64,000 nucleotides of DNA from Pyruvatibacter sp. HU-CL02332 (GTDB lineage Bacteria > Pseudomonadota > Alphaproteobacteria > CGMCC-115125), in NCBI RefSeq assembly GCF_040362765.1, contig NZ_BAABWK010000001.1:2023501-2087500 (forward strand), given 5' to 3'. Position numbers and translations under genes: made by a program. Below, in pieces: positions 1 through 64,000 of the stretch (position 1 is the first letter of the stretch; each line of letters starts with the position of its first letter). The notes under the pieces were generated by a model, which did no database searches, was not told the origin of the DNA, and worked only from the letters and a program-made list of their open reading frames with translations.

Positions 1-1068
1 GGAAACAGCGGCCTCGCGGACGGTGTCCAGGCGGTTGCCCATATTATCAATGGCGCCTGCAATCTGGTCCACATCACGCTGGGTGTTGTTTTCAACCTGA
101 CCAATCCGGCCAACCATTTCAGTCACGTTCTGCTGCAGGGCAGAGATCGTGCCTTCCAGAGTCTGGATGGCTTCCACACCAACGCCGGGTTTGGTTTCAG
201 CAGCCGCCTTGTCCAGTTTCTCCAGGTCTTCGCGCAACCCACCAAGAGCCTTGGCCGTCCGTGCGTCTGATGCCTCAATGTGGTCCACGACATTCCCGAT
301 GGCCCGCTCAAGGGCGGCAACAGCATCGTCGCTGGCGCCGTTGCGCGTGTTGAGGGCCGCGACAGCCTGTGCCGCCTGTTCGCGTGCCGTCGTGGCAGCA
401 TTTTCCGTTGTATCAAGCCGCCGCGAAAGATCTGTCAGCGCAGACTGCAAATGGCGCACCGTCTCTGGCGTTTCCATACCAACGGTCTGCACCTGCTTTG
501 AAGCTTCATCCGCCCGCCGCTCGGTTTCCTCAAGGCGGTTGGAAATTGCGCGCAGCCCGCGTTCCACGGTCCGCATGGCGTCGGTATTGAGGTGTTCTGC
601 GCGCTCAAGGCCACGCTCTGATTTTTCAAGACGGTCCCGCAGGTCAGCCAGTGTCGTATCAAGCCCGGAGCCGCCAGAGCTTGCCATGAGACCCGGTTCG
701 CGGCTCATCCGCTCCGTGCGCTCAAGGCGCGTGGACATGTCGGCCAGCGTCTCATCCAGACCCGTAAGGGCGTTTTCGCTGCGCCGCTCGGAGCGTTCAA
801 GCCTGTGAACGAGGTCTCTGAGCGCGTCAGTCACTGGACTGAAGTCGATCTGTAGCGCCTGCTGAGGCATGGGATTTCCCGAAGAGGACGCTGGCGGTCG
901 GAGCGCTGTGTCGGCGGAGATTTCCGCGTCTTCCTCGTCCGATGCGTCGATGATTTTCTCGTTGAGCCATTGCCCAAGGGTCTTCCCCTCGCGGCGAGCG
1001 GCGACTTTCGCCGCTTCGCGAGCTTCGGGCTCTATGCCCTTCACACTCCAGGGAACCCCAGGTCTCAT
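1..1068 (-). CDS. podJ: PodJ-like polarity/localization factor, N-terminal part (runs off left edge)
   Basis: The reading frame is open from position 1068 down to base 1 with no stop, giving 356 codons of the N-terminal part. The first residues contain PWSVKGIEPEAREAAK followed by GQWLNEKI, the hallmark N-terminus of alphaproteobacterial PodJ/SEL1-repeat localization factors. From about residue 75 onward the sequence is rich in Glu, Arg, Ala and Leu in heptad-like order (repeated RLE, LDETLADM, LADLRDRLEKSER), which is a long coiled coil. In the family, a transmembrane segment, SEL1 repeats and a periplasmic peptidoglycan-binding part follow, and these would lie outside the window. The protein organises cell poles in relatives. 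Start: ATG at 1068; an in-frame GTG at 1083 is an alternative. The plus-strand ORFs here are shadows of this gene. Confidence 0.8.
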   Translation of the reverse strand, partial: MRPGVPWSVKGIEPEAREAAKVAARREGKTLGQWLNEKIIDASDEEDAEISADTALRPPASSSGNPMPQQALQIDFSPVTDALRDLVHRLERSERRSENALTGLDETLADMSTRLERTERMSREPGLMASSGGSGLDTTLADLRDRLEKSERGLERAEHLNTDAMRTVERGLRAISNRLEETERRADEASKQVQTVGMETPETVRHLQSALTDLSRRLDTTENAATTAREQAAQAVAALNTRNGASDDAVAALERAIGNVVDHIEASDARTAKALGGLREDLEKLDKAAAETKPGVGVEAIQTLEGTISALQQNVTEMVGRIGQVENNTQRDVDQIAGAIDNMGNRLDTVREAAVS

Positions 1069-1253
1069 CCGAATCGCATCCACCCTCTTTGATTCGGAAG
1101 GTATTCATAGGTGAGTCTTGTGTAAAGCGCGGGCCCTACCCCAAGATATGGTCAGGACGCGCGGAAAATTGCGAAAAACGGCCCGTCACGTGAATGACTC
1201 AACCGCGATTTCGTTAAGGCTAGTTAGGGCGGGGTAAAGAAGGTGTTAACGCG

Positions 1254-2102
1254 TCAGCTGCCGGGCGCTGTTTCTGCACCGTTTTCTGCGGGTTTTACAC
1301 CGTTGGATGTGCCGCTGGTGCCCGATGATGGCTCATCAGTGGTCACCATGTCGGGGTCAGGGCTTGGCTCAGGGCGCGGTTCCGGCGGTGGTGGAGGCCG
1401 ATAGGACGGCTCACTTGCTAGCAACATCACGATATATGTCGCCCTGCCATTGTCCGCGACACCAATGCCCACATGTCCATGCCGTTGATCCAGCAGGTTT
1501 TTGCGGTGGGGCGGGCTGTCTACCCACGCTTCAACAGCCCCAAGCGCTGTATCGGCAGCACTTTCGTCCGGCCGGATGCTCCGCATGGCGATGTTTTCGC
1601 CCGCAACTCCTACAAAATCCGGGAAAATCGCGAAGACGCGCTCGCGCGGCCCGTCTCCGTCTGGTGAGCGGTGGGCCATATATCCACGCTCAACCATGTC
1701 GCGGGCGTGACGCCGGGCAATGGTCTCAAACCCTTCATCCTGCTCGACTTGGCGTGCGCCCATGCTCTTGCGGGCGCGGGAAACCGCCTTGTATAGAGCT
1801 TTGCGAAGTTCGCTGATGTCCTCGGTTTCCGGCTCATCCTGGGGTTCTTCTTCCGCCTCCGGATCATCCGTGTCCGTACTTTCTGCCGCGCCTGCCGCTT
1901 CGCGTTCAAGTTGGTTGCCTGGTTTGATGGATTGCGCAGCTGCCGGCGACGTAGCGCCCAGCGCGATTAACGTCGCGACCATCAGCGCAACCAAGGCCGC
2001 GATATGCGCGGGCCGTGAAATCACATCGATTGGGTGGTGTGACGCTTTTAGGAGCACAGGACGTCCTGACAGATTAAGCAAGTTGGGAGCACTATGACCC
2101 AC
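1254..2102 (-). CDS. CAP-domain (SCP/PR1-like, YkwD family) exported protein
   Basis: The protein has 282 residues. A hydrophobic segment at about residues 33-50 followed by a small-residue stretch ending SPAAAQS looks like a signal peptide preceded by a long N-region; an internal Met at 41 could be the true start. Residues 58-95 are acidic and low complexity. The CAP domain covers about 97-232 with the four expected acidic/histidine positions: H132 in ARRHARDM, H144 in AHRSPDG, E169 in GENIA and H199 in SPPHRKNLLD, then GIGVA. The tail after 233 is Pro/Ser/Thr rich, like a cell-wall or surface linker. Bacterial CAP proteins are secreted or periplasmic and their biochemical role is mostly unknown. 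It lies divergent from the merR gene. Confidence 0.85.
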   Translation of the reverse strand: MGHSAPNLLNLSGRPVLLKASHHPIDVISRPAHIAALVALMVATLIALGATSPAAAQSIKPGNQLEREAAGAAESTDTDDPEAEEEPQDEPETEDISELRKALYKAVSRARKSMGARQVEQDEGFETIARRHARDMVERGYMAHRSPDGDGPRERVFAIFPDFVGVAGENIAMRSIRPDESAADTALGAVEAWVDSPPHRKNLLDQRHGHVGIGVADNGRATYIVMLLASEPSYRPPPPPEPRPEPSPDPDMVTTDEPSSGTSGTSNGVKPAENGAETAPGS

Positions 2103-2148
2103 CGGGAAACCTTGGAAAAGTGCCGTCTTTGTACAGAATTAACGGCAA

Positions 2149-2169
2149 TAAGTTCTAAAAAAGAACTTA
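2149..2169. promoter_or_regulatory. 21-bp inverted repeat in the CAP/merR divergent region
   Basis: Perfect 8-bp arms TAAGTTCT and AGAACTTA are separated by five A residues. It sits 47 bp upstream of the CAP gene start and directly beside the second palindrome at 2172. It could be an operator for the CAP gene or a second operator of the fad operon. No function is assigned. Confidence 0.45.
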
Positions 2170-2171
2170 CT

Positions 2172-2189
2172 GTTGACGTTTACGTCAAC
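2172..2189. promoter_or_regulatory. MerR/LiuR-type palindromic operator of the fad operon
   Basis: GTTGACGTTTACGTCAAC is an 18-bp inverted repeat with perfect 8-bp arms and a TT centre. It resembles the operator described for LiuR-type MerR repressors of branched-chain and fatty acid catabolism in proteobacteria (recalled motif, not computed). A sister site with TTGACG/CGTCAA arms occurs at 30322-30335, upstream of an acyl-CoA dehydrogenase. The first half-site contains the TTGACG that would be the -35 element, so binding would compete with RNA polymerase. Confidence 0.7.
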
Positions 2190-2201
2190 GGAACCTAAAG
2201 T
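2173..2201 (+). promoter_or_regulatory. Candidate sigma-70 promoter for the merR-fad operon
   Basis: TTGACG (2173-2178, 5 of 6 to TTGACA) and TAAAGT (2196-2201, 4 of 6 to TATAAT) are spaced by 17 bp. The -35 hexamer is inside the palindromic operator, which supports autoregulation by the MerR protein encoded 73 bp further on. Confidence 0.5.
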
Positions 2202-2273
2202 CCCGCCGCTTCAAGAAACCCGGCCACATCAAGGCTGCGGAACCGTGAAACAGGGACGAAAGGTGCAGAACTC

Positions 2274-2819
2274 ATGAGCCAACACACTGCCGATCCGGCG
2301 ATGGACAACATGAAGAATGGCGCGGCCAAGCTCCCACCCCACGCGGCGCGCCCCGGCGAACCGGGCCACGATGCCAATGGCCCGACATTTTCAATCACCC
2401 AGTTGGCCGAAGAATTCGATGTCACGACCCGGGCCATCCGCTTCTACGAAGACAAGGACCTGCTGCATCCTGCCCGTGAGGGCCAGACGCGCGTCTATTC
2501 CACCCGCGACCGTGCCCGCCTGCAGCTGATCCAGCGCGGCAAGCGCGTAGGGTTCACTCTGTCGGAAATTCGCGAGATCATTGATCTCTATGACCTGCGC
2601 GATGGCTTCACCAAGCAGCTCGAGCTTGCTCGCGGCAAGTACGCAGCCCAGATCGAAAAACTGAAAGCCCAGCGTCAGGACATCGACGAGTCGATTTCTC
2701 ATCTGCAAAACGGCATCGAATTTGTTGAAGGCGAGCTGTCCAAACGGGCCGCCGCCGACAAGACCCGCGGCGCTGCACAAAATGGTGTCGGCCATACCAA
2801 TCAGCCCGCACAAGCCTAG
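2274..2819 (+). CDS. MerR-family (LiuR-like) regulator of the fatty-acid oxidation operon
   Basis: The protein has 181 residues. A flexible N-terminal tail (1-37) is followed by the MerR winged helix-turn-helix (FSITQLAEEFDVTTRAIRFY, 39-58, then the wing RVYSTRDR), and a long helix at about 113-150 that forms the dimerisation coiled coil. There are no cysteines in the C-terminal part, so it is not a metal or redox sensor of the MerR/SoxR kind. MerR proteins of this subfamily (LiuR/FadP-like) repress acyl-CoA catabolism genes and respond to acyl-CoA intermediates. It is the first gene of a five-gene operon and sits directly behind a palindromic operator, so autoregulation is likely. The ligand is not evident from sequence. 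Confidence 0.85.
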   Translation: MSQHTADPAMDNMKNGAAKLPPHAARPGEPGHDANGPTFSITQLAEEFDVTTRAIRFYEDKDLLHPAREGQTRVYSTRDRARLQLIQRGKRVGFTLSEIREIIDLYDLRDGFTKQLELARGKYAAQIEKLKAQRQDIDESISHLQNGIEFVEGELSKRAAADKTRGAAQNGVGHTNQPAQA

Positions 2820-2926
2820 GTAACAGGGAACGAGCGTGGCCGATCTTTGAAGTTCGGTCCATTTACCAACCCATTCAGACCGTCCCGCATGCGACACAGC
2901 GCGGGCGGCCAGGAGCACCACGACAG

Positions 2927-4717
2927 ATGGCAAGTTACAAAGCCCCCACCCGCGAATACGGTTTCCTGCTGCATGAGCTGCTGGACCTGTCGCGTTTTTC
3001 AAACCTGCCGGGTTTCGCGGAAGCGACCCCTGATCTGGTCGATCAGATCATGGAGCAGGCCGCAAAATTCTCAGAAGAAGTCCTCCAGCCTCTCAACAAG
3101 GTGGGTGACGAACAGGGCTGTGTGCTGAAAGACGGCGAAGTCACAACACCGGAAGGGTTCCGCGAGGCGTATCAGCAGCTGGTGGAAGGCGGCTGGCCGT
3201 CACTGGTCTGTTCACCTGACTATGGTGGGCAGGGGTTCCCCAACACCATCGGCGTGCTCTTCAACGAGATGGTGTCGTCCGCCAATATGGCGTTTGGCAT
3301 GTATCCGGGCCTCAGCCATGGCGCCTATTCAGCCCTCACACATCACGGGTCCGATGAGCTGAAGGACATCTACCTGCCCAAGCTCGTCTCAGGCGAGTGG
3401 ACCGGCACCATGAACCTCACCGAACCCCATTGCGGGACGGATGTTGGCATGCTGCGCACCAAGGCTGTGCCCAATGGCGACGGCACTTACGCGATCACCG
3501 GTCAGAAGATCTGGATTTCCGCCGGTGAGCATTCCATGGCGGACAACATCATCCATCTGGTGCTTGCCCGCATCGAAGGCGCACCCGGTGGCGTTGGCGG
3601 TATATCGCTCTTCGTTGTGCCCAAGTTCCTCGTCAATGAAGATGGCTCCCTGGGCGACCGCAATACGCTTCAGTGTGGTGGCCTCGAGGAAAAGATGGGA
3701 ATCCACGGCAATGCCACCTGCGTCATGAACTATGACGGAGCCAAAGGATGGGTCGTTGGTGAAGAAAACAAAGGCCTCAAGGCCATGTTCACCATGATGA
3801 ATGAAGCCCGCCTCGGCGTTGGCATGCAGGGCATTTCTCAGTCTGAGGTGGCCTATCAAAATGCACGCGACTTTGCACTGGACCGCATTCAGGGCCGTGC
3901 GCTGACCGGCCCAAAGAACCCAGACGGTGCAGCTGACCCCATCATCGTGCATCCGGATGTACGCCGTATGCTGATGAATATCCGAGCCTTCAACGAAGGT
4001 GCGCGTGCGCTTCTTGTCTGGACGGCGCTGTGGGGCGATCTCGCAGAAAAAGCCGAAGATGAAGAAACCCGTCAGAAGGCGGACGATCTGATGGGCCTCA
4101 TGACGCCTATCGTAAAGGGATATTTCACAGACAAGGGCTTTGCCCATGCGGTTGAAGCTCAGCAGGTCTATGGCGGCTCCGGCTACACCAAGGAATGGGG
4201 TGCAGAACAGTTCGTGCGCGATGCCCGCATTGCCATGATCTATGAAGGCACAAACGGCATTCAGGCCTTGGACCTTGTAGGCCGAAAGCTCGCCTCAAAG
4301 GGCGGCCGCGCCGTCTTCTCGTTCTTCAAGGAAGTGGACGACTTTGTCGCTGACAACAAGGATGACGCAAAACTGGCGGAGTTCACCACGCCACTCGCAG
4401 AGGCGCGCAAGGAGCTTGAAGAAGCCACCATGTGGTTCATGGAAAACGCGTTGGAAAATCCGGACCATGCAGGCGCTGGCTCAGCAGACTACCTGCACCT
4501 GTTTGCCCTCACAGCTATTGCGCTGATGTGGGCGCAGATGGCGAAGGCGGCAAACGCTGGTCTCGCCAATGGTTCCGGCGACAAGGACTACTACGAGACC
4601 AAGCTCATCACCGGTCGCTATTTCATCAATCGCATTCTGCCGCAGACCACGACGCACCTGACCGCCGTAAAAGCCGGCGCTGGTGACGTAATGGCGCTGA
4701 CCGCAGAGCAGTTCTAA
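2927..4717 (+). CDS. Acyl-CoA dehydrogenase, long 596-residue type (DmdC/AcdA-like)
   Basis: This flavoenzyme would carry out the first, alpha-beta desaturation step of acyl-CoA oxidation. At 596 residues it belongs to the enlarged acyl-CoA dehydrogenase group with an extra C-terminal domain, which includes 3-methylmercaptopropionyl-CoA dehydrogenases (DmdC) and long-chain enzymes. The FAD/substrate core shows MNLTEPHCGTD and GQKIWISAGEH in the middle domain, and YEGTNGIQALDLVGRK with the catalytic base at E440. An AGGAG-type ribosome site precedes the ATG. It follows merR by 107 bp and precedes a second dehydrogenase by 44 bp. The substrate chain length cannot be decided; the neighbouring thiolase and FadJ favour straight-chain fatty acids over DMSP-derived thioesters. 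Confidence 0.9.
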   Translation: MASYKAPTREYGFLLHELLDLSRFSNLPGFAEATPDLVDQIMEQAAKFSEEVLQPLNKVGDEQGCVLKDGEVTTPEGFREAYQQLVEGGWPSLVCSPDYGGQGFPNTIGVLFNEMVSSANMAFGMYPGLSHGAYSALTHHGSDELKDIYLPKLVSGEWTGTMNLTEPHCGTDVGMLRTKAVPNGDGTYAITGQKIWISAGEHSMADNIIHLVLARIEGAPGGVGGISLFVVPKFLVNEDGSLGDRNTLQCGGLEEKMGIHGNATCVMNYDGAKGWVVGEENKGLKAMFTMMNEARLGVGMQGISQSEVAYQNARDFALDRIQGRALTGPKNPDGAADPIIVHPDVRRMLMNIRAFNEGARALLVWTALWGDLAEKAEDEETRQKADDLMGLMTPIVKGYFTDKGFAHAVEAQQVYGGSGYTKEWGAEQFVRDARIAMIYEGTNGIQALDLVGRKLASKGGRAVFSFFKEVDDFVADNKDDAKLAEFTTPLAEARKELEEATMWFMENALENPDHAGAGSADYLHLFALTAIALMWAQMAKAANAGLANGSGDKDYYETKLITGRYFINRILPQTTTHLTAVKAGAGDVMALTAEQF

Positions 4718-4761
4718 TCAGCCGAACACGACAAAAAACCTACTCAGGGAGACACGCAGGC

Positions 4762-5919
4762 ATGTCCGCACTACAGGTCGAAACGCCAGACTGGATGACA
4801 GAAGATCTCCAGATCTTCTCAGATTCCGTAGGCAAGTTCTTTGAAAAGGAACTCGCTCCCCATGTTGATAAGTGGGAGAAGCAGGAGATCGTCGATCGCG
4901 ATGCCTGGACCAAGACCGGTGAAGCCGGAATTCTCTGCGCGTCCATGCCCGAAGAGTTTGGCGGCGGCGGCGGCACATTTGCCCATGAAGCCATCATCAT
5001 CGATCAGATGGGCAAGAAAGGCATCGCCGGTTTTGGCGCGTCTCTCCACAACGCCATCATCGCGCCCTACATCAATGAGTACGGCTCCGAAGAGCAAAAG
5101 CAGAAATGGCTGCCCAAGATGGCGACCGGCGAGCTGGTCGGTGCCATTGCCATGACCGAGCCGGGCACGGGGTCTGATCTTCAGTCGATCAAGACAACCG
5201 CCAAGCTTGATGGCAACGAATACGTCATCAACGGCTCCAAGACCTTCATCACCAATGGCCAGACGGCAAACCTCATCATTGTGGTTGCCAAGACGGACCC
5301 CAATGCCGGTGCCAAGGGCACGTCGCTGGTGATCGTCGAAACAGATGAAGTTGAAGGCTTCAAGCGTGGCCGCAACCTCGACAAGATTGGCCAGAAGTCG
5401 CAGGACACCTCCGAACTCTTCTTCGACAATGTCCGCGTGCCAACGTCAAACCTGCTTGGCCACGAAGAAGGCCAGGGCTTCATCCAGCTGATGCAACAAC
5501 TGCCGTCCGAGCGTCTGCAGATCGGCCTTCAGGGCGTTGCCGCCATGGACTATGCGCTGGAAGAAACAATCGCCTACGTCAAGGAGCGCAAGGCCTTTGG
5601 CAAGGCAATCCTCGATTTCCAGAACACCCAGTTCAAGCTCGCCGAGTGCAAGACCAAGGCAACGGTTGCAAAAGTCTTCTGCGACTACTGCACGGGTCTT
5701 CTGCTCGAAGGTAAGCTCGATGCCTCCACAGCGTCCATGGCCAAGTACTGGGTTTCGGACATGCAGTGCGAAGTCATTGACGAATGCCTGCAGCTGTTCG
5801 GTGGCTACGGCTACATGAACGAATACCCCATTGCCCGCATGTATCGCGACGCGCGCGTGCAGAAGATCTACGGCGGCACCAACGAGGTTCAGAAGATTCT
5901 GATCTCACGCACGCTGTAA
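4762..5919 (+). CDS. Acyl-CoA dehydrogenase (long-chain/isovaleryl-type catalytic base)
   Basis: The 385-residue protein has the standard acyl-CoA dehydrogenase length and motifs: AMTEPGTGSDLQ and GSKTFITNG in the beta domain, KAFGKAILDFQNTQ, and the FAD-binding QLFGGYGYMNEYP region. In the C-terminal motif IYGGTNEVQ the position that is the catalytic Glu in medium-chain enzymes is Gly. The alternative base used by long-chain and isovaleryl-CoA dehydrogenases is present as E250 in SERLQIG. It therefore belongs to the LCAD/IVD catalytic type. Electrons would pass to ETF. It is in the merR operon between the 596-residue dehydrogenase and the thiolase. Confidence 0.9.
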   Translation: MSALQVETPDWMTEDLQIFSDSVGKFFEKELAPHVDKWEKQEIVDRDAWTKTGEAGILCASMPEEFGGGGGTFAHEAIIIDQMGKKGIAGFGASLHNAIIAPYINEYGSEEQKQKWLPKMATGELVGAIAMTEPGTGSDLQSIKTTAKLDGNEYVINGSKTFITNGQTANLIIVVAKTDPNAGAKGTSLVIVETDEVEGFKRGRNLDKIGQKSQDTSELFFDNVRVPTSNLLGHEEGQGFIQLMQQLPSERLQIGLQGVAAMDYALEETIAYVKERKAFGKAILDFQNTQFKLAECKTKATVAKVFCDYCTGLLLEGKLDASTASMAKYWVSDMQCEVIDECLQLFGGYGYMNEYPIARMYRDARVQKIYGGTNEVQKILISRTL

Positions 5920-5953
5920 ACGTTTCATCCGCTTACTGATTAACAAGACCAAC

Positions 5954-5980
5954 ACGTATTAGACCCAATACGTTTTAGAC
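5954..5980. repeat. Short inverted and direct repeat upstream of the thiolase gene
   Basis: ACGTATT (5954-5960) and AATACGT (5967-5973) are perfect 7-bp inverted arms around a 6-base loop. The same stretch also holds a direct repeat, ACGTATTAGAC (5954-5964) and ACGTTTTAGAC (5970-5980), 10 of 11 identical. It lies in the 83-bp gap inside the operon and may be an RNA hairpin affecting mRNA processing or an internal operator. Confidence 0.35.
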
Positions 5981-6002
5981 AAAGCCAATAGGGAGACCTC
6001 CA

Positions 6003-7208
6003 ATGGCCGAATGCTACATCTACGATCACGTCCGCACCCCCCGCGGCAAAGGCAAATCAGACGGTTCACTGCACGAAGTGACCGCGCTTGAACTTGCAAC
6101 GCAGGTTCTTGAAGAACTGCGCGACCGCAACGACCTCGACACCTCCAAGGTGGATGACGTTGTGATGGGCTGCGTGGACCCTGTCGGTGAAGCCGGCTCC
6201 AACATCGCCCGCGTTGCCGTGATGAATGCTGACTACGCCCAGACAACTGCCGGTGTGCAGATCAACCGTTTCTGCGCGTCTGGCCTTGAGGCCACCAACA
6301 TGGCAGCAGCCAAGGTCATGTCCGGCGAAGCTGACATGGCCATCGGCGGCGGCATCGAAAGCATGAGCCGCGTTGGCATGGGTGCCTCAGGTGGCGCCAT
6401 GGCGTCTGACCCCGCTGTTGCCCTCAAGACATATTTCACACCTCAGGGCATCGGCGCTGACCTGATCGCCACCAAGTACGGCTTCAGCCGTGATGACGTG
6501 GATGCGTACGCCGTTGAAAGCCAGAAGCGTGCAGCCCACGCCTGGGACAATGGCTACTTCGACAAGTCGGTGATGGCTGTGAAAGACATCAACGGCCTGA
6601 CGATCCTCGACAAGGATGAGCACATCCGTCCCGACGCGACCATGCAGTCGCTTGCAGCCCTCAACCCGTCCTTTGCCTCGCTTGGTGAGTTCGCGTTTGA
6701 TGGCGTGGCAACGGATCGCTATCCGGAAGTTGAAGCCCTGAACCACGTGCACCATGCCGGTAACTCTTCAGGCATCGTGGACGGATCTGCAGGCGTTCTG
6801 CTGGGCACCAAGGAAATGGGTGATGCGCTTGGCCTCAAGCCCCGCGCCAGGATCCGCACCATGGCCTCCATCGGCTCTGAGCCATGCATCATGCTGACCG
6901 GTCCTGCTGACGTGTCCGCCAAGGCCCTCAAGAAGGCCGGCATGGAAGTCGACGACATCGATCTCTACGAACTGAACGAAGCCTTTGCCTCTGTCGTGCT
7001 GCGCATGATGCAGGCCCTGGATATCGACCACGACAAGATGAACGTGAATGGCGGCGCCATCGCCATGGGTCACCCGCTGGGTGCCACTGGCGCCATGATC
7101 CTCGGCACCGTGCTCGATGAGCTCGAACGCCGTGACCTCAACACCGCACTTGCAACGCTTTGCGTTGGTGCCGGTATGGGCACAGCCACAATCATCGAAC
7201 GCGTCTAA
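6003..7208 (+). CDS. fadA: Thiolase, acetyl-CoA C-acyltransferase (beta-oxidation)
   Basis: The 401-residue protein is a full-length thiolase. The acylated nucleophile is C91 in NRFCASGLE. The C-terminal catalytic residues are H357 in [11 protein letters not shown] and C387 in LCVGAGMG. Thiolytic cleavage of 3-ketoacyl-CoA by this enzyme would complete the cycle with the FadJ-type protein encoded next. A GGGAG ribosome site precedes the ATG. Gene order (dehydrogenases, thiolase, multifunctional enzyme) supports a degradative rather than biosynthetic thiolase. Confidence 0.92.
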
Positions 7209-7291
7209 CGCATCCGCTTTTTGGTCGCCGGGGTGAAGTCTCTCACCTCGGCGCACCGCAGCGCATGCCCTCCGTATTGGGAGCATTTAAA

Positions 7292-9556
7292 ATGTCAGAC
7301 TACGAAAATTTTGGATTTGAAGTTGATGGAGACGGCATTGCCGTTGCCACATGGGATATGCCCAACCGCTCAATGAACGTCCTGAGCCAGTCCTCCATGA
7401 AGGACCTCTCGGACATCATTGAAAAAGTCGCCTCCGACGACGCCATCAAGGGCCTCGTCATCACGTCAGGCAAAGGCGCATTTTGTGCCGGTGCTGACCT
7501 CTCCATGATGAGCTCAAACTCAGGTGGCGGCTCTGGTGGGTCCGAGCAGGACAAGGTGAAGGCACTCTATGAAAACAACCTCGCCTTCAACATGCAGCTT
7601 CGCCGCATGGAAAGCTGCGGCAAGCCAATTGCAGCAGCCATTCCCGGCACAGCGCTTGGCGGTGGCCTTGAAGTAACGCTCGCCTGCCATGCCCGCTTTG
7701 TGGCGGACAATCCGCGCGCCCAGCTGGGTCTGCCGGAAAGCAAGGTTGGCCTTTTGCCCGGCGGTGGCGGCACACAGCGTCTGCCGCGCATGATTGGTGC
7801 AGCTGGCGCTCTGCCTCTCATCCTGCAGGGCACAGCGCTCTCACCTGAAAAGGCAGCAGCGGCTGGCATCGTCAATAAGGTCGTTGCCGGTGACAAACTG
7901 GTGGACGAAGCCAAGGCATGGATCAAGGAAGGTCTTGCCGGCGAAACCATCAAGCTCGGCAAGCGTGGACCCGAAGTCCTCGCAGCGGCTCTGCAGCCAT
8001 GGGATCGCCCCAAGTACCGCATCCCAGGTGGCGGCCCGCACGACAAGAACGGCGGCTCGACCTTCACCATGGCCAACGCCATGCTGAACAAGACCACGCA
8101 CCAGAACTACCCGGCGCAGCAGTACATTCTGGCAGCCGTGTATGAAGGCATTCAGGTGCCCATCGAAGCCGGTCTGCGGATTGAAAGCCGCTACATGACC
8201 AAGCTGATGATGGATCCGCGCTCCAAAGCGATGATCCGGTCGCTCTTCCTCTCCATGCAGGAACTCTCCAAGGGCGCACGTCGTCCCGCGGGCGTTGATA
8301 AGTGGGAAGTGAAGAAGCTCGGCATTCTCGGTGCCGGCATGATGGGCGCAGGCATTGCCTATGTGTCCGCCAAGGCTGGCATGGACGTTGTGCTGCTGGA
8401 CCGTGATCAGGCCGACGCCGACAAGGGCAAGGCCTATTCCGAGGGTCTGCTCGACAAGGCCATCTCCCGCGGCAAGTCCACGGAAGAAAAGAAGGCAGCA
8501 TTGCTCGGCAAGATCAAAGCCACGACCAACTATGACGATCTGGAAGGCTGCGACCTCGTGATCGAGGCCGTGTTCGAAGACCGCGGCATCAAGGCCGACG
8601 TCACCAAGAAGGCCGAACCAAAGATCGCCAAGGGCGGCATCTACGGCTCCAACACTTCGACCCTGCCGATCACCGGCCTGGCCGAAGCGTATAGCAAGCC
8701 TCAAGAGTTCATCGGCATCCACTTCTTCTCCCCTGTGGACAAGATGCAGCTGGTGGAAATCATCATGGGTGAACAGACCAATGATGAAACCCTCGCCAAG
8801 GCCATGGACTATGTGGCGCAGATCAAAAAGACCCCGATTGTCGTCAACGACAGCCGCGGCTTCTACACGTCACGCTGCTTTGGCACCTATGTGAGCGAAG
8901 GCATTGCCATGCTGGCGGAAGGCATCGAGCCTGCCATCATCGAAAATGTCGGCAAGATGACAGGCATGCCCATGCCGCCACTGGCCCTCAACGACGAAGT
9001 TTCTCTCGACCTCGGCTACAAGGTGCGTCAGCAGACCAAGAAGGACCTGGGCGACAAATATGTCGAAGGTCCCGCTGACAAGATCGTCGAAGAGATGGTT
9101 GTGACCCATGGCCGTCTTGGCAAGAAGGTCGGCAAGGGCTTCTACGACTGGCCGGCAGAAAAAGGCGGCAACAAGCGCCTGTGGCCGGACCTGCACAAGG
9201 TCGTGGAACACACCAAGACCATTGATGACGTGGACACGGACGAGTTGAAAAACCGCTTCCTGTTCATCCAGGCTCTGGAAGCCGCCCGCTGCTTTGAAGA
9301 AGAAGTAGTGACAGACGTCCGCGACGCAGACGTCGGCGCCATCCTCGGCTGGGGCTACGCCCCATGGTCCGGCGGACCGCTGTCGCTCATCGACATGACG
9401 GGCACAGAAAAGTTCGTCGCTGAATGCGACAAGCTCGCCCAGAAATACGGCGACCGCTTCAAGCCGAACGCCTTGCTCCGCGACATGGCCAGCAAGGGCG
9501 ACACCTTCTACGGCCGGTTCAACCCGGCAGCAAAGGTGGCAGCCGCTGCTGAGTAA
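7292..9556 (+). CDS. fadJ: FadJ/FadB-type enoyl-CoA hydratase / 3-hydroxyacyl-CoA dehydrogenase
   Basis: The 754-residue multifunctional protein has an N-terminal crotonase domain (CAGADLSMM and GTALGGGLEVTLACH oxyanion-hole motifs, then PESKVGLLPGGGGTQRLPR), and a C-terminal 3-hydroxyacyl-CoA dehydrogenase with an NAD-binding GAGMMGAG at residues 347-354 and the IHFFSPVDKMQLVEI catalytic motif. It hydrates enoyl-CoA and oxidises the product to 3-ketoacyl-CoA. I set the start at the ATG at 7292, preceded by GGGAG at suitable distance. A longer frame starting at 7160 overlaps the thiolase gene and lacks support. It is the last gene of the operon; a strong terminator follows. Confidence 0.93.
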   Translation: MSDYENFGFEVDGDGIAVATWDMPNRSMNVLSQSSMKDLSDIIEKVASDDAIKGLVITSGKGAFCAGADLSMMSSNSGGGSGGSEQDKVKALYENNLAFNMQLRRMESCGKPIAAAIPGTALGGGLEVTLACHARFVADNPRAQLGLPESKVGLLPGGGGTQRLPRMIGAAGALPLILQGTALSPEKAAAAGIVNKVVAGDKLVDEAKAWIKEGLAGETIKLGKRGPEVLAAALQPWDRPKYRIPGGGPHDKNGGSTFTMANAMLNKTTHQNYPAQQYILAAVYEGIQVPIEAGLRIESRYMTKLMMDPRSKAMIRSLFLSMQELSKGARRPAGVDKWEVKKLGILGAGMMGAGIAYVSAKAGMDVVLLDRDQADADKGKAYSEGLLDKAISRGKSTEEKKAALLGKIKATTNYDDLEGCDLVIEAVFEDRGIKADVTKKAEPKIAKGGIYGSNTSTLPITGLAEAYSKPQEFIGIHFFSPVDKMQLVEIIMGEQTNDETLAKAMDYVAQIKKTPIVVNDSRGFYTSRCFGTYVSEGIAMLAEGIEPAIIENVGKMTGMPMPPLALNDEVSLDLGYKVRQQTKKDLGDKYVEGPADKIVEEMVVTHGRLGKKVGKGFYDWPAEKGGNKRLWPDLHKVVEHTKTIDDVDTDELKNRFLFIQALEAARCFEEEVVTDVRDADVGAILGWGYAPWSGGPLSLIDMTGTEKFVAECDKLAQKYGDRFKPNALLRDMASKGDTFYGRFNPAAKVAAAAE

Positions 9557-9581
9557 GCTGGTCTTGTAATGCCATGCAAAT

Positions 9582-9612
9582 CGGGGGGCCCTGCAACTGG
9601 CCCCCCGTTTTT
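9582..9612 (+). terminator. Rho-independent terminator of the merR-fad operon
   Basis: Perfect 9-bp arms CGGGGGGCC and GGCCCCCCG enclose an 8-base loop and are followed by five T residues. It lies 25 bp behind the fadJ stop and directly before the end of the convergent small gene. Confidence 0.85.
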
Positions 9613-9811
9613 AATCTTGATTTTCTGTTTTTGGTTGGAGGCTAGATAAGCCGCTTTTCACAAGTTCGCTTCGCAAAAACTCTCTAGCTGATTCCAGTTC
9701 CGATGATGACATTGAAAATGCATTGCGGTCGTTTGAGACCACCTTCTTCTGACTACCATTCACCGGCAGCAACATTGGTATCTGTCGCCTGTCAGACAAG
9801 GATGCGCCCAT
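9611..9811 (-). CDS. Small unrecognised protein (66 aa) coupled to the dCTP deaminase gene
   Basis: I do not recognise this protein. It starts at ATG 9811, only 22 bp after the avcD stop, and a near-perfect AGGAGG Shine-Dalgarno lies 7 bases before the ATG, so it is well placed to be translated with avcD. The protein is polar, with LLPVNGSQKK in the first third and a Ser/Glu-rich helix-like stretch (SSSELESAREFLRSELVK) near the C-terminus; it has no signal peptide or membrane segment. A longer frame from 9856 overlaps avcD and lacks an equally good ribosome site. Base composition matches the AT-richer avcD and not the flanking operons. A role as an accessory or regulator of the defence enzyme is inference from position only. 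Confidence 0.6.
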   Translation of the reverse strand: MGASLSDRRQIPMLLPVNGSQKKVVSNDRNAFSMSSSELESAREFLRSELVKSGLSSLQPKTENQD

Positions 9812-9833
9812 CTTACAGTTCCTCCTTTTGCCG

Positions 9834-11384
9834 CTACTTGTTTTCCATACCCTCAACTTGGTTCACGATCAACATCTCTCGGTGAGTAAAACCATCGAGT
9901 GGTGGCATGACAGCAGGAAGTGCTGATTTTTTACTGACAACGATTGCCCTTCCTCCTTGTTTTCTCGGCGCGCCGCTATTGAAAAGACGTTCAACATTTC
10001 TAGGCGCAACGCCTTCATATTGAAGGAACTGAACTTTGTTACTAGCGCTTGTATCGGCGCATATCGCGTCATCATGCAGTCGAAGAGCAAGGCTTTTCGG
10101 GTAGGGTTCGATGTAGGTCACTTTGTCGATTCCAGCTGCAACAATGTGCCTGGCGCAGCTGTGGCAGGGATATGCGGTGCTATAGAGCGTCGAGCCGACC
10201 AATCCGTTTTTCCCGCCGCGGGCCACAGATACAATAGCTTCCATTTCGGCGTGCACGGCCCTCGAAAACTCAATGAGGTTTTTAATTTTTGATTTCGATA
10301 CCATCTCACGAACAACGTTGTCGTCAATAGTGTTGTCGAGACACCCTGAGTCTTTCAGTGTACTGACGATTTCATCGTATATTTTTCCCTTATTGTCGTC
10401 ATTGTGGCAGATGCCCATGGCGTGCCTGAAGCAGCGATGATCATTGTCACGATCATTGTCCTCGTAGAGGCTGCCCCCGTACTTTGGCACATCATTCCAT
10501 CCGAGACCGATCATCTCTCCAGGTTCCGATACGATCGCTGCGCCAACTGATCGTGACAGGCAGGAAGAGCGGGCTGCCGCTGTCATGGCTTCAGCCATTG
10601 CCCATTCGTCTCGAGTTGGTGGAACTATTTCAGTTCCAAAAATGAGATCCAGAAAGCGAGCTGAAGTCGTTTTGAATTTGTTGGCTGCGCCGTCATTTCG
10701 AATAAAAAAGTCCGCTAGATGGGAGGTGTCTCGAACTTTCTGTCCGAATTCCTCCTTTTCGTCCTCATCATGACGAATAATCTGGTCGAGTGTGTCACCG
10801 TTGCTGCCATTCTTCTCCAGCCGATTTTTGCGGACGTCTTCAGGAGCAAATACAGCTATCAACCAGAATGAGTCGCCGTAAACCTGACGTAGGAGGTTGA
10901 ACTCGCTCGGGTGCTTTATTGAATCGATAAGGATGGCACGTCGGATTCCAACAGGCGGGCTCACTTGTGAATCTGAAGCTGGCTCTACGTAGCCCCCGTC
11001 AGCTTTTCTTGATAGCGCGACTTTCTCGATCACTTTTTTGGTGAGATAATCGCTACCAAATTTGTTTCTCAGAGAATTGCCCAGCTCCTGCAGATCTCTA
11101 GTTCTTTCCGCTCCTGACTCGGCAACATCCTTTGGGTCGGCAACCATATTGCTACAATCGCGGATCACGTTACTCACTTTGTGAAACTGCGTTTTGTAAC
11201 CGAAGTCCTCTTTCAATATCCGCTCAAATTCTTCAGCTACAGAAGTAACTCCTGAGCCGATTGGACCGACAAAACCCAGAACAATCTCAGGATTGACCCG
11301 GTCTTTCAATTCATAGGTTGCCAAAGCACTGCTTGACGACTCGGTCTCTATTTTCTCTTCTGACCGTTTTACTGGTGCGGACAC
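9834..11384 (-). CDS. avcD: Anti-phage dCTP deaminase (AvcD family): P-loop domain fused to deoxycytidylate deaminase
   Basis: The 516-residue protein has an N-terminal P-loop nucleotide kinase-like domain (GPIGSGVTS at 40-48, with Val where a Walker-A Lys would be, and an ILIDSIKHP strand at about 151-159) and a C-terminal zinc deaminase domain. Zinc ligands are H378 in HAEMEAI and C407/C410 in PCHSCARH; E380 is the proton shuttle. This fusion is typical of AvcD-type defence enzymes, which deplete dCTP/dCMP by deamination when a phage shuts off transcription. Ordinary dCMP deaminases lack the N-terminal domain. The start is GTG at 11384 with GGAGAG seven bases upstream. GC content is lower than in the neighbours (about 46% over four 60-base lines I counted), suggesting acquisition by transfer. 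Confidence 0.88.
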   Translation of the reverse strand: MSAPVKRSEEKIETESSSSALATYELKDRVNPEIVLGFVGPIGSGVTSVAEEFERILKEDFGYKTQFHKVSNVIRDCSNMVADPKDVAESGAERTRDLQELGNSLRNKFGSDYLTKKVIEKVALSRKADGGYVEPASDSQVSPPVGIRRAILIDSIKHPSEFNLLRQVYGDSFWLIAVFAPEDVRKNRLEKNGSNGDTLDQIIRHDEDEKEEFGQKVRDTSHLADFFIRNDGAANKFKTTSARFLDLIFGTEIVPPTRDEWAMAEAMTAAARSSCLSRSVGAAIVSEPGEMIGLGWNDVPKYGGSLYEDNDRDNDHRCFRHAMGICHNDDNKGKIYDEIVSTLKDSGCLDNTIDDNVVREMVSKSKIKNLIEFSRAVHAEMEAIVSVARGGKNGLVGSTLYSTAYPCHSCARHIVAAGIDKVTYIEPYPKSLALRLHDDAICADTSASNKVQFLQYEGVAPRNVERLFNSGAPRKQGGRAIVVSKKSALPAVMPPLDGFTHREMLIVNQVEGMENK

Positions 11385-11607
11385 GTAACGCTCTCCAAAT
11401 TTTCAGTCAATGTGACTGTCGCCATAGTACATAACTGGTTGTAGGCTGAATAGGGAAGATGCCGAATTGCAAATTGGGAGCTGGTTTACTAGCCAAATGG
11501 TTGGTTTGCAGCGAAATGCGTACTCCTCCCAACTGTTGCTAGCGACTGGCACCCTGGTTGATGGGCGAAGTACATCTGCAGTTTTGAGGCATAAAGCGAG
11601 GGACACA
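11385..11607 (-). other. avcD upstream region; candidate site of an AvcI-like inhibitory RNA
   Basis: In characterised AvcD loci a short inhibitory RNA (AvcI) is encoded just upstream of the deaminase. Here 223 bp separate avcD from a divergent gene. The stretch is AT-richer than the surroundings and contains several short inverted repeats, including CAGTCA and TGACTG (11404-11409 and 11413-11418) about 20 bp before the avcD start. No protein frame is convincing. I cannot recognise AvcI by sequence, so this is only a candidate. Confidence 0.3.
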
Positions 11608-12003
11608 ATGACACTCGAACGCGGACTGGCGATTTACACGCTGATCAGTGCAACGCTGCACTTTTCGCTGGAGACGTATCACTTCGTTCAGTTCGGGTCG
11701 TTTCTGCCGATGCTGATCGTGGACTACATCGCCATCGCTCTGTTTGTGTTTGCCTCCTATGTGGCGTTGAGCAATCGCTATGGCAGTGCAGCGGGGCTGT
11801 TGTGCGGCGCATGGGGCTTTGCGTTCTGCCTCAACTACAGGGCGTTCTTCTGGCGGTATCAGGAGCTTGTGAACGGCAGCGCACAAAGTGCTGAGCCCAT
11901 GGAGGTGGTGGCATCCATTCTCGGTGTCACGCTCATCATCTCAGGCAGCGTGTTTCTGCTGACCTTGTGGATGGCATTCCCCCGCCGCGCCAAGGCTGAC
12001 TAG
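11608..12003 (+). CDS. Small integral membrane protein, function unknown
   Basis: The start is the ATG at 11608, eight bases behind GAGGGA; the longer frame from 11467 runs through non-coding sequence. The 131-residue product has about four hydrophobic segments (near residues 5-20, 25-47, 55-78 and 100-124) and a short basic C-terminus, so it is an inner-membrane protein. I do not recognise the family; DUF-type multi-pass proteins of this size are common in alphaproteobacteria. Its stop codon overlaps that of the convergent PH-domain gene in the tetranucleotide CTAG. Confidence 0.7.
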   Translation: MTLERGLAIYTLISATLHFSLETYHFVQFGSFLPMLIVDYIAIALFVFASYVALSNRYGSAAGLLCGAWGFAFCLNYRAFFWRYQELVNGSAQSAEPMEVVASILGVTLIISGSVFLLTLWMAFPRRAKAD

Positions 12004-12461
12004 GCCGCCGCAACCGGCGCCGGCCTGTCGTCTTCCGTCAGTAAAAGCGGTTCTTCGATGGACACATCCAAGCTTTCAATCAGGGCCTTTCGGAACTCGA
12101 TCGGCTTGGAGATAGCCGGGAGGCCAAAGTCGCCGATGTCCTCGCCGCGGATGTTGAGTGTGCCGTAGCCAAGTACGCGGCCCAGCAGACTTTGCTCCAG
12201 GGTGATGGCGTGAATGCGCGCGGCGTTGAACTCATCCGTGCGCCGGGAGATGAAGCCGCGCTTGTAGATAAAGCGCCGGTTGGTCACCACCAGCTCCGTC
12301 GTCCATTTACGCATCTGGCGGGAGAAAAACACCGCAACGCCGATGAGCAGCCAACCGGCCAGCAAAAGCCAGGCCCAGGAAATGAAACTATATGTCCAAT
12401 GGAACCGCCCCCTTGCAAGAATGACTTCGCGGGGCGCAAGCGTAAGTGAAACGTAAGACAT
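12000..12461 (-). CDS. Membrane protein with bacterial PH domain (YdbS/bPH2-like)
   Basis: The start is the ATG at 12461, preceded by a strong AGGAGGG; the longer frame to 12968 enters the esterase gene and is not coding. The 153-residue protein begins with a short strand, then two adjacent hydrophobic segments (about 25-46), then the bPH2 core: TTELVVTNRRFIYKRGF, RRTDEFNAARIHAITLEQS, LGRVLGYGTLNIRG. These are the landmarks of the YdbS/YdbT-type PH domain. The role is unknown; relatives are envelope-associated. It ends in a 4-bp convergent overlap with the preceding gene. Confidence 0.8.
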   Translation of the reverse strand: MSYVSLTLAPREVILARGRFHWTYSFISWAWLLLAGWLLIGVAVFFSRQMRKWTTELVVTNRRFIYKRGFISRRTDEFNAARIHAITLEQSLLGRVLGYGTLNIRGEDIGDFGLPAISKPIEFRKALIESLDVSIEEPLLLTEDDRPAPVAAA

Positions 12462-12707
12462 ATATTTCCCTCCTGTGTACGCACATGGCATGCCCGATAG
12501 CTCACCTGTGCTTGGTGTTGTCTGCATCTCCTTTTGAGTTTCAGTCTTGATGCCCACTACATATGGGAACCACTTGACCTGTATTCGAGCGATTTCGGCG
12601 ACTGTAAATGTCGATTCTGTATGTCGCGCATTGCATTTGTGTCCGCTAAGGTTGCTGCCAACAACACACATGAAAACAGCGAAAAACAGCAATACGGGAG
12701 ACGCATC

Positions 12708-13625
12708 ATGGCCAGTGAAGGTCTGAAACAGGTTCTGGAACTCTTGGCGGCAGCCCCCATCGCGGAAGGCGAAAAGACCGTTCAGGAACAGCGCGACGGC
12801 ATGGTGGCTGCAACGGCCGCCTTCCCGGTTGCTGAAGGCGCCATCATTGAACCGGTAACCGCCAATGGCGTGCCCGGGGAATGGGTGTCCATGCCCGGCG
12901 CCTCTGACAAGCACGCGGTGCTGTATCTGCATGGCGGCGGCTACGTCATCGGCTCGCCCATCACCCACCGCTCGCTCTCAGCTGCCATTGCCGGTGAAAC
13001 AAATTCAAAGCTTCTGGTGATCGACTATCGCATGGGGCCGGAACATGCGTGCCCGGCAGCGATTGATGACGCTGTTGCGGCGTATCAGTTCCTGCTCGAC
13101 CAGGGCTATGACGCAGCCAATATCGCAATCTCCGGCGACAGTGCCGGCGGCGGCCTCACCATGGCGACGCTGGTTGCTCTGCGCGACAAAGGCATTGCGC
13201 TTCCTGCTGCCGCCGCACCGATTTCGCCATGGGTGGACCTCACGGGCAACTCACCAACGCTCGTCAGCCGTGCGGATGTGGATCCGATGGTTCAAAAGGA
13301 CGGACTGCTGCAGATGGCGGATCACTACCGTGGCAGCCTGGCGAATGATGATCCGCGCGTGTCACCGCTGTTCGCAGACCTCAAGGGCCTGCCGCCGCTG
13401 CTAATCCAGGTCGGCGACCATGAAACGCTGCTGGGCGACTCCGAGGAACTCGACAAGCGCGCCAAGGCGGCAGGCGTTGAGAGCACACTGGAGATCTGGG
13501 ACGAGATGATCCACGTCTTCCACATGTTCCATTTCATGATGCCTGAAGCAGCCGAAGCCAACCGCCGCATCGGTGAGTTCTTCCGCACCAAATGGGGTGT
13601 CGCAGCTGCGAACGCGGCTGAGTAA
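12708..13625 (+). CDS. Alpha/beta hydrolase, hormone-sensitive lipase (HSL) family esterase
   Basis: The 305-residue protein shows the HSL-family oxyanion motif HGGG at 75-78 and the nucleophile elbow GDSAGG with S145. The acid Asp is likely in VGDHETLLGDS and the His in EMIHVFHMF. PISPWVDLTG is also typical. It would hydrolyse short or medium acyl esters, or activated hydroxy-esters, in the cytoplasm. The start at 12708 is preceded by GGGAG; the longer frame from 12534 lacks family similarity. A GST-like gene follows after only 2 bp, so the two are probably co-transcribed. Confidence 0.9.
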   Translation: MASEGLKQVLELLAAAPIAEGEKTVQEQRDGMVAATAAFPVAEGAIIEPVTANGVPGEWVSMPGASDKHAVLYLHGGGYVIGSPITHRSLSAAIAGETNSKLLVIDYRMGPEHACPAAIDDAVAAYQFLLDQGYDAANIAISGDSAGGGLTMATLVALRDKGIALPAAAAPISPWVDLTGNSPTLVSRADVDPMVQKDGLLQMADHYRGSLANDDPRVSPLFADLKGLPPLLIQVGDHETLLGDSEELDKRAKAAGVESTLEIWDEMIHVFHMFHFMMPEAAEANRRIGEFFRTKWGVAAANAAE

Positions 13626-13627
13626 AC

Positions 13628-14719
13628 ATGGGTCAGAATACGCTTTATGGCGGCCCCATTTCCCTCTACACGGGTAAGGCACGCGCCTATATGGACTGGA
13701 AACAGGTTCCGTATACGGAGGTTCAGGGCAATAGAAATGTCTACAAGGAGGTCATCCTGCCGCGCGTCGGCTGGCCGGTGATACCGGTTCTTGTGACTGA
13801 CAAGGACGAGACGGTCCAGGACACGACCGAGATCATTGACCACTTCGAGGCCCTGGACCCCGAGCCATCCGTCTATCCTTCAGGTCCGGCCCAGAAGATG
13901 GCAGGCCTGCTGATAGAAGTCTTTGGCGACGAATGGATGAAGCTTCCCGCGATGCATTATCGCTGGAACTACAATGAGGACTGGGTCCTCACGCAGTTCG
14001 GGGCGCTCTCCGCCCCTGACGCGTCGCCCGAAGAGCAGCGCGAAATCGGCGACAAGGTGGCAGGTCCGTTCCGCGGCTCCTTGCCGTTCCTCGGTGTGCT
14101 GCCGGAAACCCGCAGCGCCATCGAGGAAAGCTATGAGGCGTTGCTTGCCGATTTGAGTGCTCATTTCGAGACGCACGACTATCTGTTCGGCTCGCGGCCC
14201 TCCATCGGCGACTACGGCCTCATCGGCCCGCTCTACGCGCATAATTACCGTGATCCCAAATCCGGTGAGATGATGAAGGCCACGGCGCCAAAGGTCGCCC
14301 GGTGGGTGGAGCGCATGGTGAAATCACCGACACCACGCGGTGGCGATTTTCTGGCCAATGACGAAGTGCCGGACACCGTCATCCCACTGCTCAACCGCTT
14401 TGCCGTTGAGTATCTGCCGGTGCTCGAGAAAACAGTCGCTGCGTTCAATGCCTGGGCCGCAGACAATGCGTCCGGCACCGAAGTGCCGCGCGCTTTGGGC
14501 ATGCATGAATTCACGCTTGGCGGCGTGACAGCTGAACGGGCGATCTTCACGTTTGATCTTTGGATGCTTCAGCGTCCGCTCGACTTCTATGCGGGCCTCA
14601 AAGGAGCGGACAAGGACGCGGTGGATGCCATGCTTGCAAAGGCTGGGCTATCCGGCATTACCCAGATGCCCGCCTATCCCCGCATCGCCCGACCAAACTT
14701 CAAAACCGCCCTCGCCTAA
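13628..14719 (+). CDS. Glutathione S-transferase-like protein
   Basis: The 363-residue protein begins with a thioredoxin-like GST N-domain: TLYGGPISLYTGKARAYMDW, then the cis-Pro region WPVIPVLVTDKDETVQDTTEIIDHFEA at about 48-75, where the E/DT pair contacts glutathione in the family. An all-helical C-domain follows (YLFGSRPSIGDYGLIGPLYAH, a standard GST C-domain signature). About 100 extra residues at the C-terminus make it longer than classical GSTs of about 220. The substrate is unknown. It follows the esterase with a 2-bp gap, which suggests joint expression. Downstream lies the large inverted repeat at 14739. Confidence 0.8.
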   Translation: MGQNTLYGGPISLYTGKARAYMDWKQVPYTEVQGNRNVYKEVILPRVGWPVIPVLVTDKDETVQDTTEIIDHFEALDPEPSVYPSGPAQKMAGLLIEVFGDEWMKLPAMHYRWNYNEDWVLTQFGALSAPDASPEEQREIGDKVAGPFRGSLPFLGVLPETRSAIEESYEALLADLSAHFETHDYLFGSRPSIGDYGLIGPLYAHNYRDPKSGEMMKATAPKVARWVERMVKSPTPRGGDFLANDEVPDTVIPLLNRFAVEYLPVLEKTVAAFNAWAADNASGTEVPRALGMHEFTLGGVTAERAIFTFDLWMLQRPLDFYAGLKGADKDAVDAMLAKAGLSGITQMPAYPRIARPNFKTALA

Positions 14720-14738
14720 GGGCTATTGAATGCGTCTC

Positions 14739-14781
14739 AGGGGCTCACTAGATTAGATATATTCTAATCTAGTGAGCCCCT
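14739..14781. promoter_or_regulatory. Perfect 19-bp inverted repeat with an Irr (ICE)-like core upstream of encFtn
   Basis: The arms 14739-14757 and 14763-14781 are perfectly complementary over 19 bp and flank the 5-base spacer TATAT. The centre, TTAGATATATTCTAA (14753-14767), matches the alphaproteobacterial Irr/iron control element TTAGAA-N3-TTCTAA at 11 of 12 half-site positions. No T-run follows on either strand, so a simple terminator is less likely. It is 42 bp before an iron-storage-type gene, which makes iron-dependent control plausible. It could also form a hairpin in RNA. Confidence 0.6.
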
Positions 14782-14822
14782 TGTCATTTCCAACTTGCCA
14801 ATTCGAAAGACGGAGTGTCCCC

Positions 14823-15131
14823 ATGTCGAGTGAAGGCCTGCACGAACCTATTGAAAAGCTGAGCGAGAAAACGCTCAACATGCACCGCGCCATTGTATCC
14901 TTGATGGAAGAGCTGGAAGCCGCCGACTGGTATCGCCAGCGCGCTGACGGCTGCACAGACGAAGCCCTCAAGAAAATCCTCACCCACAATATGAATGAGG
15001 AAATTGAGCACGCCGTGATGGTGATGGAATGGCTTCGTCGCAATGACGAAGTGTTTGCCCGCGAAATGAAAGAACGTCTGTTCACGGACGATCCCATCGT
15101 GCAGCCACATAGCCACCCCGACGCGCACTAA
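14823..15131 (+). CDS. Encapsulated-ferritin-like protein (EncFtn family), without visible cargo tag
   Basis: The 102-residue protein closely follows the Rhodospirillum rubrum EncFtn pattern: HRAIVSLMEELEAADWY and EEIEHAVMVMEWLRRND. The ferroxidase ligands equivalent to E32, E62 and H65 are E30, E60 and H63 here, and the entry-site region E29/E32/W36 is also kept. EncFtn forms a decameric ring that oxidises ferrous iron. Normally it is packaged in an encapsulin shell encoded next door through a C-terminal targeting peptide. Here the C-terminus ends DDPIVQPHSHPDAH, with no recognisable targeting peptide and two to three His residues, and no shell gene follows. The start is ATG 14823 behind GGAG; the frame from 14772 begins inside the palindrome. 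Confidence 0.85.
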   Translation: MSSEGLHEPIEKLSEKTLNMHRAIVSLMEELEAADWYRQRADGCTDEALKKILTHNMNEEIEHAVMVMEWLRRNDEVFAREMKERLFTDDPIVQPHSHPDAH

Positions 15132-15165
15132 CACGCCAAACAAGAAGACTTGCCGCCACCCGTCC

Positions 15166-15209
15166 ACTTGCTAGACTTCGGTCTAACAAGTGACCCGGCA
15201 CAAGCCGGG
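15166..15209. promoter_or_regulatory. Two hairpins between encFtn and the enoyl-CoA hydratase genes
   Basis: The first has arms ACTTGCTAGAC (15166-15176) and GTCTAACAAGT (15181-15191) with one mismatch and a TTCG loop. The second has arms CCCGGC (15194-15199) and GCCGGG (15204-15209) around ACAA. No long T-run follows. They may end the encFtn transcript or, for the first, serve as an operator for the genes starting at 15242. Confidence 0.45.
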
Positions 15210-15241
15210 CAGCCCGCCCAAGGGCATCACGGGAGGCACAG

Positions 15242-16075
15242 ATGGACTACACGCAGATCACGTATCACCGTGACGGCGCGCTTGGCGTTGTCACCATGAA
15301 CCGGCCAGACAAACTCAACGCTTGGACGCCGCGTATGGCTGAGGAAATGGCCCATGCGTTTGAAGCAGCCAACGCCGATGCGGATATCTCCTGCATCGTC
15401 CTGACGGGCGAAGGGCGCGGCTTTTGTGCCGGCGCGGACATGGACGAAACCTTCAAGTCCCGGCTTGATGGCGTGGACCCCGGCAAGGATACGGCGGGCG
15501 GCTCGGGCGGCCTGCCCGCAGGCCTCGACTGGATCGGCCTTGTGCGGTCGTCGAAACCGATGATCGCCGCCGTCAATGGACCGGCTGTTGGCATCGGCGT
15601 CACCCAGATATTGCCATTTGACGTCATCATTGCCGCTGACCATGCGAAATTTGGTCTGGTGTTTGTGAAGGTTGGCATCGTGCCGGAGCTTGCTTCTTCT
15701 CACTTCGCCACCGCGCGCATGGGGTTTGGCAAGACCAGCGAAATGATGCTGTCCGGCAAGCTCTACACGGGCGCGGAAGTTGCTGCGTTTGGTCTCGCAA
15801 ACTATGCGGTTCCCGCGGACGAGCTGTGGGACAAGGTGCGCGAAGTCGCTGCCATGTTTGACGCCAATCCGCAGCCGATGATGCGGATGACCAAGGAACT
15901 GTTGTCTCAGAACATGGCTGAGCACGACATGGCCTTGGTGCAGCGCCGCGAAACGGATGCCCTTAAAGAGTGCTGGACCACGCCGGAGCACCATGAAGCC
16001 GTGGACGCCTTCCTCAACAAGCGCGACCCAGACTTCAAGGCTGCTGCCCAGCGGGCGAAGTCGGCTGCCGAATGA
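15242..16075 (+). CDS. Enoyl-CoA hydratase/isomerase (crotonase family)
   Basis: The 277-residue crotonase-fold protein has the acyl-CoA/oxyanion motifs GEGRGFCAGADMDETF and VNGPAVGIGVTQILPFDVIIA, and the VFVKVGIVPELAS region where catalytic acids occur in the family. It would hydrate or isomerise enoyl-CoAs. A GGGAGG ribosome site precedes the ATG. It overlaps the next crotonase gene by four bases (ATGA), so the two are translationally coupled. It is not possible to tell hydratase from isomerase with confidence. Confidence 0.88.
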   Translation: MDYTQITYHRDGALGVVTMNRPDKLNAWTPRMAEEMAHAFEAANADADISCIVLTGEGRGFCAGADMDETFKSRLDGVDPGKDTAGGSGGLPAGLDWIGLVRSSKPMIAAVNGPAVGIGVTQILPFDVIIAADHAKFGLVFVKVGIVPELASSHFATARMGFGKTSEMMLSGKLYTGAEVAAFGLANYAVPADELWDKVREVAAMFDANPQPMMRMTKELLSQNMAEHDMALVQRRETDALKECWTTPEHHEAVDAFLNKRDPDFKAAAQRAKSAAE

Positions 16076-16920
16076 GTGCGCTCGACATTCAGCATCGAGA
16101 CGGTGTTGCATATCTCACCCTCGCACGCCCCGAAAAGCGAAACGCCCTGTCGTTGGCTTTGCAGCAAGAGCTGTCGGACGCGCTGTGGGATGCTGACGAA
16201 CGTACGGACATTCACTGCGTGGTCATTAGCGGGCAGGGGAGTGACTTCTGTGCGGGATATGATCTCGCCGAGCGTCCACCCCGCGACGACACAAAGCGTG
16301 GCGCTAAAACCATCGACGACGACATCTGGCAGCTGGAACGCCAGCAGCGCCTGCGTATGACGATCTTTGATATGCACAAGCCAGTGATCGCTGCCATTCA
16401 CGGACGGTGTCTTGCCGGTGGAACCGATCTGGCTTTTCTGGCCGACATGGTCATCGCAGCTGACGACGCAACAATCGCGTTCCCCCCTGCGCGTGACCTG
16501 GGATCACTGCCAAACCAGATGTGGCTTTATCACTGCGGCCCGCAATGGGCGAAGCGGTTGCTGCTGACCGGAGACAGCATCACCGGCAAGGATGCAGCGC
16601 AGATCGGTCTGGTGCTCAAGTCGGTTCCGGCCGACGAACTGACGGATGAAGTCGCACATCTTGCACAACGTCTCGCTTTGATCGACCCGGACCTGCTCAC
16701 CACCCAAAAACGCATCGTCAATCTTGGGCTGGAACTGATGGGCGCAAGGACATTGCAGCGGTTGGCCTGTGAGAACGATGCGCGTGGTCATCGCGCCAGG
16801 GCTGCGGACACGTTCCGCGCCAATGTACGAGACAAAGGCCTCAAGGCCGCATTTGCGGAGCGCGACGACAAGTTCGGCGCAGGCTTTGTTGATCCCAATG
16901 CGCCTGAACACGGCAAGTAA
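16072..16920 (+). CDS. Enoyl-CoA hydratase/isomerase family protein
   Basis: The 282-residue second crotonase paralogue starts within the stop of the previous gene (ATGA overlap). The substrate motifs are GSDFCAGYDLAE and IHGRCLAGGTDLAFLADMVIA. In the region where hydratases carry two catalytic Glu residues I see FPPARDLGSLPNQMW, with no obvious Glu pair, so classical hydratase activity is uncertain. This could be a dehalogenase-, isomerase- or thioesterase-like crotonase. An alpha/beta hydrolase gene follows 24 bp downstream, suggesting a three-gene operon. Confidence 0.83.
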   Translation: MSALDIQHRDGVAYLTLARPEKRNALSLALQQELSDALWDADERTDIHCVVISGQGSDFCAGYDLAERPPRDDTKRGAKTIDDDIWQLERQQRLRMTIFDMHKPVIAAIHGRCLAGGTDLAFLADMVIAADDATIAFPPARDLGSLPNQMWLYHCGPQWAKRLLLTGDSITGKDAAQIGLVLKSVPADELTDEVAHLAQRLALIDPDLLTTQKRIVNLGLELMGARTLQRLACENDARGHRARAADTFRANVRDKGLKAAFAERDDKFGAGFVDPNAPEHGK

Positions 16921-16944
16921 TCCCTATCTATCTGGAGCGACACT

Positions 16945-18123
16945 ATGGCAGAAGCCGAAACCTTTGACGTCGAGCGCGAAGCGTTCTTCCTGTACTGGAC
17001 AGAAAAGTCCGCCTTCAAGGAAACCTATGCGGGTGCCATGGATACAGTGGTGGTCGAGGGCCAACACCTGAAACCCAAGGGATCTGACAGCAAGACTGTG
17101 CTGGTGTTCATGCATCCGACGGGCACCATGAATTTGCTGCCGATGCCAAACGCGCTCGCTGCCGCTGGCATTCCCTGCCTCACCTGCGGCAGTCGGTATC
17201 CGCACAACGACACCGCATTGATCATGGAAAAGGTCATCCTCGATCTGGGTCATTACATCCGCTACGCCAAGGAGACGCTCGGCTACGAGAAAGTCATTCT
17301 TGCCGGGTGGTCCGGCGGCGGCTCCTTGTCCATGTTCTATCAGTCCCAGGCGGAAAACCCGACGATTGAAGCAACGCCGGCGGGAGATCCTGTTGATGTC
17401 GTGGGGGCCGGGCTTATTCCTGCGGACGCTGTGCTCCAATTGGCAGCCCATGTCAGCCGCGCGATCATTCTGACCGAGTGGTTGGACCCGGCGGTTGCAG
17501 ACGAACTGGACCCGGAGAAGCGCATCAAAGAACTTGATCTCTATGATCCCGAGGCACCGAACCAGCCGCCTTATTCACAAGATTTTCTGGAGACCTATCG
17601 TGCCGCCCAGATTGCCCGCTCCCAGCGCATTGATGACTGGGTGCGCGAGAAGCTGGCTCATTTCAAAGCCACGGGACGCGAGAACGAGGAACACTGTTTC
17701 GTTGTGTACGGAACAATGGCTGATCCGCGCTGGCTTGATCTAACTGTTGATCCCAATGATCGAAAAGGACCCAACTGGTGTTTCATGGGCATTCCCAAGA
17801 CCGTCAACATGATGCCGGCAGGTCTTGCACGCTTCAGCTCGCTGCGCGCCTGGCTGTCGCAATGGTCCTATAAGGAAAGCCGGGCTGATGGCCCCAAGTG
17901 TGCCGCCGGTATCAAGGCGCCGTTCCTGGTGATCGACAACTCTGCGGATGACGGGTGTACACCAAGTCATGCGGACCGCATCTATGCGGGCATCGGCCAT
18001 GACGACAAGGAACGCCATACGATCCAGGGCGCGACCCACTACTATATCGGTCAGCCGGACAAGATGGGCGAGGCCGTGAAGATCATCATCGATTGGCTGG
18101 GCCGCAAGAACATGCTGGCCTAG
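16945..18123 (+). CDS. Alpha/beta hydrolase, function unknown
   Basis: The 392-residue alpha/beta-hydrolase protein has the nucleophile elbow GWSGGGS with S123, the strand LVFMHPTGTMN at about 53-63, a probable acid in NSADDGCTPSH and His in QGATHYYIGQP. A 120-residue insertion rich in charged residues lies between the nucleophile and the acid. It follows the two crotonase genes by 24 bp with a GGAG-type site, so it may act on a CoA thioester or ester made by them. The exact substrate cannot be inferred. Confidence 0.8.
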   Translation: MAEAETFDVEREAFFLYWTEKSAFKETYAGAMDTVVVEGQHLKPKGSDSKTVLVFMHPTGTMNLLPMPNALAAAGIPCLTCGSRYPHNDTALIMEKVILDLGHYIRYAKETLGYEKVILAGWSGGGSLSMFYQSQAENPTIEATPAGDPVDVVGAGLIPADAVLQLAAHVSRAIILTEWLDPAVADELDPEKRIKELDLYDPEAPNQPPYSQDFLETYRAAQIARSQRIDDWVREKLAHFKATGRENEEHCFVVYGTMADPRWLDLTVDPNDRKGPNWCFMGIPKTVNMMPAGLARFSSLRAWLSQWSYKESRADGPKCAAGIKAPFLVIDNSADDGCTPSHADRIYAGIGHDDKERHTIQGATHYYIGQPDKMGEAVKIIIDWLGRKNMLA

Positions 18124-18202
18124 GCAGGTCACAAGAACGCATCACATTTCGGTCCCATTCAGCACCTAGAACGCCAATCGGGTGCCGGAAGGGGTGTATT
18201 CC

Positions 18203-18676
18203 ATGATCACGGCAAAACAGTTTTTTATCTCCGCCACTTTGTGCGCAGCGATGGTTCCTTTGGGCGGCATAGCTCAGGCAGGCTTTTTTGAGGCTCAGGC
18301 TGAGGAGACCGGTCGCTACACGATGGAAGCGGTTGATGGCGGCTTTCTCCGGTTGGACACGCAGACCGGTGCAGTCTCCGTGTGCTCAGGTAGCGGTGAC
18401 GCGTGGTCGTGCACGCCGGCTGAGGACGAACGCTCCAAGCTTGAAGAAGAAAACGCACAACTGCGTGCCGACAATCTCGTCTTGCGCGAACAGCTCAGCG
18501 AGCTTGGCGAAAAGCCGAAGGTGACAACGCCTGAGGATGTGGACGCGGCCATGGACGCCTTCGAGACCGTGGCGGAACGTTTCGCGCGCATCATCAAGAT
18601 CATGCGTCGTGAGATGGAAGAGCTGGATCAGGATCTCAACGCCCCCGTTGATCCGGATACTGACGCAGCCAACTAG
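18203..18676 (+). CDS. Exported coiled-coil protein, function unknown
   Basis: I chose the ATG at 18203, behind GGAAGGGG; a GTG start at 18182 would add seven residues before the signal peptide. The 157-residue product begins with a typical signal peptide (hydrophobic FFISATLCAAMVPLGG then AQA), so it is periplasmic. A small domain with two Cys (VCSGSGDAWSC) precedes a coiled coil with strong heptads (SKLEEENAQLRADNLVLREQ) and an acidic tail. I do not recognise the family. It ends 9 bp from the convergent thioesterase gene. Confidence 0.7.
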   Translation: MITAKQFFISATLCAAMVPLGGIAQAGFFEAQAEETGRYTMEAVDGGFLRLDTQTGAVSVCSGSGDAWSCTPAEDERSKLEEENAQLRADNLVLREQLSELGEKPKVTTPEDVDAAMDAFETVAERFARIIKIMRREMEELDQDLNAPVDPDTDAAN

Positions 18677-18685
18677 ACGTATCGG

Positions 18686-19609
18686 CTACGCGCCGATGCC
18701 GTCCACAAGCTGACTCTCCAGATGCGCCCGCATGGCGTCGGGAATGCCGATGGCCTTGCGTGCCACCAGATCAAGCGTCACCGCAACCGCCTCAGCGGTT
18801 GCAACCGCTTTGCCGGTCTCCACGTCGAACATCCAGTGCGCCCAGGTATAGGTCTTGGGCCCCACATGCTTGAGACCACTGCGCAGGGTGAGAATATCCC
18901 CTTCCTTGGGCCAGCTGCGGTAGACGAAGCGGTATTCAAGTGCGGCGCCGCCGATATTGGGATCGTTTGACCGGTCGTCGCCACGGGTCTGCGACAGCAG
19001 ATTGGCAATGGAGTCGGAGACCAGACCCATGAAATGCTGCTGGTTCATGTAGCCATGTGGGTTGCACTGGTTCGGTTTGACCGTGCCCTGCCACGTATAG
19101 ACCATGCCCATGTCATCCGCCTGCGCCAGGGTCGGCGCATCGACAGGCGGTCCCATATCCAGACCGCGCGGCTGGCCATGGGCAGGCAATTCCACAGTGT
19201 GTGCATTGATGGCCGTATCCATGCTGGTCGGCAGGGGTTGCGGCTCTCGCGTCTGGGCGTCGACCAGAACAACATCCGCATTGATCGTGGCTGCCACGGT
19301 ACCTGATGCGGAGTTGGTGAGTTCCTCATAGACTTTGAGCGTATCGCCCTCGCGCCCGGTGACGCCGCCTTCAAGCGTCAGGCCGGCGCCGGGCCGCTGC
19401 TCGCGGTGAAAACGGATGTGGTGTTCGCGCGGCAGTAGCACACGGCTGGTCTGGTGCGCGACAGTGGGGCCATGCCCCAGATGATGCGACAGCACCGACA
19501 GACCCTCATTGGCCTTGGCCACATAGAACTGAACATTCATGTGGCCCATATCGTCACATTCCCATGTCTGCACACTTGAGCGCAGCAGCGGCACCAGATT
19601 GGTCATCAA
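18686..19609 (-). CDS. Acyl-CoA thioesterase-like protein with two hotdog domains
   Basis: The 307-residue protein shows two 4HBT-type hotdog halves. The first has the catalytic-loop pattern ECDDMGHMNVQFYVAKA near residue 17, and the second CNPHGYMNQQHFMGLVSD around 182-199. Family members cleave acyl-CoA or acyl-ACP thioesters. The same first-half motif is found in the neighbouring gene at 19628-20431, so they are tandem paralogues. A TetR gene lies upstream in the same direction. The substrate is unknown. Confidence 0.8.
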   Translation of the reverse strand: MMTNLVPLLRSSVQTWECDDMGHMNVQFYVAKANEGLSVLSHHLGHGPTVAHQTSRVLLPREHHIRFHREQRPGAGLTLEGGVTGREGDTLKVYEELTNSASGTVAATINADVVLVDAQTREPQPLPTSMDTAINAHTVELPAHGQPRGLDMGPPVDAPTLAQADDMGMVYTWQGTVKPNQCNPHGYMNQQHFMGLVSDSIANLLSQTRGDDRSNDPNIGGAALEYRFVYRSWPKEGDILTLRSGLKHVGPKTYTWAHWMFDVETGKAVATAEAVAVTLDLVARKAIGIPDAMRAHLESQLVDGIGA

Positions 19610-19627
19610 AGAAACTCCGAATACGAA

Positions 19628-20431
19628 TTAAGCAAAATCAGTTTGGGGTATGGGCGGCTTGACGGCGCGGCGTGTGGACAGATCCATCATCACGCCGACG
19701 CCTTCCGCAATGAAGCAGCATGCGCCTGTCACAGCATCGAACCCCACATGTTTGTAGTGCAACGCCTTGCCGGTCGGTGGCGTGAAGCCAGTCACAATCT
19801 CAAGAGCGCGTCCAGGGGGAGCCGGTGCAAGGCGCGTAACCCGCAGCTCAAGCGAGGCCGTGCCAAGCCCTGCTTCCGCCTGCTGTCGGCGACCAAAACC
19901 CACGAGCGACCAAAGATGCGCCTGTGAGCGAGAGACGCGCTGCAGGAAGGCAGGGATCGTCATTTTGTCGTGCAGGCAGTCAGCTTCCTGGATGGCGGAA
20001 AGATGCGTTCGCGTCAGACCCTGCGCCTTTGCTTCAGCCAGAGAAAGGGCACTCGGCGTCTCCTGCGTAATCGAGCGCGGCTTTGCATCTTCGCTGATGT
20101 CAGCCGTAGGGGCTTCCGGCGCGCGACCTGAGGCATAGGTGCTCAGCGCAGTTGCACAGACAAGGCCCGTGCCGACATTCTCAATGCTATGCGCGAGCTG
20201 ATCACTGCCCGTAGACGCCGACATCACCCGCACGCGGTCGCCTGTGAGCATCTCTTTGTGAAATCGCAGATGCATCTGCAGGGGAATGTTGTGGCGGCTT
20301 TCGCTGCCACCATTAAGCGCGGTCAGGACACGTGCCCCAGCCTCGGCCTTGGCGGCATAGTGCTGGATGTTCATGTGCCCCATCTCGTCGCATTCCGCGA
20401 CGGCAACGGCGCTCAAAAAGCTTTCAATCAT
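19628..20431 (-). CDS. Hotdog-fold thioesterase-like protein, paralogue of the next gene
   Basis: The 267-residue protein contains ECDEMGHMNIQHYAAKAEAG near residue 13, nearly the same motif as in the 18686-19609 protein. The second half (KHVGFDAVTGACCFIAEGVGVMMDL) keeps a hotdog-like pattern but lacks the HGYMNQQ motif of its paralogue, so only the first site may be catalytic. The two genes are 18 bp apart and probably one transcript. A duplication followed by divergence is the simplest explanation. Confidence 0.75.
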   Translation of the reverse strand: MIESFLSAVAVAECDEMGHMNIQHYAAKAEAGARVLTALNGGSESRHNIPLQMHLRFHKEMLTGDRVRVMSASTGSDQLAHSIENVGTGLVCATALSTYASGRAPEAPTADISEDAKPRSITQETPSALSLAEAKAQGLTRTHLSAIQEADCLHDKMTIPAFLQRVSRSQAHLWSLVGFGRRQQAEAGLGTASLELRVTRLAPAPPGRALEIVTGFTPPTGKALHYKHVGFDAVTGACCFIAEGVGVMMDLSTRRAVKPPIPQTDFA

Positions 20432-20540
20432 GGGAGAGATACTTGCAGGCGGGAGGGCAGATGAAAGAGTTCGTCCCCACTATGGCATGCGGCCAGACGC
20501 TTGTCAGACGTCTCATATGTGCGGGGTCATGCATGCCGGG

Positions 20541-21125
20541 TCATGTGTACCGGGCGATGAGGGCTGAAGCGACATCTGTGTCGTCAACGTCCAGGGACGC
20601 AAGACGACCGCTGGTCGATAGCTGGGCAAGGCCAACAAGCCCGCACCAAAGGGCGATCGTATCAAGAGCCTGACTGTTGGCGTCATCACTCCGCCTGCCG
20701 CCTGCACCGACACCGCGGTCGATCAGGCGCAGAATTGCGATAATGCGCCCGGTAAGTGCGCGTTCGGTAGCTTCCGGCACATCTCCACGGTGCGCGGCAA
20801 TCAGAAGCGGCCCCACCCGATGAAGTGCCTGCGTGCACACAGATGCCTGAGCTTCCAGTCCGTCCTCCTCCTGGCGCATTGTTTTTGCCAGCTGGTCGAG
20901 TTCCTCAACGGCCATGGCCGCCAGAAGGGCCTCTTTCGAGGCGAAATAGCTGTAGACAGCCCCCGCCGTGTATCCGGCGCGCGCGGCCACAGCGCGCATT
21001 GTCAGGCTCGATGTTCCAGCCTCGTCCAGAAGATCAGCGGCGGCGGCGAGTATGTGCGCTGCTCGCGATTCCTGTCCCTGCGCCTTGCGGATCGCGCGCG
21101 CGGCCCTGGTTCCTGCTTCGACCAT
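20541..21125 (-). CDS. TetR-family transcriptional regulator
   Basis: The 194-residue protein has a TetR N-terminal DNA-binding domain: ESRAAHILAAAADLLDEAGTSS, then the helix-turn-helix MRAVAARAGYTAGAVYSYFASKEALLAAM at about 41-70. The C-terminal ligand domain (about 80-190) is helical and contains no motif I can assign. I used the ATG at 21125; the longer frame from 21275 is not TetR-like upstream. It lies just upstream of, and in line with, the two thioesterase genes, so it may control them; an AT-rich stretch at 21150-21200 with TTGAACAAAGGTCAA could hold its operator. Confidence 0.85.
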   Translation of the reverse strand: MVEAGTRAARAIRKAQGQESRAAHILAAAADLLDEAGTSSLTMRAVAARAGYTAGAVYSYFASKEALLAAMAVEELDQLAKTMRQEEDGLEAQASVCTQALHRVGPLLIAAHRGDVPEATERALTGRIIAILRLIDRGVGAGGRRSDDANSQALDTIALWCGLVGLAQLSTSGRLASLDVDDTDVASALIARYT

Positions 21126-21300
21126 TTTTCGTCTCTTGGCTCCGAAAATTTGGCGAGAGTATGAACAGTGACCATAAAATTGAACAAAGGTCAAATTTTG
21201 CAGTATGCGGGTGCAAGGTGATTGCGTGGACGACGCGGTAAATGCACATAGTGCAAAATAATAAACGCCGTTCAATATAGCGTGCTGTATCGAGGAATCC

Positions 21301-22278
21301 CTAGAGAAGCCTTAGGAAGAACCGGTCGATCTGGGCCAGGGCTCTTTCGGCAAGTTCGCCTGGAAAGGCAATGAAACCATGCGCTCCGCCAGGGTACACA
21401 CCAAGTTCCGCCTTGTTGCCCGCGGCCATCCATCGACCGTGCATGAACAAGGTATCGTCTAGCAGTCCATCACGTGTCCCGACCACAAACAGCGCGTCAG
21501 GCATGGCGCCGAGGTCTCCATACAAGGGAGAGATATCCGGTGACCGCAGATCAGACCCATCCGGAATGAACCGGTCCACGAAATGGGTGACATCGCGGGT
21601 GGAGAGGGTCGGCCCGGTATTCCCGAAAGCTCGCATGCTAGGTGTCATGCCAAGATCAAAACAGCCAAACGTCAGATTAGCCCCTTTGAAAGGCGTCATG
21701 CCGTGACGCTCCTTCAGCCTCAGCAGGGTCACAGCCGCCAGATGCCCGCCGGCGGATTCGCCACCAATAAAGAGCGGACCGCCAGAAAATTCAGCCGCAT
21801 TGCGTACCAGCCACAAGGCAGCAGCCTCGCAATCGTCGGGGCCGGCAGGATAGGGGTGCTCCGGCGCCAGGCGATACTCTACGGAGATGCAGGCCAGACC
21901 GCAGGTGTCCGCCAACCGTTCAAGCAGTGAATCCTGCTGATTTGCGCCACCAAAGACCCAGCCACCCCCATGCAGATGCAGATAAACACCCTGCGCCTGA
22001 CCTTTTTCGCCCTCTGGCTCAATAATGTGCAGCGTGATCTTGCCGCCGGGGCCGTCGATCTCAATATCTCGCGCTCGCTCGCTGACAGGCGCCGCTGGAA
22101 ACGGTCCTTCGCCGCGTTCCCGCATGGCACGCGCTTCTGCGGCTGGCATCGACCAGGGATCAGCGGCGTTGGTCACAAGATCCATGATCACCGAATTGAT
22201 CTCGTCTGTTTCCTTGGTCACTGCGCCGGACATGAAAAGTGCCGGATTGAGAACCGTAGGCTCCGGTGGAGTTGTCAT
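21301..22278 (-). CDS. Alpha/beta hydrolase, HSL-family esterase/lipase
   Basis: The protein (325 residues from the ATG at 22278; starts at 22296 or 22416 are possible) has the HSL-family HGGGW oxyanion motif and the nucleophile elbow GGESAGG. The acid is likely the Asp in [11 protein letters not shown] and the His is in GGAHGFIAF near the C-terminus. It resembles the esterase at 12708-13625 in fold and family but is not closely similar. Such enzymes hydrolyse small carboxyl esters. It is monocistronic as far as I can see. Confidence 0.85.
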
Positions 22279-22522
22279 CGTTGTCACCCATGGCATTGAG
22301 TCGAATTTCCAATGCTGAAGCTTAACGCCATGCTTGGACAAGCACAGCCCGTTGATGCCTGCCCCCGGAACAGCCGGTGCAATACCCCAGGTCAACAGTG
22401 TGCGCGAATGCCGCACTCCATCCCGAAGGGACGGTGACGCAGATCAATTACCCGCGCGCTTGGCAGGAGGAAAATCCCCCCATGGTTGACACACCATTCA
22501 ACGAAAGAGGGGGACACGCATC

Positions 22523-23170
22523 ATGCAGTCCAAACACATCGTCAACACACTCGCGGCCGCGCTTCTTGGCGCAACGGCCCTCACAATGCCTACATTCGCT
22601 GCTGCTGAAGACGGCGTAAGCGGACAGAGCCCATGGCAAATTCGCGCGCGCATCATCGGCGTCATTCCCGATGAGGATTCAAGCCTCACGCCGAACATCG
22701 GCAGCGTCGATGCGGATGCAGCCGTGGTGCCGGAGATCGACATCTCCTATTTCTTCACACCAAACATTGCAGCCGAGCTGATTGCTGCGACCTCGCCCCA
22801 TGACATGAAGGTCAACCTGAACGGCGGTGGCTCGCTTGATCTCGGCGACGTATGGGTGCTGCCACCCACCTTGCTGCTGCAGTACCACTTCATGCCCGAA
22901 GGTCAGATTCGTCCGTATGTCGGCGCAGGCATCAACTACACGCATCTCTACAATGCTGATGATACGCCCGGCACAAGCGTCGACTATGACGGTGGTTTTG
23001 GCTGGGCCCTTCAGGCCGGTGTCGATGTCCCCATCGGTGGAAACTGGTCCTGGAACCTCGACGTGAAGAAAATCTTCGTCAATGTCGAAGCGACGGTGAA
23101 CAGCGCAGTCAAAGCTGACGTGGACCTTGATCCATGGGTTGTCGGTACCGGTATCGGCTACCGCTTCTAA
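22523..23170 (+). CDS. ompW: OmpW-family outer membrane beta-barrel protein
   Basis: The 215-residue protein starts with a signal peptide (about 1-29, hydrophobic LAAALLGATALTMP, then AAAED). The mature part shows the OmpW pattern: PWQIRARIIGVIPDE, PEIDISYFFTPNIAAELIAA, LPPTLLLQYHF, RPYVGAGINYTHLY, and the C-terminal VGTGIGYRF ending in Phe for outer membrane insertion. OmpW barrels have eight strands and transport small hydrophobic molecules, which fits an organism specialised in lipids or hydrocarbons. GAGGGGG precedes the start. A strong hairpin terminator follows the stop. Confidence 0.93.
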   Translation: MQSKHIVNTLAAALLGATALTMPTFAAAEDGVSGQSPWQIRARIIGVIPDEDSSLTPNIGSVDADAAVVPEIDISYFFTPNIAAELIAATSPHDMKVNLNGGGSLDLGDVWVLPPTLLLQYHFMPEGQIRPYVGAGINYTHLYNADDTPGTSVDYDGGFGWALQAGVDVPIGGNWSWNLDVKKIFVNVEATVNSAVKADVDLDPWVVGTGIGYRF

Positions 23171-23192
23171 AACCGCGAACCATAAAAATGAG

Positions 23193-23224
23193 AAGGGCGG
23201 CGATCTTGCGATCGCCGCCCTTTT
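23193..23224. terminator. Bidirectional-type terminator between ompW and the symporter gene
   Basis: Perfect 13-bp arms (23193-23205 and 23210-23222) enclose TTGC and run into TTTT on the plus strand. Read on the minus strand the loop is GCAA, a stable GNRA tetraloop. It lies between two convergent genes and could serve both, although the T-run is better for ompW. Confidence 0.8.
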
Positions 23225-23248
23225 CCGTCTGGTCGTGTAAAGGCACTC

Positions 23249-25021
23249 CTAGTGGGTATGCGCAACCCCTGCGCCTGTCGGCACTCGGATATCTTCCACC
23301 ATGTCCTGAACTTCCGCCGGTGGCGCTGCTGTAAACATCCGCACCGCAAACGCGACAAGGAAGTTCAGCACCATGCCAACGGTGCCGATGCCTTCTGGTG
23401 AAATGCCCAGGAACCAATGCTCTGACGAGTTGAGTTCCGGCGACACGAACTTGAAGAACACGATGTAAGCGAACGTGAAGGCGAGGCCTGTCACCATGCC
23501 GGCAATCGCACCCTCGCGGTTCATGCCCCGCATGAAGATGCCCATGAGGATGGCCGGGAAGAGCGATGCCGCAGCAAGCCCAAAGGCAAAGGCTACGACC
23601 TGCGCCACAAATCCCGGCGGATTTATCCCCAGATATCCGGCAACGCCAATGGCCACAGCCGCCGCAATACGGGCGTAACGCAGCTCCTGCTTGTCGGAGA
23701 TGTTGGGCATAAGCGTCTTCTTCATGAGGTCATGACTGATGGAGGTGGAGACCACCAGCAGAAGACCCGCTGCGGTGGACAGGGCCGCCGCAAGACCGCC
23801 CGCCGCTACCAGAGCAATCACCCAGCCGGGAAGCTGCGCAATTTCCGGATTGGCCAGAACGAAGATGTCCCGGTCCACATAGATCTCATTGTCAGAGGCC
23901 GTTGGTGCATTGGACAAGGCCCGCTCGCCATTTGGACCAGCCTCACCTGTGTAGGCAGGTTTGCCTTCATAGGGTGCGCCGGCACCGTACTGGATGACGC
24001 CGTCATTGTTCTTGTCCATCCAGCCGATGAGACCGATCTGTTCCCAGTTCTTGAGCCATTCCGGCGCTTCCTGATAGGACGTGTTGTTGACCGTATCGAT
24101 GAAGTTGATCCGGGCGAAAGCTGCTACCGCTGGGGCTGTTGTGTAGAGCAGCGCAATGAAGATCAGCGCCCACAAAGCCGAGACGCGCGCATCTGATACC
24201 TTGGGAACCGTAAAGAAGCGCACGATCACATGGGGCAAGCCTGCCGTGCCCACCATCAGGGCGAAGGTGATGGCAAAGACATCAATGACCGCCTTGGATC
24301 CTTCCGTATACGCCGTAAACCCAAGATCAACGAGCGTCGCATCCAGCTTTGCCAGCACGGACATGCCCGACCCATCCGCCATGGTCGAGCCAAGACCCAG
24401 CTGTGGAATAGGATTGCCGGTCACGAGAATGGAAATGAAGATGGCTGGAACGAGATACGCGAAGATCAGCACGCAATATTGTGCAACCTGCGTATAGGTG
24501 ATGCCCTTCATGCCGCCGAGCACCGCATAGACGAACACAACCGCCATGCCGAGGATGACCCCAAGCTCGATATCCACCTCAAGGAATCGCGAGAACACGA
24601 TGCCCACCCCGCGCATCTGCCCGGCTACATAGGTGAATGAGATAAAGATCAGGCAGATGACGCCGACAATGCGGGCCGTCGACGAGTAGTACCGCTCGCC
24701 GATGAAGTCCGGCACGGTGAATTGGCCGAATTTGCGCAGATAGGGTGCCAGCAACAGCGCCAGCAGCACATAGCCGCCGGTCCAACCCATGAGATAGACC
24801 GAGCCGTCATACCCCGCAAATGCAATGATGCCGGCCATGGAGATGAAGCTGGCAGCACTCATCCAGTCAGCTGCCGTTGCCATGCCATTGGCAATCGGGT
24901 GCACGCCGCCGCCTGCCACATAGAACTCGCTGGTGGAGCCCGCGCGTGACCAGATGGCAATGCCGACATAGAGCGCGAAAGACGCGCCGACGAAAATGTA
25001 AATCAGTGTTTGCGTTTCCAT
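23249..25021 (-). CDS. Sodium:solute symporter (SSS family, ActP-like large subunit)
   Basis: The 590-residue membrane protein has about 13 hydrophobic segments. SSS-family features include GMATAADWMSAASFISMAGIIAFAG near residue 46, GERYYSSTARIVG and the LGGMKGITYTQVAQY loop. A long extracellular insertion (about 310-400, with DKNNDGVIQ, which looks like a calcium-binding loop) is characteristic of the subgroup paired with DUF4212. Substrates in this group are monocarboxylates such as acetate. Partner gene: the DUF4212 small subunit 22 bp upstream. Strong GGGGGA ribosome site. Confidence 0.9.
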   Translation of the reverse strand: METQTLIYIFVGASFALYVGIAIWSRAGSTSEFYVAGGGVHPIANGMATAADWMSAASFISMAGIIAFAGYDGSVYLMGWTGGYVLLALLLAPYLRKFGQFTVPDFIGERYYSSTARIVGVICLIFISFTYVAGQMRGVGIVFSRFLEVDIELGVILGMAVVFVYAVLGGMKGITYTQVAQYCVLIFAYLVPAIFISILVTGNPIPQLGLGSTMADGSGMSVLAKLDATLVDLGFTAYTEGSKAVIDVFAITFALMVGTAGLPHVIVRFFTVPKVSDARVSALWALIFIALLYTTAPAVAAFARINFIDTVNNTSYQEAPEWLKNWEQIGLIGWMDKNNDGVIQYGAGAPYEGKPAYTGEAGPNGERALSNAPTASDNEIYVDRDIFVLANPEIAQLPGWVIALVAAGGLAAALSTAAGLLLVVSTSISHDLMKKTLMPNISDKQELRYARIAAAVAIGVAGYLGINPPGFVAQVVAFAFGLAAASLFPAILMGIFMRGMNREGAIAGMVTGLAFTFAYIVFFKFVSPELNSSEHWFLGISPEGIGTVGMVLNFLVAFAVRMFTAAPPAEVQDMVEDIRVPTGAGVAHTH

Positions 25022-25043
25022 TGGTGTTCCCCCTTATCCCGAT

Positions 25044-25394
25044 CTAGTCGTCGTCGACGCCGTAGCGCCGGTCGATGCGCTTCATTGCAAACACGTAGTA
25101 CGCAATGAGGCCGATGAAGACGTAGATCGAGCCCTGCTGGGCCCACCAGAAACCAAGCTTGAATCCGAAGAACTGAATGCTGTTGAGCGGCTCGGCGAAC
25201 AGAATGCCAAAGCCGAAGGACACAACAAACCAGATGACCAAAAGAATGCCGAGGAGCCTGAGATTGGCGTGCCAGTAGCCCCGCACATTCTCTTCGCTCA
25301 GAACATCCGCGTCGTGATGGTCATGGGCAGGCATGTTGCCGCCCTCATGATGGTAGACGGTCTTGTCTCCATCGCCTCCCTGCGAATTGGACAT
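25044..25394 (-). CDS. DUF4212 small subunit of the sodium:solute symporter
   Basis: The 116-residue protein has a His- and Asp-rich N-terminus (YHHEGG, HDHHDAD) followed by two membrane segments (about 45-68 and 82-103) and the end KRIDRRYGVDD. These match the DUF4212 small subunit that always accompanies ActP-like symporters. The start is placed at the second Met (25394), six bases behind GGAGGG; the first ATG at 25400 overlaps that site. It is cotranscribed with the large subunit. Confidence 0.88.
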   Translation of the reverse strand: MSNSQGGDGDKTVYHHEGGNMPAHDHHDADVLSEENVRGYWHANLRLLGILLVIWFVVSFGFGILFAEPLNSIQFFGFKLGFWWAQQGSIYVFIGLIAYYVFAMKRIDRRYGVDDD

Positions 25395-25486
25395 CAGCAT
25401 CCCTCCCTAGCTTAGCCCGCATGGATTCTTGATCTTGTTTTGCGAAAGCCTAACGGCAGAAAACTCAAAAGGATACCGGGCGGACC

Positions 25487-25500
25487 TTGACCTGAATCAA
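25487..25500. promoter_or_regulatory. FNR/CRP-family-like site upstream of the symporter operon
   Basis: TTGACCTGAATCAA matches the FNR consensus TTGAT-N4-ATCAA at 9 of 10 fixed positions. It overlaps the stop codon of the TetR gene and lies about 93 bp before the DUF4212 start, an ordinary position for an FNR/FixK-type activator site. A chance match is possible. Confidence 0.35.
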
Positions 25501-26102
25501 GACTGGCGGGGCGCAATCATCAGCACATCACGAATGAGGGCCGTCACCGCGTCGGGATCATTTGCCTTTGTGTGTGGGTCAAGTTTCCTGATTTCCGGCG
25601 ACAGGCTGAACACGGTGCCCGCGATCGAAACAATGGAATAGTGCAGCAGTGTCGGATCACCGGGGCGCACCAGGCCTGCTGCCTGACCTTCCTTCAGAAG
25701 GGCAATCGAGTTTTCGTACAAGCGGCGAAGGTGGGTTTCGACCAGCCACGTCAGACGCTCACTCTCGTGCTTGCCTTCATGCAGGATGATGCGATGCAGG
25801 TCGGCGTCCGCAGCAAATGTGTCCACGAGGGAGCGAATGGGGTTCATCAGACGTGTTTCATAGTCCGCATCATCCGGCATCCGGTCAGCAACATCGGTTA
25901 AGCCCCGCTCCGCCTGGGCGAACACACCATCCACAACCGCACGCCAGAGTTCTTCCTTTGACGCGAAGTGATAGAGCAGGAGGCTCTGCGCCACACCTGC
26001 GGATTCTGCAATGCGCCGTGTGCTGGCGGCTTCAAATCCTGCTTCTGCGAAGCGGGTTTTCGCGGCCTCGAGAATGCGTTCCCGAGCGCGTTCCTTTGAC
26101 AG
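25497..26102 (-). CDS. TetR-family regulator with non-canonical start
   Basis: The coding frame contains a complete TetR DNA-binding domain: KERARERILEAAKTRFAEAG, then TRRIAESAGVAQSLLLYHFA, followed by the usual ligand domain. However, the only ATG, GTG or TTG in frame after the upstream stop is the GTG at 25994, which lies inside the recognition helix and would give a protein without DNA-binding ability. I therefore place the start tentatively at a CTG at 26102 (201 residues, a normal TetR length). An ATC at 26114 is 8 bases behind AAGGA and is another option. It is divergent from the hydrolase operon at 26252 and three operator copies lie between. Confidence 0.7.
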   Translation of the reverse strand: MSKERARERILEAAKTRFAEAGFEAASTRRIAESAGVAQSLLLYHFASKEELWRAVVDGVFAQAERGLTDVADRMPDDADYETRLMNPIRSLVDTFAADADLHRIILHEGKHESERLTWLVETHLRRLYENSIALLKEGQAAGLVRPGDPTLLHYSIVSIAGTVFSLSPEIRKLDPHTKANDPDAVTALIRDVLMIAPRQS

Positions 26103-26160
26103 TTTTTGAGTGATGGCCCCGGTCCTTCTGGCGTGCGTGCCCCGATAGATACCGCAAAGA

Positions 26161-26226
26161 TTGATCGTACGATCAGAAAAACTTGATCAATCGATCAGGA
26201 ATGTCTAGATTTGATCGATCGATCAA
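26161..26226. promoter_or_regulatory. Three tandem TetR-type operators (TTGATC-N4-GATCA)
   Basis: Three 16-bp near-palindromes occur at 26161-26176 (TTGATCGTACGATCAG), 26183-26198 (TTGATCAATCGATCAG) and 26211-26226 (TTGATCGATCGATCAA, fully symmetric). Start-to-start spacings are 22 and 28 bp. They sit between the TetR gene and the hydrolase/VOC/monooxygenase operon, so the TetR protein probably represses both directions through them. Confidence 0.75.
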
Positions 26227-26251
26227 TTGATCTAAGCCCAGGACGCGGCCC

Positions 26252-27088
26252 ATGCAGCGAGAGACCCACCTTCTGAGCGAACTCCATGCAGCCCGCTTCA
26301 CCGGGGACGACCCCCAATACGCCCTTGTTGTGTCTCATGGCATCGGCGCCCATGGCGGCATCTACGACATCTTCTGTGAACATCATGCAGCGCGCGGCGC
26401 CGACATCTGGTCATACGATGCGCCGGGGCATGGCAAATCCACCACCAACCGCCCACGCGGGCAGTGGACGATGAAGGAGTGGGTACAGGCGAGCCGCGAT
26501 TGGTCAGCGCACGTAAAACAGCAGACCGGCCTTCCGGTTTTCACCCTTGGCTCAAGTCTCGGCGTTGCTGCGGCCATTTCCGCAATCAATTCCAGTGATG
26601 TGACCGGAGCCATCTGCATGGGGTCTCCGGCGGTGCCCGGAGCGCCCATGTTCAATGAGATGGGCGAAGCGTGGCGCAGCGAACCTGTAAAGCAGGTGCT
26701 AGGTCAGCTGGGTCGCGCGGCACGCCTCGACATCAACGTGTTTTTCAATTTTGACGAAGACTACGGCTACGCCGGTGCCGGCGAACAAAAGCAGCTCGAC
26801 CCATGGAACACCTGGTCCTATGACCTTGAATCCTGGGCTTCCTTTTTTCAGTACGAGCCCGAACAGCCGCCGGAAGAAAACACAAAGCCCGTGCTCTATG
26901 CGGCTGGCGAAAAAGACCCGAGCTTTCCGCCGGACGTGATCAAGCTGGCAGCGTCCGCCATTGGTGGCCCGGTCACAGTCAATATTTTTGAAGATGCCGG
27001 GCATCAGCTTATGCTGTTTGAGACCGCCCGTTTCTCAGACGCAGTGCATGACTTCTGCCTGTCGGCCCTCAACGGTAAGGATGCCTGA
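26252..27088 (+). CDS. Alpha/beta hydrolase (monoacylglycerol lipase-like)
   Basis: The 278-residue protein has the opening strand VVSHGIGAHGGIYD, SYDAPGHGKS, nucleophile elbow GSSLG with S102, and a C-terminal DAGHQLML with the catalytic His. This order is that of serine-hydrolase lysophospholipase/MGL-like enzymes. It is the first gene of an operon with a VOC dioxygenase-like gene (2-bp gap) and an FAD monooxygenase. It might cleave an ester or a ring-fission product. TetR control is likely through the upstream operators. Confidence 0.85.
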   Translation: MQRETHLLSELHAARFTGDDPQYALVVSHGIGAHGGIYDIFCEHHAARGADIWSYDAPGHGKSTTNRPRGQWTMKEWVQASRDWSAHVKQQTGLPVFTLGSSLGVAAAISAINSSDVTGAICMGSPAVPGAPMFNEMGEAWRSEPVKQVLGQLGRAARLDINVFFNFDEDYGYAGAGEQKQLDPWNTWSYDLESWASFFQYEPEQPPEENTKPVLYAAGEKDPSFPPDVIKLAASAIGGPVTVNIFEDAGHQLMLFETARFSDAVHDFCLSALNGKDA

Positions 27089-27090
27089 TC

Positions 27091-27801
27091 ATGGTCAAAC
27101 CCAACGCCCTCCATCACCTCGCGCTTTCAACCGGCGACATGAAAACGCAGATTGAGTTCTTCACTGACGTCTTGGGTATGGAGCTGGTTGCCCTCTACTG
27201 GATGCACGGTGTTGAAGGCGCATGGCACGGCTTTCTCAATCTCAACAACAATTGCGCCGTTGCTTTTGTGCATACGGGCAAGAACCAGCAAATTGACCCG
27301 GTGATGGGTGTGTCCCATGCGGGTAACCCCGGTGAAAGTTCAGCACCGGGAACGATGCAGCATCTCGCTCTCAATGTGGACAGCACCGCTGACCTCATGG
27401 CCATGCGCGACCGTATCCGCTCGCGCGGCGTGCCTGTGTTTGGGCCAATACACCATGGCTTTTGTTCTTCGATCTACTTTGCCGGCCCGGAAAACCTGTC
27501 CCTCGAAGTCGCAACGTCTGCCGATGTGGAGCATCCCCTTTCCAGCGACATGTGGATCGATCCGGAAGTGGCTGCACTGGCGGGCATCTCCGCAGAAGAC
27601 CTCAAGCGTTACAAGGCACCTGCCTTTTATGATGGCGCCAATGGCGATGTGCCGCAGCCCGAATATGACGCATCAAAGCCGCATCAGTTCTATCCCAAGG
27701 AAGTATATGATCTGATGCTGGGCACACCGGACGAAGCGCTGACACAAGCAGCCAGCGAAACCACACCTCCAAGGTTGGCGTCCGCATCAAAGCAACAGTG
27801 A
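27091..27801 (+). CDS. VOC-family protein, extradiol dioxygenase-like
   Basis: The 236-residue protein has the VOC fold with two beta-alpha-beta-beta-beta modules. The metal ligands of a 2-His-1-carboxylate site are visible: H9 in ALHHLALS, H91 in TMQHLALNV and E139 in NLSLEVATS. About 85 residues follow the second module, with PHQFYPKEVYDLM. Extradiol ring-cleavage dioxygenases and glyoxalase-like enzymes share this arrangement. With the flanking hydrolase and FAD monooxygenase it fits hydroxylation, ring cleavage and hydrolysis of an aromatic, but other VOC activities remain possible. Confidence 0.8.
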   Translation: MVKPNALHHLALSTGDMKTQIEFFTDVLGMELVALYWMHGVEGAWHGFLNLNNNCAVAFVHTGKNQQIDPVMGVSHAGNPGESSAPGTMQHLALNVDSTADLMAMRDRIRSRGVPVFGPIHHGFCSSIYFAGPENLSLEVATSADVEHPLSSDMWIDPEVAALAGISAEDLKRYKAPAFYDGANGDVPQPEYDASKPHQFYPKEVYDLMLGTPDEALTQAASETTPPRLASASKQQ

Positions 27802-27831
27802 CCTCACACGACCAGTGAAAGCAGTCTCCCC

Positions 27832-29022
27832 ATGAAGGCCATTATCGCAGGCGGCGGCATAGGCGGACTAATCGCAGCACTGGCCTTCCGGCACTTTGGT
27901 TGGGACGTCGAAGTTCACGAGCGTGCCGCTGAGCTCGGCGAAGTCGGAGCGGGTATCCAGATCAGCCCCAATGGCATGAAGGTGCTGCGGGCACTCGGCC
28001 TTGAAGACAGCATTGCGAAAAACGCTTTTGAGCCTGAAGCCTTGGAAATGCGCATGGGGCGCTCAGGGCGCCGCATATTTCGAGTGCCTGTAGGTGATGC
28101 AGCAGTGGCCCGCTGGGGTGCGCCCTATTTGCACGTCCACAGGGCCGATCTTGTGGAGGCCCTTGCCGCCGAGCTTGAAGATCGTGCACCCGACAGTGTG
28201 CGTCTGTCGTCTGCTGTGACCGGGTATGAACAATCGGCCAATGGCATCACGGCCCTGACCGACCAAGGCTTATCCGCTGAGGGCAACGTACTCATCGGCG
28301 CCGATGGTATCCATTCGGCAATCCGCGCGCAGATGCTGGGCCCAGAGGAACCGGTATTTACTGGCAACGTAGCGTGGCGTGCCGTTGTGCCCATTGAAAA
28401 ACTTGGTGACTTGGCCCCGCCTCCGACAGCCTGCATCTGGCCCGGCCCCGGCCGCCATGCGGTGACCTATCGGTTGCGCCGGGGCACGTTGGCCAATCTT
28501 GTAGGTGTGGTTGAGCGTGATGACTGGCGCGGTGAGAGCTGGACAGAGCAGGGCACCCGCGAAGAGGCGCTGGCGGACTTTGCCGGATGGCACCCGATCG
28601 TCACCAATCTCATTGAGCAAGCAGACGCGCATTTCCGCTGGGCGCTTTTTGACCGCGCACCACTCAAGCAATGGAGTGATGGTCGCGCCACGCTGATGGG
28701 CGACGCAGCACATCCCACATTGCCCTTCATGGCGCAGGGGGCAGTGATGGCAATCGAAGACGCGTTTGTTCTGGCCAAAGCATGTGCAGATTCGCCGACC
28801 GACATTCCATCGGCGCTAGAGCAGGTCTATGCGTCGCGCATCAAACGGACCAGTGGCGTGCAACTGGGGTCCCGGGCGAATGCGGCCACCTTCCACAAGC
28901 CGACAGCTGCCGCACAACTCGCGACCTACGGTCCCATGTGGCTCGCAGGGCGCATCGCGCCAAACATCGTGCGCGCCCGCCAGGACTGGCTCTATGCGGA
29001 AGACGTGACCGCGCGGACGTGA
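27832..29022 (+). CDS. FAD-dependent monooxygenase (salicylate/3-hydroxybenzoate hydroxylase-like)
   Basis: The 396-residue class A flavoprotein monooxygenase starts with the Rossmann motif GGGIGGLIAAL (7-17) and the GAGIQISPNGMKVLRALGL segment typical of salicylate-type hydroxylases. The conserved DG motif is in GADGIHSAIR and the second FAD motif is GDAAHPTLPFMAQGAVMAIEDA. It uses NAD(P)H and oxygen to hydroxylate an aromatic ring. It is third gene of the operon at 26252, after the VOC protein. The substrate is not determined by sequence alone. Confidence 0.88.
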   Translation: MKAIIAGGGIGGLIAALAFRHFGWDVEVHERAAELGEVGAGIQISPNGMKVLRALGLEDSIAKNAFEPEALEMRMGRSGRRIFRVPVGDAAVARWGAPYLHVHRADLVEALAAELEDRAPDSVRLSSAVTGYEQSANGITALTDQGLSAEGNVLIGADGIHSAIRAQMLGPEEPVFTGNVAWRAVVPIEKLGDLAPPPTACIWPGPGRHAVTYRLRRGTLANLVGVVERDDWRGESWTEQGTREEALADFAGWHPIVTNLIEQADAHFRWALFDRAPLKQWSDGRATLMGDAAHPTLPFMAQGAVMAIEDAFVLAKACADSPTDIPSALEQVYASRIKRTSGVQLGSRANAATFHKPTAAAQLATYGPMWLAGRIAPNIVRARQDWLYAEDVTART

Positions 29023-29041
29023 CGGGGCAAGACGGGGAGGC

Positions 29042-30244
29042 CTAGAGCCCCAATTGCCGTGCCGTCAGATCGCGCATGATTTCCTCTGAACCGCCGCCAA
29101 TCGCGTTGACGCGCACCTCGCGATAGATGCGCTCCACACGACCACCACGCAGATAGCCATTGCCGCCAAGGATCTGCATGGCTTCACGCGCGCAGAACTC
29201 CATGGTTGTCGTTGCCTGCACCTTGAGCATGCTGAGATCAGCCACCGGTGTTTCACCTTGAGCAACGCGCCAGGCGCAAATCTCAAGGTAAGCCTGTGTT
29301 GCCTGAATGCGCTGATACATGTCGGCGATCTTGTGGCGGATCACCTGATGGTCCGCCAGCCGCTTGCCGAATGTCGTGCGCTCGCGCGCCCAGGCCGCTG
29401 CATCCTCAAGACACACGCGCGCCATGGCATTGGCGCCAGCAGCCATGCCTAACCGCTCACCATTGAAGTTCATCATGATGCCGATGAAGCCATTGTTTTC
29501 AGTGCCGATGAGGTTTGCTTTTGGCACTTTCACATCATCAAAATACAGCGCTGCGGTGTCTGACGCCCACCACCCCATTTTCTTGAGTGGCGTACGTGAG
29601 AAGCCGGGCATGTCTGCCTCGATAAGCAACAGCGAGATGCCCTTGGTACCCTCACCGCCGGTACGCACCGCAGTGGTGACATAGTCAGCCCGCATGCCAC
29701 CGGTGATGAACATTTTCGAGCCGTTAACCAGGTAGTAGTCGCCTTTGTCCTCCGCGCGGGTATGGATGTTGGCCACATCTGACCCGCCGGACGGTTCGGT
29801 AATACCAAGTGCAATGTGCTTGTCGCCATCCAGCACTGGCGGCGCAATCCGCTCCTTCATTTCTTCCGAGCCGATATTGATGATCGGCGGCAGTCCGATG
29901 CCATGCACCATAAGGCTGGCGTTGATGCCGCCGGCACCGACGCGCGCGAGTTCCTCAGACGTCACTATGCTGTGGTAGTGGTCGATCCCTTCCTTGATGC
30001 CGCCATACTGCTCTGGATAGCCCATGCGCAACAGACCGACATCCGAGGCCTTCTTGTAGAGCTCTTCGGGAAATTCTTCGGCCTCATCCCACTGGGATGC
30101 ATAAGGCATGATCTCTTTTTCAATCCACTTGCGCAGAGTCTGCCGCCATGCGTCATGGTCCTCGTTTGAAAACGGGGACGGGGCGCGGGTGGTGTCAAAG
30201 TTCAGATCAGGCAGAGATTTGAGCGGCTTGGCAGCTTGAGACAT
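29042..30244 (-). CDS. Acyl-CoA dehydrogenase
   Basis: The 400-residue enzyme shows ALGITEPSGGSDVANIHT, GSKMFITGG, TTFGKRLADHQVIRHK and ILGGNGYLRGGRVERIYR. In the C-terminal motif NAIGGGSEEIM no Glu lies in the MCAD position; GERLGMAAGANAMA supplies the alternative helix-G Glu, as in isovaleryl/long-chain types. I use the ATG at 30244, with AGGAAA nine bases before it. The longer frame to 30319 would begin inside the promoter. The fad-type palindrome at 30322 and a -35/-10 pair precede it. Transcription converges with the FAD monooxygenase operon. Confidence 0.9.
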   Translation of the reverse strand: MSQAAKPLKSLPDLNFDTTRAPSPFSNEDHDAWRQTLRKWIEKEIMPYASQWDEAEEFPEELYKKASDVGLLRMGYPEQYGGIKEGIDHYHSIVTSEELARVGAGGINASLMVHGIGLPPIINIGSEEMKERIAPPVLDGDKHIALGITEPSGGSDVANIHTRAEDKGDYYLVNGSKMFITGGMRADYVTTAVRTGGEGTKGISLLLIEADMPGFSRTPLKKMGWWASDTAALYFDDVKVPKANLIGTENNGFIGIMMNFNGERLGMAAGANAMARVCLEDAAAWARERTTFGKRLADHQVIRHKIADMYQRIQATQAYLEICAWRVAQGETPVADLSMLKVQATTTMEFCAREAMQILGGNGYLRGGRVERIYREVRVNAIGGGSEEIMRDLTARQLGL

Positions 30245-30307
30245 CGGGCGTGTTTCCTGTGGTTCTTGTTCTGGACGCGCGGGCCGACCACGCTGTGTGT
30301 TGCCGCC

Positions 30308-30335
30308 ATTGTGCGCCACGTTTGACGCACGTCAA
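30308..30335 (-). promoter_or_regulatory. Candidate promoter overlapped by a LiuR-like operator
   Basis: On the minus strand TTGACG (30335-30330) is followed after 16 bp by CACAAT (30313-30308). The palindrome TTGACGCACGTCAA (30322-30335), with perfect 6-bp arms, covers the -35. This arrangement parallels the merR operon promoter at 2173, so the same repressor probably acts here. The divergent small gene at 30413 could also respond. Confidence 0.6.
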
Positions 30336-30412
30336 CGCGCGCTTGTGTGGAGGCCGCATAGGGTGAGGGTGCCCCTGCGTCTCAGGGGAGCAACCCGGAG
30401 GCTTACAAGCCC

Positions 30413-30622
30413 ATGGAAAAAGTGTGTTTGGACAAACTGACCGATATCGGTCAGTTGATTGAGTTCAATATGTCATCAGAAGCTGCAAAGAAACTGCAGG
30501 CCCTGCACATCTGTTCAGAGCGGTCGGACTGCCAGTATTGGCAGTCCTGCATCAACCGCGTCGAAGATTTGTGGAACCGGCAGATGTACGCAGCTGAACC
30601 GGCCAGCCGCCTGCCGTCCTAG
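30413..30622 (+). CDS. Small Cys-containing protein (69 aa), function unknown
   Basis: I do not recognise the family. The frame has ATG 30413 with GGAGG about 11 bases ahead. The product has the pattern HICSERSDCQYWQSC, that is three Cys at 5-residue spacing, which could bind zinc or an iron-sulfur cluster, plus an N-terminal Cys5. Coding potential is modest but base use at third positions is GC-rich in keeping with real genes here. It is divergent from the acyl-CoA dehydrogenase gene. Confidence 0.5.
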   Translation: MEKVCLDKLTDIGQLIEFNMSSEAAKKLQALHICSERSDCQYWQSCINRVEDLWNRQMYAAEPASRLPS

Positions 30623-30653
30623 ACGCTTTAAGGGCCGGTCAGGAGATGAAGGC

Positions 30654-31262
30654 TCAAACTGCTGCTGAATAAGGCGGCGCAGGATCATATTCCATCGCCC
30701 GCTGGGTGGCACGCGCATGGTCGGGCCCATGAATTTGGCCAACAAGCCAAAGCGCCATGTCGATGCCGGCCGACACGCCTGCGGCCGTAACGACTTTGCC
30801 GTCGCGCACATAGCGTGTGTTCTCAAGAACCTCTGAGGCTTCGTCGCGCTTGCGCAACTGGTCAATGAACCCCCAATGGGTCGTGACGCGCTTGCCTTTG
30901 GCAGCACCTGATGCGGTTAGCAACAAGGCACCGGTGCATACGCTGGTTGTCCACGTGGTGGACTTATCAACCGCAGCAATCCACTCAAGCAAAGTCTTGT
31001 TCTCAACTTCCGTCCGCGTCCCCTGACCGCCTGGTACCAGCAGCACATCAAGGGCAGGCGCGTCTTCAATTGAAGTGTGGGACTCGATCACCATGCCTTT
31101 GCGGCATTTCACCTTGTCGCCATTCTCAGAAATCAGAACAACATTGTCCGGTTCGGGCTTGCCCTGAAGCGAAAACACCTCATTGGACATGGTGAACACT
31201 TCATAGGGCCCGACAAAATCAAGCTCTTCCGCATCATCAAAAATCAATAGTCCGATATTCAT
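30654..31262 (-). CDS. DJ-1/PfpI family protein
   Basis: The 202-residue protein has the class I glutamine amidotransferase-like fold of DJ-1/ThiJ. The nucleophile elbow is TSVCTGALLL with C109, and the conserved Glu-type region is VGPYEVF near residue 17-23. It keeps LLVPGGQGTRTE and THWGFIDQL, as in isonitrile hydratase-like members. It lies 12 bp behind a GlxA-type regulator with the same domain, so the two are an operon. The reaction is unknown. Confidence 0.85.
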   Translation of the reverse strand: MNIGLLIFDDAEELDFVGPYEVFTMSNEVFSLQGKPEPDNVVLISENGDKVKCRKGMVIESHTSIEDAPALDVLLVPGGQGTRTEVENKTLLEWIAAVDKSTTWTTSVCTGALLLTASGAAKGKRVTTHWGFIDQLRKRDEASEVLENTRYVRDGKVVTAAGVSAGIDMALWLVGQIHGPDHARATQRAMEYDPAPPYSAAV

Positions 31263-31274
31263 GAGGTGTCAGTC

Positions 31275-32411
31275 CTACTGCATACCTGGATGGGTGGGGG
31301 ACGAAATATCGAGCGGCGTGACCGGCCCGTGCGGCCCCATCACCGGCATCCGTCGGAAGCGGGAGCGATAGTCAGCAGGGCTCACGCCCACGCGGCGATG
31401 AAACGCCCGGCGCATCTGTTCAGCGCTGGAAAAACCGCACGCCCATGCAATGGATTCAGTGTCGTCTGTGGTTTCTTCCAGATGACGACGAGCTGCTTCA
31501 ACGCGTGCCACTTCCACAAAGCGGCCCGGTGTCAGACCCGTCTCGCTCACAAAGGCGCGCGCCAGCGTGCGTTCGCTCATATGCGCGCGCTCCGCCAGTG
31601 CAGGAACCGACAGATCCTCAGACACATTGTCGAGAACCCATTGGGCAATGTCGCCGATTTTGCCTTTGGCCGCATGTTGTGCGACCAGCTGTGCCGAAAA
31701 CTGGGACTGGCCGCCCGGGCGGATCATGAAGAGGACGTGACGGCGCGCCACAGACAGTGCCATGTCACGCCCGCAGTCCTGCTCAACAAGTGCCAGCGCA
31801 AGGTCCATCCCCGCGGTGACGCCAGCTGACGACCAGATGTGGCCATCCCGCACATAAATCGAATCCGCATCAACCGTCAGTGTAGGGAACATTTTGGCAA
31901 GGACATCCGCCACGTTCCAGTGCGTCGTGACGCGACGCCCATCAATCAGACGGGCTTCAGCGAGAATGAACGTTCCGGTGCACACCGACGTGATGCGTTT
32001 GGCCTTGGCGCCTGCGCGCGCAACCACGTCCAGAACGGCAGGGTCGCGCATGGCAGCGGTGGTCCCGTGGCCGCCGGGAACCATCAACGTATGCAGCCCC
32101 TCCAGATACTCATCTGTGATGTCAGCAAAGCTGATATCGGCAACCATCTGCATGCCGGAGTTTGTTCTGAACGGACCGGCAGTTTCAGCGGCGATTGTCA
32201 GCTCATATTCGGGGTAATTTTCATGCGGCTTTGGTTGATAGCCATCCATCACCCAGGATGCGGGATTCAGCCGGGCATCGTTGACGCCGGCCAGAATTTC
32301 AAATGGCCCGGTGATGTCGAGTATCTGGACATCGTGATAGGCGATCATCAGCACCCGCTTGGGCGCTGGTGAAGCTGAATTCTCAGCATTTTGGCGCTTT
32401 TTTGAGGTCAT
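31275..32411 (-). CDS. GlxA-family transcriptional regulator (DJ-1 domain plus AraC helix-turn-helix)
   Basis: The 378-residue protein has an N-terminal DJ-1/PfpI-like domain (LMIAYHDVQILDITGPFEIL, LMVPGGHGTT, ITSVCTGTFILAEA, THWNVADVL) followed by an AraC-type DNA-binding domain (VPALAERAHMSERTLARAFVSETGLTP, then SIAWACGFSSAEQMRRAFHR, SPADYRSRF). I use the ATG at 32411. GlxA proteins regulate catabolic genes such as those for glycine betaine or carnitine. It lies 12 bp ahead of a standalone DJ-1 gene, a likely target or partner. Confidence 0.9.
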   Translation of the reverse strand: MTSKKRQNAENSASPAPKRVLMIAYHDVQILDITGPFEILAGVNDARLNPASWVMDGYQPKPHENYPEYELTIAAETAGPFRTNSGMQMVADISFADITDEYLEGLHTLMVPGGHGTTAAMRDPAVLDVVARAGAKAKRITSVCTGTFILAEARLIDGRRVTTHWNVADVLAKMFPTLTVDADSIYVRDGHIWSSAGVTAGMDLALALVEQDCGRDMALSVARRHVLFMIRPGGQSQFSAQLVAQHAAKGKIGDIAQWVLDNVSEDLSVPALAERAHMSERTLARAFVSETGLTPGRFVEVARVEAARRHLEETTDDTESIAWACGFSSAEQMRRAFHRRVGVSPADYRSRFRRMPVMGPHGPVTPLDISSPTHPGMQ

Positions 32412-32509
32412 GCGACCAGCATAAACGCGCGGGGTGTCTGGCGGAAAGGCCAAACACCCCACATATTCAGTCAACGCTCTCTTGGAATGCGGAAGGACGC
32501 AGGTCGGCC

Positions 32510-33364
32510 CTAGGCTTTGAGCGTGCACTTGCCGTTGTTGATCACCACTACATCGCGTTCCTTCAGGCGGGCGCGGAATGAGGCGATGTTTCCGTCTTTC
32601 CAGACATCCACCAGAATGGTTTCGCCTGGAAACACCGGTGAGGAAAAGCGAACGTCGAACCCGGTGATTGCTGTGTGGTCATAATCCGCCACAGACCCGA
32701 GAATGGCCCGGCAGCAGGTGCCATAGGTGCACAGCCCATGCAGGATGGGGGCAGGAAAGCCCGCCGCCGTCGCAAACTCCGGGTCTGCATGAAGCGGGTT
32801 GCGGTCACCGGACAGGCGATAGAGCAGGGCCTGGTCCGGGCGTGTGTCCACCTCGATGGTTTCGTCAGGTGCCCGATCAGGAATTGCATGCGGCTTTGGT
32901 GCGCCTTCGCTTGGACCGCCAAACCCGCCATCGCCGCGGGCAAAGGTGGTGCTGGTCAGCGTGCACAGGGCATCACCTGAATCCGCCAACCGGATGTCGG
33001 TCTCGGTCACAATGACCGCGCCTTTGTCAGCGCCCTTGTCATACGCACCGATGACCTTGCTGTCGGCGATGATGTCAGCGGCGGCGGGCAGTGGCCGGTG
33101 CAGTGTGAGCTTTTGCTCCCCATGCACGACCATCAGATAATTGATGCCGGAATCCCGCAGCGGCCCGGCGCCCCAGGCAATGACAGTTGCCATCGTCGGC
33201 ACCGTCTTGAGGTCGCTTTCATAGACGTAAGGAAGTTCCTTGGGTGCGAGCGGGTCGCGCGCCATGCCTACGCCCAGCGCATAGAGCATTGTCTCACGGT
33301 CCCCATAGGAAAACCGCTCGTCCTTTGAAGTCAGAGACATGATGTGATCGTAGTCGATGGCCAT
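32510..33364 (-). CDS. MaoC-like 2-enoyl-CoA hydratase (double hotdog)
   Basis: The 284-residue protein resembles the hydratase-2 part of peroxisomal multifunctional enzyme type 2. The catalytic motif YRLSGDRNPLHADPEFATAA (Asp/His dyad) lies in the second hotdog half at about 187-206, followed by PILHGLCTYG. The N-terminal half (FSYGDRETMLYALGVG) is the non-catalytic hotdog. It hydrates trans-2-enoyl-CoA to the (R)-3-hydroxy form, feeding sterol side-chain or polyhydroxyalkanoate routes. AGGAAA precedes the ATG, and phased A-tracts lie upstream. Confidence 0.9.
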   Translation of the reverse strand: MAIDYDHIMSLTSKDERFSYGDRETMLYALGVGMARDPLAPKELPYVYESDLKTVPTMATVIAWGAGPLRDSGINYLMVVHGEQKLTLHRPLPAAADIIADSKVIGAYDKGADKGAVIVTETDIRLADSGDALCTLTSTTFARGDGGFGGPSEGAPKPHAIPDRAPDETIEVDTRPDQALLYRLSGDRNPLHADPEFATAAGFPAPILHGLCTYGTCCRAILGSVADYDHTAITGFDVRFSSPVFPGETILVDVWKDGNIASFRARLKERDVVVINNGKCTLKA

Positions 33365-33385
33365 TTTGTTTCCTCGATCTGTAGA

Positions 33386-33435
33386 TTTTTGCGGGCATTT
33401 TTGCAGGTTTTCCCGGCTTTTTTGCCCGTCTTTTT
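33386..33435. promoter_or_regulatory. Five phased A/T-tracts upstream of the MaoC gene (likely bent DNA)
   Basis: Plus-strand T-runs of 4-6 bases lie at 33386-33390, 33398-33402, 33408-33411, 33418-33423 and 33431-33435. Centre spacings of about 12, 9.5, 11 and 12.5 bp are close to the helical repeat, which bends DNA. The tracts lie 22-71 bp before the MaoC start. They could be a curved promoter or binding platform for a nucleoid protein. Confidence 0.5.
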
Positions 33436-33548
33436 GAAAAATATCTTTAAGTGTCTACTGCGAGACAGACGCCGCTCTACCTTTGGTACACTCTAGGTGG
33501 CGAACGGTGAGTCGTGGTGACCAGATGTCTCTGCGCTTTCCAGGTTGA

Positions 33549-33740
33549 ATGTCACTTTTGGTGCGTCTCATGACACTTGATGCCAGCATTATTGACCACC
33601 CGGACCGCAAGCCTCAACAGCCGGTGGGACCCGAAGCGCCGTCGCGCGATTGGCCAGCCGGAGTTCTACGTCTTTTGGCGGGCGGCGCCACGCTGGGCAT
33701 TTGGATTGCGATTGCAGTATTGATCTACTCAATCGTCTAG
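33549..33740 (+). CDS. Small single-span membrane protein (63 aa), unknown
   Basis: The product has a hydrophilic N-terminus (DHPDRKPQQPVGPEAPSRDW) and a C-terminal hydrophobic segment (about 42-62, LLAGGATLGIWIAIAVLIY), so it is a tail-anchored or single-span membrane protein. An internal ATG at 33570 is another possible start. No family is recognised. The composition agrees with coding DNA but homologues would be needed to confirm it. Confidence 0.45.
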   Translation: MSLLVRLMTLDASIIDHPDRKPQQPVGPEAPSRDWPAGVLRLLAGGATLGIWIAIAVLIYSIV

Positions 33741-33794
33741 CGGCCCCATTGCCTGTAGGCTCTCCTGAAGTTTTCAGGGTGAGGAGACAGCATC

Positions 33795-34277
33795 ATGGGT
33801 GTCGGCAGATTTCTTGGGCCTCTAAGCATTGGCACGTTGTTGGCGCTTTGGTGCGCGGTCGCCAGCGCCCATGAGCACGCCTCCGCCGCTGAGCCCAAGG
33901 GCGGCGTTCCACTCCCCGCGGCAGACACCACCGTTGTGACACCGCCGGAAGAAATGACCGAAGCAATCCGGGCGGTATTCCCTGAAAGCTATTCACAGTT
34001 CATGACCGTGAGCTATGAGCGTCAGGACGCAGGCACGGGGCGGGACCCGGAAATCTGGCCAAAGGCCGCGAGCTTCCTGGTTCCCGTCAAAGCCTTCGAT
34101 GCGACAATCGCCACCGAGCTGGACAGTCGTGTCGCCGCCCTGATTGGCCGCATGCTCCGCCCCGATGACGCTCACTGTGAGGACGTGTCAGTGGGCGAGC
34201 CTGAGGAGTACGGCTGGATGGCCTGGCCGGACAAACAAGTCCGCAAGATCACCGTCACGTTCAACGTCGCATGCTGA
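33795..34277 (+). CDS. Exported protein, function unknown
   Basis: The 160-residue product begins with a signal peptide (LGPLSIGTLLALWCAVASA, cleavage likely before HEHASA). The mature protein has a His/Ala-rich start, then a compact domain with SYERQDAGTGRDPEIWPKAA and the C-terminal VTFNVAC; two Cys (in DDAHCEDV and the C-terminal residue) could form a disulfide. I do not recognise the family. GAGGAGA precedes the start. It ends 3 bp from the convergent membrane-protein gene. Confidence 0.65.
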   Translation: MGVGRFLGPLSIGTLLALWCAVASAHEHASAAEPKGGVPLPAADTTVVTPPEEMTEAIRAVFPESYSQFMTVSYERQDAGTGRDPEIWPKAASFLVPVKAFDATIATELDSRVAALIGRMLRPDDAHCEDVSVGEPEEYGWMAWPDKQVRKITVTFNVAC

Positions 34278-34280
34278 TGG

Positions 34281-34622
34281 TCAGCCAGCGGAGCGATCAC
34301 CGATGAGCAGTTTGACGGGATCGCCCTTGGCATCCGCAATTGCCCACAGCAGATATGGCGTGAGGAACAGGATGCCCCCTACCTGCGCCAGCGGCATGAG
34401 TAGAATGCCGGCGGTTGAAAATTTGTGACGCCATCCAATCCAGATCGCCGACAGGGTCAGGTAGGCCAGAAAATCCACATTGAACTGGCCTGACCAGTTC
34501 AGGGCGGTGATGTTGCCAACAAACACTTCACTTAAATTCATGCCGGTCTGGCTTGCCGCCGTATATGTCAGCGCGGCAACTGCAATGAAGTAGAAAATGG
34601 CAACGATGCGAAGGACCATCAT
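34281..34622 (-). CDS. Small membrane protein, paralogue of the upstream gene
   Basis: From the ATG at 34622 (behind AGGAAAC) the product has 113 residues with about three membrane segments. It shares the pattern GQFN-x-DF, LS-x2-W-x2-WRH-x-FS and YLLWA-x2-DA-x-GD with the protein encoded at 34657-35004, so these are tandem duplicates. I do not recognise a function. A start at 34694 would overlap the upstream gene and is less likely. Confidence 0.7.
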   Translation of the reverse strand: MMVLRIVAIFYFIAVAALTYTAASQTGMNLSEVFVGNITALNWSGQFNVDFLAYLTLSAIWIGWRHKFSTAGILLMPLAQVGGILFLTPYLLWAIADAKGDPVKLLIGDRSAG

Positions 34623-34656
34623 GGTGCGTTTCCTTGTCGATGTATTTGTTTGAAAG

Positions 34657-35004
34657 CTAGCTGGCAGTGGCACGCTGGCGGCCGAGCATGACAATTCTCA
34701 TATCCCCCTCGGCGTCGTTGAGGGCCCACAGCAGGTAGAGCGGCAAAACGCCCATCCCGCCGAGCACGCCCAACACACCAAGTGCAAGGCCACCTGACGA
34801 GAAGTGATGACGCCACGCCATCCACAGACCGGACAGCAGCAGGAAGCCGAAGAAATCGAGATTGAACTGGCCCGGCCAGGTCATTTGCGCCATGTCGCCA
34901 AAAAAAATCTGAAACAGGCCCATGCCGTGATTGATGACCACGACCAATGTGTAGGCCGCCAGGACCAGCCAGAAGCCGATCAGAAAGAGCCGGAAAGCTG
35001 TCAT
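34657..35004 (-). CDS. Small membrane protein, tandem paralogue
   Basis: The 115-residue product (ATG 35004, five bases behind GGGGGA; a TTG at 35016 is possible) has three to four hydrophobic segments. The middle, MTWPGQFNLDFFGFLLLSG, and the end, YLLWALNDAEGD, are shared with the gene 34 bp downstream. Such proteins are of unknown function. The two are probably one transcript. Confidence 0.7.
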   Translation of the reverse strand: MTAFRLFLIGFWLVLAAYTLVVVINHGMGLFQIFFGDMAQMTWPGQFNLDFFGFLLLSGLWMAWRHHFSSGGLALGVLGVLGGMGVLPLYLLWALNDAEGDMRIVMLGRQRATAS

Positions 35005-35128
35005 CTTGTCCCCCAATCCTCATCCCGCGCCCCTCGTTTTGAACTGCGACGCGGTTGTTGAGATACCCTACCAGTGGAAGGGGGGCAGACAATTACCTCA
35101 TGGGTAATGGCTGGTTCGGGCCCAAGCG

Positions 35129-35608
35129 TCAGTGCTCGCCGAGCACCTTCCACAGGCTGGTGGACTGGCAGATCAATTCGTCGCCCACAAAAAAGTCTGC
35201 AGCGCAGAAAACAACCGCCCGTGTCTTGCGGGTCAGGCGTGTGTGTCCCACCACAAGGTCGCCTTCCTTGGCCGTGCCGGTAAAACTCGTCTGCATGCTG
35301 AGGGTCACACAGGGGCGGCGCTTGGTGGCATTCCATGCGGTGCCGCCAACAATGGCATCCGCGAATGTCATCACCATGCCCGGGTGCAACTTGCCATCTG
35401 CATCCACATGGCGGTCATCTACAACAAAGGCTTCTTTGCGCACGATGCCGTCATTCTCCGCCACTTCGCTGTAGAGCGGACCAACAAAGGCCTCGAACGG
35501 ATCACGCAGCTCCATGGGCTTGAACCCATCGAGATCCTGATCCGGGCGCGGACAGGGCAGGGCAGGGCGTTCATTGTCGCCCTTAAGAGCGTCGCGTGCT
35601 TCAGTCAT
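35129..35608 (-). CDS. PaaI-family hotdog thioesterase
   Basis: The 159-residue protein (ATG 35608) overlaps the preceding gene by 8 bases, which favours translational coupling. It has the PaaI pattern: DPFEAFVGPLY, then GKLHPGMVMTFADAIVGGTAW, and MQTSFTGTAKEGDLVVGHTRLTR. In PaaI-type enzymes the HGG region and a nearby Asp/Glu act in catalysis; here it reads LHPGMVMTFAD, a variant of HGG. It probably hydrolyses acyl- or phenylacetyl-CoA-like thioesters. It is paralogous to the upstream gene. Confidence 0.83.
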   Translation of the reverse strand: MTEARDALKGDNERPALPCPRPDQDLDGFKPMELRDPFEAFVGPLYSEVAENDGIVRKEAFVVDDRHVDADGKLHPGMVMTFADAIVGGTAWNATKRRPCVTLSMQTSFTGTAKEGDLVVGHTRLTRKTRAVVFCAADFFVGDELICQSTSLWKVLGEH

Positions 35609-36014
35609 GGCGCACCACCTTATAGACGCCGGTCGCTGCCATGAGCATGCGAGGCGCGTCTTCGCCCTCGGCTTGCGCCTGCACATCACACGACAAAAAG
35701 ACAACACTGCGCGTCCGGCGCGTGATGAGTGCCGTGGCAGTGACCTTGTCGCCCAACTTGCCCGGGCCTGTGAAATCGCAATTGACTGACAAGGCTTCCA
35801 CAGCCCCGTCGGCCGCTTCCCGCGCGGCACCGGCCAGAACAATGGAGGCAAACGACATCATCATGCCGCCGTGCAGCATGTCGGCCCCGTTCAGGTGCTG
35901 TTGGTCGATGGTGAAGCTCAACGTAAAGGCGTCGTCCGTACCGCTGACGCGTGTGACCGGGCCAACATAGGCCTCAAAACCTTTTGGCTGAGGACTCTCG
36001 AGTGAAGATGTCAT
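35601..36014 (-). CDS. PaaI-family hotdog thioesterase
   Basis: The 137-residue single-hotdog protein carries FEAYVGPVTR, then the catalytic-loop motif ADMLHGGMMMSFASIVLAGAA and VNCDFTGPGKLGDKVTATALITRRT. The canonical HGGMM is intact, unlike in its downstream paralogue, where it is HPGMV. Heterodimer formation between the two is a possibility suggested by their overlap, but is not shown. The substrate is unknown. Confidence 0.85.
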   Translation of the reverse strand: MTSSLESPQPKGFEAYVGPVTRVSGTDDAFTLSFTIDQQHLNGADMLHGGMMMSFASIVLAGAAREAADGAVEALSVNCDFTGPGKLGDKVTATALITRRTRSVVFLSCDVQAQAEGEDAPRMLMAATGVYKVVRHD

Positions 36015-36095
36015 GAGTATGGGTGCCTGCGGGAGTGCGGGGATAAATGATTTCGCGCTCTATGTAGCCCTGCAGTGGCTGGGTTAAAAGGGGGC

Positions 36096-36527
36096 ATGCA
36101 CCAGCACGCCCAGACACTCGCCGTTCGTACACCCGGCTCTGGCCTTTTCGACATCACGTCAAAGGTCGAAGCGGTGGTTTCTCAGTCGGCCATCACAAAT
36201 GGGCTGGCCACACTATTCATCCGCCATACCTCTGCCTCCCTGACCATTCAGGAAAACGCGGACTCGGATGTATTGGTGGATCTGAAAAACTTCTTCGAGC
36301 GCATCGCGCCTTTCACTGACACCTATCAGCACGCGACCGAAGGGCCGGACGATATGCCAGCGCACATCAAGTCAGCCCTTACAGCAACGTCACTGAGCAT
36401 ACCCATCAGCGCAGGCCGTATGGCGCTGGGGACATGGCAGGGCATCTATGTATTTGAACATCGCACCCGCGCCCACGACCGGGACGTGGTTGTCCATGTC
36501 ATGGGCGAGAAATGGCAGCGCCGCTAA
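36096..36527 (+). CDS. YjbQ/UPF0047 family protein
   Basis: The 143-residue protein from ATG 36096 (a GTG at 36075 would add seven residues) shows the family signature: IRHTSASLTIQENADSDVLVDL, then LSIPISAGRMALGTWQGIYVFEHR. UPF0047 proteins form trimers with a metal site and have been linked to thiamine-phosphate synthase side activity. The physiological role remains unclear. It is monocistronic between two minus-strand genes. Confidence 0.9.
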   Translation: MHQHAQTLAVRTPGSGLFDITSKVEAVVSQSAITNGLATLFIRHTSASLTIQENADSDVLVDLKNFFERIAPFTDTYQHATEGPDDMPAHIKSALTATSLSIPISAGRMALGTWQGIYVFEHRTRAHDRDVVVHVMGEKWQRR

Positions 36528-36575
36528 CATGCCGATACGAGGTCGGATGCTTCGGGCCTGAATCAAACGGCCAGT

Positions 36576-37061
36576 CTAGATGTTGAGCGGCGCCATGCTG
36601 ATGGGGCCGATCTCATCAGCGGTGGGCTCCGCTTCACCGATCCAGCGCGCCGGGACACCCATATCAATGAGCGCATCGCGAACCACCTGAGTGCGGGCGT
36701 AAGGCCCGTCTTCTATGCTGAGCGTAACGCGGCTCAGTTCCAGATCCGTGACCTCTTCAGCGATGGCAGCAACCGCCACCTGCGCCGGATCAGTCAGGTC
36801 TGTGGTCCCAGCCGGGAAATAGACCACATAGGAATAGCCAAAGGGCGCGGTCTGACTTTCAGACATCATGCCCATAAGGTCTGCGCGGTCTTCATTGCTC
36901 GGGGCAGCAGCGGTGATGGTCACAGCAGAGGTGACGATGGCCATCTCTTCTGCAGCAGGTACCGCGTGTGTCGTATCAGTCCCGCTGGCAAAAGCGGCCA
37001 TGCCGCCGAGCGTGAAAGCACCCAGACCAATAAGGCTCATAATTCCAATCTGACGGCGCAT
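36576..37061 (-). CDS. Exported protein, function unknown
   Basis: The 161-residue product (ATG 37061, with GGGAGG eight bases ahead) has a signal peptide, MRRQIGIMSLIGLGAFTLGG then FASG. The mature region contains FGYSYVVYFPAGTTDLTDPAQ and LELSRVTLSIEDGPYARTQVVRDAL, then GVPARWIGEAEP. That ending resembles the OmpA-like periplasmic pattern in which a numbered variable is followed by a residue series RT-x2-VRDALI, so it may be a divergent OmpA_C-like domain. This is weak. A 13-bp repeat flanks the gene on both sides. Confidence 0.6.
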   Translation of the reverse strand: MRRQIGIMSLIGLGAFTLGGMAAFASGTDTTHAVPAAEEMAIVTSAVTITAAAPSNEDRADLMGMMSESQTAPFGYSYVVYFPAGTTDLTDPAQVAVAAIAEEVTDLELSRVTLSIEDGPYARTQVVRDALIDMGVPARWIGEAEPTADEIGPISMAPLNI

Positions 37062-37474
37062 GACACAGCCTCCCATTTTGTCGTGTTGGATGTGCCGCAA
37101 ACAGAGTGTCTTGGACCTTCCATCAGGCACTTTCGATGGTGATGAGTCTCGGGCCTGAATCCGGCAGCTGCATGATCTCTCCAAGGTGAACGATTGGTCA
37201 TTTCATGGCTCAAATGCGGCAATGACGCAGGGGCAATCTGCTAATGCGCTGATTCCAATGGGTTATTGAATGTGACCGGGCATGCCCGAATTAACTCTTC
37301 CGGCCCGGCCCTGAACCCCTTATGGTTCGCGCCGACTTGCGGGTTTCAATTTCGTACCCGCTGCCAAACCAATTCCAGTGTGGCCCTGCCACTCTGCGCA
37401 GACTTTTCGCGCGGAACAGCACCCAAGACCCGATAATCAAGGGGCCGGCACAAATTCCAACAAGGAGTGACAGC
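37062..37474. other. 413-bp intergenic region between two divergent genes
   Basis: It must hold promoters for the exported-protein gene (minus) and the thiolase (plus). A plus-strand frame from 37322 joins the thiolase but shows no thiolase-like sequence. I see no operator palindrome of the fad type and no RNA gene. The 13-mer TCGGGCCTGAATC at 37149-37161 also occurs at 36552-36564. Confidence 0.5.
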
Positions 37475-38659
37475 ATGAGAGAAGCAGTCATCGTTTCCAC
37501 TGCCCGTACCGGTCTTGCAAAGTCCGGTCGTGGTGGCTTCAACATGACCCACGGCGCAGCCATGGGTGGCCACGCCCTCAAGCACGCCATCGAGCGCGCC
37601 AACATCGAGCCCGGTGAAGTCGACGACGTCATCATGGGTTGCGGCACGCCTGAAGGCGCAACAGGCCAGAACGTCGGCCGTCTTGCTGCCATCTGGGCCG
37701 GCTGCCCGGTCACCACATCCGGTGTGACCGTCAACCGTTTCTGCTCTTCAGGTCTGCAGACCATCGCCCTGGCCGCTGGCCGTATCGTCAATGACGGTGT
37801 GGACGTGGTTGCTGCCGGTGGCGTTGAATCAATTTCGCTGGTGCAGATGTCCGGCGCAATGAACCTCAACAACATCACCGAAGAAAAGCTGATGGAGAGC
37901 TACCCTGCTCTTTGGATGCCGATGATCGAAACTGCTGACATCGTGGCAGACCGCTACAATGTGAGCCGCGAAGCGCAGGACGAGTATTCTCTCCAGTCGC
38001 AGCAGCGCACAGCAGCCGCTCAGCAGGCTGGCAAGTTCGACGACGAAATCGTGCCAATGAACACGAAGATGAAAGTCGTCAATCGCGAAACCAAGGAAGA
38101 GTCGATTGTTGACTACGTCGTCGACAAGGACGAGTGCAACCGTCCGCAGACAACCCTTGAAGGCCTGAATGGCCTGCCGCCTGTCCGTGGTGAAGGCAAC
38201 TACATCACAGCCGGTAACGCCTCACAGCTTTCCGATGGCGCCTCCATGGTCGTCATGATGGAACGCAAGGAAGCTGAACGTCGTGGCCTCGACATCATGG
38301 GTGCCTTCCGCGGCTTCCAGGTTGCTGGTTGTGAGCCAGACGAAATGGGCATTGGTCCCGTTTTCGCTGTGCCCAAGCTCCTCGACAAGGCTGGCGTCAA
38401 GAAAGACGACATCGACCTTTGGGAACTCAATGAAGCATTTGCGTCCCAGTGCCTCTACAGCCGTGACAAGCTGGAAATCGACAACGACAAGTACAACGTC
38501 AATGGCGGTTCCATCTCCATCGGTCACCCCTTCGGCATGACCGGCGCACGTTGCACCGGCCACCTGATGATCGAAGGCAAGCGTCGTGGCTCTAAGCTCG
38601 GCGTTGTGACCATGTGCATCGGTGGCGGCATGGGTGCTGCCGGCCTGTTCGAAATGTAA
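37475..38659 (+). CDS. Thiolase (acetyl-CoA acyltransferase)
   Basis: The 394-residue thiolase starts at ATG 37475 behind AAGGAG. Catalytic residues are C90 in [10 protein letters not shown]351 in GHPFGMTG and C381 in MCIGGGMG. The end [10 protein letters not shown] is typical. It differs clearly from the fadA-like thiolase at 6003 (for example [20 protein letters not shown] at the N-terminus), so the two probably serve different chain lengths or pathways. A terminator 25 bp downstream makes it monocistronic. Confidence 0.93.
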
Positions 38660-38684
38660 TTTCGAGCAGACCTTGCTACAGTTG

Positions 38685-38714
38685 AAAGGCCCGGCAGCAA
38701 TGCCGGGCCTTTTT
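38685..38714 (+). terminator. Rho-independent terminator after the thiolase gene
   Basis: Perfect 12-bp arms (38685-38696 and 38701-38712) around the tetraloop GCAA, followed by a T-run to 38714. The next gene start lies only 8 bp after it. Confidence 0.88.
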
Positions 38715-38721
38715 ATTTGGT

Positions 38722-39636
38722 ATGTTCATAGCCATGCGCATTTTCCTGATTGCCCTTGTCTGCATCTTTGTCGCTCTGACCACAGCCTTTCTGGTCGGTC
38801 GCTATATGATGGCGGCCCGAGAGACGACGCAGCGGGCTGAAGCCCCGCTCGGCCCCTACACCCGCTTCGTTGAAACGCGATCGGGCCGGGTTCACGTCCT
38901 CGACCAAGGTGTGGGACCAGTTGTCCTGCTGATCCACGGCACTGGGCGATCAGTCGCGGACTGGCAGGAAGGCTTGGCGGATCGGCTGTCCGCGACCCAC
39001 CGTGTCATCGCCATGGACTATTACGGACACGGCCTCTCTGACCGGAACCATGGCCTGAGCTATGGTCACGTCCTGTGGACGCAACAGGTTATTGACTTGC
39101 TGGATGCTCTCGGGATCGCCCAGGTTATCCTTGTCGGACATTCGGTCGGCGGCGTCATCGTCTCGCGCGTCGCGGCGGATCACTCCGAGCGCGTGTCCCA
39201 TGTGGTGACGGTCGGAACCGGAATGGCGCTTGATCCGGCACAAATCGTGCCGCTGATCCCAGGCGCTGGAGAAATCGTCATGGGGAGTACGGATATCTTC
39301 GGCGATACTTTCTCCGACGCGCACCGAGAGCGTTTGGAGGTTGCCTATGACATCAAGGGCACGCGCGCCGCGTTGCTGACCTACATCCGCCGCCAATACA
39401 CCATCGACGGACTGCGTTTGCTCTATGGCGTCTACGAAGAGATCAAGGCGCCCGTGCTTCATGTAAGCGGATCTGAGGACGCGTCGATCCCAAACGCAGC
39501 GGCTCGTGCCCTGTCTGAGCGCACCAACGGTAAGTTTGTATCTATTGACGGTATTGGTCACGACGTACATATCGAAGCGCCCGACCAACTGGCTGCCGAG
39601 ATCATTCGATTTGTGGAGGCATACCCCAGTCCATGA
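38722..39636 (+). CDS. Membrane-anchored alpha/beta hydrolase
   Basis: The 304-residue protein has an N-terminal hydrophobic segment (6-28, FLIALVCIFVALTTAFLVG), so it is anchored in the inner membrane or exported. The hydrolase fold shows LLIHGTGRSVADW, DYYGHGLSD, nucleophile elbow GHSVGG with S141, acid in SGSEDASIP and His in GIGHDVH. The start is either ATG 38722 or 38734, and no good ribosome site is visible. The gene follows the thiolase terminator by 8 bp. The MaoC gene overlaps its stop. Confidence 0.85.
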   Translation: MFIAMRIFLIALVCIFVALTTAFLVGRYMMAARETTQRAEAPLGPYTRFVETRSGRVHVLDQGVGPVVLLIHGTGRSVADWQEGLADRLSATHRVIAMDYYGHGLSDRNHGLSYGHVLWTQQVIDLLDALGIAQVILVGHSVGGVIVSRVAADHSERVSHVVTVGTGMALDPAQIVPLIPGAGEIVMGSTDIFGDTFSDAHRERLEVAYDIKGTRAALLTYIRRQYTIDGLRLLYGVYEEIKAPVLHVSGSEDASIPNAAARALSERTNGKFVSIDGIGHDVHIEAPDQLAAEIIRFVEAYPSP

Positions 39637-40082
39637 CCGACATACGATTTTTCGATGATTTTGAACTGGGCGAGCAATGGCCCATCTCTGAAACCTATGA
39701 GATGACGCGCGACGAAATTGTCTCGTTTGCAACCAAGTGGGACCCGCAGCCGTTTCACGTAGATGATGCTGCGGCAAAAAAGTCCGTTTACGGAACACTG
39801 ACGGCTTGCGGCACCCATGTTCAGGCCGTAGTTCTGAAACTTGCACAGGCACTGCCCCACGAAACGGCCGTCATCGGCGCCCTGGGGTATGACGAAGTGC
39901 GTTTTCACAAGGCGGCCTGCCTTGATGACGTTCTCTCGCTCACCATCGAGTGCATCGAAAAACGCCCATCGTCGTCCAAGCCTGACCGCGGCGTCGTCAA
40001 AAACCGCCACACGCTTGTCAATCAGGCGGGCGAGACCGTGTTCTCCCAGACAACAACCCTGCTCATTACGCGCAAAACCTGA
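39633..40082 (+). CDS. MaoC-family dehydratase
   Basis: The 149-residue single-hotdog protein overlaps the hydrolase stop by four bases (ATGA). It contains FDDFELGEQWPISETYEMTRDEI and the catalytic-site pattern FATKWDPQPFHVDDAAA, with D and H in the usual MaoC spacing, then GTHVQAVVLKLAQ. It is probably an (R)-specific enoyl-CoA hydratase or a related dehydratase. It is part of an operon that continues with a VOC gene and an SDR. Confidence 0.87.
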   Translation: MTDIRFFDDFELGEQWPISETYEMTRDEIVSFATKWDPQPFHVDDAAAKKSVYGTLTACGTHVQAVVLKLAQALPHETAVIGALGYDEVRFHKAACLDDVLSLTIECIEKRPSSSKPDRGVVKNRHTLVNQAGETVFSQTTTLLITRKT

Positions 40083-40121
40083 GCGGACATTTGCGCCACT
40101 CACAGCGTTTGGAGACAGCTC

Positions 40122-40484
40122 ATGAGTGACCTCAAAATCAGTGCCTGTCGCATATTCGTTCCGGATGTGGCGGCATCTTTGCCCTTCTACCGAGATCTGC
40201 TGGGCCTGCCCGTGCGCGCCGTCGTCAATGACGACGGGTTTGCGGTGCTTGATGCAGGCATCATGCTGATCCTTGAGCCGGTGGGCGGTGACCCAGACCT
40301 CACCGCGCGATTTACCGGTGTATCCCTTGAAGTGGCCGATATGGACGCCGCCTATCAGGAGCTGCGGGGCAAGGGCGTTGAGTTCACCGATGCCCCTCAC
40401 ACCGCGGACTGGGGCGGCAAGATGGCTCATTTCACGGATCCCGGTGGCAATACGCTGACGATTGTGGAATATCCAAAGCAATAG
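40122..40484 (+). CDS. VOC/glyoxalase family protein
   Basis: The 120-residue single-module VOC protein begins ISACRIFVPDVAASLPFYRDLLGLPVR and ends FTDPGGNTLTIVEYPKQ. The last motif is that of glyoxalase/bleomycin-resistance-type proteins, with a Glu near the end. The first metal-ligand His is not visible in the N-terminal strand (ACRIF), so it may not be a conventional metal enzyme. It is in the hydrolase-MaoC-VOC-SDR operon. Confidence 0.8.
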   Translation: MSDLKISACRIFVPDVAASLPFYRDLLGLPVRAVVNDDGFAVLDAGIMLILEPVGGDPDLTARFTGVSLEVADMDAAYQELRGKGVEFTDAPHTADWGGKMAHFTDPGGNTLTIVEYPKQ

Positions 40485-40523
40485 AAATTCACCGACACTC
40501 GACAAATACAAGGAATGCGAAAC

Positions 40524-41330
40524 ATGGGACGCCTCACAGGAAAACGCGCCATCGTCACCGGAGCCGGGTCAGGCATTGGCCGCGCCGCCTCTCGCCGCTT
40601 TGCAGAAGAAGGCGCAACTGTCCTCGCCGTTGACCTCAACGCGGATGCAGTCGCTGAAACTGTGGTCGGACGAGAGCGCATGACGGCGGAAGTCGGTGAC
40701 GTGTCCAGCGAGGACTACGTGTCCAATTCGGTCCGCGGTTTTGTGGATGCCAATGGCGGTATCGACATTGTGTTCGCCAATGCCGGCATCTCCGGTGGCT
40801 ATGTGCCCCTGCATGAGCAGACGCCCGACTACTGGGAAGACATTCTGCGGATCAATCTCATCGGCCCGTTCCTCTATGTGAAGCACGCCAGCCCCTACAT
40901 GATCGACCAGCACGCGGGCTCCATTATATGTACCGCGTCAGTAGCGGGGATACGCGCCAATGCCGGGGGCAATCCGTACTCTGCGTCCAAGGCGGGCGTC
41001 ATCTCGCTGGTGCAGACGGTGGCTTATGATCTGGCAGGCACGGGCGTGCGTATCAATGCCATCTGCCCCGGCCTCATCGAGACCGGCATGACCAAACCAA
41101 TTTTTGATATGGCCCGCGGCAAAGGCTCTGAAGACCGTATCGGTCAGATCAACCCTTTGAAACGTGCCGGACGCCCCGAAGAGATTTCAAACATGGCGCT
41201 GTTCCTTGCCAGCGATGAAGCATCCTACGTCAACGGCCAGGCATTCCCTGTGGATGGCGGCCTCTCCGGCTCGCACCCCTACGCCATGGGCGGTGGCCAG
41301 CAGCGCGCCTACAACAAAGCGAAAGACTAG
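40524..41330 (+). CDS. Short-chain dehydrogenase/reductase (SDR)
   Basis: The 268-residue classical SDR starts at ATG 40524, eight bases behind AAGGA. Cofactor motif is TGAGSGIG, NADB pattern VFANAGISGG, catalytic Ser is in ICTASVAGI and the Tyr/Lys pair in PYSASKAG. The Asp at the end of the second strand (AVDLNAD) indicates NAD preference. The stop is followed at once by the next gene. The substrate is not evident; a hydroxyacyl or sterol alcohol would suit the operon. Confidence 0.9.
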   Translation: MGRLTGKRAIVTGAGSGIGRAASRRFAEEGATVLAVDLNADAVAETVVGRERMTAEVGDVSSEDYVSNSVRGFVDANGGIDIVFANAGISGGYVPLHEQTPDYWEDILRINLIGPFLYVKHASPYMIDQHAGSIICTASVAGIRANAGGNPYSASKAGVISLVQTVAYDLAGTGVRINAICPGLIETGMTKPIFDMARGKGSEDRIGQINPLKRAGRPEEISNMALFLASDEASYVNGQAFPVDGGLSGSHPYAMGGGQQRAYNKAKD

Positions 41331-41639
41331 ATGACTGGGTTCCGCATCATTTCCGCCATTCTCGGCCTTGCCTTCGCAGGCTCCATCATCTGGGGCTTTG
41401 CAGACGGCAGGTCGGTGGTCCCCTTGATGGAGATCATGCTTGCCGAGCCGTGGGGCGTCGTGACCCTCGCGGACCTCTATCTTGGGTTTGTGCTGGTTGC
41501 CGGCATCATCATCCTGCTGGAACCCAACAGGACGACCGGCATCGCGTGGGGCGCCAGCGTCGTGATCCTCGGCAATGTCATCACCGCCGCATGGATCGTA
41601 TTCCGGCTCCCCGGCGTGCTGGCGCGGCTGCGGGGCTAA
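41331..41639 (+). CDS. Small membrane protein (102 aa), function unknown
   Basis: The start directly follows the SDR stop. The product has about three hydrophobic segments (5-24, 42-66 and 72-92). Family recognition is not possible from memory. It is the last gene of the operon and is followed by two REP-like hairpins. Confidence 0.7.
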   Translation: MTGFRIISAILGLAFAGSIIWGFADGRSVVPLMEIMLAEPWGVVTLADLYLGFVLVAGIIILLEPNRTTGIAWGASVVILGNVITAAWIVFRLPGVLARLRG

Positions 41640-41655
41640 CGCCACCTCCGATAGA

Positions 41656-41737
41656 CCCTTCGGTCAAGCCGAAGGGAGAGCGGTTTAGCGGAATGAGGTC
41701 ACCTGATTCTCGCTTTCCCTCCGGCTTGACCGGAGGG
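41656..41737. repeat. Pair of REP-like palindromes in inverted order
   Basis: Two hairpins lie between convergent genes. One (41656-41676) has arms CCCTTCGG and CCGAAGGG with loop TCAAG; the other (41717-41737) has arms CCCTCCGG and CCGGAGGG with loop CTTGA, the complement of the first loop. Such mirrored pairs are typical of dispersed palindromic elements, and may also act as bidirectional terminators. Confidence 0.6.
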
Positions 41738-41752
41738 CCCATCTGACGGGCC

Positions 41753-42955
41753 TCAAAGCCCCAGAACCATCTTCGCCATGATGCCGCGCTGAACTTCGCT
41801 CGACCCGCCATAGATTGTGCCGGCGCGGTTGTTGAGCATGGCCGGGACCTTGGTCATCACATCTGCACTGCCCACCGGTTCGACATTTGATCCAGGCTGA
41901 CGCGCCTGCATCTGGTCCGGCAAGGCCAGATTGCCAATCGCCTCAACCGCCAGCAGGTCAAGCTCCTGGCGCAGCTCAGTGCCTGCCACCTTCAGCATGG
42001 AGGACGCTGGTCCCGGGTTCTGGCCATTGGACATGGCCGCCATGATGCGGTTTTCCGTCATCTCCTGCGCGTCCAGCGCCACTTCAAAGGCCGTCAGCTT
42101 GCTCGCAAAGGCATCATCCTCGGCAACGCTGCCCCCATCGCCATTGGACTGATTGGCCGCAAGCGACTTGAGCCGTTCGACGCCCACCCGCAGGCGAGGC
42201 GCGTAGGAGCCACCGCGTTCAAATTCCAGAAGATATTTGGCGACCGTCCACCCATCATCTTCAGCGCCCACGCGATTGGCCTTTGGCACGCGTACATTGT
42301 CGAAGAACACCTGATTGAACTCGTGGTCACCCGCAAGCGTGATGATGGGGTCAACCGTGATGCCCGGCGTATCCATATCAATCAGCACAAAGGTAATGCC
42401 CGTCTGCGGCTTGCCTGAGCTGTCCGTCCGCACCAGGCAGAACATCCGGTTCGCATCATGGGCATGGGTCGTCCAGATTTTCGTGCCGTTGATCACATAA
42501 TCATCGCCGTCGCTCTCAGCCTTGCACTTGAGCGAGGCAAGATCAGAGCCTGATCCGGGTTCGGAATATCCCTGGCACCAGTAGTCCTCGCCGGACAGCA
42601 TGCGCGGCAGATAAAAATCTTTCTGCTCCTGCGAGCCGTGGCCGATCAGCATGGGCCCACACATTTGCAGCCCCAGCGGTGACAGGGTCGGGGCTCCCGC
42701 ACGCGCGCACTCAGACGAAAAGATATGCCGCTGCGTCACGGTCCAGCCCGTGCCGCCATATTCCTTGGGCCAGCTCGGCGCCACCCAGCCTTTGGCATAG
42801 AGCTTCTTGTGCCAGAGCATGTTCCATTTCTTGTCGGTGAAGATGCCACTGGTCAGACGGCCCGCCTCCCGCAGCTCATCGCTGAGTTCCGCATCCAGAA
42901 AGGCACGCACCTCCTGGCGAAAGGTTTCGTCCGCGGGGCTGAGGGAAATGTCCAT
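41753..42955 (-). CDS. Acyl-CoA dehydrogenase
   Basis: The 400-residue protein has the family motifs GYSEPGSGSDLASLKCKA, GTKIWTTHAHDANRMFCLVRT, and GGSSEVQRGIMAKMVLGL near the C-terminus. The enlarged reading frame to 43528 covers the SDR gene on the other strand and is not coding. The start is ATG 42955. GGAGAC lies seven bases upstream. It is divergent from the SDR gene at 43077. Substrate unknown; the long, charged spacer region (GDGGSVAEDDAF) is seen in related branched or steroid-chain dehydrogenases. Confidence 0.9.
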   Translation of the reverse strand: MDISLSPADETFRQEVRAFLDAELSDELREAGRLTSGIFTDKKWNMLWHKKLYAKGWVAPSWPKEYGGTGWTVTQRHIFSSECARAGAPTLSPLGLQMCGPMLIGHGSQEQKDFYLPRMLSGEDYWCQGYSEPGSGSDLASLKCKAESDGDDYVINGTKIWTTHAHDANRMFCLVRTDSSGKPQTGITFVLIDMDTPGITVDPIITLAGDHEFNQVFFDNVRVPKANRVGAEDDGWTVAKYLLEFERGGSYAPRLRVGVERLKSLAANQSNGDGGSVAEDDAFASKLTAFEVALDAQEMTENRIMAAMSNGQNPGPASSMLKVAGTELRQELDLLAVEAIGNLALPDQMQARQPGSNVEPVGSADVMTKVPAMLNNRAGTIYGGSSEVQRGIMAKMVLGL

Positions 42956-43076
42956 GTGAGTGTCTCCGCTGTGTATCAGTGCTTGTGTGTTTCTGCGCTT
43001 GTTGTTTTCACCGGCCATTCTAGGATGCTTACCGAACAGAAACCAACTCATCAAAAGAACAGCAGGGAGCTTCACC

Positions 43077-43850
43077 ATGGATCTGGGTCTCAAAGGCAAA
43101 AAGGCCATCGTTACCGGCGGCACGCGGGGCATCGGCCGCGCCATCGCCGAAACCCTGGCAGCAGAGGGCTGCGACGTCGCCATCTGCGCCCGCAACGCGG
43201 ACCAGATCGCTGACGCCGTAAAGGACATGTCAGCGGCCCATGGCACCAAGGTCTGGGGTGATGTCGCAGACATCTCCGACGCCGACAGCCTGAAGGGCTT
43301 CATCGCCAATGCCGCCAAAGAGCTCGGCGGTATTGATGTGCTGGTCTCCAACGCCTCTGCCCTGGCCATCGGCAACACCGAAGCCGCCTGGAAGAGTGGC
43401 TTTGACATCGACATCATGGGCGCCGTGCGCTCCGTTGAAGCAGCGCTGCCCGAGTTGAAAAAATCCGCTGCCGCAAATGGCGATGCCGCCATCATCGCCA
43501 TTGGGTCGGTCTCGTCCGTGTCAGCCACTGACGCCTCAGCCTATGGCGCCGTGAAGGGCGCCATGGTGCACCTCGTCAAGGGTCTGGCCAAGGAACTGGC
43601 CGGTGAACACGTGCGCGCCAATGTCGTGTCTCCCGGCACCGTGTATTTCGAAGGTGGCGTCTGGCACATGATCGAGGAAAACATGCCCGACATGTTCAAA
43701 GCCACCATGGCCCGCAACCCCATGGGCCGCATGGCGACCCCGCAGGACATTGCGAATGCAACTGCGTTCCTCGCCAGTCCCAAATCCTCCTTCACCACCG
43801 GCATCAACATGATCGTGGACGGTGCCATCACCGATCGCGTCAACTACTAG
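43077..43850 (+). CDS. Short-chain dehydrogenase/reductase (SDR)
   Basis: The 257-residue SDR has TGGTRGIGRA at 12-21, the pattern DVLVSNASAL, Ser in IAIGSVSSVSA and the catalytic YGAVKGA (Tyr/Lys). The end FTTGINMIVDGAIT matches the tail of this family. GGGAG precedes ATG 43077. The upstream reading frame to 42960 belongs to the divergent dehydrogenase region and is not coding. A beta-oxidation-related or 3-oxoacyl reductase role is plausible. Confidence 0.9.
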   Translation: MDLGLKGKKAIVTGGTRGIGRAIAETLAAEGCDVAICARNADQIADAVKDMSAAHGTKVWGDVADISDADSLKGFIANAAKELGGIDVLVSNASALAIGNTEAAWKSGFDIDIMGAVRSVEAALPELKKSAAANGDAAIIAIGSVSSVSATDASAYGAVKGAMVHLVKGLAKELAGEHVRANVVSPGTVYFEGGVWHMIEENMPDMFKATMARNPMGRMATPQDIANATAFLASPKSSFTTGINMIVDGAITDRVNY

Positions 43851-43894
43851 CGGCAAAGTCTAACGGCGCGTGAGAGTGCGGGGATACACATCCG

Positions 43895-44551
43895 ATGATT
43901 TATGAGTTCGATGACATTCTGACGCGCGAGGAACTCGCCAAGGTCATAACCACGGTCAAGCACGGCGGCTTCCACGAGGGAGCCGCCGGCGCTGGCTGGC
44001 AGGCTGAATCCGTCAAACACAATGAGGAGTCCGACGGCGCGATCGTGCAGGAGGTCGCCAAGGTTGTGGGTCAGGCCCTTGCCCGATCCGACAAGTTCAA
44101 GGCCCTGGCGTGGCCCAAGCGTCTCGCCGGTTTTCTGGTCAGCCGCTACAAGCCCGGCATGACCTACGGCACCCATGTGGACAACGCGCTCCTCAACAAT
44201 GCCCGGTCAGACATGTCGTTCACATTGTTCCTCTCGGAGCCCGACACCTATGAAGGCGGGGAGCTTGTGATCGAGCAGGGCGATGGTGAGCGCATCATCA
44301 AGCCGCCAAAGGGCCACATGGTTCTGTATTCAACCGGCGCGCTGCATCATGTGGCGGAAGTCACCAGGGGTGAGCGGCTGGCGGTGGTCGGTTGGGTGCG
44401 CTCTTACGTGCGTGATCCGGGTGCCCGCGAGATGCTCTATGACCTTGATTGCGTGATGCAGGACTTGAGAGACCGCCCGGACGACCGTCCGATCCTCGAC
44501 CGGGTGGCCAAGGTACGCACAAACCTGTTGCGCCTGTGGGTGGATGACTAG
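43895..44551 (+). CDS. PKHD-type Fe(II)/2-oxoglutarate dioxygenase (YbiX/PiuC-like)
   Basis: The 218-residue protein contains the iron-binding pattern H94-V-D96 in YGTHVDNAL, a distal His (H151/H152 in GALHHVAEV) and R161 as the oxoglutarate anchor in RGERLAVVGW. It is the length of the PKHD-type hydroxylases found near siderophore receptors in other bacteria. No receptor gene is in view. The stop overlaps that of the convergent DUF2336 gene by CTAG. Confidence 0.9.
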   Translation: MIYEFDDILTREELAKVITTVKHGGFHEGAAGAGWQAESVKHNEESDGAIVQEVAKVVGQALARSDKFKALAWPKRLAGFLVSRYKPGMTYGTHVDNALLNNARSDMSFTLFLSEPDTYEGGELVIEQGDGERIIKPPKGHMVLYSTGALHHVAEVTRGERLAVVGWVRSYVRDPGAREMLYDLDCVMQDLRDRPDDRPILDRVAKVRTNLLRLWVDD

Positions 44552-45729
44552 ACGCGCATCTTGGCGCGTGAATCCAGCGCTTCTTCTTTTTCGCGTTTGA
44601 GTTCGCGTGAAAGTTCCGCCATCACATGCTCCAGCTCTGCCGGCGCCACCGTGCCATAAGCGCCAACAATGCTTGAGATGACCGCCGGCACATAGCGCTG
44701 CGGTTCCATCTTGTCATCACCGGCCCGCGCACGTTCCTTGGCCGCGGCCGCCAGAGCGGCACCGAAGGCAGGACGCAGGCTCTTTGGCAGCCGCGTGCTG
44801 TCAAAAATGGATTTGAAGACGTCCCCATTGCCCGGCTCCATGGCCGCTCGGACATGATCCTGCGTGGTCTTCGCCAGGCGGGCAAACGCCATTTCCACAA
44901 ACCGCAGGTCTCCGGAGCACAAGGAGCGCAGAAGCATGGTCGGCGTCAGCCGTCCGGTGCGATGCAGCACGCCCACAAATTCTTCGACCTTCTCATCGTC
45001 AATTTCACCGGCAGTCATTTCGGCAACCGCCTGTTCGCGCGCATGAGCCACAAGCTCTGACGCCATTTCAGCGGGCAGCTGTTCCTGCTGAACCAGGAAG
45101 CGCCGCATCTCGTTCGCCACATCTGATTCAAGCTGATCCGCCACCACTAGCGACACACAATGCAGGCAGGTTTCAGCGCTCAGGTCCGGGCGCTTGGCAA
45201 CAAGGACCGGAATACGTTCATGGTCCTGATGGTCAGACAGCGCGCGCTGCAGGGCGTCGGCTGTGATGCGCGCCCCTTCATTCTCAAGCAGCACGCTCAC
45301 AACATTCGAGTTGCCCGTATCAATCAGGGCACCGGACACCTGCTCGGACACGGTCGGACGCTGGGCAATCGCCACCTGCTTGTCTTCCACCTCTTCCGCG
45401 ATCACGGAAATCAGCAGCTCGTCAGACAAATCCGGCCAATGCTGCAGAACCGGCACGCTGACCTCAGCCACATCCCGGGCCATGCGTTCGGCCATGCCAG
45501 TGGGCAAGAGCGGATAAAGGGAAATCTGACGGGCAAGCGCAGAGCGCACGAGCGTGTCTGCGTCTTCTGCCATGCGAACCACCACGTCTTCGGCAATGGT
45601 AGCTTCAACGCCCTGCAGTTTTCCCTCGGCCATGAGCTGGCCGATTTTGGTCACAGCGGATTCGCGATTGAGCGGCGAGTTATCGCGCTCAAGCTTCACG
45701 ACGTCTTCGAAACCAAGTGGAGTGGTCAT
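44548..45729 (-). CDS. DUF2336-domain protein
   Basis: The 393-residue all-helical protein (ATG 45729) has the alphaproteobacterial DUF2336 signature: VRSALARQISLYPLLP, ISVIAEEVEDKQVAIAQRPTVSE, and LLRSLCSGDLRFVEMAFARLA. The repeated two-helix pattern resembles HEAT repeats. Proteins of this group are common in alphaproteobacteria and some are linked with motility or development, but no activity is known. A start at 45780 is less likely because the first 17 residues look unrelated. Confidence 0.85.
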   Translation of the reverse strand: MTTPLGFEDVVKLERDNSPLNRESAVTKIGQLMAEGKLQGVEATIAEDVVVRMAEDADTLVRSALARQISLYPLLPTGMAERMARDVAEVSVPVLQHWPDLSDELLISVIAEEVEDKQVAIAQRPTVSEQVSGALIDTGNSNVVSVLLENEGARITADALQRALSDHQDHERIPVLVAKRPDLSAETCLHCVSLVVADQLESDVANEMRRFLVQQEQLPAEMASELVAHAREQAVAEMTAGEIDDEKVEEFVGVLHRTGRLTPTMLLRSLCSGDLRFVEMAFARLAKTTQDHVRAAMEPGNGDVFKSIFDSTRLPKSLRPAFGAALAAAAKERARAGDDKMEPQRYVPAVISSIVGAYGTVAPAELEHVMAELSRELKREKEEALDSRAKMRV

Positions 45730-45840
45730 GGGATGGCTCCCGCCGCAATGGAGTTGAACTTGTTCAACTGCAGCGTGCATCCATCCCAGTAAAAACCACG
45801 TTAACCCGTAAAGGCCAGAGCGAGGGCCGGGACCAGCTGA

Positions 45841-46866
45841 TCAGGCCGCCGGTTCATCGGATACCCGAACCAGCAACTTGCCGATATTTTCCCCGGTAAA
45901 CAGCCGATCAAGCGCCTTGGGCGCGGTCTCCAGCCCATCCACGATGTCCGTGCGATATTTGAGCTTACCCTCTGCCAGCCACTGGCCCATTTCAGCCTGG
46001 CCTTCCGCAAAGCGCTCCAGAAAATCAATGATGATGAACCCTTCAACCCGGGCACGCTTCATCAGGATATTGCGGAACATGTAGGGCCCCGGCACGTCGC
46101 CTTCCGCATTGTAGGTCGAGATCAGTCCACACAGCGGAATGCGCGCATTGTCGTTGATCAGGGTAAGGACGGCATCAAGGATTTCGCCCCCGACATTCTC
46201 AAAGTTCACGTCAATGCCGTTGGGGCACTCGCGCCGCAGGGCCTCGAGCACGTTTTCCTTTTTGTAGTTGATGCAGGCATCAAACCCCAGATCATCCACA
46301 ACCCATTTGCATTTTTCATCCGACCCGGCGATGCCCACCACACGGCAGCCCTTGATCTTGGCGATCTGCCCCACAGTGGAACCAACAGCGCCCGCTGCCG
46401 CAGACACCACAACTGTTTCACCGGCCTTCGGCTGACCGATTTCCAGCAGCCCGAAATAGGCCGTCATCCCGGTCGCCCCGAGCACACTCATGAAGGCGTC
46501 CAGCGGAATGCCCAGACCTGCCGGAATCTTGGAGACCCCCGTGCCGTCGGACACCGTGTAGTCCTGCCAGCCGCCCAGGCCCGGCACCACGATGTCGCCC
46601 ACGTCAAACCCGTCGAGGTTGGACTGCTCAACAACCCCCAGCGTGCCGCCGCGCATCACATCGCCAATCTCCACCGGCGGCATGTACTGGTCCATGTCGC
46701 TCATCCAGATGCGGTTTGTAGGGTCGAGCGACAGATAAATCGTCCGGATCAGGATTTCGCCGTCGCCCGCCTCGGGCTTGGGCGCATCAACCAATTCCAG
46801 ATCACCATCCGAAATGTCGCCTTCCGGTCGCTGCCGCAACACCCACTGCCGATTTGAATTACGCAT
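45841..46866 (-). CDS. NADP-dependent medium-chain oxidoreductase (CurA/2-alkenal reductase-like)
   Basis: The 341-residue zinc-free medium-chain oxidoreductase has VVSAAAGAVGSTVGQIAKIKG as NADP-binding motif and NRQWVLRQRPEG at the N-terminus, typical for leukotriene-B4/2-alkenal/curcumin reductases. MSDMDQYMPPVEIGDVMRGGTLG is a family hallmark. It probably reduces alpha,beta-unsaturated carbonyls. Ribosome site AGGAAAC precedes ATG 46866. Confidence 0.92.
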   Translation of the reverse strand: MRNSNRQWVLRQRPEGDISDGDLELVDAPKPEAGDGEILIRTIYLSLDPTNRIWMSDMDQYMPPVEIGDVMRGGTLGVVEQSNLDGFDVGDIVVPGLGGWQDYTVSDGTGVSKIPAGLGIPLDAFMSVLGATGMTAYFGLLEIGQPKAGETVVVSAAAGAVGSTVGQIAKIKGCRVVGIAGSDEKCKWVVDDLGFDACINYKKENVLEALRRECPNGIDVNFENVGGEILDAVLTLINDNARIPLCGLISTYNAEGDVPGPYMFRNILMKRARVEGFIIIDFLERFAEGQAEMGQWLAEGKLKYRTDIVDGLETAPKALDRLFTGENIGKLLVRVSDEPAA

Positions 46867-47551
46867 CCTGTTTCCTCCGGTTGGATCTGGTTTTCATATG
46901 CTTTTTCAGACCGATGGTGACTCGGGGCTTGCCCTTTGACCAGTGCCAAAAGCCCCACACGCCAATGGCTGCAGAGGTAGACCAGGTTTATCCCCTCAAT
47001 AGGGAGGGAGAACGGGAGCACCGCCGTGGCAGCCCGGCCGTTGTGATCAAAAAATCGTTCGAGTGCCGCTCGTAAGCAGCGCTCCCGTTACGAATGGTCT
47101 TCGGCTTTTGCACAAGCGATGGGGCAAGGCGTTACCTCACAGTGTTCCACCGCAGCCCTGCTACCGGTCACACATGCATTCCGACACCGGTCTGGCCATG
47201 TGTCGCGTCCGCATGCACGTCCACCGGGGCGATCTTACTCTACGCGCCGGGCCGAGCCTTCGCCGCCTTGTGGTCGTTTGCGTTCGTTACCCGCAAGCAC
47301 CCCACAAGGCCATCCGCCCCCATGCCCAAGCCCGGACGGTCCGGGATGCCCTCAAGCACGAGGCGCACCCAGTATGAGGCCGCTCAAAGGACCGGGGATA
47401 GATTCCTGAAATTTTTTCCGTAGCCCCGGACCTGATCCGGGGCCTACTCGCAACCGATCAACTGCACAGCCACCGAGAGTGGACCCCGGATCAAGTCCGG
47501 GGATGCGGTAGTTTGATAGGAGACGTGAAGCCTTCAATCCTGCAATCGCAC
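46867..47551. other. 685-bp region without a convincing gene
   Basis: The best plus-strand frames (47063-47377 and 47094-47423) overlap one another in different frames and show no recognisable domain or good ribosome site. A minus-strand reading contains short protein-like stretches interrupted by stops, so this could be a decayed gene or a non-coding RNA. Two REP-like hairpins occupy the right end. No tRNA-like or RNase P/tmRNA core was seen. Confidence 0.5.
47424..47502. repeat. Two REP-like palindromes upstream of the sppA end
   Basis: Hairpins with arms CCCCGGA and TCCGGGG occur at 47424-47442 (loop CCTGA) and 47484-47502 (loop TCAAG). The loop of the second is identical to that of the hairpin at 41656, whose arms differ. 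They are 60 bp apart and in a gene-free stretch. Confidence 0.6.
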
Positions 47552-49324
47552 TTACCGCATCTCGGGCACACGCGCACGTGCATCCAGACCGCGATTGCTG
47601 TCCGTCGCCAGTTCCTTCACCAGCGCGCTGACTTCAGGGTGGTCCGCAATCGCTGACATCGTCACCAGCGTTTTGGCCACAGCTTCTGCATTGAGCGCAA
47701 AGCCGAACAGTTCTTCCTGGAAGGTCCGTGGTTTGGGGAAGGTACGCAGCTGAACGGGCGCGCCTTCCTCGATGCCCACCACTTCGCGGGCGGCTTCAAT
47801 CGTTGTGCTGAACCCGCCCAGCTTGTCCACCAGACCCTTGTCCATGGCGTCTATACCAGCCCAGACACGGCCACGGGCAATCTCTTCGGTTTCAGCGGCA
47901 GACAGATTGCGCCCACCGGCTACACGGTCCTTGAAGTCTTCATAGGCCGTGCCAAGCCACGCAGTGAACCGCGCGCGCTGTGGATCACTGAAACGCGTAT
48001 CCATCGCCCAGATGTCCGCATTGTCATTTGTCGAGACCGCATCCACATTGACGCCGATCTTTTCAAACAATCCGCCTACGGAGAATTTGGCGCCGATGAC
48101 ACCGATGGAGCCTGTGACCGTGGTCGGGTGCGCCACAATGACGTCTGCCCCCGCCGGAATGTAATAGCCACCGGATGCGGCCACGGAGCCCATGGAGGCG
48201 ATGACGGGAATGTCCCGGGCCTGCACAGCGCGGATCGCGTCCCACACCTGGTCTGAGGCTGAGGCTGATCCACCCGGTGAATCAATCCGCACCACAATGG
48301 CTTTCACTTCTTCGTCGTCTGCCGCATCCAGAATGGCAGTGGCCATGGTGTCTGACCCGATCATCGGCTCACCACCAAAAGGCCCCATGGGCGGAGATTC
48401 GCCGGACACGATGGCCCCCTGGCCATACACAACAGCAATCACGTCGCCTTCACTTGATGTGGCTTCCGCAGCCGCATAGCTCGCCAGCGACACGAAGTCG
48501 GCGTCGTCACCAGCGGCAGCCAGCACGAGGTCAGCTACTTCGCGTTCATAGGCCAGCTTGTCGATGAGCTTTGCTTCAACAGCCGCAACCGCACCAAACG
48601 GCGCAACAGCCAGCGCCGCATCAAGGTCAGCCACGCTCATGTCGCGGCCAGCTGTAATGCTGTCCGCCATGCTGGAATAGATGACATCTACCAGCCGCTG
48701 ATTGGCTTCGCGCTGGGGCTCGCTCATCTGCGTATCCGTAAAGGTGTCCATTGCACCCTTGTATTCACTGAACGCCACTTTCTCCGCGGTGACACCAATC
48801 TGGTCCAGCGCGTCGCGGGCATAGGTCAGGCGCGCGCTCAGGCCAGCAGGCATGAAGCTGCCGGTCGGCTGCATCCACACGGTGTCTGCCTGTGCCAGCA
48901 CCTGGTAGTCGCCCAGCGCTTCAGGAGCGATGTCCTGCGTATAGCCATAAACCGGTTTGCCCGATGCCTTGAACGGCGCCATGGCTTCAAGAATTTCATT
49001 GGCGGTGGTCGAGCCCACAAAACCCATGCCGCCGCGAATGTAGAGCGCTTCCACGGTTTCATCCTCGGCCGCCTGCTTCAGCCCGTCATGCAGGCTGGCC
49101 AGCGTCAGGACTTCATGTCCGTCTGCGAAGGCAAAGAAGTTTTGCACCGGCTGCTGAAAAATCTGCTCTGACAGATCGATCACCACCACCTTGCGCTCTG
49201 GCAGGGGTTCCTGCTCCGGGGTGACGGACGACGCCACCATGGCCACCAGAATGAACGGCACAATGAACACCGCAATCAACAGGGCGGTCAAAACACCGGC
49301 GATGGTTATGAAGAACTGACGCAT
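47552..49324 (-). CDS. sppA: Signal peptide peptidase SppA (67 kDa type)
   Basis: The 590-residue protein has an N-terminal membrane anchor (10-31), then two ClpP-like halves. The catalytic dyad is seen as Lys189 (FSEYKGAMDTF) in the first half and Ser384 (SVAASGGYYIP) in the second, as in the E. coli tetrameric enzyme. It degrades signal peptides left in the membrane. The start at 49324 has the pattern of a normal inner-membrane anchor. The upstream gene is a prolyl aminopeptidase 63 bp away, so both may be one peptide-degradation operon. Confidence 0.92.
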   Translation of the reverse strand: MRQFFITIAGVLTALLIAVFIVPFILVAMVASSVTPEQEPLPERKVVVIDLSEQIFQQPVQNFFAFADGHEVLTLASLHDGLKQAAEDETVEALYIRGGMGFVGSTTANEILEAMAPFKASGKPVYGYTQDIAPEALGDYQVLAQADTVWMQPTGSFMPAGLSARLTYARDALDQIGVTAEKVAFSEYKGAMDTFTDTQMSEPQREANQRLVDVIYSSMADSITAGRDMSVADLDAALAVAPFGAVAAVEAKLIDKLAYEREVADLVLAAAGDDADFVSLASYAAAEATSSEGDVIAVVYGQGAIVSGESPPMGPFGGEPMIGSDTMATAILDAADDEEVKAIVVRIDSPGGSASASDQVWDAIRAVQARDIPVIASMGSVAASGGYYIPAGADVIVAHPTTVTGSIGVIGAKFSVGGLFEKIGVNVDAVSTNDNADIWAMDTRFSDPQRARFTAWLGTAYEDFKDRVAGGRNLSAAETEEIARGRVWAGIDAMDKGLVDKLGGFSTTIEAAREVVGIEEGAPVQLRTFPKPRTFQEELFGFALNAEAVAKTLVTMSAIADHPEVSALVKELATDSNRGLDARARVPEMR

Positions 49325-49387
49325 GATACTGCTCTCGCTTGGTCAATGGTGCCGCGCACCGGGTGGGCGACCTTCTGAAGATGTGGG

Positions 49388-50371
49388 CTACCTGAATTTG
49401 TCTGTGGCCGTAATGAACTCGTGAATGATGCCTGGCTCGGTTGCTGTATGGCCGGCGTCGGGCACGATCTTTAACTCGGCATCCGGCCATGCCTGTTTCA
49501 GCGCCCATGCTGTCATGACCGGGGTTACCACGTCGTAACGACCCTGAACCATGACGCAGGGAATGCCCTGCAGCTTGTGGGCATTGGCAATCAGCTGGCC
49601 GTCCGCATCAAAAAAGCCGTCATTGATAAAGTAATGGCACTCGATGCGGGCAAAGGCCTCCGCAAAATCATCCGCCCCAAAGCGCGCTTCGCGGTCGGGG
49701 TCGGGCAGCAGGGAGAGGGTTGAGCCTTCCCACGTGCTCCAGGCCCGCGCGGCTTCAAGGCGCACGGCTGCGTCGTCGCTGGTCAGCCGCTTGTAATAGG
49801 CGGAAATCATGTCGCCACGTTCGGCTTCGGGAATCGGCACCACATATTTTTCAAACGCTTCTGGATAGAGCGCCGCCGTGCCGTTTTCGCCAACGCGCCC
49901 GGCATAAAACCAGTCCAGCTCGACTTTGCGCAGGGTGAAGATGCCGCGCAGCACCATCTCCGTCACCCGCTCCGGGTGGGTTTCCGCATAGGCCAGCGCC
50001 AGGGCGGACCCCCATGAGCCGCCGGTGACCTGCCATTCATCAATGCCCAGTTCCTCGCGCAGCATTTCGATGTCTGCGACCAGGTCCCAGGTCGTGTTCT
50101 CACGCAGATCAGCATAGGGCGTCGATTTTCCACAGCCGCGCTGATCAAACAGGATGATGCGGTAAGCATCGGGATCATGGCTGCGGCGCATGGTTGGGTT
50201 GGAGCCACCCCCCGGGCCGCCATGCAGCACCAGCGCCGGCTTGCCGTCCGGATTGCCGCATTCCTCATAATAGATCTCGTGGATGTCGGAGACCTTGAGG
50301 CGGCCGGTTCGGTAGGGAGCAATCTCTGGATAGTTATCCCGGCGCAGGGCTGTGGAAGACGTATCGGGCAT
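49388..50371 (-). CDS. pip: Prolyl aminopeptidase
   Basis: The 327-residue protein has the alpha/beta-hydrolase peptidase S33 motifs: HGGPGGGSNPTMRR, FDQRGCGKS, nucleophile elbow GGSWGSALAL, acid in QGRYDVVTP and His in PDAGHTATE. It releases N-terminal proline from peptides. I use the ATG at 50371; the frame to 50554 runs into the nrdA upstream region. The usual length is about 320. Confidence 0.93.
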   Translation of the reverse strand: MPDTSSTALRRDNYPEIAPYRTGRLKVSDIHEIYYEECGNPDGKPALVLHGGPGGGSNPTMRRSHDPDAYRIILFDQRGCGKSTPYADLRENTTWDLVADIEMLREELGIDEWQVTGGSWGSALALAYAETHPERVTEMVLRGIFTLRKVELDWFYAGRVGENGTAALYPEAFEKYVVPIPEAERGDMISAYYKRLTSDDAAVRLEAARAWSTWEGSTLSLLPDPDREARFGADDFAEAFARIECHYFINDGFFDADGQLIANAHKLQGIPCVMVQGRYDVVTPVMTAWALKQAWPDAELKIVPDAGHTATEPGIIHEFITATDKFR

Positions 50372-50520
50372 CGGCTTTGGCGGGCTCCGGAAAAGGCTTG
50401 AGGCAGGATGCGAGATGATCAGTTTGGCACGGAAATGTGCCGCTTCCACGTCATAGTGTGCGCCCCCCACATATAGGGGTCCCAGGGCCGCCAACCCACC
50501 CCCATTAACGGGGATAGACT

Positions 50521-50529
50521 TGTGGATAA
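50521..50529 (-). promoter_or_regulatory. Perfect DnaA box upstream of nrdA
   Basis: The minus strand reads TTATCCACA, the E. coli DnaA box consensus. Enterobacterial nrd promoters are known to be DnaA-responsive. It lies 595 bp before the nrdA ATG, so a link with nrdA is tentative. Confidence 0.45.
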
Positions 50530-50607
50530 GTCCGACCTGATGAGTGATTTGCACGTGTTTGCATTAACCTGTTGCACCCATAGGTGGAGGTGTTTGAGGG
50601 GTGCGAC

Positions 50608-50623
50608 CCACTACATGTTGTGT
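50608..50623 (+). promoter_or_regulatory. Additional NrdR-box-like site
   Basis: CCACTACATGTTGTGT matches the NrdR consensus ACACWATATATWGTGT at 13 of 16 positions. No partner box at 31 bp was found on either side, so its role is uncertain. Confidence 0.4.
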
Positions 50624-50781
50624 CAGAGGGTCTAAATATGGTGGTTGGCGTGGTCGCCGTTAACCATTTGCATTTACGGTGGAAAAAAGTTTTTGCGCCC
50701 AATCCCATTAACCAAGCGGCGGAGCGCTGATTTGCAAACCTGTCAATGGGGTTTGTTCGCCCTTTTTTCGTTAACAGACTG

Positions 50782-50828
50782 ACACAATCACTTGACGGTA
50801 AATCGCCTGCAGATACTATATCTCGTGT
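50782..50828 (+). promoter_or_regulatory. nrdA promoter with tandem NrdR boxes
   Basis: The boxes ACACAATCACTTGACG (50782-50797, 10 of 16) and ATACTATATCTCGTGT (50813-50828, 13 of 16) are 31 bp start to start, the spacing known for NrdR. TTGACG (50792-50797) and TACTAT (50814-50819), 16 bp apart, form a -35/-10 pair covered by both boxes, so NrdR would block transcription when dATP is high. Confidence 0.65.
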
Positions 50829-51115
50829 TGGCAGCCGGTTCGGCGGACTTCAAGAGGGGAGTCCAAAGCACCACGGGAGAGTGAAATTCTCTTTCGGGCC
50901 TGCCAGTCCGGCCAGAACGGTCGTTTCATAGACGTTTAGGCGTGTTTTCCGAGGTGTATTTCTCGGTGCGGGAGAGGTGTGCCCGGCGTCCAGCGGGTTG
51001 GTGAGAAGCAACAGCTGGATCAAGGGCGCAGGTAAAATTGCCAATTTAGGCACACGGTTTTTTGCAAGGCATGCGGGCCTTGACCGGGTACCATCGAGGG
51101 GGAGCAGAAGAAGTC

Positions 51116-53011
51116 ATGTTTCAGACGCAGGCAGTTCAGTTTGAGAAGCGCGGCCGGGTAGAGGTAGATCGCACCCGCGACGCCCTGCTGACCGATTTTG
51201 GCCGTGAGACCCTCGTGGACCGGTATTTGATGCCGGGAGAAAGCTTCCAGGACCTGTTTGCGCGCGTCGCGTCTTACTATGGCGACGACGATGCCCACGC
51301 CCAGCGCATCTATGACTACATCTCCAAATTGTGGTTCATGCCCTCAACGCCCGTGCTGTCAAATGGCGGCACTGAGCGCGGCCTGCCCATTTCCTGCTTC
51401 CTGAACGAAGCAAATGACAGCCTCGACGGCATTGTCGGCCTGTGGAACGAGAATGTATGGCTCGCCTCCAAGGGCGGCGGCATTGGCTCCTACTGGGGCA
51501 ATCTGCGCTCCATCGGTGAGACAGTGGGCGGTGTTGGCAAGACATCCGGCATCATTCCCTTCATCCGCGTGATGGATTCACTGACACTCGCTATTTCTCA
51601 GGGCTCACTGCGTCGTGGGTCTGCTGCTGTCTATCTCGACATCAACCACCCGGAAATCGAAGAGTTCATCGAGCTGCGCCGCCCCACCGGTGGTGACCCC
51701 AACCGCAAGGCGCCCAACCTGCACCACGGCGTTGTGATCTCTGACGCGTTCATGCGCGCTGTTGAGAATGACGAAGAGTGGGCACTGGTCAGCCCCAAAG
51801 ACGGCGCCGTCATGCGCTCTGTCGGTGCGCGTGATCTGTGGATTCGCCTGCTCATGGCCCGCATTGAAACGGGCGAGCCTTACATGCTGTTCGGCGACCA
51901 CGTGAACAAGGCCGTGCCCGAGCACCACAAGCTCGCCGGCCTCAACGTGAAGATGTCCAACCTGTGCTCTGAGATCACCCTGCCAACCGGCATTGATCAC
52001 CTGGGCGAAGAGCGCACGGCTGTGTGCTGCCTCTCCTCGGTCAACGCAGAACTCTATGACGAATGGTCGGGCGAAGAGCTCTTCATCGAAGACATCATGC
52101 GCTTCCTCGACAATGTCCTGCAGGACTTCATCGACCGCGCACCGGACGCCATGTCCCGCGCCCGCTATGCCGCCGAGCGTGAACGCTCCGTTGGTCTGGG
52201 CGTCATGGGTCTGCACTCCTACTTCCAGTCCAAGATGATCCCGTTCGAAAGCGTGATGGCCAAGGTCTGGAACAAGCGGATTTTCCAGCACATTGATGAG
52301 CAGGCCTCTGCAGCATCACAGAAGCTGGCCAAAGAGCGCGGGCCGTGCCCGGATGCTGCCGATTACGGCATCATGGAGCGCTTCTCCAACAAGACAGCCG
52401 TCGCGCCAACCGCGTCCATCTCCATCATCTGCGGTGGGACCTCGGCAGGCATCGAGCCGTTTGCCGCCAACGCCTATACCCACAAGACTCTGTCCGGCTC
52501 CTTCAGTGTACGGAACAAGTACCTGAAAATGCTGCTCGCAGAAAAAGGCATGGATGACGCGGACACCTGGTCTTCCATCACCATCAATGGCGGCTCTGTC
52601 CAGCACCTCACCTTCCTGAGCCAGGACGAGAAGGACGTGTTCAAGACCGCCTTCGAACTGGATCAGCGCTGGGTTGTTGAACATGCCGGCGACCGCTCAG
52701 AGCACATCGACCAGTCTCAGTCAGTCAACGTGTTCCTGCCCGCAGACGTGCACAAGCGCGACCTGCATCAGATTCACATGCTGGCCTGGAAGCGGGGCGT
52801 GAAGTCGCTCTACTACTGTCGCTCCCTGTCGATCCAGCGGGCTGAAAAGAAAGAAGAAGCGCCGCTCGTCGCAGCCAATGTGGAAGTCGCCCAGTTGCCG
52901 CTTCGCCAGCTCGACGATCTGCCGCTGGCTGCTGCTGCTGCCGACGGTCAAGCCGTCGCCATCAACCCGGCAGAATCCAACGATTACGACGAGTGCCTCG
53001 CCTGCCAGTAG
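51116..53011 (+). CDS. nrdA: Class I ribonucleotide reductase, alpha subunit
   Basis: The 631-residue protein has the class I catalytic residues: Cys in LPISCFLNEA near residue 93, the NLCSEI motif, and CCLSSVN, equivalent to C225, N437/C439/E441 and C462 of E. coli. The C-terminal thioredoxin-reducible pair is CLACQ. It lacks the N-terminal ATP-cone (about 100 residues are missing against E. coli), so the overall-activity site is absent. The start is ATG 51116; the GTG or ATG further upstream are not supported. Substrate is ribonucleoside diphosphate. nrdB lies 243 bp downstream, past a terminator. Confidence 0.95.
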   Translation: MFQTQAVQFEKRGRVEVDRTRDALLTDFGRETLVDRYLMPGESFQDLFARVASYYGDDDAHAQRIYDYISKLWFMPSTPVLSNGGTERGLPISCFLNEANDSLDGIVGLWNENVWLASKGGGIGSYWGNLRSIGETVGGVGKTSGIIPFIRVMDSLTLAISQGSLRRGSAAVYLDINHPEIEEFIELRRPTGGDPNRKAPNLHHGVVISDAFMRAVENDEEWALVSPKDGAVMRSVGARDLWIRLLMARIETGEPYMLFGDHVNKAVPEHHKLAGLNVKMSNLCSEITLPTGIDHLGEERTAVCCLSSVNAELYDEWSGEELFIEDIMRFLDNVLQDFIDRAPDAMSRARYAAERERSVGLGVMGLHSYFQSKMIPFESVMAKVWNKRIFQHIDEQASAASQKLAKERGPCPDAADYGIMERFSNKTAVAPTASISIICGGTSAGIEPFAANAYTHKTLSGSFSVRNKYLKMLLAEKGMDDADTWSSITINGGSVQHLTFLSQDEKDVFKTAFELDQRWVVEHAGDRSEHIDQSQSVNVFLPADVHKRDLHQIHMLAWKRGVKSLYYCRSLSIQRAEKKEEAPLVAANVEVAQLPLRQLDDLPLAAAAADGQAVAINPAESNDYDECLACQ

Positions 53012-53034
53012 GCCCGCGCACCTTCAAGACACAC

Positions 53035-53071
53035 AAAGCCCGCGCGTTCTTTTGAACGACGCGGGCTTTTT
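53035..53071 (+). terminator. Rho-independent terminator between nrdA and nrdB
   Basis: Arms AAAGCCCGCG (53035-53044) and CGCGGGCTTT (53060-53069) with a T-run to 53071; an inner GTTC/GAAC pair extends the stem. It separates the two RNR genes into different transcripts. Confidence 0.85.
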
Positions 53072-53115
53072 GTATTTCGGCTTCTGTACGCCTATTGCGG
53101 GTTGGATGTGATCAG

Positions 53116-53162
53116 ACACTATTTGTGGTGACAAAACACCTCCTCAACACACAATATAGTGG
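53116..53162 (+). promoter_or_regulatory. Tandem NrdR boxes upstream of nrdB
   Basis: ACACTATTTGTGGTGA (53116-53131, 12 of 16) and ACACACAATATAGTGG (53147-53162, 13 of 16) match the NrdR consensus and are again 31 bp start to start. They lie 93-139 bp before the nrdB ATG, so nrdB has its own NrdR-regulated promoter. Confidence 0.7.
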
Positions 53163-53254
53163 GCGTGCGCGCCGGTTCGCGCTATGTAAATGTTAACAAC
53201 AATTCGCCAGTGACTCGCACGCACATCTCGCACGCACATTCGGAACGCAAGCTC

Positions 53255-54217
53255 ATGACCCTTCTTGACGAACGCCTCACCTACAAGCCCTTCCGTTATC
53301 CGTGGGCCTATGAAGCATGGCTCACCCAGCAGCGCATTCACTGGCTGCCCGAAGAAGTGCCCATGGCCGAGGACGTCAAGGACTGGCATCACAAGCTCGA
53401 CGACAAGGAGCGCAATCTGCTGACACAGATTTTCCGCTTCTTCGTGCAGGCCGATGTGGAAGTAAACAACTGCTACATGAAGAACTACATGGGCGTGTTC
53501 AAACCCACCGAAGTTCTGATGATGCTGTCTGCCTTCTCCAACATGGAAACCATCCATGTGGCCGCCTACTCGCATCTGCTTGATACGCTGGGCATGCCGG
53601 AAGTCGAATACGAAGCCTTCCTCAAATATGCCGAGATGAAGGACAAGTATGACTTCATGCAGGAGTGGGGCACGGAGACAAAGTCAGACGTTGCCAAGAC
53701 GCTGGCAGTGTTCGGTGGCTTCACTGAGGGTGTGCAGCTGTTTGCGTCCTTCGCCGTGCTGATGAACTTCCCGCGTTTCAACAAGATGAAGGGCATGGGC
53801 CAGATCGTCACCTGGTCGGCCCGCGATGAGAGCCTGCACTGCAACTCCATTCTGCGCCTGTTCCGCACCTGGGTGGATGAGTTCCCCGACTGCTGGGATG
53901 AGCAGACACAGCGCGATGTCTACAAGGCGTGTGAAACCATCATCCACCACGAAGACGCCTTCATCGATCTGGCGTTTGAAATGGGCGGCGTCGAAGGCCT
54001 CGATGCCCAGGGCGTAAAGGACTACATCCGCTACATCGCCGACCGTCGCCTGAGCCAGATCCGCCTGCAACCGATCTACGGCATTGAGAAGAACCCACTG
54101 CCCTGGATGGACGAAATGCTCAACGGCATCGAGCACACCAACTTCTTCGAAAACCGCGCCACGGAATATTCCAAGGCCTCGACCCGCGGCAGCTGGGAAG
54201 ACGCATTCGCAGACTAA
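53255..54217 (+). CDS. nrdB: Class I ribonucleotide reductase, beta subunit
   Basis: The 320-residue protein carries the di-metal ligands and radical-site layout of NrdB: ADVEVNN (first Asp/Glu), NMETIHVAAY (E, H and the Tyr four residues after His, the radical position), TEGVQLFASF and ARDESLHCN (E and H). The radical Tyr is present, so class Ia-type is likely. I use ATG 53255; the longer frame from 53159 begins in the second NrdR box. A stem-loop follows the stop. No ATP-cone is attached to this subunit either. Confidence 0.95.
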   Translation: MTLLDERLTYKPFRYPWAYEAWLTQQRIHWLPEEVPMAEDVKDWHHKLDDKERNLLTQIFRFFVQADVEVNNCYMKNYMGVFKPTEVLMMLSAFSNMETIHVAAYSHLLDTLGMPEVEYEAFLKYAEMKDKYDFMQEWGTETKSDVAKTLAVFGGFTEGVQLFASFAVLMNFPRFNKMKGMGQIVTWSARDESLHCNSILRLFRTWVDEFPDCWDEQTQRDVYKACETIIHHEDAFIDLAFEMGGVEGLDAQGVKDYIRYIADRRLSQIRLQPIYGIEKNPLPWMDEMLNGIEHTNFFENRATEYSKASTRGSWEDAFAD

Positions 54218-54241
54218 GGTCAGCGAACATCACAAACACAA

Positions 54242-54276
54242 AAGAACCCGGCCGGTGCATACCGAGCCGGGTTCTT
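54242..54276 (+). terminator. Stem-loop terminator after nrdB
   Basis: Arms AAGAACCCGGC (54242-54252) and GCCGGGTTCTT (54266-54276), with the inner CGGT/ACCG extending the stem. The downstream T content is modest. It lies between convergent genes. Confidence 0.7.
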
Positions 54277-54280
54277 CGTT

Positions 54281-54904
54281 CTAGGCCGCCAACGCCCCCA
54301 GCTTCTCGGCCTTGCCGATCCAGCGGCTGATCTTCTTGTCGCTGGCGAGCTTCACTGAGCCCCACTGCAGGATGTTCTTGGACTTGATGCCGCAGAAATC
54401 CAGCACCTGGTTCTTGATGACCCGGCGGCCGGGGCTGCGATAGAGCAGGGTGTCGAGCAGCGGCGGTGTGTCGGACGTGATGATGGCGTCTGCCGTCTTG
54501 CCTTCCAGCAGCTTGTCCCATTTGACGCCGCGCTGGTGATATTTGAACGCAAAACCCGGTGTCAGCGCACGGTCCAGCACCGCCTTGGCCTTGGTAGGCA
54601 TCGCGCCCCACCAATAGGGATGCACGATCATCACATGATCCGCCCAGCGCATATTGGCCTGCCACTGCAACAGGTCCGGCTCAAGCGCCCCGCTTGAGCC
54701 GATCTCAGCCTTGGTGTCGTCCGCATAGGGATCATCGTAGCCCTCAAAATTGAGATCAAACGCCATGTCGCTCAGATCCATGCGGCGGATCTCCGCACCC
54801 TGGCGTGCAGCGCCTGCGGCATAGGCATCAGCAATGCCGCTGTTCAAAGTGTTGGCTTTGGGGTGTGCCACCCAGATGAATATTTTCTTCGCTGAATTGC
54901 TCAT
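54281..54904 (-). CDS. Flavodoxin-fold NAD(P)H:quinone oxidoreductase-like protein
   Basis: The 207-residue protein begins KKIFIWVAHPKANTLNSGIADAY and contains MRWADHVMIVHPYWWGAMPTKAKAVLDRAL, the landmarks of the DT-diaphorase/MdaB-like NAD(P)H dehydrogenase family, then FKYHQRGVKWDKLLEGKTA. It would reduce quinones or other electrophiles by two electrons. ATG 54904 follows AGGAG. It is divergent from a TetR gene, with operators between, so repression by TetR and induction by an electrophile are likely. Confidence 0.88.
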   Translation of the reverse strand: MSNSAKKIFIWVAHPKANTLNSGIADAYAAGAARQGAEIRRMDLSDMAFDLNFEGYDDPYADDTKAEIGSSGALEPDLLQWQANMRWADHVMIVHPYWWGAMPTKAKAVLDRALTPGFAFKYHQRGVKWDKLLEGKTADAIITSDTPPLLDTLLYRSPGRRVIKNQVLDFCGIKSKNILQWGSVKLASDKKISRWIGKAEKLGALAA

Positions 54905-54929
54905 GTCACCGGCTCCTGTTGCGGTTGTG

Positions 54930-54988
54930 CTTGACACCATGTCAAGTTGACACGGTGACAAGTAGGCAGTACTTTACACCATGTCAAG
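54930..54988. promoter_or_regulatory. Three copies of a TetR-type operator, one over the tetR start codon
   Basis: CTTGACACCATGTCAAG (54930-54946, 7-bp perfect arms), GTTGACACGGTGACAAG (54946-54962, degenerate) and CTTTACACCATGTCAAG (54972-54988, 16 of 17 like the first). The ATG of the TetR gene (54981) lies inside the third copy. Start spacings are 16 and 26 bp. Joint control of the TetR and quinone reductase genes is likely. Confidence 0.7.
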
Positions 54989-55577
54989 TGAGCAATCAGA
55001 TACCCGTCACAAAATTCTGCAATCCGCCAGCGATCTGCTGGAAAACGGCACGCCAGGCGACGTCCGCATGTCGGATGTTGCCAAGGCCGCCGGCATCAGC
55101 CGGCAGGCGCTTTACCTGCATTTTCCCAACCGCGCAGATCTGCTGATCGCCACAGTGCGCTATCTCGATCAGCTCAATAATGTGGATAAAGTCCTGGCAC
55201 CCAGCCGGGCCGCTACGTCCGGCATTGAGCGGCTGGAACTCTTTATCGAGGCTTGGAGCAACTACGTCCCCAAGATCTACGGCAATGCCCGCGCTCTCAT
55301 AGCCATGAAAGACACGGACGATGCCGTCGCCGCCACCTGGGAAGATCGCCAGCAGGCCATTCGCCATGGCTGCGAGGCTGCCATCAAGGCTCTGAAGAAG
55401 GACGGAACCCTCTCTCCCAACCACACGGTCAAACAGGCCACAGACATTCTATGGATGCTGGTCTCCATCCAGAATTGGGAGCACCTGACAAAAACCTGCG
55501 GCTGGTCGCAAAAGCGCTGTGTGGACATCACAACCCAGATGGCAAAGACCCTCCTGGTGGTCGAGCAGCCGACCTAG
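54981..55577 (+). CDS. TetR-family regulator
   Basis: The 198-residue protein has SDTRHKILQSASDLLENG, then the helix-turn-helix MSDVAKAAGISRQALYLHF (about 34-52), and a C-terminal helical ligand domain (KQATDILWMLVSIQNWEHLTKTCGWS at about 150-175). It is probably a repressor of itself and of the divergent flavodoxin-fold gene because of the shared operators. The stop overlaps the oxyR stop by four bases (CTAG). Confidence 0.87.
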   Translation: MSSEQSDTRHKILQSASDLLENGTPGDVRMSDVAKAAGISRQALYLHFPNRADLLIATVRYLDQLNNVDKVLAPSRAATSGIERLELFIEAWSNYVPKIYGNARALIAMKDTDDAVAATWEDRQQAIRHGCEAAIKALKKDGTLSPNHTVKQATDILWMLVSIQNWEHLTKTCGWSQKRCVDITTQMAKTLLVVEQPT

Positions 55578-56473
55578 ATGGCTGCCGGGCCAGGTTGGGT
55601 ATCCCCAATCACCTGCCCAAGGGCCTCAAAGTCAGCCTTGAGCGGTGACGTCTTGCGAAAGGCCAGACCCACCAGGCGCGACGGCTCAGGATTTTCAAAC
55701 CGCATGACGCGCACTTGATTGCGCGCAGCTTCAAGACCCACACTCATTTCCGGCAGCAGCGTCTGCCCCATGCCGCTGGCCACCATCTGCACAAGGGTGG
55801 ACAGACTGGAGGCCCCAAAGGAGTCCGCATTGTCCGTGCTGCGAAGGGAACAAAAGCTCAAAGCCTGCTCTCGCAGACAATGCCCTTCTTCCAGCAACAG
55901 CAGCGGCGCATCATCAAGTGCGTCAATGCGGGCGCGTTTACGCTTGGGGGCGGGCACATCCGCCGCTGTCGCCAGCAAAAACCGGTCCTCAAACAGCGCA
56001 ATCGTCTCAAGGCCGACCGCGTCCACCGGCAACGCCAGCAACGCCACATCAAGTGTGCCATCTTCAAGCTGTGCCAGCAGATACTCGGTCAGGGTCTCGC
56101 GAATACGCAGTTCCAGATGGGGATAGCGCGCCTGTAGTTCCGGCAGAACGGTGGGCAGCAGATAAGGTGCAATGGACGGAATGACCCCCAGCCGCAGCCG
56201 CCCGGTCAAAATCCCGCGCCGCTGGGACGCAAAGTCAGACAAGCCTTCAATCTGCTGCAGAATGCCCGCGGCCCGCACCGCAATCTCCTCACCCGCATCC
56301 GTCAGCCGTATCGTCCGGCCACGCTCCACAAGCGCTACACCCAGTTCGCGTTCCATTTCCTGTATCTGCATCGACAGAGCAGGCTGTGTCACCGCACGGT
56401 CTTCCGCCGCACGCCCGAAATGTTTCAGCCGCGCCACCGCATCGAAATACAAAAGCTGTTTGGTTGAGATCAT
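55574..56473 (-). CDS. oxyR: OxyR-type LysR regulator
   Basis: The 299-residue protein has a LysR N-terminal helix-turn-helix (FGRAAEDRAVTQPALSMQIQEME) and the OxyR redox motif GHCLREQALSFC. With the ATG at 56473 the two Cys are C199 and C208, exactly the E. coli OxyR numbering, which supports this start rather than the ATG six bases upstream. It senses hydrogen peroxide by disulfide formation and would activate the divergent katG gene. The 122-bp gap contains a CGAT-N11-ATCG inverted repeat of LysR type. Confidence 0.93.
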   Translation of the reverse strand: MISTKQLLYFDAVARLKHFGRAAEDRAVTQPALSMQIQEMERELGVALVERGRTIRLTDAGEEIAVRAAGILQQIEGLSDFASQRRGILTGRLRLGVIPSIAPYLLPTVLPELQARYPHLELRIRETLTEYLLAQLEDGTLDVALLALPVDAVGLETIALFEDRFLLATAADVPAPKRKRARIDALDDAPLLLLEEGHCLREQALSFCSLRSTDNADSFGASSLSTLVQMVASGMGQTLLPEMSVGLEAARNQVRVMRFENPEPSRLVGLAFRKTSPLKADFEALGQVIGDTQPGPAAI

Positions 56474-56534
56474 ATCCATAAGATATTCTGATCGAATGGC
56501 TCAGTAAATACGATTGGAGCTTATTTTTGAGTGT

Positions 56535-56553
56535 CGATACATTTGTGTCATCG
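56535..56553. promoter_or_regulatory. Possible LysR/OxyR binding site between oxyR and katG
   Basis: CGAT (56535-56538) and ATCG (56550-56553) are separated by 11 bases, the T-N11-A geometry of LysR sites. It lies 43 bp before the katG start. I did not find a full OxyR tetramer site, so this is tentative. Confidence 0.3.
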
Positions 56554-56592
56554 GCTCACGCAAGGATGAGCCCACATGTTCGGAGGAGATGA

Positions 56593-58839
<2,247 letters not shown>

Positions 58840-58865
58840 GTCACGCCGCACACGCAACAGGGAAG

Positions 58866-58891
58866 GGCCGGGCAGCAATGCCCGGCCTTTT
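58866..58891 (+). terminator. Rho-independent terminator after katG
   Basis: Arms GGCCGGGCA (58866-58874) and TGCCCGGCC (58879-58887) with GCAA loop and T-run to 58891. The loop and loop-closing GGCA/TGCC bases equal those of the thiolase terminator at 38685. Confidence 0.82.
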
Positions 58892-58893
58892 CA

Positions 58894-59868
58894 TTATCCG
58901 TTCAGCATCACCAGTTTGCCCACCAGCTTGCGATCAAGCTGGTCACGCAGGGCCTGTGGGAGGTCTGCCATGGGACGGGTGATCACCGGTGCCGGTGTCA
59001 GTTTCCCATCCCCGATCCATCCCAGCAGCGTGCCGAACTGTTCCATGGCCACTGCCGGATTCGCCCGCACTTCACCACCCCAGTCAGCGCCGACGATCGA
59101 GCAGCGCTTGAGCAGGGGAATGTTCAGCCCGACCTTGGGAATGTCACCCGCCGCAAAACCCACCACCAGATGCCGCCCGCCCGGCGACAAAGACCGCATG
59201 GCCGCTTCTGCCAACGTGCCGCCGACCGGGTCATAGACAAGATCAAGCCCGGTCTCCTTGGTCAGGGTTTTGAGCGCATTACGCCAATTGTCCTGCGTAT
59301 AGTCCACGGCTTCGTCCGCACCTGCCGCAATGGCAGCTTCGCGCTTGGCGTCAGTGGATGCCGCTGCGATGACCCGCAGGCCCATGGTCTTGGCAACTGC
59401 GATCGCCGCCTGACCCACACCGCCTGCCGCTCCCAGCACCAGCGCGGTCTCTCCCGCCTGCGCCTTGCCGCAATCACGCCACGCATAAATCGCCGTGGCA
59501 TAGGAGATGGCAAACCCTGCAGCCAGTTCGTCACTCAATCCATCCGGTGTGGGGATGCACCCCATCGCCGGGGCCACCAGTTTGTCCGCATAGGCGCCGG
59601 GCGCGGTGCCCATTACCCGCTGACCAACGGCAAGGTGTGTAACCTTGTCACCAACCGCACTCACCACACCGGCAAACTCGTTGCCCGGTACATAGGGGAG
59701 GGGAGGCTTCACCTGATAAAGCCCTTGAACCAGCAGCCCGTCCACAAAGCCGACGCCCGCCGCCGTCACATTCACCACCACGTCATGGGGACCAGGCACC
59801 GGATCAGGCATATCCTTGAATGTGAGGTCCTCTGGTGGGCCAAACGCCTCAACGACTGCAGCTTTCAT
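58894..59868 (-). CDS. NADPH:quinone oxidoreductase-like (zinc-free medium-chain family)
   Basis: The 324-residue protein (ATG 59868, eight bases behind GGAGAT; a longer start at 59904 is possible) shows MKAAVVEAFGPPEDL, VAAGVGFVDGL, and LVLGAAGGVGQAAIAVAKTMG, the NADP-binding signature of quinone oxidoreductases. LVYDPVGGTLAEAAMRSLSPGGRHLVVGF is also typical. Reduction of quinones or enoyl compounds is likely. It is divergent from a lipoprotein gene. Confidence 0.9.
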   Translation of the reverse strand: MKAAVVEAFGPPEDLTFKDMPDPVPGPHDVVVNVTAAGVGFVDGLLVQGLYQVKPPLPYVPGNEFAGVVSAVGDKVTHLAVGQRVMGTAPGAYADKLVAPAMGCIPTPDGLSDELAAGFAISYATAIYAWRDCGKAQAGETALVLGAAGGVGQAAIAVAKTMGLRVIAAASTDAKREAAIAAGADEAVDYTQDNWRNALKTLTKETGLDLVYDPVGGTLAEAAMRSLSPGGRHLVVGFAAGDIPKVGLNIPLLKRCSIVGADWGGEVRANPAVAMEQFGTLLGWIGDGKLTPAPVITRPMADLPQALRDQLDRKLVGKLVMLNG

Positions 59869-59945
59869 GTTTGTGATCTCCACTGGCTGTGTTTTCCCAG
59901 TCATGCGGGGTAACGTGCAGCTTGTCTAGGCGGAGGGGCTACTCA

Positions 59946-60578
59946 ATGGTGCGTGCGTTTTCAGGATTTGTCGCCGGTGCATCCGCACTGCTGCTCGCAG
60001 GCTGCGTTTCATGGGACTGGTCGGAGCCGGATGATTTCTTTGCGTTCTACGAATTGCCCGAACAACCGCAGATGGCCGATGCCACCTTCTGCCACGCCTA
60101 TGGCTGTCAGGTGCGCTCGCAGGTTGATCTGCGGCCCCACTGGCAGGCCGTGCGCGCTGAATTCGCCAATGTGAAAACCGCTTCGGAAGAGCGATACGCC
60201 ATGGCGCAGGCCGTGGGTGTGATTGAAACCGCCGTCGGCCCCATTCTTGGCACGGCGGATGATCCCGGCGGCGTGCTCAACGCGTCATGGTCCGGCGACC
60301 CGGCCTATCAGGACTGCATCGACGAAGCCGCCAACACCACAATGGTTCTTGTGCTGATGGAACAAGACGGCCTGATCCGCCACCACAATCTTCATTCACC
60401 GTCCATTCGCGGCGCGTTCATTGACGGCCGCTGGCAGCACTACACCGCCGTGATTGAAGAAACAGCCACAGAAGAACGCTACGTCGTCGACAGCTGGTTC
60501 CGCACCAATGGCGAACCGGCCTACGTCATGCCGTTTCAGGAATGGTACACGGGCTACGGCATTCCCGCTGACGCCTAG
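59946..60578 (+). CDS. Lipoprotein, function unknown
   Basis: The 210-residue protein has a lipobox (GASALLLAGC) with the acylated Cys at residue 20. The mature part begins VSWDWSEPDDFFAFYELPEQ and contains a Cys pair (FCHAYGCQV), then repeated acidic stretches and TFM-like motif DPAYQDCIDEAANTTMVLVL. I do not recognise the family. The start is ATG 59946 behind GGAGGGG. It is adjacent to the convergent exporter gene by 3 bp. Confidence 0.78.
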   Translation: MVRAFSGFVAGASALLLAGCVSWDWSEPDDFFAFYELPEQPQMADATFCHAYGCQVRSQVDLRPHWQAVRAEFANVKTASEERYAMAQAVGVIETAVGPILGTADDPGGVLNASWSGDPAYQDCIDEAANTTMVLVLMEQDGLIRHHNLHSPSIRGAFIDGRWQHYTAVIEETATEERYVVDSWFRTNGEPAYVMPFQEWYTGYGIPADA

Positions 60579-60581
60579 TTC

Positions 60582-61796
60582 CTATCGCCGCGTCAGCCGC
60601 AGCAGTAGTAGTGCGACCACGCTCATCACCAGCACGGAGACGGCGCCCGCCCATACGCCCGTTTCAAGAAATGGTGCGGCAGCTGCCGTGCACAGGGCGG
60701 TGGCGGCCATGGACGCAAACAGGATGAACGCACTGGCGCGCGCTGCATGGCTGGGCATCATGTCGATGGCACGCGCAAACCCGGCGCCGCCCCGCAGCCC
60801 AAGGCCGATGCAGGTGGGCACCGCCGCCAGCGCATGCATCCACCATAGGGGCTGGGCTGCCAGCAACGTGTATCCCACCAGCAGAATGCCGCCTGCGATC
60901 TGTAGCTGATTGCCCACGACGATGAGACGGTCAGCCCCCCAACGCCGCACCAGCTTGCCGGTCATCTGGGCGGCGACAAGAAAGACACCAACCCACAATA
61001 TCTGTGTGCCGACAAAAGCAGACGGTCCGCTGTCCATATGCAGCCGCAGCAGGGCCGGCGTGCTGAACACGAGCCCCAGAAACCCGCCAAGAGCAGCCGC
61101 ATGAGACAGCGCATAGCCCATATAGGCCGGGTGCCGCAGCAACGCGGTGTATCCCAGCAGTGCACCCACAAGATCACGGCCCTGTTTCGGCCGCTCCCGC
61201 GGCATCGCCAGGAAGGCAATGATGCCCGCAGGAATGGTGATGATCGCCAGCAGCCAGAAGTTCCACGCCCAGCCAAACGTGATGAAGATCCACGCGCCCA
61301 GTATCGGAGCAAAGGCAGGGATCACCGCGTCAATGGAGCCGATGATCGACATGGCATGGATGGCGCGTGCTTCTTCAAACAGGTTGCGGATCAGCGGCGC
61401 CGTCAGTGCGGCACTGGCAGCCCCCGCGGCCCCCTGCACGAAGCGGGCAGCAATCAGCGCGTCAGCACTTTGCGCCATGGCGCAGGCAATGGTGGCCGGC
61501 ACGAACAAGGCAACCGATGTCCCAAGCACGGCGCGCCGTGAATAGATGTCGCCAAACGCGCCCATGAAAATCTGGGAAATGGCAAAGCCCGCGGCAAAGG
61601 CGACGAGCGTCATCTGCGCGGATTCAAGGCTGATCCCCAAAATCTCCGGCAGCGCGGGAACCGATGGCAAATAGAGGTCCGTCGCCGCCAGCGCCAGCAT
61701 GTTGAGCGCCACGATAGACCCGAGCATCAGCGCCCGCCGGCGCGGCGACACAGTCTCAGCGTAGGTCTCTATCGGGTGATCATCAGCGTTGGTCAC
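60582..61796 (-). CDS. MFS multidrug exporter, Bcr/CflA family
   Basis: The 404-residue protein has about twelve membrane segments. The start RRALMLGSIVALNMLALAATDLYLPSVPAL matches the Bcr/CflA signature, followed by FAAGFAISQIFMGAFGDIYSRR and RFVQGAAGAASAAL. Bcr/CflA exporters pump out antibiotics or metabolites using protons. It runs convergent to the lipoprotein gene. The Gfo/Idh gene lies upstream in the same direction, 50 bp away. Confidence 0.9.
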   Translation of the reverse strand: MTNADDHPIETYAETVSPRRRALMLGSIVALNMLALAATDLYLPSVPALPEILGISLESAQMTLVAFAAGFAISQIFMGAFGDIYSRRAVLGTSVALFVPATIACAMAQSADALIAARFVQGAAGAASAALTAPLIRNLFEEARAIHAMSIIGSIDAVIPAFAPILGAWIFITFGWAWNFWLLAIITIPAGIIAFLAMPRERPKQGRDLVGALLGYTALLRHPAYMGYALSHAAALGGFLGLVFSTPALLRLHMDSGPSAFVGTQILWVGVFLVAAQMTGKLVRRWGADRLIVVGNQLQIAGGILLVGYTLLAAQPLWWMHALAAVPTCIGLGLRGGAGFARAIDMMPSHAARASAFILFASMAATALCTAAAAPFLETGVWAGAVSVLVMSVVALLLLRLTRR

Positions 61797-61846
61797 GGCG
61801 GCGTCCTCAAACAGGGCCGCGCACTATCGGGCTCGTGGGCGGAAAA

Positions 61847-62920
61847 TTACAGCCCGAACTCTGACATATCTACTATGCGCCCCTGCTCGATGGAGCGGTG
61901 GGCTGCCAGCCCCATGGCCACAGAGCGCAACCCGTCCCCCACAGACACCAAAGGCTTTGTGCCCGAGCGGATGGCGTCCTGAAACGCCAGATGCTGGTAG
62001 TAGGACGCCCCATGGTGATGCCCCGCATCCAGCACCTTCTGATCCACCTCAATATGCGTCCGCACGGTGTCGTTGCCGGTGTTGAGCGTGTGGGCCAGCT
62101 CGCTTTGCGGAATGGTCACTTCCAACGCGCCCTTGGTGCCGGTGACGGTCAGGTGCTCGCGCTGCTCCAGCGCGGTTACAAACATGCACAGCTCGTGGCA
62201 GGCCCGCACCCCATTGTCGAATTCAACAATCACAAACGCATTGTCCATGATGTCCGGTGTCTTGCCGTCATAGGTCTCGTCCAGATGGTTCACGTCCTGC
62301 CCGCCTGACGCCATCACGCGGCGCGGCTCGGAGCCGATGATGTGGCGCATCAGATCAAAGAAGTGGCAGCTCTTCTCCACCAGCGTCCCGCCGGAGTTCC
62401 GGTTGAACCGGTTCCAGTCGCCGACCTTTTGGAGAAACGGAAAGCGATGCTCCCGGATGGTCAGCATCTTCACGTCGCCCACAGCGCCCGCGCGGATTTC
62501 ATCCACAAAACGTGTCACCGGCGGCATCCAGCGATACTCAAGGCCCATCCAAACCACACCGGGATGGGTGGACGCTGCCAGCTCGATCCACTGGCAATCA
62601 TCAAAGGTGGTGCATAACGGCTTTTCGATCAGCAGATGCTTGCCGGTTGCCAGCGCATCCTCCACCACGTCCTTGTGGGTGTGGTTCGGCGTCGCGATGA
62701 TCAGCGCATCAAAGCTGTCCGGTTTGGCAAACAGGTCGCGATAGTCCGCGTAAAGCTCAATCGGCTTGCCCTCCATGGTGAGCTTCGCCCAGTCGCGCGA
62801 GCCTTCATGGGGGTCAGCCGCGGCCACCACTTCCGCCCCATCGATAATCGCGATGTTGCGAATATGCTCATTGCCCATCATCCCCGCGCCAATGATGGCG
62901 TAGCGGATCGTTTCGCCCAT
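61847..62920 (-). CDS. Gfo/Idh/MocA family oxidoreductase
   Basis: The 357-residue protein has the Rossmann motif IIGAGMMGNEHI, then the family marker LIEKPLCTTFDDC (EKP), and a C-terminal domain with MGLEYRWMPPV and NRNSGGTLVEKSCHFFDLMRHI, where Lys and His act in catalysis in the family. Substrate is probably a sugar or polyol. It is the upstream neighbour of the exporter gene. Confidence 0.9.
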   Translation of the reverse strand: MGETIRYAIIGAGMMGNEHIRNIAIIDGAEVVAAADPHEGSRDWAKLTMEGKPIELYADYRDLFAKPDSFDALIIATPNHTHKDVVEDALATGKHLLIEKPLCTTFDDCQWIELAASTHPGVVWMGLEYRWMPPVTRFVDEIRAGAVGDVKMLTIREHRFPFLQKVGDWNRFNRNSGGTLVEKSCHFFDLMRHIIGSEPRRVMASGGQDVNHLDETYDGKTPDIMDNAFVIVEFDNGVRACHELCMFVTALEQREHLTVTGTKGALEVTIPQSELAHTLNTGNDTVRTHIEVDQKVLDAGHHHGASYYQHLAFQDAIRSGTKPLVSVGDGLRSVAMGLAAHRSIEQGRIVDMSEFGL

Positions 62921-62981
62921 ACCGTTGCACTCCAGCCTGTGTTATGGGGTGCAGTCTTATGCGACCTGCCAGAGGAAATAA

Positions 62982-63914
62982 ATGTCCGAAATCGTGATCG
63001 ACAGGAATCCGCGTGCTCTCGGGGCGAGCGATATCAAGGTTGCGCCCATCGCCTATGGCATGTGGCGCTTTGCCGGAACCACCGGTGCCCAGGCAGAAAT
63101 AGACGCCAACGCCAAGGTCGAAGGCGCGCTGGAAGCCGGCATCACGCTTTTCGATACAGCAGACGTCTACGGTCTGGATTCCGATGCCCCCTTCGGCGCG
63201 GCGGAAGAACTGTTCGGCCACGTCCTCAAGGCGCGACCCGCTTTGCGTGACCAGATGGTGATTGCCAGCAAGGGCGGCATCATTCCGGGTACCCCCTATG
63301 ACAGCAGTGCAAAATATCTGCGTGACGCGTGCGAAGCATCCTTGAAGCGCCTGCAGATCGAGACAATCGACCTCTATCAGGTGCATCGCCCCGACCTGCT
63401 CACTCATCCCGCAGAGCTGGCGGACACGCTTCAAACCCTGCGCAAGGAAGGCAAGATCCGCGAATACGGCCTTTCCAATGTGACGGCGCACCAGATATCG
63501 GCCCTGCAGGCCCATCTCGATCACCCCATGGCCACCCAGCAGCCGGAACTGTCAGCCCTTGCCATCGAGCCCGTGACCGACGGCGTTCTTGACCTGTGCA
63601 TGGCGACCAACATGACGCCCCTGGCCTGGAGCCCGCTTGCCGGTGGCCGCCTGATGCTGCACGCATCAGAAGCGCCCACATCGCAATTGTCTGATGTGAT
63701 CACCACGCTGGACAAACTGGCGGACAAACACGCCGCCAGCCGCACCGCCATCGCCCTGGCCTTCGTGCTGGCGCACCCGTCAAAGCCCGTCGCCATCATC
63801 GGCAGCCAGACCCCGGCCCGCATCGCCGACGCCATGAGCGCCCTCGATGTAACTCTCAGCCGCGAAGACTGGTATTCCGTCTACGAGGCCGCGCTGGGCG
63901 CGCCGCTTCCCTAG
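62982..63914 (+). CDS. Aldo/keto reductase
   Basis: The 310-residue protein starts with IKVAPIAYGMWRFAG and FDTADVYGLD (Asp/Tyr of the active site), IASKGGIIP (Lys) and YQVHRPDLL (His), the full catalytic tetrad. LAWSPLAGGRL is the typical cofactor-loop region. It would reduce carbonyls with NADPH. The next gene starts 12 bp behind, so the two may be co-transcribed. Confidence 0.92.
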   Translation: MSEIVIDRNPRALGASDIKVAPIAYGMWRFAGTTGAQAEIDANAKVEGALEAGITLFDTADVYGLDSDAPFGAAEELFGHVLKARPALRDQMVIASKGGIIPGTPYDSSAKYLRDACEASLKRLQIETIDLYQVHRPDLLTHPAELADTLQTLRKEGKIREYGLSNVTAHQISALQAHLDHPMATQQPELSALAIEPVTDGVLDLCMATNMTPLAWSPLAGGRLMLHASEAPTSQLSDVITTLDKLADKHAASRTAIALAFVLAHPSKPVAIIGSQTPARIADAMSALDVTLSREDWYSVYEAALGAPLP

Positions 63915-63926
63915 GAAATGCACTCC

Positions 63927-64000
63927 ATGACAAATCCTGTTGAAATCTCCTGGTTCTCCGCCCTGTGCGACGATGATGCCGAGTTTCTTGGCACCCAGGA
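63927..64000 (+). CDS. LLM-class flavin-dependent monooxygenase, N-terminal fragment
   Basis: The frame starts at ATG 63927 behind AGGAAA and reads to the right edge (24 codons). The start MTNPVEISWFSALCDDD followed by EFLG resembles the first residues of alkanesulfonate/nitrilotriacetate-type luciferase-like monooxygenases. The rest lies outside the window. I do not claim the substrate. Confidence 0.6.
   Translation, partial: MTNPVEISWFSALCDDDAEFLGTQ

Follow-up and report, generated by a model that had tools for sequence, protein, structure and literature searches.

A conserved small-protein gene behind an AvcD-type anti-phage deaminase, with a possible tie to the replication clamp

A key unresolved issue for defences that deplete nucleotides is how they sense the moment to act. 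In the AvcID systems of Vibrio and E. coli, described as type III toxin-antitoxin systems, the deaminase AvcD is paired with an upstream RNA, AvcI, which restrains it (PMC10511110); in this description AvcD is a toxin kept in check by an RNA, and the RNA disappears upon infection. The locus examined here, within a 64,000-nucleotide stretch of Pyruvatibacter sp. HU-CL02332 (the window), raises the question of whether an AvcD can have a protein as its partner. A preliminary description, made from the sequence alone, had read an avcD gene at 9834-11384 followed after 22 bp on the same strand by a 66-codon ORF with an AGGAGG Shine-Dalgarno, and had stated that the described partner of AvcD is an RNA. 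Direct reading upheld the first statement, and the second agrees with PMC10511110 and PMC12409362. The following features are concerned.

9834..11384, minus strand: avcD, anti-phage dCTP/dCMP deaminase (NF041025 and PADLOC dCTPase)
9611..9811, minus strand: small AvcD-partner gene, 66 codons (profile homology, conserved position, third-position substitutions)
9821..9826, minus strand: Shine-Dalgarno AGGAGG, 9 nt ahead of the small-gene ATG (direct reading)

The deaminase and its genomic slot

The window AvcD scores 459.3 bits against NF041025 (anti-phage dCTP deaminase), exceeding the curated cut-off of 400, and matches the PADLOC dCTPase model at E=1.7e-157. It joins an N-terminal P-loop kinase-like domain (GPIGSG) to a CMP/dCMP deaminase domain (HAE ... 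PCHSC), and among 25 aligned relatives the zinc-ligand and catalytic H, E, P, C and C are invariant and the P-loop G nearly so. The AlphaFold2 model (pLDDT 81) contains both the P-loop and the deaminase folds, and its Foldseek matches are dCMP deaminases and one adenylate-kinase-related protein; structure searches found no solved structure of a full-length AvcD. By family, this is a true anti-phage dCTP deaminase, as the preliminary description had it, while dCTP deamination and phage restriction are inferred from sequence. As the PADLOC model is longer than the window protein, we considered a split C-terminus; this was rejected, since relatives have a complete AvcD and a separate ORF.

The gene sits, together with the small ORF, in an interval that differs between members of the genus.

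9557..11607, no strand: variable slot flanked by two conserved host genes and containing avcD, the small gene and the stretch upstream (comparison with same-genus genomes G121 and G225)
11385..11607, minus strand: region upstream of avcD with room for an AvcI-like RNA (no Rfam match; folds like its shuffles)

Homology to G121 stops at window position 9556 and resumes at 11607, G225 also differs, and in both genomes the slot holds other genes. Because the interval is replaced in these two genomes, avcD and the small ORF can be said to share a variable slot. The two also look foreign together, as GC at third positions is 0.49 in avcD and 0.46 in the small ORF, below the 0.73 of the neighbouring fadB-like gene. 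One same-genus slot (L026, 3773-6058) holds three genes, the last of the dCTP deaminase/dUTPase family (DCD; Pfam E=1e-30) and preceded by two unknown ORFs of 151 and 416 aa; a second nucleotide-based defence may occupy the hotspot there. A second (L027, 4018-5853) holds a toxin-antitoxin-like pair with an HTH protein and a Hypoth_Ymh protein.

The 222 bp available upstream of avcD gave no Rfam match and no fold beyond that of shuffles (z=0.31, 11385-11606), with no AvcI model used. Conserved upstream stretches from six locus pairs were tried as AvcI candidates and set aside, being host genes where coding was clear (xylA-like, hemB); no AvcI-like RNA was found among them. In one locus (L071) the upstream hemB ends about 28 nt before avcD, so that in some members of the clade a separate RNA gene would not fit. 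The window locus resembles AvcID in its deaminase, which is homologous to AvcD with NF041025 above cut-off, and differs in having a downstream small protein gene; an AvcI-like RNA was not detected upstream, where there is space for one.

A small gene conserved behind avcD

The avcD stop codon (TAG, 9834-9836) and the small-gene ATG (9809-9811) are separated by 22 nt, and the product is 66 aa long: MGASLSDRRQIPMLLPVNGSQKKVVSNDRNAFSMSSSELESAREFLRSELVKSGLSSLQPKTENQD. It had no meaningful match in Pfam, PADLOC or NCBIfam, and single-sequence searches with it were empty in viral contigs, plasmids and 142 relatives. The family is visible only through avcD neighbourhoods and profiles, and the gene has been overlooked by standard annotation and defence models despite being a conserved component. 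A protein partner of AvcD is likewise undescribed in the open-access literature searched, although mention in Hsueh 2022 or Tal 2022 is not excluded.

Loci with avcD were gathered from a draw of 385 alphaproteobacterial genomes, 80 related loci from public genomes selected for similarity of their AvcD to that of the window, eight plasmid loci and a phylum draw of 249 genomes. The preliminary description had named the absence of a homologue beside any other avcD as part of what would refute it. That search was run and did not refute it: an ORF of 46-93 aa lies directly downstream of avcD in 73 of the 80 related loci, starting between -41 and +45 bp relative to the avcD stop and overlapping avcD in 41 of 74 measured cases. 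These loci come from Pseudomonadota, Bacteroidota, Nitrospirota and Myxococcota. Among the remaining seven, avcD is truncated in L059, three loci (L037, L068, L101) are broken by a frameshift or stop, and no small ORF was found beside avcD in L041, L090 and L099. The small ORF of L037, from a Roseovarius MAG, is still readable despite the frameshift in avcD, which reads through into it. We considered L037 as a natural AvcD/small-protein fusion and rejected it, as the DNA shows a frameshift near an A run at the end of avcD; whether sequencing error or real, it is no designed fusion.

The ten AvcDs closest to that of the window, picked by AvcD identity alone, supplied their neighbouring ORFs for a profile from which the window was excluded. 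Against a background of 573 window ORFs and 300 shuffled copies, this profile recovered the window ORF at E=1e-5, the best decoy reaching 0.11. A 15-row profile gave E=5.1e-10, its rows having been chosen with the sequences in view. The window ORF thus satisfies both terms by which we define the family, lying downstream of avcD and being homologous to ORFs of related loci. A whole-family profile of the 76 other ORFs fails to separate the window ORF from its shuffles, and homology across all subclades therefore rests on position, motif and intermediate profiles. In nine family pairs, changes at codon positions 1, 2 and 3 number 121, 115 and 247, and this piling up at third positions marks a translated gene. 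No second copy of the small gene was found by profile search in the 385 alphaproteobacterial genomes, a search of limited reach into divergent subclades.

These data show that the small gene is real, conserved and positionally coupled to avcD, and that its product follows a two-part plan. That it belongs to a widespread family of small proteins co-inherited with this AvcD clade is well supported.

A hexapeptide, a helix and a tentative clamp adaptor

Members of the family share a layout in which a few N-terminal residues lead into a hexapeptide and a linker of variable sequence connects this to a helix at the C terminus; they are small and mostly basic (median pI 9.7). Only M1, Q10 and G54 are invariant in a 16-row alignment, with L50 nearly so.

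9767..9784, minus strand: codons for Q10-I-P-M-L-L15 (QIPMLL), a match to the beta-clamp consensus (sequence, published consensus, family statistics)
9653..9706, minus strand: predicted C-terminal helix, residues 36-53, the proposed AvcD-binding part (AlphaFold2)

The published consensus for binding the beta sliding clamp is Q-phi-x-[L/M]-[F/L] or Q-phi-x-[L/M]-x-[F/L], where phi is aliphatic (PMC13254535). The window QIPMLL fits the second form exactly, though it is a weak-looking version, with proline at position 3 and leucine at position 6. Across the family the hexapeptide reads Q-[LM]-x-[LF]-x-[FL] about ten residues from the start (median start residue 10). A broad pattern finds it in 67 of 77 members, whereas 300 shuffles gave 4.3 on average and never more than 10; the exact published consensus is met by 32 of 77 (1.7 in shuffles), and a widened one, allowing M at position 2 and F at position 4, by 56 of 77 (2.5 in shuffles). 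Exact and widened matches all fall within the first 22 residues. The broad pattern is missing in about 10 of the 77 and completely absent in three (L073, L077, L091), and the small avcD-adjacent proteins of two other AvcD clades do not carry the motif (0/7 and 0/7).

The helix at residues 36-53 is the only secondary structure that AlphaFold2 predicts for the small protein, with pLDDT of about 93 over residues 41-50. Its types (GIF, RIL..F and IY) track the AvcD clade while the hexapeptide stays unchanged, which suggests that the helix meets a diverging AvcD and the peptide a universal target. This is the simplest reading of the anatomy, and it is inferred.

A similar peptide is known near the N terminus of Hda, where QLSLPL binds the clamp in E. 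coli, and of Caulobacter HdaA, which has QFKLPL (PMC3836487). The window protein shares this Q-phi-x-phi-x-phi peptide and its placement; it differs in being 66 aa long, mostly disordered, without an enzyme domain and in a defence operon, and its clamp binding is inferred.

We propose that the small protein is an adaptor between the clamp and AvcD that regulates the deaminase, a reading that we place at roughly 0.42, just short of an even bet. Binding to the clamp, binding to AvcD and the way in which control runs are all inferred. QIPMLL, in the disordered N-terminal part, would occupy the peptide cleft of DnaN, the beta sliding clamp, and AvcD would be bound by the C-terminal helix. The small protein would in this way link the dCTP deaminase with the replication clamp and control the enzyme. 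In healthy cells it may restrain AvcD, which would be released or activated when a phage alters the availability or use of the clamp. Equally compatible is the opposite direction, in which the small protein would recruit active AvcD to replication forks, and the direction of control is a guess. As AvcD needs restraint and no AvcI-like signal was found upstream of the window avcD, a small protein that acts as a clamp-reading brake would replace AvcI economically. The clamp-binding reading is limited by the lack of binding or phage data and by the shortness of clamp motifs; possibly the Q-hydrophobic strand docks instead on AvcD or elsewhere. The preliminary description had suggested a regulator, sensor or adaptor without mechanistic evidence and without noticing the hexapeptide. 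Such a role fits a clamp-motif-like peptide joined to a clade-specific helix; it is not shown.

The main rival, which remains possible, is that the small protein is a type II-like protein antitoxin inhibiting AvcD in AvcI's place, the hexapeptide docking on AvcD or serving as a protease tag; neutralisation is inferred here as well. In its favour, unrestrained AvcD is toxic (PMC9455884, PMC10511110), so that a clade without AvcI needs some brake. L071 has no space for a separate RNA gene between hemB and avcD, no RNA signal was detected upstream of the window avcD, and the partner is a small, mostly basic, single-helix protein. Against it, no element is better conserved between phyla than the hexapeptide, which fits a known ligand consensus, whereas both AvcD and the helix diverge. 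A strand docking on AvcD would be expected to co-diverge with AvcD and is for that reason disfavoured. Antitoxins are also often, if not always, encoded first.

Alternatively, the small protein could activate AvcD as a subunit or serve it as a phage sensor, with the hexapeptide binding a conserved protein other than the clamp, a reading that draws on the same anatomy and clade-specific helices. We consider it unlikely, as the motif statistics closely fit the published clamp consensus. That the small ORF is spurious or a decaying fragment is supported only by failed single-sequence searches and the absence of curated families, and is all but excluded by the profile homology, codon-position signal, conserved position and Shine-Dalgarno.

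If most AvcDs of this clade carry the clamp-peptide protein instead of an RNA, the trigger may be replication itself. A bolder extension of the clamp-adaptor reading, on which we would also bet slightly against, is that this large clade consists of two-protein systems whose small protein would plug the deaminase into the host replication clamp, the state of replication triggering or directing depletion, and that the small neighbours in other clades would be alternative trigger modules. A parallel is Clover, with its dNTPase CloA and regulator CloB (PMC12265719). Both pair a nucleotide-depleting defence enzyme with an operon-encoded regulator, whereas CloB is an enzyme making a nucleotide signal and the AvcD small partner has no enzyme domain. 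A clamp-binding defence adaptor is undescribed in the open-access literature searched. On a practical note, cloned avcD genes from this clade may have been assayed without their partner.

Neighbours of avcD in other clades

Neighbour types cluster strongly on a tree of 111 AvcDs. Type A, with the clamp motif (77 rows), requires 4 changes, where shuffles require 29. Type C, with the DUF488-like neighbour, is a single branch (support 97), and type U, in which a small ORF precedes avcD, is confined within one branch. Three other AvcD clades have different neighbours, which are a small protein with WxxW in one, a DUF488-like protein in another and, in the third, a small ORF ahead of avcD in the AvcI region. 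Besides the window, the alphaproteobacterial draw yielded 15 loci, with two of type A, five of type B, six of type C and two without a neighbour. Type A was unseen in the phylum draw of 249 genomes, where a small ORF with W as its last residue lies ahead of avcD in two loci and a DUF488-like gene is present in three. Type A is thus the rule within this AvcD clade and not for AvcD overall, bearing in mind that the 80 related loci were selected by the similarity of their AvcD to that of the window.

The Enterobacteria/Vibrio-type AvcDs form a clade separate from that of the window and have their small ORF upstream instead. It comprises 56-74 codons just ahead of avcD, where AvcI RNA is described, and was seen in seven loci: L108 (1212-1397), L109 (1172-1342), L111 (ending at 1365), L112 (705-887), L113 (1219-1401), L116 (ending at 1381) and L118 (ending at 1310). 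Each of the seven has W as its last codon before the stop and a similar final helix. Identity is higher in the ORF frame, at 29% compared with 17-18%, and substitutions are most frequent at third positions. In these loci the AvcI region may encode a protein besides the RNA.

In another clade a protein of 53-65 aa follows avcD (L006, L008, L011, L012 and L114; less clearly L009 and L115), most of these having a W(P/S)xWK/M motif and none the clamp motif. A DUF488-like protein of 150-200 aa with IIDxRxxP follows avcD in L004, L005, L007, L010, L013, L015, L122 and L123. No Pfam family was found in these proteins except TIR, a TIR domain being fused to the DUF488-like protein of L005. In several of these DUF488-like proteins a peptide resembling the clamp motif (QLDLF, QSNLF, QLALPY or QLSFPY) immediately precedes the domain.
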